Shown here: positions 1-36,057 of the stretch, one piece after another
Layout: every line of letters begins with the position of its first letter
Numbering within the stretch: the stretch's first letter is position 1
Origin: a virus
Reading direction: 5' to 3' (one strand)
DNA: 36,057 nt
IMG/VR virus record: IMGVR_UViG_3300029309_000124
Location: 1-36,057 of that record
Position numbers and translations under genes: made by a program
Notes under the pieces: generated by a model
Seen by the model: the letters and a program-made list of their open reading frames with translations, nothing else
Databases searched by the model: none
What the model was told of the DNA's origin: nothing

Positions 1-614
1 ATGTTGTCAAGTGGAAAGAGTAACTTTTCTGAACTATCTTCTAAATGTCCGAGTCCGAGAGTAGTTATCCTAGATATCTCCTTCGAGGTATGATGTTCGC
101 CAAAGACTGGATCAACATTTTTAGAAAAGTTATTCATGTGTAACGCTGAATAGTAATAGTGGTTTACTTGATCATAATACTCCTTGATTGAGCCATGACC
201 AAAATTCTCTAGTGTTAACTCATTATCAAATAGGATCATTTCATCTATCATACCGGAACGAGTAAATTCTTGTAGCACGTTAAAGTGTACTCGGTTTCTT
301 TTCTTGGCCTCCGAGGAAAGATAATCAAGTTCCGGCACTATATAACAAACTGTCGTTCTAAGCTCCTTGAGAGGCTCTAGAATGCGTAGAATAGCACCAG
401 ACACCTTACCACTACCGCACGTAATTACAAGGGCTTCTTTGTGCTTTTTTGACCATGTTTTTGGTGGCTTATATTCTATCTGATCATAGCCTTCAACGGT
501 TTCACACTTATCAATGCCTTTTCCTCCATCAAGAAGAACAACTTGATATGTCTTGTGTTTTTTAAACAGTTTTGCAACAGCACAACCAGCGTTTCCAAGT
601 CCGATAACTACCAT
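1..614 (-). CDS. Divergent tubulin/FtsZ-like protein, 3' end outside the window
   Basis: The frame is open from the ATG at 614 to the window edge: 204 residues visible, C-terminus missing. GGAGAAG precedes the ATG, which overlaps the polymerase stop (ATGGTAG), so the two are translationally coupled. The sequence follows FtsZ/tubulin order: 'VVIGLGNAGCAV' (3-14) as the T1-loop region; 'ALVITCGSGKVSGAIL' (61-76) where FtsZ has its GGGTGTG loop; 'TTVCYIVP' (87-94) for the next strand; 'FNVLQEFTRSGMIDEMILFDNELTLE' (111-136, in part) matching the FtsZ helix and PND strand; and 'SRITTLGLG' (181-189) at the end of the GTPase domain. The T4 loop is degenerate, so nucleotide use may differ. A plain Rossmann dinucleotide-binding protein (GLGNAG) is the alternative. 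Confidence 0.6.
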   Translation of the reverse strand, partial: MVVIGLGNAGCAVAKLFKKHKTYQVVLLDGGKGIDKCETVEGYDQIEYKPPKTWSKKHKEALVITCGSGKVSGAILRILEPLKELRTTVCYIVPELDYLSSEAKKRNRVHFNVLQEFTRSGMIDEMILFDNELTLENFGHGSIKEYYDQVNHYYYSALHMNNFSKNVDPVFGEHHTSKEISRITTLGLGHLEDSSEKLLFPLDN

Positions 615-1795
615 TCTAACTTCTCCATGCTTCCAAGGTCTCTACCAATGTGGACAGAGGACATAAATTGTCCGAGTTTTGTATCTTCAAAGATCTCTTT
701 TAACTGTGGGATGATTTGACGATCCTCAAAAGACAAATCAATTATTACACAATCATGAATTGTAAATGCAACATGAGATTTGGTTCCTTTGAGAAATTTG
801 TTAATCTTATTCACCCTATCCATGCAATTATCACTTGACGTGGACTGCAGTAGATAATTTAGTGCGTGAAATCTATCACACTCAATCACTCTCCCGAAGG
901 GAGTACGTATGGCGCCTTCTCTAAAGTATTCTTCCAATACGTTTTCTCGAGAGTAGAAATCTGATTGAATTGTCGTTGATCTTTCATTATACAACCAAGC
1001 AAAGAATCTAGTCTTGGCATCTTCTCTTGTTCCTTTTTTAAAGATTTCTTTTCTGTTGAACTCATGTATATCCTCCTGGGGTTGGTTTTGTTTTGATAGC
1101 GAAATCAGTGTTCTAATCTCGGCAGCATTGAAATCTAATTCAATAAAGACATCGTTCGTTGGTCTTACGATGTCTTTTAGCTCTGTTTTTAGGTTCATTA
1201 TAGGAAAAGAACCGGGTTTTGTGGTTAATCGACCGGTTACAGAGCCAAACAGGTCATAGTTTACAAAAATATTTTTTTGTTCTCCAAAGTTTTTCCAAAG
1301 AGTGCGTGCCTTAAAGTCTGTGTTCTTGTAGTTGTACAATTTATGCTTGTTGATGTTAAGCTTTCTCTCCGAAATGTCCTGTATTGTCCGGTATGTGTCG
1401 TGCAAATGTCTATAGTTACTTGGTTTCTCGTAATTATCTCGAATCCATTCGCAAATATCATTTCTGCACTCATAATAGTGCTGTAGATGTTTGTCCGGCA
1501 CTAAATCATAAAAACAAATGTCCGATAAATTTATTTTTGCTTGCCTAAACGAGTTGAAATGACCTCTGATTTTCTTTTCTGAGTTTTCGTATCTCTTTTT
1601 CAAGTGTTCAGGGCATACATCGGTTATATTCTTGCCTTGCACCCATAAATAAAAATATGTAATGTCTTTTTCGCTGAGCTTTTCGTTATAGTTCCAAGTG
1701 TGCGAAAGCTTTTTTGGAAAGTTTTCATAATAAAATTGTCCTTCTGCGTAAATCGCAAAGCATTCACGCTTATCATCCATGACCTGAAAGATCAT
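608..1795 (-). CDS. Minimal family-A DNA polymerase core (PolA-like, no exonuclease domain)
   Basis: A 395-residue protein with the family-A polymerase motifs in order: 'GSVTGRLTT' (184-192); motif A 'DFNAAEIR' with Asp221, Glu226, Arg228; motif B (O-helix) with Arg257, Lys261, Phe265 and Tyr269 in the canonical R-x3-K-x3-F-x3-Y spacing; 'RTPFGR' (297-302); motif C 'IHDC' with His347 and Asp348. E. coli Pol I motif C is HDE, so the Glu is Cys here, but both metal-binding Asp residues are kept. No 3'-5' or 5'-3' exonuclease domain fits in the N-terminal 180 residues. Pol I has 928 residues and T7 polymerase 704. It starts at ATG with GGAGG upstream, sits behind baseplate genes, and overlaps the tubulin-like gene by 7 nt. 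It is probably active in a special synthesis or repair task. Confidence 0.88.
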   Translation of the reverse strand: MIFQVMDDKRECFAIYAEGQFYYENFPKKLSHTWNYNEKLSEKDITYFYLWVQGKNITDVCPEHLKKRYENSEKKIRGHFNSFRQAKINLSDICFYDLVPDKHLQHYYECRNDICEWIRDNYEKPSNYRHLHDTYRTIQDISERKLNINKHKLYNYKNTDFKARTLWKNFGEQKNIFVNYDLFGSVTGRLTTKPGSFPIMNLKTELKDIVRPTNDVFIELDFNAAEIRTLISLSKQNQPQEDIHEFNRKEIFKKGTREDAKTRFFAWLYNERSTTIQSDFYSRENVLEEYFREGAIRTPFGRVIECDRFHALNYLLQSTSSDNCMDRVNKINKFLKGTKSHVAFTIHDCVIIDLSFEDRQIIPQLKEIFEDTKLGQFMSSVHIGRDLGSMEKLEW

Positions 1796-1840
1796 ATTGC
1801 CTCCGTTTTGTGTCCTAAAATGAATGTATCACGATTGGAT

Positions 1841-3040
1841 TTATAAGTCAAGGTCTTTTTGTTGTTTTTTTAGTAATTCTGATAGTGTTCCCGATTTTTC
1901 CAAGTATCGTGCTCGAAATTGATCATCTATGTACTGAACTGCTTGCTGTTGATTGATTTTTGCTAATCGAAGTGCAGTTTGGATCACTATATTTAATTCC
2001 GCGTCTGTGTATGTTGATTGTTCTTCTATATTCCTTATTATAATATATAATTTAATAATATTATTATTATATAATTCTATGTTTGTTATTCTGGTTCTTT
2101 TAATTACTTCAGACCTTATGTTATTACCACAAACAATTGTATTTCTTTTTAGATTATTAACATTAACAAAATAATTGTAATCTTGAAATAATAAATCTTT
2201 AATAATATCAATATCTTGTAAGGCAATTCTATTATATTGTTTTGAAAAAACAGAATTAACAGTTGACAAGTTATATTTTCCACGATATAATTTCATGGTG
2301 GGATTTTGTAAGTCTGCAACGATAACAAACGGAACTCTTTTGTTAATACTAAAGCCGTACTGTTTAGCTAAGTTCAGATAGTAACCAAATGATAGGCTAT
2401 CCAAAAAAGAACTTTGCTTTTGTTCATCGTCATCATACGGAAGCCCTGCTATGTCCAATGCTAAACCAGAGTAAAATATACTGCTTTTGTTGGACTTCAT
2501 AAAATTAGAGTAAGATAGTGGAAAAGCACCCTTCATTCTCTCCATAAAAAGGACTAACTCATGCAAATAATCTTCAAAAGAATTAATTCTGTCTTTAACT
2601 TTTGGTAAATGACCAACGGAAAAAGTTGAAATCAACTCATCAACATACTGATTGTATGCAATGCGAGGATTAGAATATCCTTTAACTGGTCGTAGGGTTG
2701 ATAAAAACGGATCTTCATTATCAATAAGACCCAGACGGCAAGCTTGTATGTAATGTTGCTCAAAGTCATTAAAAGCATCAACAACAAAATTCATCGCTGA
2801 TATTTCATTTGTTGTGTTATTGGAGGAAAGAATAGGTTTAATAAAATCAGTAATAGGCTCAGCAGCATTTAGTTGTCTATCAACTCTACCATAATAAGTC
2901 CTCTCAACAAAGTGAAAGTCTACAACCTGCTCAGGTCCAAGGCCACCATTCTCAGGGAATGCCTGGGTATCATACTTTGCTCTTTCAAAAGCTAATCTAG
3001 CGATTGATTTTATTTTATTTTTTCCTTTAAACTCAGACAT
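1841..3040 (-). CDS. Putative baseplate-associated structural protein
   Basis: A 399-residue protein, 3 nt downstream of the giant hub-like gene and thus in the same unit. It is mostly helical with no membrane segment. Segments such as 'VVDFHFVERTYYGRVDRQLN', 'DEDPFLST'-like acidic turns and 'RVPFVIVADLQNPTMKLYRG' give no recognised family. A strongly AT-rich stretch (plus-strand about 2035-2260) encodes an Asn/Ile-rich segment, 'IELYNNNIIKLYIIIRNI'. The C-terminus is a charged helix (SELLKKQQKDLDL). By position it may be a wedge or hub partner, but this is a guess. Confidence 0.72.
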   Translation of the reverse strand: MSEFKGKNKIKSIARLAFERAKYDTQAFPENGGLGPEQVVDFHFVERTYYGRVDRQLNAAEPITDFIKPILSSNNTTNEISAMNFVVDAFNDFEQHYIQACRLGLIDNEDPFLSTLRPVKGYSNPRIAYNQYVDELISTFSVGHLPKVKDRINSFEDYLHELVLFMERMKGAFPLSYSNFMKSNKSSIFYSGLALDIAGLPYDDDEQKQSSFLDSLSFGYYLNLAKQYGFSINKRVPFVIVADLQNPTMKLYRGKYNLSTVNSVFSKQYNRIALQDIDIIKDLLFQDYNYFVNVNNLKRNTIVCGNNIRSEVIKRTRITNIELYNNNIIKLYIIIRNIEEQSTYTDAELNIVIQTALRLAKINQQQAVQYIDDQFRARYLEKSGTLSELLKKQQKDLDL

Positions 3041-3043
3041 TTA

Positions 3044-6000
3044 TTAGTTACCCTCCAAGCTAAAAGTAGTGGCTACCAAAAATAAATCACCAGCTTCACT
3101 TGGTAGCAGATAGGATTCACCGCCGCCTTGTCTAGGATAGCTATAATCATCTCCTATTTGATCTTCTAGAGGTATTGATAAAATGTCCACTTCATTTTTC
3201 ACTTCTGTAAATGCAAACTCCAAAGAAGAAGAGATAGAGTATATGTACCATGTGTTTGGACCCTCTTGTTTGCCGTAAGTTGTAATTTTTCTCGCTTTTA
3301 AGTCATCAGTTGCCCTCATCAATCTAACTCCTATAGGTGCTGAGTATACAAGTCTTTGACCTTGAGAAGCAATGGCTTCCTCGCTGATAGTTGTAGGTCC
3401 CTCATTATCAACTGGTGCTTCTGCAGCAGGCGTTTGGGCTGGGGCTGTTGCTGGTTGCTCTTGTGATGCTGGCGGTTCAGGCGGTGGTGGCAATGGCTCT
3501 GGTGGCTCTGACTCCGGAGCGGGGTTTTCTGTCTCTCCATCTGGAGAGGTATAGTCTTGGTCAGGAGTTGATGTGGGTTGTTGATCTTCCGTTGTAACAT
3601 CATCCGGATCAGACTCAGGACCAAGCTGCTCGTCTAGCTGTGCATCTTTTTGTTCAACTGTAACATCTGTACTCTCAGTTTGAGCCTCTTGTGCAGGTTG
3701 TGCAGCCTGCTCAATCTCTTCTAATGGTATAACTGGTGCTCCTGCTCCTTCAGTAACAAGTCTTGATAGGTCAATTTCAGCAGCTCTAATTGCGGCATTA
3801 CAAAAGTTCTGATCTCTGGATGGTGCCTCTTCAATATCGACATCAGAAGGGGGTATATAGTCTCCGCTTTCGGCAGCTCGGGTTCGACCATCTCCAGAAT
3901 AATACTGTTGTGAGACTACGGTTGTGTTAAAGCTTCCAGGCTTTATTGTTGATTTAACAGATATGATTGTGTGATATCCTCCAAATCCCAGCTTATTAGC
4001 AATACTCTGAGCATCGGTGGGGGATCCCAAATCAGTGCCACCGATACCAAATGGATTAACGTATAGTTCCATACCTGGATAAAATATTGTGTTTCCAACC
4101 ATTTCAATAGTTGTTTTGTATACTGCTGCTAGCTGCAGAATATCAGAAATACCGTTTTGTTGTATAAACCTTGCCTCTCTAATGTATTGCATATCTGTTT
4201 TGTTAAAGTTAACTGTTTTTACAATCCCCTTGTTCTTTCCAATATCTATGTGAAAACACCCTCTTTCTATATCTTGTAAGAACCTACCAGTTCCTTCATG
4301 CCTGGCTGGTTTTCCAACAGGATAAATTATTAATAAATTTGCAATTAGTGTTTCAGCTGGCTTAAATCCATTTAAATCAGGATGATCAACAAGACGACCC
4401 TGTTCATCCATCATTTGTCCAGTAATATCTGCTCCAAAAAATGGTATAGAAGTCGATGTTGATAGGTCTATCGCTAACCTTTCATCTTTAATTGTTGTTT
4501 CAAGTTCTGATTCTAATTTTAAATCTGGGTCAAAAAAGGAAAAGTGTGTGGATTGGAATCTTAATTTCTTTTCTAAATTTCTATTATAGCAATTCTCTAA
4601 CAAGCTTGGTCCAATTAATTTATTGCACAATTCTCTGATAAAGACGAGTATAGGAAACGTTTTTCTAGATGAACCTTTAGCAATAACTTGCTCTGTATAC
4701 CACTCATAAAAATAATCAACAGATACTGGTATGTCTGCGATGTTGATTGATGTTACTTCATCACCTCCCCTAAAGGAGGGGATATCCATGCTTGATAATA
4801 TTATTTTTGTGTTTGGTAATTCTGTAATACCTGGAACTTCAACATTAAGATTATCCAAAATTGTATATAAAAGATCACCAACATAAAAGAAATTTATTTG
4901 ATCTAATCTATCAAATATGTCCAAGTCAGCACCTGGGTCGGCGGCCAATAAATTATTAATAATATTTAATTCATCTTCGTCATTTGCTGCTGCTAGAAAA
5001 TCCGATGGCTGCGTTGATTCATTTATGATTGCTCCACTGGCGCTGGATAGACGAGGTATGTCTCTAAAAAAGCCACGATTTATGAAATCTCTTCTATCAT
5101 TTGGGTTAATATTGAGCGTATGTATTTTTCCATTTTGTATGAGTCTACCGAAGATGGATCTTAACGATAGTGAAATAAGTTGCTCTTCTTCTGCTTCATA
5201 TGCTCTTTTAATCTGATTTAATTCCTCCTGTGTACATGAATCTCTACGAAGTATTTCTATATATTGTTTTAATCTCTGAATTCTTCTTTTGGATATTTCT
5301 GGCGTTGCTAAAGCATCATACCTAAATGACTTAAGAGCTGTTTCAACATATCCTCTATATGAAATAGTTATCTCAACAGTGCCATCATTTTGAATATCAA
5401 TGTCGTGATCAACCATGGTCAATATAAGATTACTATTTGATTTCATAATAGCATCTCTTTTATTTTTTGGAATATTTTTAGGTATAAAATATCCAACTTC
5501 TGCTCGTATAACGTAATAGTCAGGTCTATATTCAAGCCTAGAAATAAAATCATCATTCATCGATTTTTTGCCCGGATCTGGTTGTAATACTAAATCAACA
5601 AATCTATATTTATTTCCGTCATAATCTTTTCTTTCTCTAACAAAATCAGAAAAGGATTGAAAAAATAACTTTAAACTACACTCAATGTCGTTTCTTGATG
5701 TAGCCGGGGTTGTTCCATTAAAAGCAAACGAGAATTCTTTTACACCTGCACCGGAACCTTTATCAAAATTATTTTTAAAAAATGTTGGACCTCTGGTTGA
5801 AAAGTGCCTATTTCTATCAACATCTTCTGTCTGAGAAAACACAAATTCAGTCTCTTTTTCAGCACCAGGCAGTTGTTTGAAAAGTCTAATTTTTGGAACT
5901 AATTTTGCTATCTCTGAGTTTTCTAAATCAAACATTGGAGATAAATCTTTATTAGCCAACATTTTGTTTATTGCTGATAAATTGTTGCCTGGATTTTCAA

Positions 6001-7264
6001 CCATTATAAACCTAGTATCATAGGGCATATTGTTATGATAATCATCGTCAATGTTTAGCAATATATCATCTCTATTAGCTTGTTTTAATTTTTTAATATT
6101 TAACAATAAGGCACACTGTGAAACAATAGATAGATTTGCTTCTCGTTGTTCCCCTGTTAGTTCTTCCTCTGGAGGTATTGTACTGGCTACACCAAGTATA
6201 GAGTTGATTGCTCGATTTTCAGCCTGCTCAACGTTACCACTCAGTAAAGGATCTTCTGGTGGTTCGGTCTCTGCTAGACCCTCTCTTATTAGCTCTATTC
6301 TCCTTGTATCTTCAGAGGTTCTTAAGATCGCCTCATATATTAAATTCGCAGCCTGAGAGACTCTAGTTTGAAAGATGGTGTCCAGGGTTCTTGTGGCTTG
6401 CTGAATGGATCTATTGGCTAAATCTTGCTCTACTTGGTCAGATATAAATAGCTGATATTTCTCTAGTAATACTTGTGGTGTATATTTATCAGGAATCTCG
6501 ACAAGTAGATCATCAAAATTTCGAACCGACACTAAACTTGATCCAATTTGACGGACCTCTTCAGCAAAAGTATCAACAGGTAAAGTAACATCTGTGAGAC
6601 CATCAGCATTGTTGGCTTTTAGTATAATTGTGGCTTCAGGCAAAGCTTGGGCACCTCGAATTCTTCCACCAGTTGCCTCTGATGCTAGAATTCCAGGGTC
6701 TCTGAGGCCGCTAACTTGCCTTGGTAGCGACTCTAGTAATAATTTTTTTAACTGAGCGGTAACGGCGTCATCAAAGTTTGAAGTTAAATAATCATTACCT
6801 ATAATATTAAATAGTGTTAGTCCAAGGTCGGCTAAAGCTTGAGCATCATCCTGTTGCAATATTTGATTTATAATTGTTGCTTTTTCTTCTGGTGCAAGAG
6901 AATAGTCTGGTGCTCCAAGATTAACCGTCGATGCATCAAAAAATCTAGAGTCTCTATCATCCCAAGAAATATTTTCAAAGTCTAAGATGAATTCTTCATT
7001 TTTAAGGTGAGCCAACAACAGGGGATAAAATTCTCTGTCGACTTTTTCCCCATTAAGTGCCTTGGTGTATGTCTCCTCTTTGAATTTATCAAATACTTCG
7101 TCTGGGTTTTTGGTCATGTAATCATATATTGGTAAACCAATAACAGCAGCACCGACAGTAATCCCTGCAAACAGCCCAAGCTTAGTGGCCAAAGCTAACG
7201 TGGTTGTAGCGGCCCCTAATCCTCCCTCGGCTGCTAGGCTTAATCCAACTAGTGCTCCGGACAT
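3044..7264 (-). CDS. Giant putative baseplate/hub structural protein
   Basis: A 1406-residue protein, the largest in the window. Residues 1-50 are hydrophobic (GLFAGITVGAAVIGLPIYDYM), possibly one or two membrane-active helices. A long mixed alpha/beta region follows, with 'PDYYVIRAEVGYFIPKNIPKNKR'-type segments (in part). Residues about 1080-1130 include 'IIYPVGK' and 'YPGMELYVNPFGIGG', a LysM- or hub-like beta region. Residues 1187-1290 are a Pro/Glu/Gln-rich linker (EPLPPPPEPPASQ), then a 116-residue C-terminal domain. Position after tape measure and LysM genes suggests the central hub or a hub-wedge fusion, taking the place of several T4 proteins. No lysozyme motif was recognised. Confidence 0.78.
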   Translation of the reverse strand: MSGALVGLSLAAEGGLGAATTTLALATKLGLFAGITVGAAVIGLPIYDYMTKNPDEVFDKFKEETYTKALNGEKVDREFYPLLLAHLKNEEFILDFENISWDDRDSRFFDASTVNLGAPDYSLAPEEKATIINQILQQDDAQALADLGLTLFNIIGNDYLTSNFDDAVTAQLKKLLLESLPRQVSGLRDPGILASEATGGRIRGAQALPEATIILKANNADGLTDVTLPVDTFAEEVRQIGSSLVSVRNFDDLLVEIPDKYTPQVLLEKYQLFISDQVEQDLANRSIQQATRTLDTIFQTRVSQAANLIYEAILRTSEDTRRIELIREGLAETEPPEDPLLSGNVEQAENRAINSILGVASTIPPEEELTGEQREANLSIVSQCALLLNIKKLKQANRDDILLNIDDDYHNNMPYDTRFIMVENPGNNLSAINKMLANKDLSPMFDLENSEIAKLVPKIRLFKQLPGAEKETEFVFSQTEDVDRNRHFSTRGPTFFKNNFDKGSGAGVKEFSFAFNGTTPATSRNDIECSLKLFFQSFSDFVRERKDYDGNKYRFVDLVLQPDPGKKSMNDDFISRLEYRPDYYVIRAEVGYFIPKNIPKNKRDAIMKSNSNLILTMVDHDIDIQNDGTVEITISYRGYVETALKSFRYDALATPEISKRRIQRLKQYIEILRRDSCTQEELNQIKRAYEAEEEQLISLSLRSIFGRLIQNGKIHTLNINPNDRRDFINRGFFRDIPRLSSASGAIINESTQPSDFLAAANDEDELNIINNLLAADPGADLDIFDRLDQINFFYVGDLLYTILDNLNVEVPGITELPNTKIILSSMDIPSFRGGDEVTSINIADIPVSVDYFYEWYTEQVIAKGSSRKTFPILVFIRELCNKLIGPSLLENCYNRNLEKKLRFQSTHFSFFDPDLKLESELETTIKDERLAIDLSTSTSIPFFGADITGQMMDEQGRLVDHPDLNGFKPAETLIANLLIIYPVGKPARHEGTGRFLQDIERGCFHIDIGKNKGIVKTVNFNKTDMQYIREARFIQQNGISDILQLAAVYKTTIEMVGNTIFYPGMELYVNPFGIGGTDLGSPTDAQSIANKLGFGGYHTIISVKSTIKPGSFNTTVVSQQYYSGDGRTRAAESGDYIPPSDVDIEEAPSRDQNFCNAAIRAAEIDLSRLVTEGAGAPVIPLEEIEQAAQPAQEAQTESTDVTVEQKDAQLDEQLGPESDPDDVTTEDQQPTSTPDQDYTSPDGETENPAPESEPPEPLPPPPEPPASQEQPATAPAQTPAAEAPVDNEGPTTISEEAIASQGQRLVYSAPIGVRLMRATDDLKARKITTYGKQEGPNTWYIYSISSSLEFAFTEVKNEVDILSIPLEDQIGDDYSYPRQGGGESYLLPSEAGDLFLVATTFSLEGN

Positions 7265-7596
7265 TAACTTAACTCCCCAAGGGTGATTCCAAGATCAGTT
7301 GGTATTTTTATTACCGTACCTGGTTCTATCCCAGCCTCAGTTGGTAGATTATTAAATTGAGCTATAAGGTACCACTGTCTTGAATCTCCAAAGAATCTTG
7401 ATGCAAGACTCCAGAATCTATCTCCAGATACCCAAATATGCTCAACATATGGTATTCTTAGTCTCTCCTCATCAGATAGGTTATTAAGAGTTGGAGTAGA
7501 ATATTGTACGATTTCCACAACCCCCCTTTCTTCAAGGGTGTTTTTGTATAAATCGTTTTTGTTTTTTGCTTTAATTCTTTTATTATATCTCGACAT
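7264..7596 (-). CDS. LysM-like baseplate protein, gp53-type
   Basis: A 110-residue protein. The basic N-terminus (MSRYNKRIKAKNKN) is followed from about residue 50 by a LysM-like module: 'VSGDRFWSLASRFFGDSRQWYLIAQFN' (in part), then 'IEPGTVIKIPT'. LysM-like modules occur in the baseplate wedge protein gp53 of T4 and in hub-associated proteins of P2-like tails; they may bind peptidoglycan or other baseplate subunits. The stop shares a base with the next ATG (TAATG), so it is translationally tied to the 1406-aa protein. Confidence 0.75.
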   Translation of the reverse strand: MSRYNKRIKAKNKNDLYKNTLEERGVVEIVQYSTPTLNNLSDEERLRIPYVEHIWVSGDRFWSLASRFFGDSRQWYLIAQFNNLPTEAGIEPGTVIKIPTDLGITLGELS

Positions 7597-7606
7597 TTTT
7601 TATACC

Positions 7607-8299
7607 TTAAAAATTAAAAGGGAATTTCGCTGATGCGTTTTTATTGATCATTTCTTTTGAAGCGGACCTATTACCAAGTTCATGCTCGTGAAGAACATTA
7701 AATTCTACACTCAACTCTATTACTTTTGGGTAAACCTGTCCTTGACCTGCTTCAAACACCCCCATGTCCAAAACTGGGTTCCAAGACAACGAAGACATCC
7801 ATCCAAGAAGACCACCCACCTTAGCACTACCACCACTCAGAGATGAATTTGATATCAGATTTGCATACTTAAGCCTAACCAATGGTGACTTGGACATAAG
7901 TAATGCATTATCATCATTGGTGGTTGTTGTTTCCGTTATTACAATAGCATCACCCTCTCTAGTTTCAGTGTCTGTTATAATATTAGCCGTATAAGATGGA
8001 TACATCATCTGTATAAGTGCCGAACATCGTTGTAGGTTTGACTTAGCATTAGCAAGAGTACCAGCAGGTATACTCCATCCGACAGATATCTTTCTAGTAG
8101 TGCCTTGAAATGTAGCTAATGGATCGTTACGACCATAAACAGCTTCTTCGTTCCAAGTGGATGAAAAGTTCTGGTTAAAAGTATTAAGAAATGCATCAAA
8201 TTCTATTGATTGGTCCAAGTGCAATGCGTAAAATTCTAGTGTCTGTCCTGTGCTTTTAGCATACCCACTCAGGCTACTTGTTGGTTTTGGAAAAGCCAT
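7607..8299 (-). CDS. Probable baseplate tail-tube-cap protein (gp48/gp54-type)
   Basis: A 230-residue protein directly after the tape measure. The segment 'KISVGWSIPAGTLANAKSNLQRCSALIQMMYPSY' (cited in part) and the end 'VIELSVEFNVLHEHELG' suggest a tube-like beta-sandwich protein of the kind found where tube meets baseplate. In T4 this position is filled by gp48 and gp54, which have 364 and 320 residues; this one is shorter. The Thr/Asp-rich stretch around residues 110-130 (TDTETREGDAIVITETTTT) is probably an exposed loop. The identification rests on order and general pattern. Confidence 0.58.
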   Translation of the reverse strand: MAFPKPTSSLSGYAKSTGQTLEFYALHLDQSIEFDAFLNTFNQNFSSTWNEEAVYGRNDPLATFQGTTRKISVGWSIPAGTLANAKSNLQRCSALIQMMYPSYTANIITDTETREGDAIVITETTTTNDDNALLMSKSPLVRLKYANLISNSSLSGGSAKVGGLLGWMSSLSWNPVLDMGVFEAGQGQVYPKVIELSVEFNVLHEHELGNRSASKEMINKNASAKFPFNF

Positions 8300-8309
8300 T
8301 TATAATCTC

Positions 8310-10367
8310 CTATGGTGAGCTTGTAGTCCGCATAGCGACTTCTTTCTGAACTATTTTTTGCACTGTGCCTACAAATTGATCTGCACCAACGTTGACCAGG
8401 ACTTTTTCAATTACGACATCAGGTTGTCTCAGCATTGCACTAGCTCTCGCAGTGGTGCTGGATGAATTTCCAGCAGCGCTCGCACCCGCTCGAGCTACTC
8501 TTTCCATTTGATCTCTTTGGGCAGATGCAGGTATTGGAATACTAGCTCTTGTATTTGATAGTTTAGTTAGTCCATAGGACACCAAGGCAACTGCTCCACC
8601 AACCAACAGCAACCCAGCCAGTACAGGTACTATCGCAGCACCTATGGCCCCAAAGCCGGCTGCTATTCCACCACCACCAATTAGTGCTGCAAACGTAGTA
8701 AACGCACTTAACAAGGGTCCAAGCACTACTGCAAGAGTAGTAAATGCAGCAACAGCAGCTAAGGTCGTAACAATAATTTGCTTTGTGTCCGTGTCCATAC
8801 CTTTTAACACCCCAGTTATTGAATCTGCAAGGCTACCAAGTTCATTAAGAGTTGGTTCAATCGCGATTGCTAGCTCAGCTATCATTAATTTGAATTTATC
8901 AAACACCGGTACTGTTGCAGCAACAGCTTTATCTAGCTTTGCTTGAGCATCCGCTGAGCTTTCCAATTGTTTAGAGTATCTTTGGTATTCTCCGAGACTC
9001 ATTCCAAATATTTTGTTTGCCTCCGCCATGTCTGTAATACCAACAGATGCTGCCACAGCTTTTTGGGTGAATCGGTCAAGTTGATCAAACTGCATATCGC
9101 CCATTTGGATACTCTCTATGAGCATCTCTATCCTATCCTCTTCAGTGGCCAGTAACATTTGAGTGGTTGATAGTTGGGTTCCTAGAACTGCGTTTAGTTG
9201 AGCGACCGTTTCAGCTGCGCTCTGGAATGTATCAAAACGACCAGCTAAACTTAATAAGCTTGAAACCTCAACTCCTGCAACCTTAGCAGCAGCCGCGAGT
9301 TTTGTGAAGATTTTTGGGGCCCGATCACCATATACTGCTAGCACTGAAAGTGACTGATTAAAATCTTGAATCATTTGTGCGGCATTTATACCAAGCTCAA
9401 GTCCCATGGTGGCCAAACTAACTGTTAAGTCATTGGCTCCCATTGTAGATAATCCCAATGCTTGTGTAAGATTTTGAAGTAGCTTGGCCGACTCGTCAGT
9501 TGATACATTTAATCTACCCAGCCTAACCGTTGTTCCAACTATAGCATCTTGCTCCATACGAGACATGTTTACAAAGTCAGTAGTACCAGACACTAGAGAT
9601 CCAATTGCTTTTCCGGCATCTTCCATAGATACCCCAAGCAAATTTGCCTCTCTCTGGGCATCAATCATAACGCCTGTAAATTCAAATCCCAAACCGGTTG
9701 CTTGGGCCAAAGATGCTCTCGCCTGATCGGCAGACTTAACAAAAGATAAAGTTACTTCACCAATCTTTGTTAGGGTGGACAATGCAAGGTTCTGTACAGA
9801 GAAAGTTTTCTTTAGGTCTCTAGCAAATTGATCTTGAAAATCTTTATTGCCCTTTAGCTTTTCTGCTATTGAAATAGTTTTACCCAAGAAAGTATCTTGT
9901 AAATTAACATTTATACCCAAGAACTGACCAAGTTCTTTTGCATACCTACCAGATTCTCTACCAATTGCCTGCTGAACAGCCAATGCTTTTTTGTCTTCTG
10001 CATATTGTTTTTGTTTCTCTCTTAAAACTGATTCTTGCATACCCAGTAGTTGGGCTGCTGCAGCGATTGATGCCTGATCGCCTTCTTCTATTCTTGTCCT
10101 TTCTAGTTGACCGATTTTATTTGCTTCTACAGCTAGGGCTAACTCATTCTCAAACAGTTCTTTTCTAGCTGCTATAGTTGCATTTTCATCTTGAAAAATA
10201 CCTGCTATTCTAGCCTGAGCTTCAAGAGATTGTTTTTGTAAATCTAATTGCTCTTTTAAAGCTTCATTCATACTAGTAATATTACTAGTCCTATTAATAT
10301 TGGAGAATTCAGCCTGATCGGCCAACTCTTTTATAGCAGCAATTAATTCTTGTGATGTTATAGCCAT
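8310..10367 (-). CDS. Tape measure protein
   Basis: A 685-residue protein with the usual tape-measure plan: an N-terminal coiled coil (about 1-150, rich in Ala, Glu, Gln), a helical middle with 'ADQARASLAQATGLG' and 'GLELGINAAQMIQDF', and a long hydrophobic Ala/Gly/Leu/Val region (about 530-605) that may enter the host membrane. The last 80 residues are polar. At about 1.5 angstrom per residue it would fit a tail of roughly 100 nm. T4 gp29 has 590 residues. The ATG has GAGGA upstream. It is followed by baseplate tube-cap, LysM-like and hub-like genes, as expected. Confidence 0.88.
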   Translation of the reverse strand: MAITSQELIAAIKELADQAEFSNINRTSNITSMNEALKEQLDLQKQSLEAQARIAGIFQDENATIAARKELFENELALAVEANKIGQLERTRIEEGDQASIAAAAQLLGMQESVLREKQKQYAEDKKALAVQQAIGRESGRYAKELGQFLGINVNLQDTFLGKTISIAEKLKGNKDFQDQFARDLKKTFSVQNLALSTLTKIGEVTLSFVKSADQARASLAQATGLGFEFTGVMIDAQREANLLGVSMEDAGKAIGSLVSGTTDFVNMSRMEQDAIVGTTVRLGRLNVSTDESAKLLQNLTQALGLSTMGANDLTVSLATMGLELGINAAQMIQDFNQSLSVLAVYGDRAPKIFTKLAAAAKVAGVEVSSLLSLAGRFDTFQSAAETVAQLNAVLGTQLSTTQMLLATEEDRIEMLIESIQMGDMQFDQLDRFTQKAVAASVGITDMAEANKIFGMSLGEYQRYSKQLESSADAQAKLDKAVAATVPVFDKFKLMIAELAIAIEPTLNELGSLADSITGVLKGMDTDTKQIIVTTLAAVAAFTTLAVVLGPLLSAFTTFAALIGGGGIAAGFGAIGAAIVPVLAGLLLVGGAVALVSYGLTKLSNTRASIPIPASAQRDQMERVARAGASAAGNSSSTTARASAMLRQPDVVIEKVLVNVGADQFVGTVQKIVQKEVAMRTTSSP

Positions 10368-10382
10368 TACTTGTCCTCAAAA

Positions 10383-10742
10383 TTAGTCTTTAAACGGCCA
10401 AGGAAGCCCTGTAAGGTTTGTAAACTCACTTGAGGCATCATCTAACTGCTTTTTGATTTCTTGAGCTTCAGACGAATCCTTGCCCTCATCAACATAGGCT
10501 CTCATATATTCAGCCTCAAGCCTGATGGCCTTAGCATAAGACTTAACGTGCTCATATTCTCCACGAACAACAAACTCTGCGTTTGTTCCTTCTTCCTCAA
10601 ATAGATTTGATAAAGGCTCAACATTAGCTGTGACCTTTGTGTCTTTACCATAAATGTATTGGAGGAGCTTTTTGTTGTAAAAGCCCCACATTTTCGCAAA
10701 TGATTCATTCATTTGTTTATTAGTTAAATCTATCTTAATCAC
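10383..10742 (-). CDS. Small conserved-looking protein before the tape measure
   Basis: I choose the GTG at 10742, with TTGGAGG six nt upstream, over a TTG at 10757 that would lie inside that ribosome-binding site. The 119-residue product (MIKIDLTNKQMNESFAKMW) is acidic and helical. It contains 'FVVRGEYEHVKSYAKAIRLEAEYM' (in part), an Arg/His/Tyr pattern I associate with unnamed proteins upstream of tape measures in marine myoviruses, and ends 'NLTGLPWPFKD'. A role as tape-measure chaperone is suggested by position only. It is 15 nt from the tape-measure start. Confidence 0.72.
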   Translation of the reverse strand: MIKIDLTNKQMNESFAKMWGFYNKKLLQYIYGKDTKVTANVEPLSNLFEEEGTNAEFVVRGEYEHVKSYAKAIRLEAEYMRAYVDEGKDSSEAQEIKKQLDDASSEFTNLTGLPWPFKD

Positions 10743-10765
10743 CGTATGAACCTCCAACCATAGTC

Positions 10766-10773
10766 TAAATAGT
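10766..10773 (-). promoter_or_regulatory. Candidate late promoter box ACTATTTA before the tape-measure block
   Basis: An exact ACTATTTA on the minus strand just downstream of the terminator, 23 nt before the chosen GTG start at 10742. Confidence 0.57.
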
Positions 10774-10815
10774 CAAGAAAACAAAACTCGCATCCGTGTT
10801 TGTTAGGAGCGAGTT
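10774..10815 (-). terminator. Terminator overlapping the end of the small ORF
   Basis: On the minus strand AACTCGC pairs with GCGAGTT (7 bp) around a long loop of about 17 nt, followed by TTGTTTTCTTG. The stem covers the stop codon at 10803-10805. The long loop makes it weaker than the others. Confidence 0.6.
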
Positions 10816-11012
10816 GCTTTCTTCATTTCTTTGGCTTCATCATCAAATTGCTTTTTCAACCTCTCGAGAAACCACATTCGAAGACCGACTGGTAAACTAT
10901 ACGCCTCAGTCAAACTCCAGCCACCATGATACTTAAGAACAAAGAATTGTTCATAGACGGCTTCCATGTATTTATCGGTCAGGCCAAAAAAAGTTTGTTC
11001 CGATTGGAACAT
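10803..11012 (-). CDS. Small conserved-looking ORF overlapping gp26-like; possible frameshift extension
   Basis: A 69-residue ORF, +1 relative to the upstream gene. It contains 'TDKYMEAVYEQFFVLKYHGGWSLTEAYSLPVGLRMWFLERL' (in part), a helical, aromatic-rich pattern familiar from small proteins next to gp26-like genes in marine T4 relatives. Two ways to express it are visible. It has its own ATG at 11012 with GAGGAGG only 3 nt upstream. Alternatively, ribosomes could shift on the T7 run (10986-10992), where both reading frames are open, giving a gp26-like fusion. By analogy with lambda G/GT, such a product would be a tail-assembly chaperone. The stop lies within a terminator hairpin. Confidence 0.7.
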   Translation of the reverse strand: MFQSEQTFFGLTDKYMEAVYEQFFVLKYHGGWSLTEAYSLPVGLRMWFLERLKKQFDDEAKEMKKATRS

Positions 11013-11811
11013 CTACCTCCTCTTTGTGTTTACAACTTGCACAAACAAACTTATCTTTAATTTCAAACGATGGATTTATGTTTTTGTAAATCATCTTTAG
11101 GTGTCTTGAGTCAATTGTAGGCATGTTCTCAACAAAAGCGTTGATAACTTCTTCTTCGGCATGGCCCTCAATACTTTTAATCATTTTCTTATATTGTGCT
11201 GATACTAGATTAGTGTCTTCTTCTGCTTCAACTTGAGACATAACAAGTTGTGTTAATCTTTTCTCATCAAGAGCAGTTAGCAATCCGACCTCAACATTAA
11301 AGCCACAATAAGGCAGCTTAAGTTTAAAATTACCATTCTCAAGTTGTTCAATCCCGGAATCACTTGGAACAAACCCAGCGATACCTTTAGAAGCCCCAAG
11401 GTTAAAGTTTAAGACGTTTGTTGTGGTACACTTAGGGCATTGTAGCTCTGCTTCATAGTCTGGCCCATAACCACTAATTCTAGCTGCAACAAGTATTGCA
11501 TTTTTATCCGCCACTAATAGTGTGTCTGGGTTTATGTTATCATCGACAATAATGCTTTTAAGGAAGCGATCAATAGCAACCCCTTTCTTAATTAATGTAG
11601 CAGAGGTTAGAATATCCTCTTCTTTTGCCGTCATAAATTTAATCTCAACAACACCCTCTCCTCTGAGTGGGTGTCCGTCGGGGTAGCCCACTCCATCGGA
11701 TGGAAGGTCTACAAACTCTGTTGGTGCAACAAAGTTCAGTGGATTAAATATTGGTGGCGCATCGCTCACCGGGGCCTTATTGGCTCCAAATCTATCCTTA
11801 TTTCTACTCAC
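10972..11811 (-). CDS. Baseplate/tail-assembly protein, T4 gp26-like, with a four-Cys zinc site
   Basis: A 279-residue protein starting at GTG (GGAGGATAA just upstream). It shows 'FVDLPSDGVGYPDGHPLRG', 'EIKFMTAKEEDILTSATLIKKGVAIDRFL' (in part) and 'DKNAILVAARISGYG', the pattern of the T4 base-plate protein family (gp26 type). Two Cys pairs, C125-x2-C128 and C257-x2-C260, can bind one zinc. In T4 relatives gp26 acts in baseplate hub assembly. Its place just before the tape measure gene, with an overlapping small ORF, also recalls the G/GT tail-assembly chaperones of other phages. The 3' end overlaps the next ORF by 41 nt, including a run of seven T. Confidence 0.75.
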   Translation of the reverse strand: MSRNKDRFGANKAPVSDAPPIFNPLNFVAPTEFVDLPSDGVGYPDGHPLRGEGVVEIKFMTAKEEDILTSATLIKKGVAIDRFLKSIIVDDNINPDTLLVADKNAILVAARISGYGPDYEAELQCPKCTTTNVLNFNLGASKGIAGFVPSDSGIEQLENGNFKLKLPYCGFNVEVGLLTALDEKRLTQLVMSQVEAEEDTNLVSAQYKKMIKSIEGHAEEEVINAFVENMPTIDSRHLKMIYKNINPSFEIKDKFVCASCKHKEEVDVPIGTNFFWPDR

Positions 11812-12318
11812 TTATCCTCCATCAGAATGTTCTGCATAGTCATAGTTAATTGTAAACGTGATTGAATTTATCTCTTCAGAGTTATAATCACCTCTACCAA
11901 AGTTTATTTCTGTAAAAAAAGCGTTCTTAAGAACCCATTGTCGCTGCATTTTACCATTTGGCTTTATTAATTCAATTCTAACTTCTTTAAATTGAATTTT
12001 ATCAATCCCACCGGTAAGTTTATTTGGACCAGCAGCTCCTTCAATCATACCGTATCCTTCTCTGTTAAATATATTGATAAGTTTCAAAGCAGAGCTATTT
12101 TTACTTTCACCAATATCAGCTATCTCAACTTGTATTGGGTTCCAAGTGAGAACGCCGGGATACTTGAACTTGTGATTTCCCAGTAAATATTCTTGAAAAT
12201 TCACCGTGGCTGATGGTAGCTCTGTGCTCTTTGCCCACCAATAATCCTCACTATCAATAGAGAGTTTAAATCTAAATTGACGGGTTGCTTTAACATTATT
12301 TTGTTTCCAAAAGGCCAT
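11812..12318 (-). CDS. Second gp19-like tail tube paralogue
   Basis: A 168-residue paralogue of the preceding tube protein, with near-identical opening 'MAFWKQNNVKATRQFRFKLSI', 'YWWAKSTELPSATVNFQEYLLG' (in part), 'FKYPGVLTWNPIQVEIADIG' and the end 'SITFTINYDYAEH'. Either the tube is built of two subunits, or this copy has a special place such as tube initiator at the baseplate or terminal ring; T4 uses the tube-fold proteins gp54 and gp48 for such tasks. The stop TAA is immediately followed by the GTG start of the next gene, sharing its GGAGG site. Confidence 0.88.
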   Translation of the reverse strand: MAFWKQNNVKATRQFRFKLSIDSEDYWWAKSTELPSATVNFQEYLLGNHKFKYPGVLTWNPIQVEIADIGESKNSSALKLINIFNREGYGMIEGAAGPNKLTGGIDKIQFKEVRIELIKPNGKMQRQWVLKNAFFTEINFGRGDYNSEEINSITFTINYDYAEHSDGG

Positions 12319-12332
12319 TTTTTACCTTAATG

Positions 12333-12902
12333 TTATCTTGGTAGGAAAGGACTGGATGGAGTGGTGGTGGTGCTTGCTCCTGGAATCTCACAAGTTGCCC
12401 AATCATACGCGATAGTAAGTTGAACATTCCTAAGATCTTCGCTTTCATAAGCCATAGTATCAAAATCAACAGATTTAAGAAACGGATTGTTTAGTGTCCA
12501 TGTTTCAATAGTTGTTCCCTCTTCATCAATGATTTCGATTTTAAAACCAGGGAATCCAAGAGATGGGGATGAATTCTGAGCGCTTCCTCCGAATCGTTCT
12601 TTGCTAATTGTTTCGTACTCACCTTTGTCCTTTACGTCATAACCACCACCAATTAAAATTTGCATTGTAGTCCTGATCACATCATTACCACCAGCGGGGT
12701 CAACCAAAGTGCAGGTTACGTCATCCCATATCACCTTACCAGGAAATTTATACACATTATCTAGGTATGAATGTTGATGCTCTCCGACGCTAAAAGTAGG
12801 AACCTTTACATCCTTTGCCCACCAAGCAACCGTACCAGCGATGGTGAGTTTAAACCTAAATTTTCTCTTTGGTACTACATCATTTTGTTTCCAGAAAGCC
12901 AT
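12333..12902 (-). CDS. 19: Tail tube protein, gp19-like (first copy)
   Basis: A 189-residue protein directly after the sheath gene, as in T4 (gp18-gp19). The opening 'MAFWKQNDVVPKRKFRFKLTI', then 'WWAKDVKVPTFSVGEHQHSYLD' and 'YKFPGKVIWDDVTCTLVDP' (in part) match T4-type tube proteins, which form the hexameric inner tube. The C-terminus ends with a Thr/Pro/Ser extension after 'VQLTIAYDWATCE'. Compared with the next gene it is about 20 residues longer, through a loop after 'KDKGEYETI' and the C-terminal tail. T4 gp19 has 163 residues. Confidence 0.92.
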   Translation of the reverse strand: MAFWKQNDVVPKRKFRFKLTIAGTVAWWAKDVKVPTFSVGEHQHSYLDNVYKFPGKVIWDDVTCTLVDPAGGNDVIRTTMQILIGGGYDVKDKGEYETISKERFGGSAQNSSPSLGFPGFKIEIIDEEGTTIETWTLNNPFLKSVDFDTMAYESEDLRNVQLTIAYDWATCEIPGASTTTTPSSPFLPR

Positions 12903-12928
12903 TTAAAATATCTCCTAAGTGTTTGTAA

Positions 12929-12936
12929 TAAATAGG
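12929..12936 (-). promoter_or_regulatory. Candidate late promoter box CCTATTTA before the tail tube gene
   Basis: The minus strand reads CCTATTTA, one mismatch to ACTATTTA, within the 43-nt gap between sheath stop and tube ATG, 26 nt before the ATG at 12902. A separate tube promoter would fit the high copy number of tube protein. Confidence 0.42.
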
Positions 12937-12945
12937 GGGAGTTTA

Positions 12946-15696
12946 TTAAAACTCCACACCTGTGTTGGTGATCACAAAGTCAATTGCGATAAATTCAATT
13001 GCTCTTGCCGGTTTGATAAATACCTGAGCGTAAAGAATGTTTTGATCAATAAGATCTGGGGTTGTTGTGGTTTCATCAAGAACCAACTTATAGTCAGTCA
13101 ATCCACCCTCGCCTTTTGCCTCAGCAAGAACAACTTCAGCTCTGGACTTGAATCGGTTCCAAGTAGCTTGAATGTTGTTGTCGAACAAGATAGTATCTGC
13201 GATATCACCGATACGCTTCTTGAGGTAGATCAACAGTCTACGTACATTGATACGATCAAGAGCACTAGGTTCAGTCTGAAGGGTCTTTTGCCCAAAGATT
13301 ACAATGTCGTCTGTGGCTGGGAACTTTGCAATTGGGTTGATGTTTACTTCATAAAGATCATCTCTATTATCTTTAGTAAGGTGCTCAACTGTATTCACAA
13401 CGCTTGGCCCACCTACTCCACCAAGAGTTGAAAGCCCACCACGATTAAATCCAGCAGGTGCAAACCAAGGATGGTCTGAGATTCTTTCAGAGGCCGCAAT
13501 TGCTCCAATAGCTGCAACTGATGGAGGCATATTAAGAATAGTACCGGCTGTGTTAGCAGTATCTCTAACTTTAACGTTAGGGAAGTATGTCGCTGCGTAT
13601 GAAGAATCAATAGTACTGGACTTAAGATTGCTAATAACAGAAGTTCTAGAAGCAGGCTGCTCTGTACCATTATTGTCTGTGTCTGGCTGGAAGATTCCTT
13701 CTCTATCAATGATAGCAAGGGCATCAGCACGCTCAGTTACCATGTCTACAAGCTTAGTGTTCAAAGCATTATTGATAACACCAGGCATAGAGATAAGGTC
13801 ATAACGAATCAAGTCTTTGTCCTCAACAATATCAATTGCTTTGTTGAGTGTGTAGACGGCATAGTTATCGCTCTCAGTACCGGAAGCAAGTCTAGTATTA
13901 GAGAATGGGTCAGCTTTCAGGATGTCCACTCCGTCAAACCCTCCAAAGAAAGGAACTCTGAATTGCTTAATACCTTTGGTGTTAATGAGAGCATCAAGGC
14001 TATTAGTAGCAGCATAAGATGTAGAAGCATCAAATGATCCATTCTCGTAGAAATACAATTCAAGTGCGCCTTCTTGCTTGATGTCCTGTAGAGAGAAAAC
14101 CTCAGCTGCTTGGCTGTTATCATCAGAGACTGCAAGATGAGGATCTTTGTTAAACCCATTAAACAAGCAGTAGTCACTATGAGAAGCATCATAAGAGACA
14201 GAGGTTATAGATTTTCTATAAGGAGCATAGCCAAATAAAGCTGTAGGTGCATAATTTGTTCCGCTTGGAGTTCTATTTTCCTTTGTTAAATTAAACAAAG
14301 GAAATTCAACGGTCATGTTATAACCAGTAGGCATATCAGATATTTGCTCGCTTTGATCATGTTTCTGACTCAAGTCAGGCTGAGAAGATCCGGAAGTAAT
14401 AAACCATGTCTGATTAGTACCGGCCGAACCACTGCTAATTGAATTAGCTGCCGGTGCTCTAGGCAAAAGGAAACCAAGTGGAACATCACCCTTGCTAACA
14501 TTGCTACCAAGCTCTACCCTTACGTAGTTAGAGTTATTTGGATACAGTCCAATCTGGGTGTACTTACGGTTTGTGTCGTCCCATTCTTGATAGTAATCGC
14601 CAATTTTCTTAGCAATATAGTTAGCAGAGTTTTTATCAAAGTTAACATTTGAAAATGTCTCAACAACTGTTTTACCTCTTAATATTTTAAGAGTAAATGA
14701 GGCAGTATTACGATTTCTTGTGCTAGGCAGTGAAATATTTGATACTTCAATATTGTAATTTTTCTGAAACTCGGTTCCTTCATGTAATGAGCAAAGTCTG
14801 AATAGTTTCTTTTCTTCGGTTTTAGCTCCTACAATCCATCCGGTTTTAGAAGCGGTCATCTGCTGTTGATGATCGCCCCATCCGGCTGAACCTGATTTAA
14901 GCTCCGCGACAAATGCATATGTCGCCCCAGTACCAGCACCAACTAGATAAGATGTATCAATATCAAATGTCTCTCCAAGAAACAGTTTCTCATTTACACC
15001 AGCGGTGTAGTTTGTGCTAGCCTCAAGAAGAGTAGCGTCTGTTGTTAAGATGTTTCTAATGTAGTCTGAGTCTGAGGGATTGAGGCTAAATCCTTTTTTC
15101 ACAAGAGCAGCAGAGCTAGAAATTTGTAGCGTAAAACTAGAGTCGTTACTGCTCTCAAAAAGAATTCCTGCACCCTCTTTTACACTACCAAAAGCGGTGG
15201 TTCCAGTTAATGCAACAGATGATCCCGTAACATAAACTACAGCAGCCAATGACGCATCTTGGGTTCCTGACCCTGACTTTGCTACAAAAATACCATAGGC
15301 ACCAACATTATTAGCTGTTGCTGTTGATGGTGAACTTGGAATATTCCATCCAGCCTTTGTTCCAGTGGCTCCATCAGCCTCTTGTCCCAATAGACGAACA
15401 AACTTTACCGGCCCAACACCAGCCGCGAGGTAAGCCTGAGCAGCATAAGAAGCGTAAGAAGGAGCAGAGGTATTTCCCTCTCTCCATGGATCATTGGTTT
15501 GAGCGCCATCAATAGGTGTTCCAAAGACATCATAGTAGTCTTGTAGTGAGCTAACCTTTACTGGAGTCATTGCTGGCCCTTGTCGGGTTCTACCGATAAT
15601 AACGATACCATCTTCTTCTGGTACTGGATCAAGTTGTGACCGATCAACTTCCCTTAATTCAACGCCGGGAGAGACGAAATCAAATTTAATAGGCAT
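12946..15696 (-). CDS. 18: Tail sheath protein, gp18-like
   Basis: The start is the ATG at 15696 with GGAG seven nt upstream; an in-frame TTG one codon earlier is less likely. The 916-residue product begins 'MPIKFDFVSPGVELREVDRSQL' (in part), then 'GIVIIGRTRQGPAMTPVKVSS' and 'VKFVRLLG', the N-terminal fold of contractile sheaths. The C-terminus carries the diagnostic block 'RINVRRLLIYLKKRIGDIA', then 'QATWNRFKSRAEVVL', ending 'IEFIAIDFVITNTGVEF'. T4 gp18 has 659 residues; the extra 250 or so lie in the variable middle (about 120-500), probably surface domains. Contraction of this sheath drives the tube through the cell envelope. Confidence 0.96.
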   Translation of the reverse strand: MPIKFDFVSPGVELREVDRSQLDPVPEEDGIVIIGRTRQGPAMTPVKVSSLQDYYDVFGTPIDGAQTNDPWREGNTSAPSYASYAAQAYLAAGVGPVKFVRLLGQEADGATGTKAGWNIPSSPSTATANNVGAYGIFVAKSGSGTQDASLAAVVYVTGSSVALTGTTAFGSVKEGAGILFESSNDSSFTLQISSSAALVKKGFSLNPSDSDYIRNILTTDATLLEASTNYTAGVNEKLFLGETFDIDTSYLVGAGTGATYAFVAELKSGSAGWGDHQQQMTASKTGWIVGAKTEEKKLFRLCSLHEGTEFQKNYNIEVSNISLPSTRNRNTASFTLKILRGKTVVETFSNVNFDKNSANYIAKKIGDYYQEWDDTNRKYTQIGLYPNNSNYVRVELGSNVSKGDVPLGFLLPRAPAANSISSGSAGTNQTWFITSGSSQPDLSQKHDQSEQISDMPTGYNMTVEFPLFNLTKENRTPSGTNYAPTALFGYAPYRKSITSVSYDASHSDYCLFNGFNKDPHLAVSDDNSQAAEVFSLQDIKQEGALELYFYENGSFDASTSYAATNSLDALINTKGIKQFRVPFFGGFDGVDILKADPFSNTRLASGTESDNYAVYTLNKAIDIVEDKDLIRYDLISMPGVINNALNTKLVDMVTERADALAIIDREGIFQPDTDNNGTEQPASRTSVISNLKSSTIDSSYAATYFPNVKVRDTANTAGTILNMPPSVAAIGAIAASERISDHPWFAPAGFNRGGLSTLGGVGGPSVVNTVEHLTKDNRDDLYEVNINPIAKFPATDDIVIFGQKTLQTEPSALDRINVRRLLIYLKKRIGDIADTILFDNNIQATWNRFKSRAEVVLAEAKGEGGLTDYKLVLDETTTTPDLIDQNILYAQVFIKPARAIEFIAIDFVITNTGVEF

Positions 15697-15726
15697 CAAA
15701 AATCTCCTTAGTATACTTATTCGTAG

Positions 15727-15734
15727 TAAATAGT
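15727..15734 (-). promoter_or_regulatory. Candidate late promoter box ACTATTTA before the tail sheath gene
   Basis: An exact ACTATTTA on the minus strand in the gap between the gp15-like and sheath genes, 30 nt before the sheath ATG at 15696. No terminator was seen between the two units, so read-through is likely as well. Confidence 0.55.
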
Positions 15735-15754
15735 TTCATTTTTCTTTAAAAGAA

Positions 15755-16576
15755 CTATTCTCTGTACTTACCATCGTCATTTGCCCAAGGGCGTGTGTCT
15801 CCTACAATAACACGCTCTCTAGATATCCTAACTTGGACTTGGTTCTCTTTTCTAATTATCTGAGGAACCTCTCGATTAATCCCGTCACCAACAAGGTAAC
15901 CCAATACTTTTAGTTTTACTTTTGCCTCAAACATTCTTTCCTCAACAGACAATTGATTGATATTGTTTTTGAGACCATACTCGCCCTCAATAAATAATTC
16001 ATATCTGTGCCCATTATATTCTATAACATCAGCTTTGGTTGATAAAACAAAAGATGGTAATATATCATTCATTTGCTGTTGATACTCAGTTCTAATATTA
16101 ACGTCAAACATACAGGTAACATAGTTTGGTTGAGGAACTGTAATTGTTTGGTATACAATTTTATTGCTATCAAACGGTCCTGTTTCGTCACCTTTTGTGG
16201 ATCTATTACGATCAGCGTTTACAAAGTTTCTTGTTTTATCTTGTTTTATAACTTTTGTAATCTCGGCAACGCCATCGCCCCTACCTCTCCTTTCGGAGGT
16301 TAAAGCTTGAAATGCTCCCTTAAAAGTATCATCTCTTACAACAGACGCCCTAGATACAGTTATCAGCGGAAGATTAAGTTTACCCACTGAGTCTCTAAGT
16401 TCTCTGTCGGATTTTACTTGGAATGCTCGTTCCGCCCCCATCCATAAAACAGGAACTTTCTCCCAGCCCTTATTAGTTGTGGTGTGTAAATGCAAAGTAT
16501 CATTCACATAATTATAAACTGCTGTATCAATTGTTTCTAAGCTAGATGGCTCAAATATCTCTACACTACTGCCCAT
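15755..16576 (-). CDS. Probable tail completion/sheath stabiliser protein, gp15-like
   Basis: I choose the ATG at 16576, which has GGGAGGG seven nt upstream, rather than the longer frame from 16660 that would overlap the previous gene by 95 nt. The product is 273 residues, matching T4 gp15 (272). Visible patterns: 'VPVLWMGAERAFQVKSDRELRD', 'LNLPLITVSRASVVRDD', 'KQDKTRNFVNADRN' and a C-terminal 'REVPQIIRKENQVQVRISRERV' (each in part), typical of the gp15-like stabilisers of marine T4 relatives. The protein would form the ring capping the tail tube and sheath and join it to the neck. It is the last gene before the sheath unit. Confidence 0.68.
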   Translation of the reverse strand: MGSSVEIFEPSSLETIDTAVYNYVNDTLHLHTTTNKGWEKVPVLWMGAERAFQVKSDRELRDSVGKLNLPLITVSRASVVRDDTFKGAFQALTSERRGRGDGVAEITKVIKQDKTRNFVNADRNRSTKGDETGPFDSNKIVYQTITVPQPNYVTCMFDVNIRTEYQQQMNDILPSFVLSTKADVIEYNGHRYELFIEGEYGLKNNINQLSVEERMFEAKVKLKVLGYLVGDGINREVPQIIRKENQVQVRISRERVIVGDTRPWANDDGKYRE

Positions 16577-17051
16577 CGAATAGTCCCTCCCTGGATCTGA
16601 TGCATTCAGCTTGAATCTCAAAACGAGATTGTACTTGGCCAAACAGCAGCTTAGGCTCATTGAGCTTAACTATTTCGTAGTAAACACTTCCGTACCTAAC
16701 AAAGTCACCTTCTCTCACAAATAAATTCTGGTCCTCTGTTAAACGTCTCTTGTGAAAATTTATTTTAATTTTTGTTGATTTATCAATTGCGAAACCATCC
16801 ATATCTGTGGTCTCAACGCCTTGGTACTCCACTAGAGCAAAAACCCTTATTGGATGGATAAAATTCTTTTCAACTGCTTCACCATATATTGGATGATAAT
16901 TTGTGTGATCAATATCGATTGGAAAATAAAGAACCTGTTGTCCAACAACTCGTTCAATGATCTCATCGTTGATTTGTTTTACAAGATTCTTTTCTTTTTC
17001 TCCAAGAAATAGTGGAGGTGGTGGCGATGCCGGTTGTTCCCATTCAGACAT
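16566..17051 (-). CDS. Probable neck protein, gp14-like
   Basis: A 161-residue protein. After a Pro-rich N-terminus (QPASPPPPLF), the core has 'YFPIDIDHTNYHPIYGEAVEKNF' (in part), a 'D-x-(I/L)YGE-x6-(F/Y)-x2-P' pattern found in gp14-type neck proteins, then 'FALVEYQGVET' and 'REGDFVRYGSVYYEIVKL'. T4 gp14 is longer (256). gp14 binds gp13 at the head-tail joint. Its stop overlaps the start of the gp15-like gene by 11 nt, which supports co-translation of neck and tail-completion subunits. Confidence is moderate, since motif and gene order are the only evidence. Confidence 0.62.
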   Translation of the reverse strand: MSEWEQPASPPPPLFLGEKEKNLVKQINDEIIERVVGQQVLYFPIDIDHTNYHPIYGEAVEKNFIHPIRVFALVEYQGVETTDMDGFAIDKSTKIKINFHKRRLTEDQNLFVREGDFVRYGSVYYEIVKLNEPKLLFGQVQSRFEIQAECIRSREGLFDGQ

Positions 17052-17054
17052 TTA

Positions 17055-19508
17055 TTACCCTCTTAAAACTCTTAACTTAATAAATCTTATATTTTCATTC
17101 ACCTGTTCAGTCTCTTCTGGTTCTGGCTCATCACCAATAACTTCATCTGCTAATTCCATAAGACTTTCATTTATATCTTCCCAATCAACATTCTCCATGC
17201 TGGCCATGTGTGTTCTAATTTTATTACCGTCGCCAATATCAGAAGTCTCTACACTCCAAGAAAGCTTTACAGGCATTGCTTCATAATTCATCCCCAGTCC
17301 TGTTGCTGTTTGTTGTCCTTGTGGTTCAATTTTAAAATTCATCTTATCCTCAAGGATATTAAGGGCCGAATGAGAACCCATAGCGTTATATATTGACTCT
17401 AAGGTTCTTTCCATGAGACCACTATCTGTTACGGATTTTGCTAGCAACTTAGCAATCTTAATTTCTTCTGAGTCTATTTCATAATTATACTGACCACTTG
17501 CACTATATCCATCAGATGATTCTTCACCATCATCGTCATACAGATCAAATTCAAAATCAAAATCACCGGTTCCATCAAAATTTTGTCCAATAGATCCCAT
17601 TACTCGTGCTTCACCACCAGCTATTAAGTTCTGTTCTTGGAGTGACCTTATGATGATATGATAGACTGGTCCGAGTCTATCAAATATTCTACTTAGTCCA
17701 GGGAAACCTCGTTGTCTAAAGCCGTCAAAGACAGTTGTAAGATCATCTTGTAGATCTCCATTAATAACATCAAAACGAGGCTCATAAGAAAAATACTGTA
17801 TACAGTCACTATCTAGCCTAATGTTTACATCAAACCCTTTTAGGCTTCCTGTTTCTTCATACCTTACAGCAACTCTACTGATGTTACCGGTACCTTCAGC
17901 CGATCCAGGAATGTCGGCTAGGTATACATCAAGCAAATCAGCTACTCTGTTTTCAATCTCGTCCTGAACTGCGTTTGTCTCGGCAAAAGTTAATGAAGCA
18001 TCTCTCGGTGAGTGTACCCAAATACTTATATCACAAATGAATTCTACAGAAAACTGTCCGTCGTCTTCTACTAAATCAAAATCAAGCTTGATGTTACTTT
18101 GCAACCCCAGTTCTTGAATTACTTCAACAATTCTTTGCCTTACAGATTCAACGTTAGGTACTCCAAGTTGGCCCATTAATTCGTTTTGCATATCAGAGTC
18201 ATACTGAGGTTCGCCAAAGAAAATTAACTCTTGATTACTCATTGCTTTAAACAATTTTGGTAAAGTTTTGCTTACCTGATACCCTTCATCTTGATATGAT
18301 CCGCCATAACGGGTAAACCTACCCATATCAATCTCTCCGCCCTCAAGCTCAATTACTCTTCTCATCTTATCAGATTGCGATTCAGCTACTGACTTATAGA
18401 CATATTCAGCAAGGCCAGGAAATTTTACTCCATAAGTTTTGCCTTGTGGAGCTAACAATTTAACTGTTTGATCTCCATTGTTGTACGAGACGTTTTTGAT
18501 TCTTAATCTTGTTATTGGGCTTAGTCCCCCAAGGTTTCTTTGGGGGTCTTCAAATATTTCTCCTTCTATTGCCTCTGGGACCTCATGTGCATCAAGTCCT
18601 CGCCTAACGTCTTCAATGGTTATTTCACCGTCATCTTCACCAAAGTCAAGAAACTCTCTCATACTTTCTTCTGGGACAACATAAGATATAACTCCGTTAC
18701 CATGCGCTTCCGACAACGCACAGATATTAAACTTATCAAATGTAACTCCATCACCGCCTTCTGCTTTTTTATAATCTGATGATGGTAATGAATGACATGA
18801 TTCAAGAGGACGAAAATCAGACATACGGTAAACGTCAATTGGGTGCCTAGAGTAAATCAGGTAATTTTTGCTCGTGTAGTTTTTGTAGTTTCTAGTTAAA
18901 TCATCAAGCTTATTACCGTCATCAACAAACTCTTTTAATTCCTTAGCTGTTTTTAGGTCGGGATTGCCTCTGTTGGTAATCCTTGCTGCGCCTTCTGGGC
19001 CGTATAGAAAATTTAATTGTTGACCAATCTTCTGTAGGTTTCTTTCCAATTTGCTTAAAACAGCTGTCTGTCCAGCATATGCTACTTTTGCTCTGCTTGT
19101 TCTGTATTTAATTTGTTTATATGTCTCTGGTGTTTTTACAAACTGAGAAAACAACTTGGGTAAATTAAGTTCAATGGATTTTCTTGATATTTTTGATTTA
19201 CCATCTTTCTTGTAAACAGTTTCTTTTGTTTTTCTTGCCTTTAGAGTATTCTTGTCTCCATCTTCTGATACAAAAAATTCCCATCCATACTTCTCGAGAA
19301 AAGTTAATATTTTACCTAGTGGTCCTGAGCCTACATTTAAATCAACAGCCTGCGCGATACGATACTTTCCTTGAAAAAAGTCATTAAAAGGCAGAGCGCC
19401 GGCAGGCATCTCAAGGAGTTGCTTTAGGTTCTCAATTTCTTCTTCTGTGGCTTCTTGAATCTTTTGCTCTTTAAGAAACTTACGCCAATTTTCAATCAAC
19501 AGTTTCAT
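17055..19508 (-). CDS. Large uncharacterised protein inside the neck operon
   Basis: An 817-residue acidic protein of unknown function. It starts MKLLIENWRKFLKEQ, a short amphipathic N-terminus seen on many unrelated marine phage proteins. A compact conserved-looking core lies at residues 218-278: 'YSRHPIDVYRMSDFRPLESCHSL' (in part), then 'CALSEAHGNGVISYVV', with Cys238, His239, Cys263 and His269 as possible functional residues. The C-terminal half is alternating alpha/beta and very Asp/Glu-rich (DFDFEFDLYDDDGEESSD). No membrane segment is seen. It sits 3 nt downstream of the gp13-like gene and 3 nt before the gp14-like gene, so it is made with connector proteins, yet T4 has no counterpart there. 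It could be an injected virion protein or an enzyme; neither can be settled from sequence. Confidence 0.8.
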   Translation of the reverse strand: MKLLIENWRKFLKEQKIQEATEEEIENLKQLLEMPAGALPFNDFFQGKYRIAQAVDLNVGSGPLGKILTFLEKYGWEFFVSEDGDKNTLKARKTKETVYKKDGKSKISRKSIELNLPKLFSQFVKTPETYKQIKYRTSRAKVAYAGQTAVLSKLERNLQKIGQQLNFLYGPEGAARITNRGNPDLKTAKELKEFVDDGNKLDDLTRNYKNYTSKNYLIYSRHPIDVYRMSDFRPLESCHSLPSSDYKKAEGGDGVTFDKFNICALSEAHGNGVISYVVPEESMREFLDFGEDDGEITIEDVRRGLDAHEVPEAIEGEIFEDPQRNLGGLSPITRLRIKNVSYNNGDQTVKLLAPQGKTYGVKFPGLAEYVYKSVAESQSDKMRRVIELEGGEIDMGRFTRYGGSYQDEGYQVSKTLPKLFKAMSNQELIFFGEPQYDSDMQNELMGQLGVPNVESVRQRIVEVIQELGLQSNIKLDFDLVEDDGQFSVEFICDISIWVHSPRDASLTFAETNAVQDEIENRVADLLDVYLADIPGSAEGTGNISRVAVRYEETGSLKGFDVNIRLDSDCIQYFSYEPRFDVINGDLQDDLTTVFDGFRQRGFPGLSRIFDRLGPVYHIIIRSLQEQNLIAGGEARVMGSIGQNFDGTGDFDFEFDLYDDDGEESSDGYSASGQYNYEIDSEEIKIAKLLAKSVTDSGLMERTLESIYNAMGSHSALNILEDKMNFKIEPQGQQTATGLGMNYEAMPVKLSWSVETSDIGDGNKIRTHMASMENVDWEDINESLMELADEVIGDEPEPEETEQVNENIRFIKLRVLRG

Positions 19509-19511
19509 TTT

Positions 19512-20759
19512 TTATCCTACAAATATTTTAAGTGGAGTGTTACCTACAATTGCGTTAGTGTTATCAATCATGCTTTTATCAACCTCTGCGAGTTTAGCAT
19601 AAAGCATTTCATCAAGTTGTTTGTTGAGTTCTTCTCGAAGTCCGTTTTGCTCTTCTTTAGCTTGGGTTAAAAGCTCGCTAGCGTTAAGGGTAACATTATC
19701 ACCAGGAATTGGAACTGAGTTACCAAACTTTCCTCTGATCTGTCCAAGGGTCTCTTTTGAAAGAGCCAATGCAAAACGTCTAATCCACTGTTGACCAATT
19801 GAGTTAATACTTGTAAAAGGCAAGTTTTCCATAGGCATTGTGTTTAGGTTATTAATACCATCTATACCCTCATCATAAGAACCAGTAGCGAAAGCATTAT
19901 TGTCCTCCACGGAAAATCTAAACCAAAACTTCTCAGGTGATACACTATCAGGGATTGGATACAATCTTAGGTTGTTATCAATAATTTCATAAGAGTAATG
20001 TGAGGTTCTGGTATACAAATGATCTTCGTAGTTAATAGCTTGCATTTTGTTCTGCCATACTGGTATTACTTGGAACGTTGAATCATCTGCGTATTGACCA
20101 TATGTATGGTAATCGCCAACAACATTCAGGCCGCCATAATAACCATAGAATCTCCACATTTGTCTTGGGGTTACATAATAGACTTGTCTGATTTTAATTC
20201 TCTTGTCCTTATTAATGTTCTCATAAGGAACACCGCCTGCTTCTGCTGATGCACTAACGATTGCTTGGAGGTCATAATCTTGCTTATCCGGTACACTGTC
20301 GAACGAAGCAGAGTATATTCTAGTTGTTCCTCCAACAACAGACTCGGTTGAAAACTTGTCTGCTGTTCTAAACGCATAGTCAAAAATAAACTTAGGATAC
20401 TTGAGAGAAACAGAATCAGTTCCATCCACAGTGCCTTTGTGATCAAACGACCCCGTAGTGCCCCCTAGGGCGCTCCCTAAAGCGTTTCTTGCTTGGTGGA
20501 GGTTGACTATGTAGGAGTACTCTAAAACGGCCTCCTCGTAGTTATTATAGACGTTATCTGCTGTAAGTTCAATGTCTAGAACATCACCACCGAGCCTCTT
20601 ATATGTATATGCAACTTGTGCAGCAGCACCAGACAGAAATGCTGTATCTGCTCCATAAAAGTTAATGGCCAAGCTGGTTGATACATCAGTCTCGGAACCA
20701 GTAGATGGTAATATAATTGCGCTTGTTGTAGAAGCCGGTGTTAAATCTGGGAACGACAT
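19512..20759 (-). CDS. Probable neck/head-completion protein, gp13-like
   Basis: A 415-residue protein at the start of the connector operon. Segments 'VYNNYEEAVLEYSYIVNLHQAR', 'IRQVYYVTPRQMW', 'FWFRFSVEDNNAF', 'SINSIGQQWIRRFALALSKETLGQIRGKFG' (cited in part) and 'VPIPGDNVTLNASELLTQAKEEQ' follow the pattern of T4-type neck proteins in marine phages, where an (IPGG)-x-VTLN-x-(EL) block precedes a C-terminal helix. T4 gp13 has 309 residues, so this one carries extra N-terminal sequence. gp13 with gp14 seals the filled head and offers the tail-binding surface. The assignment rests on pattern memory and on gene order before gp14- and gp15-like genes. Confidence 0.6.
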   Translation of the reverse strand: MSFPDLTPASTTSAIILPSTGSETDVSTSLAINFYGADTAFLSGAAAQVAYTYKRLGGDVLDIELTADNVYNNYEEAVLEYSYIVNLHQARNALGSALGGTTGSFDHKGTVDGTDSVSLKYPKFIFDYAFRTADKFSTESVVGGTTRIYSASFDSVPDKQDYDLQAIVSASAEAGGVPYENINKDKRIKIRQVYYVTPRQMWRFYGYYGGLNVVGDYHTYGQYADDSTFQVIPVWQNKMQAINYEDHLYTRTSHYSYEIIDNNLRLYPIPDSVSPEKFWFRFSVEDNNAFATGSYDEGIDGINNLNTMPMENLPFTSINSIGQQWIRRFALALSKETLGQIRGKFGNSVPIPGDNVTLNASELLTQAKEEQNGLREELNKQLDEMLYAKLAEVDKSMIDNTNAIVGNTPLKIFVG

Positions 20760-20779
20760 TAAGGATCCTCCATTCTCAG

Positions 20780-20787
20780 TAAATAGT
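20780..20787 (-). promoter_or_regulatory. Candidate late promoter box ACTATTTA before the neck genes
   Basis: An exact ACTATTTA on the minus strand immediately after the terminator, 20 nt before the ATG at 20759, with GGAGGATCC between box and start. Confidence 0.58.
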
Positions 20788-20794
20788 TATAAGA

Positions 20795-20839
20795 AGAAAG
20801 AAACCTCCACAAATACATGTGGAGGCACAAAGGAGGTTT
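20795..20839 (-). terminator. Rho-independent terminator after the Lys-rich protein gene
   Basis: The minus strand has CCTCCACA pairing with TGTGGAGG (8 bp, 6-nt loop), followed by TTTCTTTCTTCTT. An alternative stem AAACCTCC/GGAGGTTT encloses part of the same region. Confidence 0.75.
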
Positions 20840-20851
20840 GTATTATAACAC

Positions 20852-21193
20852 TCAGGAAGTTTTTTTCTTTCTGGTAGTTTTTTTATTAGTAGTCTTGGAG
20901 TTTGACGCTTTAGTTGTCTTTTTCTTAGCTGGTGCTTTTTTGACTTCTTTAGCTTTCTCTTCTTTTTTCTTTTCTTCTTCTTCTATTCTTGCTAACTCTT
21001 CAAGTCTCGCTTGTTCTTCAAGCTTTGCCTGTTCCTCTGCAAGTCTTCTTGCTTCAGCTTCAGCTTTGACTTTTTCTTGTTCATCAATGATGTAACCAAG
21101 TCCTGCACGACGAGCCTCCTGGGGATCTAATTCAATCCCCAGAAGACGGTGTTGTCGTAATAGAAGTTTTTTTCTTTTTGATCTACGACCCAT
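20852..21193 (-). CDS. Coiled-coil protein with a histone-H1-like Lys-rich tail
   Basis: A 113-residue protein. Residues 1-45 are basic then mixed (MGRRSKRKKLLLRQHRLLG). Residues about 40-85 form a highly charged coiled coil (AEARRLAEEQAKLEEQARLEE). The last 30 residues are Lys/Thr/Ala repeats (KKAPAKKKTTKAS) like bacterial or eukaryotic H1-type tails. Such tails usually bind nucleic acid without specificity. Encoded among head genes, it could be packaged with or near the genome, or tether DNA to the capsid; this is inference. It follows its neighbour by 13 nt and is ended by a hairpin terminator. Confidence 0.65.
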   Translation of the reverse strand: MGRRSKRKKLLLRQHRLLGIELDPQEARRAGLGYIIDEQEKVKAEAEARRLAEEQAKLEEQARLEELARIEEEEKKKEEKAKEVKKAPAKKKTTKASNSKTTNKKTTRKKKTS

Positions 21194-21206
21194 TAGTTAC
21201 CTCTTG

Positions 21207-21656
21207 TTATTGATCGCCAAATGCAAGTGTTCCACCAGTTGCTCTACCATAACACATCCACTTGGTACCATCTGAATAACACTCTACAAATGAGCCGGCT
21301 TTCGCAGCTTGGCCAAAGGTAATTCTATCGTTATCAGAAGCGTTAGATTGACTTAGAGCGTCAATATTTCCACCAGCAGACTCCTGAACTAAGTATCCGT
21401 CCATCAAAACATTTTCTTCGTTAGCATTAATTACTACAGATTTAGAAGTGCCAACAAGAACACTAATCATGAACTTAAAATAAGCTCCATCTTGTACGGG
21501 TGGTAATGTTATTGTGACGTTGTTGGTAGCGTCAATAAAATAAAGCTCACCAGTTTCAGCAGCAGTAATTGATTTAGAAGCGTCTGCTGATCCAGCATCA
21601 ATTGTTTCTACTCTTTGGCGGCTTGCGACTCTTGCCGCTCTTGCAACTCTAGACAT
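21207..21656 (-). CDS. Small beta-domain virion protein, possible capsid decoration protein
   Basis: A 149-residue protein encoded just after the capsid gene. The N-terminus is Arg-rich (SRVARAARVASRQRVE). The rest has the pattern 'NNVTITLPPVQDGAYFKF', 'KSVVINANEENVLMDGYL' and 'VECYSDGTKWMCYG', resembling the C-terminal domains of the 662-aa and 860-aa fibres (TLP...G..., IDG..., DG..W). A capsid-bound decoration or head-fibre protein is plausible from position and fold type, but unproven. It has a good GGAG site and its own unit after the capsid terminator. The gap contains ACTAGTTA, a poor relative of the promoter box, so its promoter is uncertain. Confidence 0.7.
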   Translation of the reverse strand: MSRVARAARVASRQRVETIDAGSADASKSITAAETGELYFIDATNNVTITLPPVQDGAYFKFMISVLVGTSKSVVINANEENVLMDGYLVQESAGGNIDALSQSNASDNDRITFGQAAKAGSFVECYSDGTKWMCYGRATGGTLAFGDQ

Positions 21657-21719
21657 AATTTATTCTCCTTAAAAATGTGAAGGCATTATGAGGCCCTTTC
21701 TCCTATAACTAGTATTGAA

Positions 21720-21754
21720 CAAAAGAAAAAGCCTCTCGGATTTTTCCGAGAGGC
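21720..21754 (-). terminator. Rho-independent terminator after the major capsid gene
   Basis: A perfect 10-bp stem, GCCTCTCGGA with TCCGAGAGGC, around a 4-nt loop; the minus-strand copy runs into TTTTTCTTTT. It is the strongest hairpin seen in the window. Confidence 0.92.
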
Positions 21755-21788
21755 CCTCTTTGGTTTAATCAAAAACTTAAGTTAATGA

Positions 21789-23546
21789 TTAGGAACCAGA
21801 CTCACCAAGAAGTCCACGACAGATAACAAGTCCGTACATATCTGGACGAACCATCTTCTTAGCATAACGAGTCATTACGCCCTTACGTGGGACGAAATCT
21901 TCTGGCCCGAAGATAGTTGGAGTAGTTTGAAGTGGGACGTATGGAGCGTAAACATATCCGCTCTCAAGGAAAGAAGAACCTTTACGACCAACGAGAACAA
22001 CGTTACGTGGGAAGTAAGGATCAACGATTACGTCAAACTTACGGTTGAGAGACCCAACCTTAACAGCTCCGATTTCGCCACGCTCTGCATCAGCAGTAAC
22101 GTTAGCACGGAATCCAGCAGTAAACTCAAGGATGTTTGCAACTTCAGGAGAAACAACTACGAAGTTAGCGCCACCACGAAGAGTCTTTCTGTGGATCTGA
22201 GCAGATACATCATTGATGGTTTCGATGAGGGTTTCATACCACTCAGAAACAGTACCAGTGAAGTCAGGAGCAGCAGAAGTTGCACCAAGCTCAGCACCAG
22301 TTGAACGATCAACAAAGAGACCTGGGGAACGAGACCAGTAGAAAGTACCAGCAGTTGCACCATTAACGAGGTCAGCAAGGATCTCACGGTCAATTTCCAA
22401 AGCAATTTGCTCAGAAAGGATAGAGGTCAACTCAACCTCAGCATCCAAGTTGTGGTAAGCGTTCAAGTCTTGTCCCAATTCTGGGGTCCACTTGGCCTTC
22501 AACTTTTTGGTTTGCGCTGTGATTGCGATAGAGTCTACCTTGATGTCGATCTCTGGGATGTTTTCAGTGTTCTCAAGCAACATTGTGTATGCATTAAGTG
22601 ATCCAGCAGCAGCGTTAGCGTTAGCTTCGGCTGCGTCTTTGGTTGGGTGATCAACCAAAACATTCTTACCCAAACCTGCTATTTTAGTAAAGCTCAAAAG
22701 ATCAGGACTTTCAGACAAGAAGAAGAAACTAATGTTAGTTCCATCAGTTTTAGTCAAACGACGGATCAATTTAGTAGTAGTGCTATTAATATTACCAGCG
22801 CCACCGTTACGAATAGCGCCCAAAGAAGAACCAGAGATATTGAACGCAGAAAGGTTATCAAGATCAGGGTTAGTCAATGAAGCTTCAGGGATTTTAATCT
22901 CAAGAAGATTAGCAGCATCTTCTGCAAGAACATCTGGGTCAAACTTAATGTCTGACTTTTGAGTTTCACTCAAAGCAGGAACTCCAACGTTAGTACCAAG
23001 GGTAATGCTAGAAGCGGTGACTTCTTGCAATGTTTGAGGTGATCCATAAGCAAGACCAACGGCATCACGAGGACCAGAGAGGTTTTCTCCCAAAGATCCA
23101 ACAAGATTAACACCACCGGTTACTTGTGAACCAACACGATCTGTACCGTAAAGTGAATCACCAGCGGTGTTACCAAAACGATCAGTCATAGAGCCAGTTC
23201 CAAGCTCACCAGAATAGGTGAAATCAAGGAAGAAGATGAGGCCAGATGGAAGGCTCATCGGTTGAACGCTAACAAGATCATTAGCGATAAGTCCGGCGAA
23301 TACACGACGAACAATAGGGAAAGCAACAGCAGCGAAACCTTCAACGTCATTTCCACCCATAGATGAAGATTCACGAAGAAGCTCCTTTGCTTGGTTTTCG
23401 AGAAGACGAGCCATGCTTGACTTATCTTGCTCAGTTTGAAGACCTTCTAGCAAACCAGTAGATTCCCACTTGGAAAGAAGAGCAGCGCCCTCTCTCTTCA
23501 TGTCACGGTTTACGATGCCTTCGGTAAGTTTTTCAACAATAGACAT
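21789..23546 (-). CDS. 23: Major capsid protein, gp23-like
   Basis: A 585-residue HK97-fold capsid protein. The N-terminal region has the gp23 pattern 'MARLLENQAKELLRE', then 'FAAVAFPIVRRVFAGLIANDLVSVQPMS' (cited in part) and 'SGLIFFLDFTY', which corresponds to the QPM-x-GPTG-type strand of T4-like capsids. The C-terminal part contains 'FVVVSPEVANILE' and 'YAPYVPLQTTP', also typical. LLE50 and LRE59 fit the gp21 cleavage rule (L/I-x-E), so a propeptide of about 50-59 residues is likely. It follows the scaffold gene by 21 nt and is followed by a strong terminator. It is somewhat longer than T4 gp23 (521). Confidence 0.95.
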   Translation of the reverse strand: MSIVEKLTEGIVNRDMKREGAALLSKWESTGLLEGLQTEQDKSSMARLLENQAKELLRESSSMGGNDVEGFAAVAFPIVRRVFAGLIANDLVSVQPMSLPSGLIFFLDFTYSGELGTGSMTDRFGNTAGDSLYGTDRVGSQVTGGVNLVGSLGENLSGPRDAVGLAYGSPQTLQEVTASSITLGTNVGVPALSETQKSDIKFDPDVLAEDAANLLEIKIPEASLTNPDLDNLSAFNISGSSLGAIRNGGAGNINSTTTKLIRRLTKTDGTNISFFFLSESPDLLSFTKIAGLGKNVLVDHPTKDAAEANANAAAGSLNAYTMLLENTENIPEIDIKVDSIAITAQTKKLKAKWTPELGQDLNAYHNLDAEVELTSILSEQIALEIDREILADLVNGATAGTFYWSRSPGLFVDRSTGAELGATSAAPDFTGTVSEWYETLIETINDVSAQIHRKTLRGGANFVVVSPEVANILEFTAGFRANVTADAERGEIGAVKVGSLNRKFDVIVDPYFPRNVVLVGRKGSSFLESGYVYAPYVPLQTTPTIFGPEDFVPRKGVMTRYAKKMVRPDMYGLVICRGLLGESGS

Positions 23547-23567
23547 TTTTTTAACTCCTTAAATATA

Positions 23568-24848
23568 TTATTTTATGCCTGCGAGTTTTTGCATCTTTTC
23601 CATAAATGGATCAGCGCTTTTGTTCTCGCTTAAGTTTTGTCTCGTATTAAGCATGCTCGAAAGATTCGATCTTCGGTTGACTGACTCGCTTAGTGATTGT
23701 GGACCTTTTTTCGTTTGTGATCCCACTGTAGCTTTGAGTGTCTCATGAAGTTGCTTTGCTTCTTTCGGAGACTCCGCTGCGGCAATGGCTTCGACAATTT
23801 TTGATTTTTGTCGCTCATTCAAGGAGGCATCGCTCAGTGTGCGGTTTTGATAAATGAGCTTTGCATTTGATAGCAAAGTCTCTTCGAGCGTATCGCTCAG
23901 TTGGTATATCACGCTTTCAAGCTTCTCATTTTGAGCAGCAAGTGCGGAAATTGTTTCGTGAAGATTAGAAACTCTACCAGTTTCCTCTTCCTCTTCTAGT
24001 TCTTCGACATCTTCGTCCATAGATTCACCAACCCGTCCGGATGCTTTACTAGCTTTGTTAGCATCTTCCATCTCTTTATAGTATTCAAGAGTTGGTCTAA
24101 ATGATTGAAAGGTGCCGTCTTTTTCTTCACCCATATCGGCTACAAATTTTTCTTCAAGTACCTCTTCGTCTTCAGACAGTAGAGAAAGTAATTCCTGTAG
24201 CATATCATCCATTTCATTGTCTTCTTCTTGATCAGGAGCATCAGCAGTTTCAGCTTCTGTGTCCGCCGGCTCTTCTGTGTCCAAGTCAAGGTCACCCATC
24301 AGATCATCAATTGACTTAAGCTCATCAGCCATATCATCACGATCTGTATCGCCATCTGTATCAGATGCTTCCAACTCTTTACGTAATGCTCCCAAGTCAA
24401 TCTCAATAAAATCAGGAGTAGATTCGGTCTCCATTGTAAACTGAACTTCTTGATCATCCGGGATACTAGTGTCACCAGCAAAAGGCATTTCAATACTTGA
24501 GCCACCTGCCGAAGGAGCACTAGGGGCTGCCTCTTCTTCTTGCAGGACATCTTCTTCAGTAAGATCAGTCAACTCTTCTGATAGGGCTAAGTAAGCTTTA
24601 CCTTCAGATGGTTGTACTGTGTAATGACCAGTTTCGTTAATACCGTCAATAATCTCTACAATCCCACCTTTGTGTCTTGCCTTAGAGCCACAATGTCTTT
24701 CGTTTACGGTCTCGCCTTCGAGCATTGCGTCTACAGCCTCTTTTATCTGTGGAGCATACTTCTCTATTAAAGATTGCTCAGCGTTCTTTAAGGCAGCTTC
24801 TCGAAGCATTGCAGCATCAATTATTGCTTGTTCTAACATACTAGACAT
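23568..24848 (-). CDS. 22: Prohead core scaffold protein, gp22-like
   Basis: A 426-residue, very acidic protein directly upstream of the major capsid gene, where T4-type phages encode scaffold gp22. The N-terminus is helical. Residues about 90-290 are rich in Asp/Glu with little predicted order. Residues about 290-345 form a coiled coil with 'LESVIYQLSDTLEETLLSNAKLIYQN'-type heptads (cited in part). Then follow 'LNERQKSKIVEAIAAAESPKEAK', a pattern typical of marine gp22-like scaffolds, and a basic tail ending 'PFMEKMQKLAGIK'. It should fill the prohead and be degraded by gp21. It is longer than T4 gp22 (269 residues), mostly through the acidic region. Confidence 0.8.
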   Translation of the reverse strand: MSSMLEQAIIDAAMLREAALKNAEQSLIEKYAPQIKEAVDAMLEGETVNERHCGSKARHKGGIVEIIDGINETGHYTVQPSEGKAYLALSEELTDLTEEDVLQEEEAAPSAPSAGGSSIEMPFAGDTSIPDDQEVQFTMETESTPDFIEIDLGALRKELEASDTDGDTDRDDMADELKSIDDLMGDLDLDTEEPADTEAETADAPDQEEDNEMDDMLQELLSLLSEDEEVLEEKFVADMGEEKDGTFQSFRPTLEYYKEMEDANKASKASGRVGESMDEDVEELEEEEETGRVSNLHETISALAAQNEKLESVIYQLSDTLEETLLSNAKLIYQNRTLSDASLNERQKSKIVEAIAAAESPKEAKQLHETLKATVGSQTKKGPQSLSESVNRRSNLSSMLNTRQNLSENKSADPFMEKMQKLAGIK

Positions 24849-24876
24849 TAAACTATCTCCCTAGGTATTTCTTATG

Positions 24877-24884
24877 TAAATAGT
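24877..24884 (-). promoter_or_regulatory. Candidate late promoter box ACTATTTA before scaffold and capsid genes
   Basis: An exact ACTATTTA on the minus strand directly downstream of a terminator, 28 nt before the scaffold ATG at 24848. It would drive the unit containing the major capsid gene, where strong late expression is expected. Confidence 0.6.
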
Positions 24885-24895
24885 ATCATTAGTTT

Positions 24896-24930
24896 TAAAA
24901 AGAAAAAGCCCCCGAGAAAGTTCTCGGGGA
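24896..24930 (-). terminator. Rho-independent terminator at the end of the fibre block
   Basis: A perfect 9-bp stem on the minus strand, CCCCGAGAA with TTCTCGGGG, followed by GCTTTTTCTTTTT. It separates the fibre block from the scaffold-capsid unit. Confidence 0.88.
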
Positions 24931-24958
24931 CTAGGGCGCTTATATAAAAAGCTTACTA

Positions 24959-25510
24959 TTATATTGGTCTGATCGAGGTCCACTCAAGCTTACCTTCATC
25001 GTTTACCATCAAGACTTTCTTGATATCATGTTGTGTAAAAGGTGGAACGTCACTGAGAGCATCAACCGTTTTACTGGTTGAGATACTAATAGCGTTCTCT
25101 GGCTTAAGCATTGGTGTGATACGAACATCAGCTACTCCTGAAACAGGAACAACAACTCCAAGCTTGTATGTATCCGAAGGGATAACAACAGATGGGCTAT
25201 CAGCACTGGTTGTCCCCAAAAGAATCCATCCCGGACCACCAGCGGAACCGAATTGATCCCCTTCGTCTCCAGAATCAAATGGTTGTGATGGGTTTTGAGC
25301 GAATGCATCATCTCCATCGTCCGGGTTTTGAGTAGGATCATATCCATAAACCTGAACTGGTGTCTTTGACCAAACTGTGACTCCTTTGGTTAGTTGTGCT
25401 GTCCCGCTACTTTGAAATTCAGTTCTAATCGGGAACCTATAAACGTCATGATCAGCTGCATTTGAATCAAATTGCAGTTTATTAACGCCCTTATTAAGTG
25501 TTATACTCAT
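24959..25510 (-). CDS. Putative virion protein, third member of the IP-F-T motif trio
   Basis: A 183-residue protein with the same start style (MSITLNKGVNKLQF) and the same end motif as the two previous genes: 'DVPPFTQHDIKKVLMVND' followed by 'GKLEWTSI'. Its middle is different and includes a Pro/Asp/Gly-rich loop (about residues 55-90, with NPDDGDDAF), likely exposed. The shared C-terminal motif probably forms a common docking or trimerisation strand. AGGAGG precedes the ATG, and a strong terminator follows. Confidence 0.72.
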   Translation of the reverse strand: MSITLNKGVNKLQFDSNAADHDVYRFPIRTEFQSSGTAQLTKGVTVWSKTPVQVYGYDPTQNPDDGDDAFAQNPSQPFDSGDEGDQFGSAGGPGWILLGTTSADSPSVVIPSDTYKLGVVVPVSGVADVRITPMLKPENAISISTSKTVDALSDVPPFTQHDIKKVLMVNDEGKLEWTSIRPI

Positions 25511-25534
25511 ACTTTTATCCTCCTATTAAGTATG

Positions 25535-25969
25535 TTAGAATAATTCATTAACAAATGACCAGCCAAGCTCGCCATTCGCATCGATTGAAAGAATCTTGTT
25601 GTAGCTATCAACTTCAACAGTTGGAAATCCAGGAATCTCTGACACCTCTGCTAATTGCTGTTTGTTCAAAACAGTGAAAGAAGAATCAAGAACTGGGATC
25701 ATTCTCACAATCTCAGATTGTCCAGTGGTGGACATAGCAAAAATTGCTTGATATTGGTTCCACCCTAAAACAGTTGTCTTGTTATCAACACCCATGGTTT
25801 CAATTTCAACCCATGAGCCATTTACCATACCGTACATTTTTACTGCCGCTTCACACCAAATAAACATACCGAATTCGTCACTGTTACCAATGATACCTTC
25901 GTTACCAGTAGGAGCGTTTGTGCCTGCAGTATAGTGGTTTACACCATCTTTAGTTAATTTATTAAACAT
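25535..25969 (-). CDS. Putative virion protein, paralogue of its upstream neighbour
   Basis: A 144-residue beta-rich protein corresponding to the N-terminal domain of the preceding 389-aa product: 'DGVNHYTAG', 'EFGMFIWCEAAVKMYG', 'GSWVEIETMGVDNKTTVLGWNQYQAI'. It ends in the trio's shared motif: 'EIPGFPTVEVDSYNKILSID' followed by 'GELGWSFV'. It lacks the Q-rich hinge and extra C-terminal domain. AGGAGG lies upstream and the intergenic gap is 12 nt. A structural role is inferred from position and paralogy; no characterised family is recognised. Confidence 0.72.
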   Translation of the reverse strand: MFNKLTKDGVNHYTAGTNAPTGNEGIIGNSDEFGMFIWCEAAVKMYGMVNGSWVEIETMGVDNKTTVLGWNQYQAIFAMSTTGQSEIVRMIPVLDSSFTVLNKQQLAEVSEIPGFPTVEVDSYNKILSIDANGELGWSFVNELF

Positions 25970-25981
25970 TTATTATCCTCC

Positions 25982-27151
25982 TTATTCTGTGATTGTGTGT
26001 AAATTTCGCATCAAATGTGCATCTTGCCTATGTGTATAAACAAAGAATCTCAATGGCTGCGTAGGGTCAAACTCTGCATCAAAGGTAGCATTACCAGTAA
26101 GGGTAACTCTATCAACATAATAGCCATGAACCATATTCCAGGTCTGCCATTTAACCGTTAAATTACCTTGAGCATCTTTTGAGAAACGAACAGCGTTGCC
26201 GCCTGGTGTACTATTTGATGACCCAACCACAGTGCGATTTTTAGTGTAAACACGAGCCGGATTGCTACCAGGTCTTTGATCAAGCCAAAGAACAGAGTTT
26301 TTTTCTACCTGAGAATACTCGAACAACTCTAGGTCATCTTGAGCCATAAATCCAAAGTATGCGCCTTTCGACAATGCTTCAAATCTAATAACAAGATCAG
26401 TACCGTTTGCGATACTTGAGATACTTGGTAAAGCAGAAGTTAGAAGAGCATAGAGTTCATTGTCTCCACCGAGTGGAAATTTGTCTGCACGAATTCTATA
26501 AACCCCTGGCGAGTCTTCTTCGTATACATAAGTGTTATCTGCTTGTGGACTAGCAACAAGTTGATCGATGTAAGATTGATCTTGTGCTCCCTGAAGGACT
26601 ACCATTGCTCCGTGTTGCTCAAGGCCTGGTTGTTGCTGTTGTCCTTGTTGCCCTTGTTGTCCGCCTTGTTGATTTTGTGGTGGAGCTTCAACATAAGCTG
26701 TCGCTTGATATTCCCTAATCGCTTCAGCACCAAGAGATGCTAGTGAAACCCAAACCAAGTTACCAGCTGAATCTGTTGAAAGAACTGATCCAGCATCAGC
26801 AGCTGTGAATGCTGGGATACCAGAGATATCTTCTGTTGTTTGTGAAGAGCTTGATTGGCTTCTTGGCTGAGCAATGTAAGACATACGAACCAATACAGTA
26901 CCGCTTGCAGCAGTTACATGTACAGCTTCATAATCTTCAAAATAAATAGACATAGTTTTGTCTTGTAGAGTGGTCTCGCCAAGTACACTCCAGTTTCCGC
27001 TAGCATGACGCGCATGAACAGTTACCGGAGATGGAGACCACACAAAAATTCCGAATTGACCAGCGCCTGATTGGATATAACCCATTTCACCAGATACCGA
27101 TTCGGAGATAGCATTAACATGGTTAATACCAGATTGTAAAGTGTAATACAT
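25982..27151 (-). CDS. Putative virion protein with an extra C-terminal beta domain
   Basis: A 389-residue protein. Residues 1-100 are paralogous to the next gene: 'SGINHVNA', 'GQFGIFVWSPSPVTVHA', 'GNWSVLGETTLQDKTMSIYFEDYEAV'. Residues about 110-140 carry the linker motif shared by this trio: 'DISGIPAFTAADAGSVLSTD' followed by 'GNLVWVSL'. A Gln/Gly-rich hinge follows (about 155-178, with repeated GQQGQQ). Residues about 180-389 are a unique compact domain with many Trp/Tyr/Phe residues, a candidate receptor- or glycan-binding module. The ATG has AGGAGG upstream. No promoter box was found, but a terminator precedes the gene, so another promoter type or read-through is implied. Confidence 0.75.
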   Translation of the reverse strand: MYYTLQSGINHVNAISESVSGEMGYIQSGAGQFGIFVWSPSPVTVHARHASGNWSVLGETTLQDKTMSIYFEDYEAVHVTAASGTVLVRMSYIAQPRSQSSSSQTTEDISGIPAFTAADAGSVLSTDSAGNLVWVSLASLGAEAIREYQATAYVEAPPQNQQGGQQGQQGQQQQPGLEQHGAMVVLQGAQDQSYIDQLVASPQADNTYVYEEDSPGVYRIRADKFPLGGDNELYALLTSALPSISSIANGTDLVIRFEALSKGAYFGFMAQDDLELFEYSQVEKNSVLWLDQRPGSNPARVYTKNRTVVGSSNSTPGGNAVRFSKDAQGNLTVKWQTWNMVHGYYVDRVTLTGNATFDAEFDPTQPLRFFVYTHRQDAHLMRNLHTITE

Positions 27152-27180
27152 ACTTTTATCCTCCTAATATTTTAAGTATG

Positions 27181-27214
27181 AAAAAAGGGTGGCCCCGAAG
27201 GGCCGGGACCACCC
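27181..27214 (-). terminator. Rho-independent terminator after the coiled-coil fibre gene
   Basis: The minus strand has GGGTGG pairing with CCACCC, an inner GGCC/GGCC pairing around TTCG, then TTTTTT. It lies between the fibre stop at 27263 and the next start at 27151. Confidence 0.85.
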
Positions 27215-27262
27215 ATGTCGCTATTTGCAACAATAGTGGAAGAGGCAAGCCTCTATCAACTA

Positions 27263-29845
27263 TTAGACAATCTGCCACATACCGCCGAAGTAAACGAGGG
27301 TAAGAGCTGATTCTTCGTTAAGCTCAATGCTCATCTCAGAATCGATCATCTCGCCACCGTTACCACGAACGACAACATCAGCAGCATCAAATGCACCACC
27401 GACTTTAGCGTGCTTGATAACAAGAGTCTTGCCTGGAACACCAGCTGGAAGTTCAAGGTCAAAGCCCATTGCTCCAGTTGGGGCAGAAGCAGAATCAACA
27501 CCAGCAACGAACACGTAGTGTGCATTAGCTGGAACGTTGAACATACCACCCATAGCCATACCACCATCGATCATAGCGATAGTAGAGACCATTCCTTGCT
27601 CACGAGCTACCATACGAGCATCCATTGCAGACTCGTTAGAAGCTTCAAGAGAAGCAAGTGCATCAATGTTAGACTGAAGGGTCGCTTCAGCAGCCATTGC
27701 GCGTGCTTCTTCGTCGCTGATAGCAACTGTAAGAACACCTTCTGCAGCAACAGCACGGTTTTCTTCAGCGTCGATTGCATCACCAAGAGCATTCTCAGCA
27801 GTAGTTGCACGAGTGACCTCAGCAGTGAGGTTTTGCTCGATTACAGTTTCAGCAGCGATTCTGTTAGAAGTTTCGGTTGCAAGATCAGCAGCGATTGCAT
27901 TTTCAGCAGCAGTTGCACGAGAAACTTCAGACGCAAGGTTAGAAGTCAATACACCTTCTGCAGCAAGAGCACGGGTCTCTTCAGCAGCGATATCTGCAGA
28001 GTTAGCAGCAACGTCACCGTCGATTCTAACAACTTCAGCATCAAACTTACCTTCGATACGACCTTCTTCACCTTGAGCACGAGAAACTTCAGACGCAAGG
28101 TTAGAAGTCAATGTTGCTTCAGCACCTTCCGCACGAGCTTGCTCAGCATCTACGTCAGCACCACGATCAAGGATTTCTTGATCAAGAGCAGCTTGAAGAC
28201 CAGCTTCAGCAGCTTGAGCGCGCGCAGTTTCAGCAGCAAGATCAGATGAGTGAACACCAAGAGCAGCAGTTACTGCAGCGTTGAGGTCAGAGTCAGCTGT
28301 TTGGAATGCATTAACGATCTCAGTAAGAGAGTCAAGAGCAGCTGGATCAACGTTAGAAAGAATATCGTTGATTTGTCCTTGAAGACCTGCTTCAGCACCA
28401 AGAGCACGGGTCTCTTCAGCGTTGATAGCGTTTGTGAGAGCTTGCTCAGCAGCCATTGCACGGTTCTTCTCAGTAAGAACAGAACCAGAAAGAACACCAT
28501 CAGCAGCATCCATATCAGAACGCAAGGCATCAATATTAGACTGAAGGGTGCTATCTGCAGATGAACGAGCAGAAGCCTCTGCAGTTACAGCAGCTTGACG
28601 ATCAGAAACTTCTTGAGCCAAACCAGAAGTCAATGTTGACTCAGCAGCAGTTGCTCTAGAAACCTCAGAAGCCAAATCAGCAGTCAAAACACCTTCAGCT
28701 GCTTGAGCGCGAGCGATTTCAGCAGAAAGATTGTTTTCAATTACAGTTTCAGCAGCGATTCTGTTTGCAGTTTCAGCATCCAATTCGCCATGAATTTCGT
28801 TGATAGCACCAACAAGATTAAGCTTAACACCGGTATCAAGAGTAGAAAGATCACCATCAGCAGCAGCGCGAGCAGCAGCTTCAGCGTTATCAGCAGCGAT
28901 ACGTGCAGATTCTTCAGCAGAAACAGCAGAAATACGTGCAGCTTCTTCAGAATCGATGTTTCCTTGAAGAACACCCTCAGCAGTAGTAGCACGACTGTTC
29001 TCTGAAGAGATAGCAGCAGCATTTGCAGACTCAGCTGCTTGTGCGCGTGCGATTTCTGCGTCAAGACCAGCTTGAAGGCCAGCTTCTGCAGTTTGAGCAC
29101 GAGACTCTTCTGAAGATACAAGACCTTCGATACGAGCTTCTTCAGCTACCGCACGGTTTTCTTCAGCATCAATTGCATCACCAAGAAGGTTATCAGCAGA
29201 GATACGAGCAGCTTCTTCAGCAGCAATATCAGCAGAGTTAGATGCGATATCGCCAGCGTTTGCTTGCTCAGCAGCAGTTGCACGAGCAATTTCTGCAGCC
29301 AACTCAGAAGTGTGTTGACCAAGAACTGCAGTGATGGATGCCTGAAGGTCACCATCAGCAGATTGGAATGCGCTTACGATTTCAGTAAGAGAATCGAGAG
29401 CAGATGGGTCAGTGTTAGACAAGATGTCGTTAATTTGACTTTGAAGAGAAGCATCGCCAGCAATACGTGCAGCTTCTTCAGCATCAATCAAACCTTCAAG
29501 AACAGTCTCAGCAGAGATTCTGTTAGAAGTTTCAGTAGCAAGATCAGAAGTCAAAACGCCTTCTGCTGCTTGGGCACGAGCGATTTCAGCATCAAGACCA
29601 GCTTGAAGACCAGCATCACCAGATTCCATAGCACCTTTAACCGAAGCAAGTGCAGCTTCCTGAACAAGACGGTCACCGGTGGTTGAGAGTTGAGAGTCGT
29701 CGTTTACACGAACGTCACTCTTAATTTCGCTGATAGCATCAACGGTTTTGTTTGGTAACTTAAGTGCGCCATCGGCAGCGGCCCCAGCATCAATCTGAGC
29801 ATCGCCTTTGACTACAAGTTTACCTTTAAGTACTTTATAAGACAT
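27263..29845 (-). CDS. Long Ala-rich coiled-coil fibre protein
   Basis: An 860-residue protein dominated by heptad-like repeats around 'EIARAQAAEGVL', 'ATETSNRIAAETVIE' and 'IDAEENRAVAAE' from about residue 75 to 735, as expected of a long trimeric coiled-coil fibre. A distinct block beginning 'QINDILSN(T/V)DP' and containing 'ALDSLTEIV' occurs twice, near residues 137 and 490, interrupting the repeats about 350 residues apart. The N-terminus (1-65) is not repetitive and may anchor the fibre. The last 100 residues form a beta domain with 'FDLELPAGVPGKTLVIKH' and a final 'YFGGMWQIV', similar in plan to the C-terminus of the preceding 662-aa protein. It is followed by a strong terminator. Tail fibre is the simplest reading; a head fibre is possible given the position. 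Confidence 0.8.
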   Translation of the reverse strand: MSYKVLKGKLVVKGDAQIDAGAAADGALKLPNKTVDAISEIKSDVRVNDDSQLSTTGDRLVQEAALASVKGAMESGDAGLQAGLDAEIARAQAAEGVLTSDLATETSNRISAETVLEGLIDAEEAARIAGDASLQSQINDILSNTDPSALDSLTEIVSAFQSADGDLQASITAVLGQHTSELAAEIARATAAEQANAGDIASNSADIAAEEAARISADNLLGDAIDAEENRAVAEEARIEGLVSSEESRAQTAEAGLQAGLDAEIARAQAAESANAAAISSENSRATTAEGVLQGNIDSEEAARISAVSAEESARIAADNAEAAARAAADGDLSTLDTGVKLNLVGAINEIHGELDAETANRIAAETVIENNLSAEIARAQAAEGVLTADLASEVSRATAAESTLTSGLAQEVSDRQAAVTAEASARSSADSTLQSNIDALRSDMDAADGVLSGSVLTEKNRAMAAEQALTNAINAEETRALGAEAGLQGQINDILSNVDPAALDSLTEIVNAFQTADSDLNAAVTAALGVHSSDLAAETARAQAAEAGLQAALDQEILDRGADVDAEQARAEGAEATLTSNLASEVSRAQGEEGRIEGKFDAEVVRIDGDVAANSADIAAEETRALAAEGVLTSNLASEVSRATAAENAIAADLATETSNRIAAETVIEQNLTAEVTRATTAENALGDAIDAEENRAVAAEGVLTVAISDEEARAMAAEATLQSNIDALASLEASNESAMDARMVAREQGMVSTIAMIDGGMAMGGMFNVPANAHYVFVAGVDSASAPTGAMGFDLELPAGVPGKTLVIKHAKVGGAFDAADVVVRGNGGEMIDSEMSIELNEESALTLVYFGGMWQIV
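27600..29650 (-). repeat. Degenerate in-gene repeats encoding the coiled coil
   Basis: The DNA repeats variants of segments such as 'TCAGCAGCAAGAT', 'CGAGCGATTTCAGC' and 'AACACCTTCTGC' (plus-strand view) many times within the 860-aa fibre gene. They are diverged copies in coding frame, not direct repeats with unique spacers, and could recombine to change fibre length. Confidence 0.75.
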
Positions 29846-29949
29846 ATTTTATTTCCTCCATTAGTAGAAATATGTATAATATCGAGCGGCTCGGCATCAT
29901 ACGACACCTTACCACTCACTAGTAAGTAGATATTTCAGCCTCAAAAAGA
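29846..29949 (-). other. Intergenic region with two small inverted repeats before the coiled-coil fibre gene
   Basis: On the minus strand this 104-nt gap holds a 7-bp imperfect hairpin (CTTACTA...TGGTAAG) and a short CGAG-CCG-CTCG hairpin. Neither is followed by a T-tract, so I do not call a terminator. No ACTATTTA box is present; ATATTTC near 29867 is at best a weak relative. GGAGG precedes the ATG at 29845. Confidence 0.4.
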
Positions 29950-31938
29950 CTAGAAAATCATGAAATTATTTTGGCCATCGCAGTAAATTGATAGTGCTGA
30001 AAAGTTAGAAAATAATTGTATCGTTTCTTCACCGTCTATTTGTTGGCCTTGAACCTGAATAGTTATTTGTATCGGGTTATTTTCTGAATTGCCGGCTTCG
30101 TCTTTAATCACAAAAATTTGACCTGAAGAAAGTTGAGATGCATCAGGTAAAGTTACTGTGACTGTATCCATTAATGTATTTACACCAATTATGTAATCTG
30201 TTGGTTGTATAACATAATCACTCCCGACAGAAACTCTACTAACAGAGACTCCATCGTTGAACGTAGCATTACCATTGAAAACATGCGTGTCGTCAATGCT
30301 ATCACCAAAAACTGTTGATCCATTAGTGTTTATCTCAGTTACAATTTCATTTGTAACTCTGACCACAATTTCTTCTGCTGTAATCGTACCTGCTACTTCT
30401 AAATCTCCATCAAGCAAAAGTGTACCGTTTGAAAATAATAATTCAGAAGAACCAGAAACAATTCCCTCGTTTAGTATTTGTACAGAGCCAGATGGTCCTG
30501 CAGCGCCACCAAGTTTAATCCACTCATTGTCTTCATGCTTAAACTCAATTGTTCCTGCGTTATTTCTAAAACCGTAGCTTTGTTCAATATCATCAGGCGT
30601 ATTCTCAAAAACAATATAGCTATTACCGTTTAGTCTTAAGTTATTCGCAATAGCCATGTCTTTGCCGTCTAGCAATAAAACATCGGTATCAGAAAAATAA
30701 CCTAGACATGCCTCTTGATTATCACCAAAGTTTACCTCTCTATCACTACCCATGAAAAAATCACCCCACACTTGATGTGGTGTTCCAATTGAGAAGTCTT
30801 TTGTTGGATTAGGTTGAATATTAGGATTTGATGGTATTATCTTTCTAGGAATAATGTTTCCATGTATCGCCATACCTTGGCGAATATTCTGCCTATTAAA
30901 GAACCCATTAGCACCGAAGTACCCAACAGCAAGAACCTCTTCTACCTTATCATCTTCGTGAATTTCTCCATTAAAAGATTTAGGTTGAGAAGACCTGACT
31001 TTAAAAGAAAAATAACTTTTTGTATCAACACCATTTTCATCAATAACGGCTGATAGAGATGCATTATCGACAGGTTCGCTTGGGCTTTCATTTACTGGGC
31101 CTCTAAAGATTAGCCTTCCCATTTCATACTCTTCAATTCCATTCTCTTGATATACGCCACCAAGAGTATTAGTCAATACAATCAATGGATGCTCAAAAGG
31201 AACCTCGGAATCATTTTCCATATTAAGGAGGGGCAAATCAAAACCGGGCTTAGAGTTGCTCATTAGAAGCTCACCCATTTCAATTCTCATACCATCATCG
31301 TCTGATCTACCCTTAATTGTAACTGCGCCGTTTACTTTAAAATTACCCGTGAAGTTACCACCAGCTATATCAAAAGATTCACCATTCTCATCAATTGTTC
31401 TAATTGGTGCTGCAAACTTAATTGGAGAAGCGCCACCAATAGTTCCATGAATCGAGGTCTCCCCCAGTAGAACAGTGGATCCTGAGACAACTAATGCTGG
31501 GTTTTGAGCATACTGAAAGTCTGCCTCGGCTGCATTGGTGATGTTACTAAGATTTGTGACTCCATCTGTTGAGGAAGAATAAAACAATAACGAAGGATGG
31601 GTACCAGACAAAATCATTGTTCCGCCAACAGTATTGATCCCACCAGTTACAACGGTCATCGATCCTGTAAAGATGTGAGTATCGCCGTTGCTGTCTCCGA
31701 ACTTTGTTGAGCCGTCAGAATTTATATTCGTTACAGTTTTATTTACAACTGTAAAATTCATTCTTTCTGCGTTGATTTCACCGCCAACGTTTAACGTACC
31801 AGTTAGATTAAGTTCTCCATCTCTATAATACAGTTCAGGAACACCGTTGAGAGACCCATCGGCGTTCGCTAACTGGACAGAACCCGAAACACCTACTGCC
31901 CGTTGTCCGGTTACGTGTGCCCAACCAAATTCCCCCAT
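29950..31938 (-). CDS. Putative fibre or whisker-like structural protein with an internal duplication
   Basis: A 662-residue beta-rich protein without membrane segments. Residues about 18-93 and 483-560 are two copies of one module: 'SGSVQLANADGS', 'GTLNVGGEINAE', 'VTNINSDGSTKFGDS', 'DTHIFTGS' in the first, and the matching 'SGSVQILNEG', 'GDLEVAGTITAE', 'VTEINTNGSTVFGDS', 'DTHVFNGN' in the second. Residues about 575-662 form a C-terminal domain with 'VTVTLPDASQLSSGQ', 'FVIKDEAGN', 'GQQIDGEETIQL' and a final 'IYCDGQNNFMIF', a pattern common at the tips of phage fibres. The gene is coupled to the LamG-containing gene by a shared TAATG. A structural fibre role is inferred. Confidence 0.75.
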   Translation of the reverse strand: MGEFGWAHVTGQRAVGVSGSVQLANADGSLNGVPELYYRDGELNLTGTLNVGGEINAERMNFTVVNKTVTNINSDGSTKFGDSNGDTHIFTGSMTVVTGGINTVGGTMILSGTHPSLLFYSSSTDGVTNLSNITNAAEADFQYAQNPALVVSGSTVLLGETSIHGTIGGASPIKFAAPIRTIDENGESFDIAGGNFTGNFKVNGAVTIKGRSDDDGMRIEMGELLMSNSKPGFDLPLLNMENDSEVPFEHPLIVLTNTLGGVYQENGIEEYEMGRLIFRGPVNESPSEPVDNASLSAVIDENGVDTKSYFSFKVRSSQPKSFNGEIHEDDKVEEVLAVGYFGANGFFNRQNIRQGMAIHGNIIPRKIIPSNPNIQPNPTKDFSIGTPHQVWGDFFMGSDREVNFGDNQEACLGYFSDTDVLLLDGKDMAIANNLRLNGNSYIVFENTPDDIEQSYGFRNNAGTIEFKHEDNEWIKLGGAAGPSGSVQILNEGIVSGSSELLFSNGTLLLDGDLEVAGTITAEEIVVRVTNEIVTEINTNGSTVFGDSIDDTHVFNGNATFNDGVSVSRVSVGSDYVIQPTDYIIGVNTLMDTVTVTLPDASQLSSGQIFVIKDEAGNSENNPIQITIQVQGQQIDGEETIQLFSNFSALSIYCDGQNNFMIF

Positions 31939-33059
31939 TATTCATCAACTCCCGATCCCGAAAGTTCATACATGCTTCCTGTTGGAATACCTGTTAATTG
32001 TGCATACAATTGAAAATCTGCTGTGTTTGTGAGTGATGATAAATATACTCTTTTACATTTAACTGGTAGCTCTACACTTGATCCAGCAGCAGTAAGTGGC
32101 CAATAGTGATGGTTTCTATACACATTGTTGGAGCCAGAGAAAGGACCAATCGTAGAGTTGATTTCATCACCAGCGCCAAAGTTTGTTAGATCATTTAGAT
32201 CATCACTATTACCACTTGAATCTCGAATGATTGTGTTTGATCCATCAATGACATCATTTTCATTATCGCCAAATTGATACCATAGTTTTAAATTAGTACC
32301 TTGAATATCTCGAGGGTTTGCTTTACCACCAGTGTTGTAAAGTGAAGTAACATTAGCTGCGCTTAGCTCCTCAGACCACACAGCTACTTCATCAATACCA
32401 ACTACTTTATCATAATCAATTCCATTAAATAAAACAAATCTTGTTGAGCCTGTTATAGGATTACCAGCACTACTATTCTGATTTAATATATTTGATCCAT
32501 TTTTGTACAACTTGATAGCGCCATTTGCACCGCCATTTACAGTTAGCACAAAATGATTCCACCCGTTTTCAAATAAATTTGCATCTGACTTTGTTTGATT
32601 GTAATAAAAGCCACCGGAAGTATCAACTACCCTAATTTGTAATCTACCGTTACCCGAAGATACATTCCTCGGTCTTAGCTGAACTGCATTGTCGCCTGCT
32701 TCATTTTGCAAGGAAATATAATTTTCTGTCGCATTAAAGGTTGTGTTCCCATCACTACCACTGAGCCACCATGAAACGCTGATTCCTGATCCGTTTGGGA
32801 TATCAAAAGCGCTATCGGCGGTCCTAAAATCAAAAGTACCAGAAACAGCAATTGCATTATTGCTTAGAGATCCAAAATGAACACGTAGTTCGCCAGAACC
32901 AGCTGTCTTCTCAACAGTCAGACTCTTAGAGACAGTTGGTAAATCCAATACAAACTCTTGATCAGCAACAGTAGATGAACCTGTTAGGTAAGGTTTGCCG
33001 GAAACTAAAAAGTTACCTGCACTTCGGAGCCCTGACTTATATTTAAAATTCTCACTCAT
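31938..33059 (-). CDS. Putative virion protein: tandem-paralogue fold with an inserted LamG-like lectin domain
   Basis: A 373-residue protein. Residues 1-70 match the N-terminal half of the two preceding paralogues (SGLRSAGNFLVSGKPY), and residues about 311-373 match their C-terminal half (VELPVKCKRVYLSS, then MYELSGSGVDE). Between them, residues about 72-310 form a concanavalin/LamG-like module: an early strand with 'SVSWWLSG', 'GWNHFVLTVNGG' and 'GIDEVAVWSEELSAANVTSLYN', the typical closing signature of these domains. LamG-like domains often bind glycans, so surface attachment is a reasonable guess. GAGG lies 6 nt before the ATG. The stop shares one base with the next ATG (TAATG). Confidence 0.82.
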   Translation of the reverse strand: MSENFKYKSGLRSAGNFLVSGKPYLTGSSTVADQEFVLDLPTVSKSLTVEKTAGSGELRVHFGSLSNNAIAVSGTFDFRTADSAFDIPNGSGISVSWWLSGSDGNTTFNATENYISLQNEAGDNAVQLRPRNVSSGNGRLQIRVVDTSGGFYYNQTKSDANLFENGWNHFVLTVNGGANGAIKLYKNGSNILNQNSSAGNPITGSTRFVLFNGIDYDKVVGIDEVAVWSEELSAANVTSLYNTGGKANPRDIQGTNLKLWYQFGDNENDVIDGSNTIIRDSSGNSDDLNDLTNFGAGDEINSTIGPFSGSNNVYRNHHYWPLTAAGSSVELPVKCKRVYLSSLTNTADFQLYAQLTGIPTGSMYELSGSGVDE

Positions 33060-33065
33060 TATGCC

Positions 33066-33449
33066 TCACTCGTCAATCCCAACACCTGAAAGTGTGTACA
33101 TTCTATTCTGATCAATATTTGTAATACTAGCAAATATAGAAACGTTTGCACCGTTGACTGATGAAACAAATATTTGCTTACACTTAAGGTCAAGCTGGAT
33201 TGATTCACCAGCGGCAACTTCATAAAAATGCTTGTTAGCGATAACATTACCTGTAGCTTTAGCGGCTAAGTGAACTCTGATTGAGTTTGAACCATCGTGA
33301 TTAAAAACCACAACATTTTTTGTTACATTGGTAAAAGAAAAACTCTGCTCTCCGTTTGATCCAAGTGTAAAGTTTTTAACGTAAGGTCTCCCGGAAACAA
33401 TATAGCTACCAGCATTTCTAAGACCAACATCGTATAAAAAAGAACTCAT
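33066..33449 (-). CDS. Putative virion protein, second tandem paralogue
   Basis: A 127-residue paralogue of the preceding gene: N-terminal 'GLRNAGSYIVSGRPY', central 'NVTKNVVVFNHDGS', C-terminal 'LKCKQIFVSSVNG' and a closing 'DQNRMYTLSGVGIDE'. The last stretch is nearly identical to the end of the next, LamG-containing paralogue (MYELSGSGVDE). It is the shortest copy and serves as the uninterrupted reference for the domain split open in the next gene. It overlaps its upstream neighbour by 4 nt and is followed 6 nt later by the next ATG. Function is inferred as structural from context only. Confidence 0.75.
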   Translation of the reverse strand: MSSFLYDVGLRNAGSYIVSGRPYVKNFTLGSNGEQSFSFTNVTKNVVVFNHDGSNSIRVHLAAKATGNVIANKHFYEVAAGESIQLDLKCKQIFVSSVNGANVSIFASITNIDQNRMYTLSGVGIDE

Positions 33450-33862
33450 GATGTAACTCCCGCTAATCCGTCTAGAGAAAACATTCTATCAGGGTCAATG
33501 TGTGTAAGCTCAGCATACACTGCTACATCAGTTGTAGACGTTGCGGAGTATACAAATATTTCTTTACACTTAACGTTGAGGCTAACTTCTTTTCCTGGCT
33601 TGATAACAATAAAATTCTTACTATCGCCAGAGCCAGTTGCGTAACTAGCAAGCTCACCAGAACCACTCGGGGCAAAAGCTAAGTATAGGTCATTAGATGC
33701 CCCAGTATTTTTTACAGTGATAGATTTTGTAACATTTCCAAATTCAAACCGTGAACTGGCTGTGGCTGTTACACCAGCCGCACCGCTCATATATGGTTTA
33801 CCAGATACCTGGTATGACCCCACGTTATGGAGTCCAGATGTATAAGGCTTCGCTAAAGACAT
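33446..33862 (-). CDS. Putative virion protein, first of three tandem paralogues
   Basis: A 138-residue, probably all-beta protein. It shares with the next two genes an N-terminal 'SGLHNVGSYQVSGKPY' signature, a central 'NVTKSITVKNTG' segment, and a C-terminal block with 'VKCKEIFVYSA' followed by 'HIDPDRMFSLDG'. The closely packed copies indicate local duplication. The unit lies between protease and scaffold genes, so a capsid decoration, head-fibre or tail-fibre-base role is plausible, but I do not recognise a characterised family. Its TGA stop overlaps the ATG of the next gene (ATGA), giving coupled translation. A promoter box and a good GGAG site precede its ATG. Confidence 0.75.
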   Translation of the reverse strand: MSLAKPYTSGLHNVGSYQVSGKPYMSGAAGVTATASSRFEFGNVTKSITVKNTGASNDLYLAFAPSGSGELASYATGSGDSKNFIVIKPGKEVSLNVKCKEIFVYSATSTTDVAVYAELTHIDPDRMFSLDGLAGVTS

Positions 33863-33879
33863 AATTCTCTCCTTCTATA

Positions 33880-33887
33880 TAAATAGT
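33880..33887 (-). promoter_or_regulatory. Candidate late promoter box ACTATTTA before the fibre block
   Basis: An exact ACTATTTA on the minus strand, in the gap between bS21 and the next gene, 17 nt before the ATG at 33862, with GAAGGAGAG between. The plus strand across it reads TATAAATAG, but no gene runs in that direction. Confidence 0.55.
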
Positions 33888-33897
33888 CAGAGAAGTG

Positions 33898-34110
33898 CTA
33901 TTGGAACTTTCGCTGCTTAGCTAGCCATTTTTTATGTCGAGCCAGCGCTTTCTTTTTAGCAAGCCTTCTTTTTACTGATGGTTTCTTAAAATATCTTCTA
34001 TCTTTATACTCATCAATAATACCAAGCTTTTTACATTTTCTGGTAAATCTTTTTATGAACCTCTCTGGGGATTCATTTCGTTTCGGTCTAGCTGTATAAT
34101 TTGTCGCCAT
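33898..34110 (-). CDS. rpsU: Viral small-subunit ribosomal protein bS21
   Basis: A 70-residue basic protein with the bS21 layout: 'RNESPERFIKRFTRKCKKLGI' (written here as one family block, residues about 11-31) corresponds to the bacterial NES-x4-RFKR-x-CEK-x-GI block. It is followed by a basic 'RRYFKKPS' segment matching the bacterial REFYEKPT, then a Lys/Arg tail. E. coli bS21 has 71 residues. In the ribosome bS21 sits on the 30S platform near the anti-Shine-Dalgarno end of 16S rRNA and helps select mRNAs. A phage copy could therefore replace the host protein and favour phage transcripts; that is inference. The gene ends the gp21 unit just before the next promoter box, and AGGGA precedes its ATG. 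bS21 homologues are known from other phages. Confidence 0.9.
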   Translation of the reverse strand: MATNYTARPKRNESPERFIKRFTRKCKKLGIIDEYKDRRYFKKPSVKRRLAKKKALARHKKWLAKQRKFQ

Positions 34111-34113
34111 TTT

Positions 34114-34545
34114 TTATTTCCCTGCTAATTTTTTCCAAATTCCTGTAGATCCAAAGGCTGAAATATCTACTCCAGGATCTCTAGGATCAACGCCATCTAG
34201 TGCTTTTGATCCATGTGGTGTAGACGATGCGCCGCTGTCTCGATTGGACAGTGGTGTAGTGCCCTCAAAAAGATCAACGCCGTTGTACGCATCGCGCCCA
34301 ATAGAGTCAAGCATAGCTTTACGCCTTTGGCGATCAGCTTCTTTTCTCTCCTGGAGTCTTTGCCTCTGTTGTTCATCTGATTCAAATCTCACTTCTTGTT
34401 TGGTTTCTCGCATCAATGGTGTCTGAGAAGTTCCCTTCATCACCTCGGAAATAATTGTTGATAAAGTTCCCTCTTCAAAAACAACTTCCTTAATGCACTC
34501 CTTAATTAGAGGTCTTAAGATTTTCTTTAATTCTTCTTTGTTCAT
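34114..34545 (-). CDS. Hypothetical charged protein between gp21 and bS21
   Basis: A 143-residue protein not recognised at family level. The N-terminus is an amphipathic helix rich in Lys, Glu and Ile (KKILRPLIKECIKEVVFEEG). The middle is a Gln/Arg/Glu-rich probable coiled coil (about residues 52-80). The C-terminal half is Gly/Ser/Asp-rich and probably disordered. Its ATG directly follows the gp21 stop, with AGGGGA as ribosome-binding site, so the two are translationally coupled. The position beside the prohead protease suggests a head-assembly or inner-core role, as for the small T4 core proteins gp67 and gp68, but there is no sequence evidence for that. Confidence 0.65.
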   Translation of the reverse strand: MNKEELKKILRPLIKECIKEVVFEEGTLSTIISEVMKGTSQTPLMRETKQEVRFESDEQQRQRLQERKEADRQRRKAMLDSIGRDAYNGVDLFEGTTPLSNRDSGASSTPHGSKALDGVDPRDPGVDISAFGSTGIWKKLAGK

Positions 34546-35160
34546 TTAATCCCCTAGAATTTTCTTAAATAATCCGTCAATGCTATTTTCTTTATGTTCT
34601 CTCATTCTTGTGGTAATATTAACAGTCTTTGCGTTAGGGAAAACAAACGCATATGGTGTAGAAGGCTCAGACACAACGTCAAAGCATATTAATTGAAAAT
34701 CCGCTTCTACAATTGTCTGCCCCTTACTCTCTCTAACAGAGCCTAGACCACGAGAAGAAATACCAAGTTTAATTCCTGCATTTACGAGATCTTTTAGAAT
34801 TCTACCGGATGGTGTATCAAGGACTTTAATTTTCCCCATAACGTTCTTTCCTTCCCACCAACAACCAGTGATAACATGGGAGACATTTTTAAGGTTAACA
34901 ACAGAATCATCTGGGTGGTCTAGCTCACCGCATGCACGATTGTCTGCGATAATTTTTTCATAGTTATCCATTTCTCTCTTGAGAACTTCATAAGGATATA
35001 CTCTGCCGTTACCATTTTGCTTATCTGCCGTCTGAATAATACCAGTAAGGTACATGGTTCCTTCTTGAACCACTTCTTTTTTCTCTTCCTCTGTTAAAAG
35101 GTCAAGACAAACACCGTCTTTGCAAAGTGCATAAAATTCTTGTAAAAGTTGTTTTCCCAT
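34546..35160 (-). CDS. 21: Prohead core protein protease, T4 gp21-like
   Basis: A 204-residue prohead protease that would process scaffold and capsid proteins during head maturation. The family pattern is visible in order: NGNGRVYP near residue 49, ELDHP with candidate catalytic His82, GISSRG with candidate nucleophile Ser135/136, and FDVVSEPSTP with Asp161. Length matches T4 gp21 (about 212 residues). The ATG has GAGGT upstream, and the stop TAA abuts the ATG of the next gene. In T4 this gene is followed directly by scaffold gp22; here the scaffold lies about 10 kb further on. No portal gene is visible upstream within the window. Confidence 0.92.
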   Translation of the reverse strand: MGKQLLQEFYALCKDGVCLDLLTEEEKKEVVQEGTMYLTGIIQTADKQNGNGRVYPYEVLKREMDNYEKIIADNRACGELDHPDDSVVNLKNVSHVITGCWWEGKNVMGKIKVLDTPSGRILKDLVNAGIKLGISSRGLGSVRESKGQTIVEADFQLICFDVVSEPSTPYAFVFPNAKTVNITTRMREHKENSIDGLFKKILGD

Positions 35161-35170
35161 TGCTTACCTC

Positions 35171-35201
35171 GAATAAAAAATAGTGGGGGCGCCACCCCCA
35201 C
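35171..35201 (-). terminator. Rho-independent terminator after the membrane-protein gene
   Basis: On the minus strand, GTGGGGG pairs perfectly with CCCCCAC around a 5-nt loop and is followed at once by TATTTTTTATT. It lies between the stop at 35251 and the gp21 start at 35160. Its T-tract coincides with the ACTATTTT variant of the proposed promoter box. Confidence 0.8.
35177..35184 (-). promoter_or_regulatory. Candidate late promoter box before gp21 (ACTATTTT variant)
   Basis: The minus strand reads ACTATTTT, one mismatch from the ACTATTTA box at other operon starts. It ends 16 nt before the gp21 ATG, with GAGGT between. It overlaps the terminator T-tract, so it is the weakest member of the set. 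Confidence 0.35.
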
Positions 35202-35250
35202 GAGTTAAGAACCGCTACAACAACGGCGGACTGGCTGTAATGTCCAACGC

Positions 35251-35580
35251 TTAATCACCAACATTTTCACCCCCTGGTCTTGGTGATACTCTTAGGCCGA
35301 AGTCATCGACTAAAACCGAGAGCAAATAACTAGTACCCGACCCTAAGCAGGCAAGGCAAAAAGCATTCCCTAAAGAATACTCGAATGTAAATAGTTCCGT
35401 AAAACCATTAATACTGAAAAGAAACAGCGATACCCACCACCCCATACATAAAGGACAGTTCCACAATGTGTTCCATTTTTTTGTGTAATCTTTTTTTGGC
35501 CTTATATCTTCAAATATCTTTCCGTAGACAATAATAAATGTCATTCCGTAAGCAGTTAAGATGAAATGTAACGTATCCAA
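35251..35580 (-). CDS. Small membrane protein with CPLCMGWW motif (DUF1360-like)
   Basis: A 109-residue protein with hydrophobic segments near residues 5-20, 45-60 and 70-92, probably two or three membrane helices. Between the first two lies 'WNCPLCMGWW' (Cys42 and Cys45), a C-x2-C plus aromatic pattern like that in small DUF1360-type membrane proteins of phages and bacteria; function unknown. The start is TTG: GAGG, overlapping the upstream gene's TGA stop, lies 5 nt before it, while the first ATG is inside the first helix. A strong terminator follows, so this gene closes its transcription unit. An exact ACTATTTA box also occurs inside the gene (35388-35395). Confidence 0.7.
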   Translation of the reverse strand: MDTLHFILTAYGMTFIIVYGKIFEDIRPKKDYTKKWNTLWNCPLCMGWWVSLFLFSINGFTELFTFEYSLGNAFCLACLGSGTSYLLSVLVDDFGLRVSPRPGGENVGD

Positions 35581-35587
35581 TTTAGCC

Positions 35588-36057
35588 TCACTGTAATCCG
35601 TAAGTTATCAAGAACCATAGGTCACGATCAAAATAATCTTTTTCTATGTGTTCTTCACTTTTACCAAAAAACTTTATTTCTACTGGGATTGGCTTATTGG
35701 TTTGACACCCTAGTCGTATGCGATGGTTGCCCTCATACACTCTGGCTATGATATCATCGTCTTTCCATTCGGCAACAATAAGTATGGGGTTTTCTATTCC
35801 CTTTTTAGCAACGTCGGCTTTGAGTGCTTGCCATTTGTCAAAATCATAACGACCGGTTCCTAGCCCAGAACCTCGCCTGAAGCCTCTTTCATGTTCCCCT
35901 TTCTTGCCTTTCATTCTTGTAATTGGACCACCGTTGTCCTTACAGATAGCAAAGCCTCTGTATGTCGCGGTTAAATGCTGGTTGTCTTTTTCTGTATGAT
36001 GCCCAGGGTGTTTTTCTAATTTACCCTCAAACTCTTTGTTTTCATTTAGAAACTTAC
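35588..36057 (-). CDS. ParB/sulfiredoxin-fold-like protein, 5' end outside the window
   Basis: The frame is open through the right edge of the window, so the N-terminus is missing. An ATG at 35914 exists, but nothing like a Shine-Dalgarno site precedes it and 47 upstream codons are open, so I treat the gene as truncated. The visible part ends with a segment reading 'YEGNHRIRLG' followed by 'PIPVEIKFF'. That resembles the GNHR/G(E)HR box of ParB-like nuclease-fold domains, where it forms part of a nucleotide-binding site. A Gly/Arg-rich stretch (GFRRGSGLGTGRY) precedes it. The stop codon overlaps the ribosome-binding site of the next gene, so the two are probably co-transcribed. The fold assignment rests on this short motif only; whether it binds DNA or nucleotide is unknown. 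Confidence 0.6.
   Translation of the reverse strand, partial: KFLNENKEFEGKLEKHPGHHTEKDNQHLTATYRGFAICKDNGGPITRMKGKKGEHERGFRRGSGLGTGRYDFDKWQALKADVAKKGIENPILIVAEWKDDDIIARVYEGNHRIRLGCQTNKPIPVEIKFFGKSEEHIEKDYFDRDLWFLITYGLQ

Follow-up and report, generated by a model that had tools for sequence, protein, structure and literature searches.

What is the gene that runs off the end of this viral contig, and what would a T4-like phage use it for? The window, meaning the whole stretch of DNA analyzed here, comprises positions 1 to 36,057 of IMG/VR record IMGVR_UViG_3300029309_000124. On its minus strand, a frame starts with ATG, runs for 204 codons and is still open where the contig stops. A sequence-only reading had taken it for a divergent tubulin/FtsZ-like gene in a T4-type phage. 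Until now, phage tubulins have been described chiefly in phiKZ-like jumbo phages and in a small number of plasmid-like phages.

The gene and its relatives

The FtsZ-like motif order claimed for the 204 visible residues is present in full: GLGNAG (residues 5–10), GSGKVSG (67–73), MIDEMILFDNELTLENFG, which forms the S6-T6-H6 segment, and TTLGLG, the T-x2-G-x-G element. The missing part of the gene was recovered from contig L006, the start of which overlaps the window end exactly over 239 bp. Three close relatives (L002, L003 and L004; 84–86% identical) carry complete genes of 268 aa. The relevant features of the window are:

3..614, minus strand: tubulin/FtsZ-superfamily gene, truncated by the contig end after 204 of about 268 codons
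5..10, minus strand: −35 hexamer TTGACA in codons 202–204 (LDN), with the −10 on L006 (exact match at L006:230-258)
608..614, minus strand: 7 bp shared by the end of the polymerase gene and the start of the tubulin-like gene, from frame coordinates
608..1795, minus strand: 395-aa DNA polymerase domain of family A, scoring slightly below the PF00476 cut-off (E 2e-8) and matching phrog_17 (E 4e-17)
1821..1851, minus strand: early-type promoter-like site TTGACT-N17-TACATT with one mismatch, upstream of the polymerase and tubulin-like genes
1841..3040, minus strand: conserved 399-aa gene, function not known, upstream of the polymerase in related loci

Single-sequence searches of Pfam, PHROGs, PDB sequences and INPHARED gave no clear relative, nor did bacterial genomes searched with a close alignment. 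Iterated scans of IMG/VR with growing alignments gathered at least 319 relatives, from which 116 distinct full-length proteins from many metagenomes were aligned as the conservation set (median length 269; pairwise identity median 38%, minimum 24%). Residues G5, G7, G67, L76, Q115, R119 and N131 are invariant in all 116, and the preservation of these positions across so many distinct proteins indicates more than a chance frame. L007–L010, weak matches of the first scan, match an unrelated protein and were rejected as relatives. A "bacterial" match in a WOR-3 MAG "chromosome" (CP070664.1, L111) was likewise rejected as a host clue: it is a phage replication fragment with the tubulin-like gene, flanked by N runs, and probably arose through faulty scaffolding or binning. 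The family has no entry in Pfam, PHROG, NCBIfam or INPHARED (cultured phages). The Pfam tubulin/FtsZ model PF00091 matches 5 of 44 members below its cut-off (best E 0.0058), and none of seven family contigs is positive. The proposal of a new branch of the superfamily is thus supported; the gene is a previously unlisted, reduced phage branch of the tubulin/FtsZ family, in a large group of uncultured aquatic viruses.

Predicted fold and guanine site

An AlphaFold model of the L003 protein, built with 44 aligned sequences, has a pLDDT of 92.8 and a pTM of 0.91. Its 50 best Foldseek matches in the PDB are all FtsZ, TubZ or CetZ (E 1.9e-10, TMq mostly 0.6–0.7). A separate model of L091, from the most divergent clade (32% identical to L003; pLDDT 88.9), retrieves only FtsZ and TubZ in its top 50 (E 8e-13, TMq up to 0.72). 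In a viral structure library, two proteins of uncultured phages that are annotated as FtsZ rank first, and PhuZ of Noxifer is among the weaker matches that follow. Profile comparison agrees: aligned by hhalign to a 7-sequence FtsZ or a 13-sequence FtsZ+PhuZ profile, the family profile gives P values from 2e-3 down to 1e-4, and in each of four hhalign settings the observed score exceeds those of all 300 column shuffles. Against single FtsZ sequences, hhalign scores do not rise above the E. coli protein background, with MurD and LpxC scoring equally, so only the shuffle-controlled profile–profile results are used here. Membership of the tubulin/FtsZ superfamily is, on these predicted folds, close to certain.

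The alternative that the protein is a Rossmann-type NAD(P)- or FAD-binding protein, FtsZ-like only at its glycine loop, draws on weak Pfam matches around the glycine loops (PF03435, best E 1e-4; TrkA_N, 7e-4), but these are mostly short stretches under the Pfam cut-off. The top 50 structural matches of both models are all FtsZ, TubZ or CetZ, the T6 Asn and the H7 Asn/Asp position are kept in 116 of 116 relatives, and the completed gene encodes both H7 (148–165) and a C-terminal domain (S7–S10). As far as prediction allows, the Rossmann reading is already refuted, and we regard it as extremely improbable.

Named by analogy to FtsZ and numbered on the L003 model, the elements of the protein, with window coordinates where these apply, are:

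S1 2–6, H1 7–19, S2 24–30 and a shortened S3/H3 region 31–59: N-terminal elements (AlphaFold)
S4 60–66, T4 67–73, H4 70–82, S5 86–93, T5 94–100 and H5 101–119: middle elements (AlphaFold)
S6 125–130, T6 N131, H6 131–138 and H7 148–165: T6/H7 elements (AlphaFold)
Coil, S7 183–189, S8 207–215, H10 216–238, S9 242–250 and S10 255–262: C-terminal elements (AlphaFold)
585..602, minus strand: T1 phosphate loop GLGNAG, residues 5–10 (G5 and G7 116/116, G10 114/116)
396..416, minus strand: altered T4 loop GSGKVSG, residues 67–73, in the hhalign register (G67 116/116, K70 100/116)
330..335, minus strand: T5 loop Pro94 and acidic residue 95 (P94 112/116, D/E95 115/116)
222..224, minus strand: T6 guanine-contact Asn131, aligned with E. 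coli FtsZ N165 (116/116)
162..176, minus strand: H7 Tyr147 (base stacking) to Asn151 (guanine contact), corresponding to E. coli FtsZ F182 and N186

The T1 glycine loop of the family reads GxGxAG, and the guanine-site positions of H7 are kept, with Tyr or Phe at 147 in 113 of 116 relatives and Asn or Asp at 151 in all of them; the Bacillus FtsZ in the alignment has Asp at this position. The Gly-rich T4 loop had been described as lost. It is altered, with the 116 relatives reading G-[SA]-[GS]-K-[VI]-[SA]-[GA] and not the canonical GGGTG[ST]G, but it is not lost entirely, as three Gly positions are kept in 75–100% of relatives.

Several elements of canonical tubulins are missing. The family has no counterpart of the T3 loop (GAGANP) and the protein no C-terminal tail; H8 and H9 are absent from both AlphaFold models, residues 166–182 being non-helical in the model. 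No acid is invariant at positions 164–180 among the 116 relatives, where a T7 acid would be expected (D/E in 46/116 at 170 and 59/116 at 168). Some acid does occur within 165–174 in 100 of 116, and a displaced T7 acid may lie there. Tubulin, FtsZ and phiKZ TubZ build their common protofilament contact from the T7 loop, S9 and the base of H8 (PMC3678025). Lacking H8 and a fixed T7 acid, the phage protein must depart from canonical tubulins in its subunit interface and GTP hydrolysis, and assembly, if any, should differ too.

Genomic neighborhood and promoter motifs

The gene had been placed behind structural genes, which is not quite so: it adjoins the family-A DNA polymerase upstream and replication genes downstream. 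Wherever contigs are long enough, the order is a large tail-region protein, the 399-aa protein, the polymerase and the tubulin-like gene, usually followed by an 85-aa WYL_2-like protein (a weak match), gp32, UvsX, an optional PurA-like gene, a 5′ exonuclease and DnaB. For the window's own locus, gp32, UvsX, the exonuclease and DnaB were read on L006. Among loci fetched with the polymerase, the best 80 of more than 593 matches, all 75 with at least 1 kb downstream carry the tubulin-like gene and five are too short, so that the gene looks core in the sampled polymerase lineage. The two genes overlap by a few bases in about half of these loci, and the 7-bp overlap in the window likely reflects translational coupling. 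The place of the tubulin-like gene beside a DNA polymerase suggests that its product helps to copy or position the viral genome and not to build the particle.

Some of the neighbors merit description in their own right. The polymerase is very divergent and stand-alone; no exonuclease domain was found in its 395 aa, and INPHARED gives only a weak partial match (E 7e-3). Between UvsX and the exonuclease, some members carry a 334-aa adenylosuccinate-synthetase-like gene (L002:4616-5620, L005:3440-4444, L060, L063, L069, L072). It is short like phage PurZ, matches PurA models best and PurZ less well (E 9e-32, below the cut-off), and a link to modified adenine is possible. A GmrSD_N-type (DUF262-like) gene lies between gp32 and UvsX in some relatives (L016:8411-9634, L015:2757-3944).

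The peptide F-x-L-D-N-I-T-E-T-x-Y-I (residues 200–211; LDNITETCYI here) is among the best conserved of the family, and its DNA reads as a sigma70-type promoter, TTGACA-N17-TATATT, inside the gene. The codons of L202-D203-N204 contain an exact TTGACA in 102 of 116 genes, and in most of those Y210-I211 reads TATATT, TATTAT or TACATT exactly 17 nt downstream. Codon bias was compared in 46 divergent representatives (below 70% identity): 41 of 44 use CTT for Leu202, against a background of 28%, and 39 of 39 use GAC for Asp203, against 38%. These are the two strongest biases among 52 conserved columns; codons for the conserved Leu76, Asn131 and Asn151 are mixed. The same DNA, CTTGACAAC-N15-TATATT, recurs in nearby intergenic positions. 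With its 17-nt spacer, the motif was counted 133 times on the gene strand and 9 times on the opposite strand in 341 kb of related loci. This part of the gene thus probably doubles as coding sequence and as a promoter for the 85-aa gene and gp32. Given the extreme codon constraint of this embedded promoter, LDNITETCYI should not be read as a catalytic site; D203, at first weighed with E207 as a substitute catalytic acid, was dropped after the promoter was found. More generally, the case warns that strong peptide conservation can have DNA reasons.

This strong early-type promoter family, CTTGACA-N15-TGTTATATTAT with a 17-nt spacer, in which TGTTATATTAT is the extended −10, lies upstream of replication genes in most related loci (L003:1358-1386; L033:6605/6810/6976/7340; L016:6605/6985/7359/10940). 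It falls repeatedly within the 3′ ends of coding genes, as in the tubulin-like gene and close to where the 399-aa gene stops. Such early-type motifs are almost lacking from the remaining, structural part of the window, and from their placement the tubulin-like gene would be an early, replication-class gene. Neighborhood and promoters together point to a gene of the replication module and not of the virion; as proposed from the sequence alone, it may do a different job.

The T4-type assignment of the carrier holds, since the window encodes a T4-like gp23 capsid protein. Mel-JY01, immuto and RM378 are among its nearest cultured matches, suggesting the Far-T4 group (PMC4360716); the carrier is T4-like, with a probably Far-T4-like capsid, and not phiKZ-like. 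The phiKZ chimallin (gp54) was not found in five long, possibly incomplete contigs, in a search that recovered the phiKZ positive control. Flavobacterium phage immuto and Microcystis phage Mel-JY01 have the same cassette order without the tubulin-like gene, which is also absent from RM378 and two huge phages, in searches whose positive controls matched. A 428-aa gene between polymerase and gp32 in Mel-JY01 was considered as a tubulin and rejected, as it matches a SAM-lyase family. The words tubulin and FtsZ are absent from the main text of three papers on the Far-T4 group. The promoter type known from Bacteroidetes is TTTG/TAnnTTTG. Promoters of the related loci look instead like ordinary sigma70 promoters, which sits badly with Flavobacteriales as predicted Far-T4 hosts unless a sigma factor is phage-borne. 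Elsewhere in the window, a 155-aa open-ended frame with a ParB-like "EGNHR" stretch and no Pfam match lies beside prohead protease genes (35588..36055), and an 860-aa tail-fibre-like protein (27263..29845) consists of many degenerate "AEIARAQAAEG" repeats, of which the large plus-strand antisense frames there look like shadows.

Function and comparison with known tubulin-type systems

The best-studied proteins of the tubulin fold act as GTP-dependent polymers, with phage examples among them (PMC4244570, PMC3678025). We tentatively favor, at slightly less than an even chance, a reduced phage tubulin that binds GTP or GDP, is made early with the DNA polymerase and assembles to hold, position or segregate replicating DNA. 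Nucleotide would be bound through T1, the altered T4, T6 and H7; expression would be early and together with the polymerase; self-assembly, or assembly on the replisome, would be nucleotide-dependent and non-canonical; and the assembly would handle replicating phage DNA in a manner PhuZ/TubZ-like in purpose. Support comes from the fold (by prediction), profile homology, the guanine-site residues, core status in the sampled polymerase lineage, the replication linkage and the early-type promoter motifs, which flank the gene but scarcely occur among the structural genes of the window. Against it stand the absence from both models of the H8 part of the protofilament contact, the lack of a C-terminal tail, and the lack of a TubR-like neighbor, of an iteron array (five loci) and of chimallin.

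The same missing elements can be read otherwise. An early protein could bind host FtsZ through the top (nucleotide) face, which it retains, and, for want of a lower face (T7/H8) of its own, cap or poison Z-ring filaments without polymerizing. The loss of H8 and of the M-loop/H9 region, the variable T7, the early-type promoters and a profile and fold closer to FtsZ/TubZ than to PhuZ are all consistent with such a mimic, and inhibitors of FtsZ are known from phages, P1 Icd and lambda Kil being examples (PMC11897509, PMC9372555). These are, however, small unrelated peptides, and an inhibitor need neither be fixed in a replication operon nor keep a full guanine pocket across relatives only 24% identical; we consider the mimic a serious but rather unlikely rival. 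Less likely still, though a serious rival too, is a nucleotide-sensing accessory subunit of the polymerase or of the gp32/UvsX machinery, a GTP/dGTP switch without filaments. In its favor, every one of the 75 testable loci selected by the polymerase has the gene downstream, frequently with a short overlap, T3 and the catalytic loops are reduced, and the polymerase, a bare 395-aa domain, could need a partner; but co-operonic position alone does not show binding, and immuto and Mel-JY01 have the cassette order without the gene. It is interesting to speculate, although we hold this doubtful, that a tubulin-fold protein without the canonical protofilament interface (no H8, fixed T7 acid or T3) is an obligate GTP-controlled replisome partner, in a clade where one DNA stretch both encodes its C-terminal domain and provides a promoter for the replication genes that follow. 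A reduced tubulin serving as a core replication gene in a T4-like clade that is widespread and uncultured would broaden the superfamily, offer a near-minimal tubulin for asking which parts GTP binding and assembly need, and open the cell biology of these aquatic phages to testing.

With FtsZ of E. coli, S. aureus and others, the phage protein shares the fold, the order T1-T4-T5-T6-H6-H7-S7..S10, the guanine-site Asn at T6, the Asn/Asp and aromatic residues on H7, and an in-register profile alignment of up to 264 columns. It differs in its identity of about 12%, its 268 residues versus a core of more than 300 in FtsZ, its T4 loop (GSGKVSG), its lack of T3 (GAGANP), H8/H9 and C-terminal tail, and its location in a phage replication operon. 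TubZ of Bacillus plasmids is a fold match of equal rank (PDB 4ei7, 2xka), but the phage protein is much shorter; no TubR-like adaptor was found adjacent, nor, in five loci, an iteron array near the gene. PhuZ of phiKZ-like jumbo phages is likewise a phage-encoded tubulin-fold protein, yet its sequence link is not detectable (hhalign P 0.15) and its match in the viral library is weaker (E 2e-4); the carriers here are T4-like phages without chimallin, on contigs of up to 192 kb, and the protein has no long tail. The best viral fold matches, BFVD A0A6J5RW92 and A0A8S5UFG9 (annotated "FtsZ" or "cell division protein", from uncultured tailed phages; TMq 0.73 and 0.67), are 452 and 387 aa long and about 10% identical. 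The family is not filed under FtsZ, TubZ or PhuZ, as it departs from these in T4 signature, T7/H8 region and context. The divergent FtsZ-like families of Makarova and Koonin (2010), with changes around T6-T7 and in the C-terminal domain, are in contrast cellular and lie in other operons (PMC2875224), and FtsZl1 lacks the T6-H7 elements that the phage family keeps.
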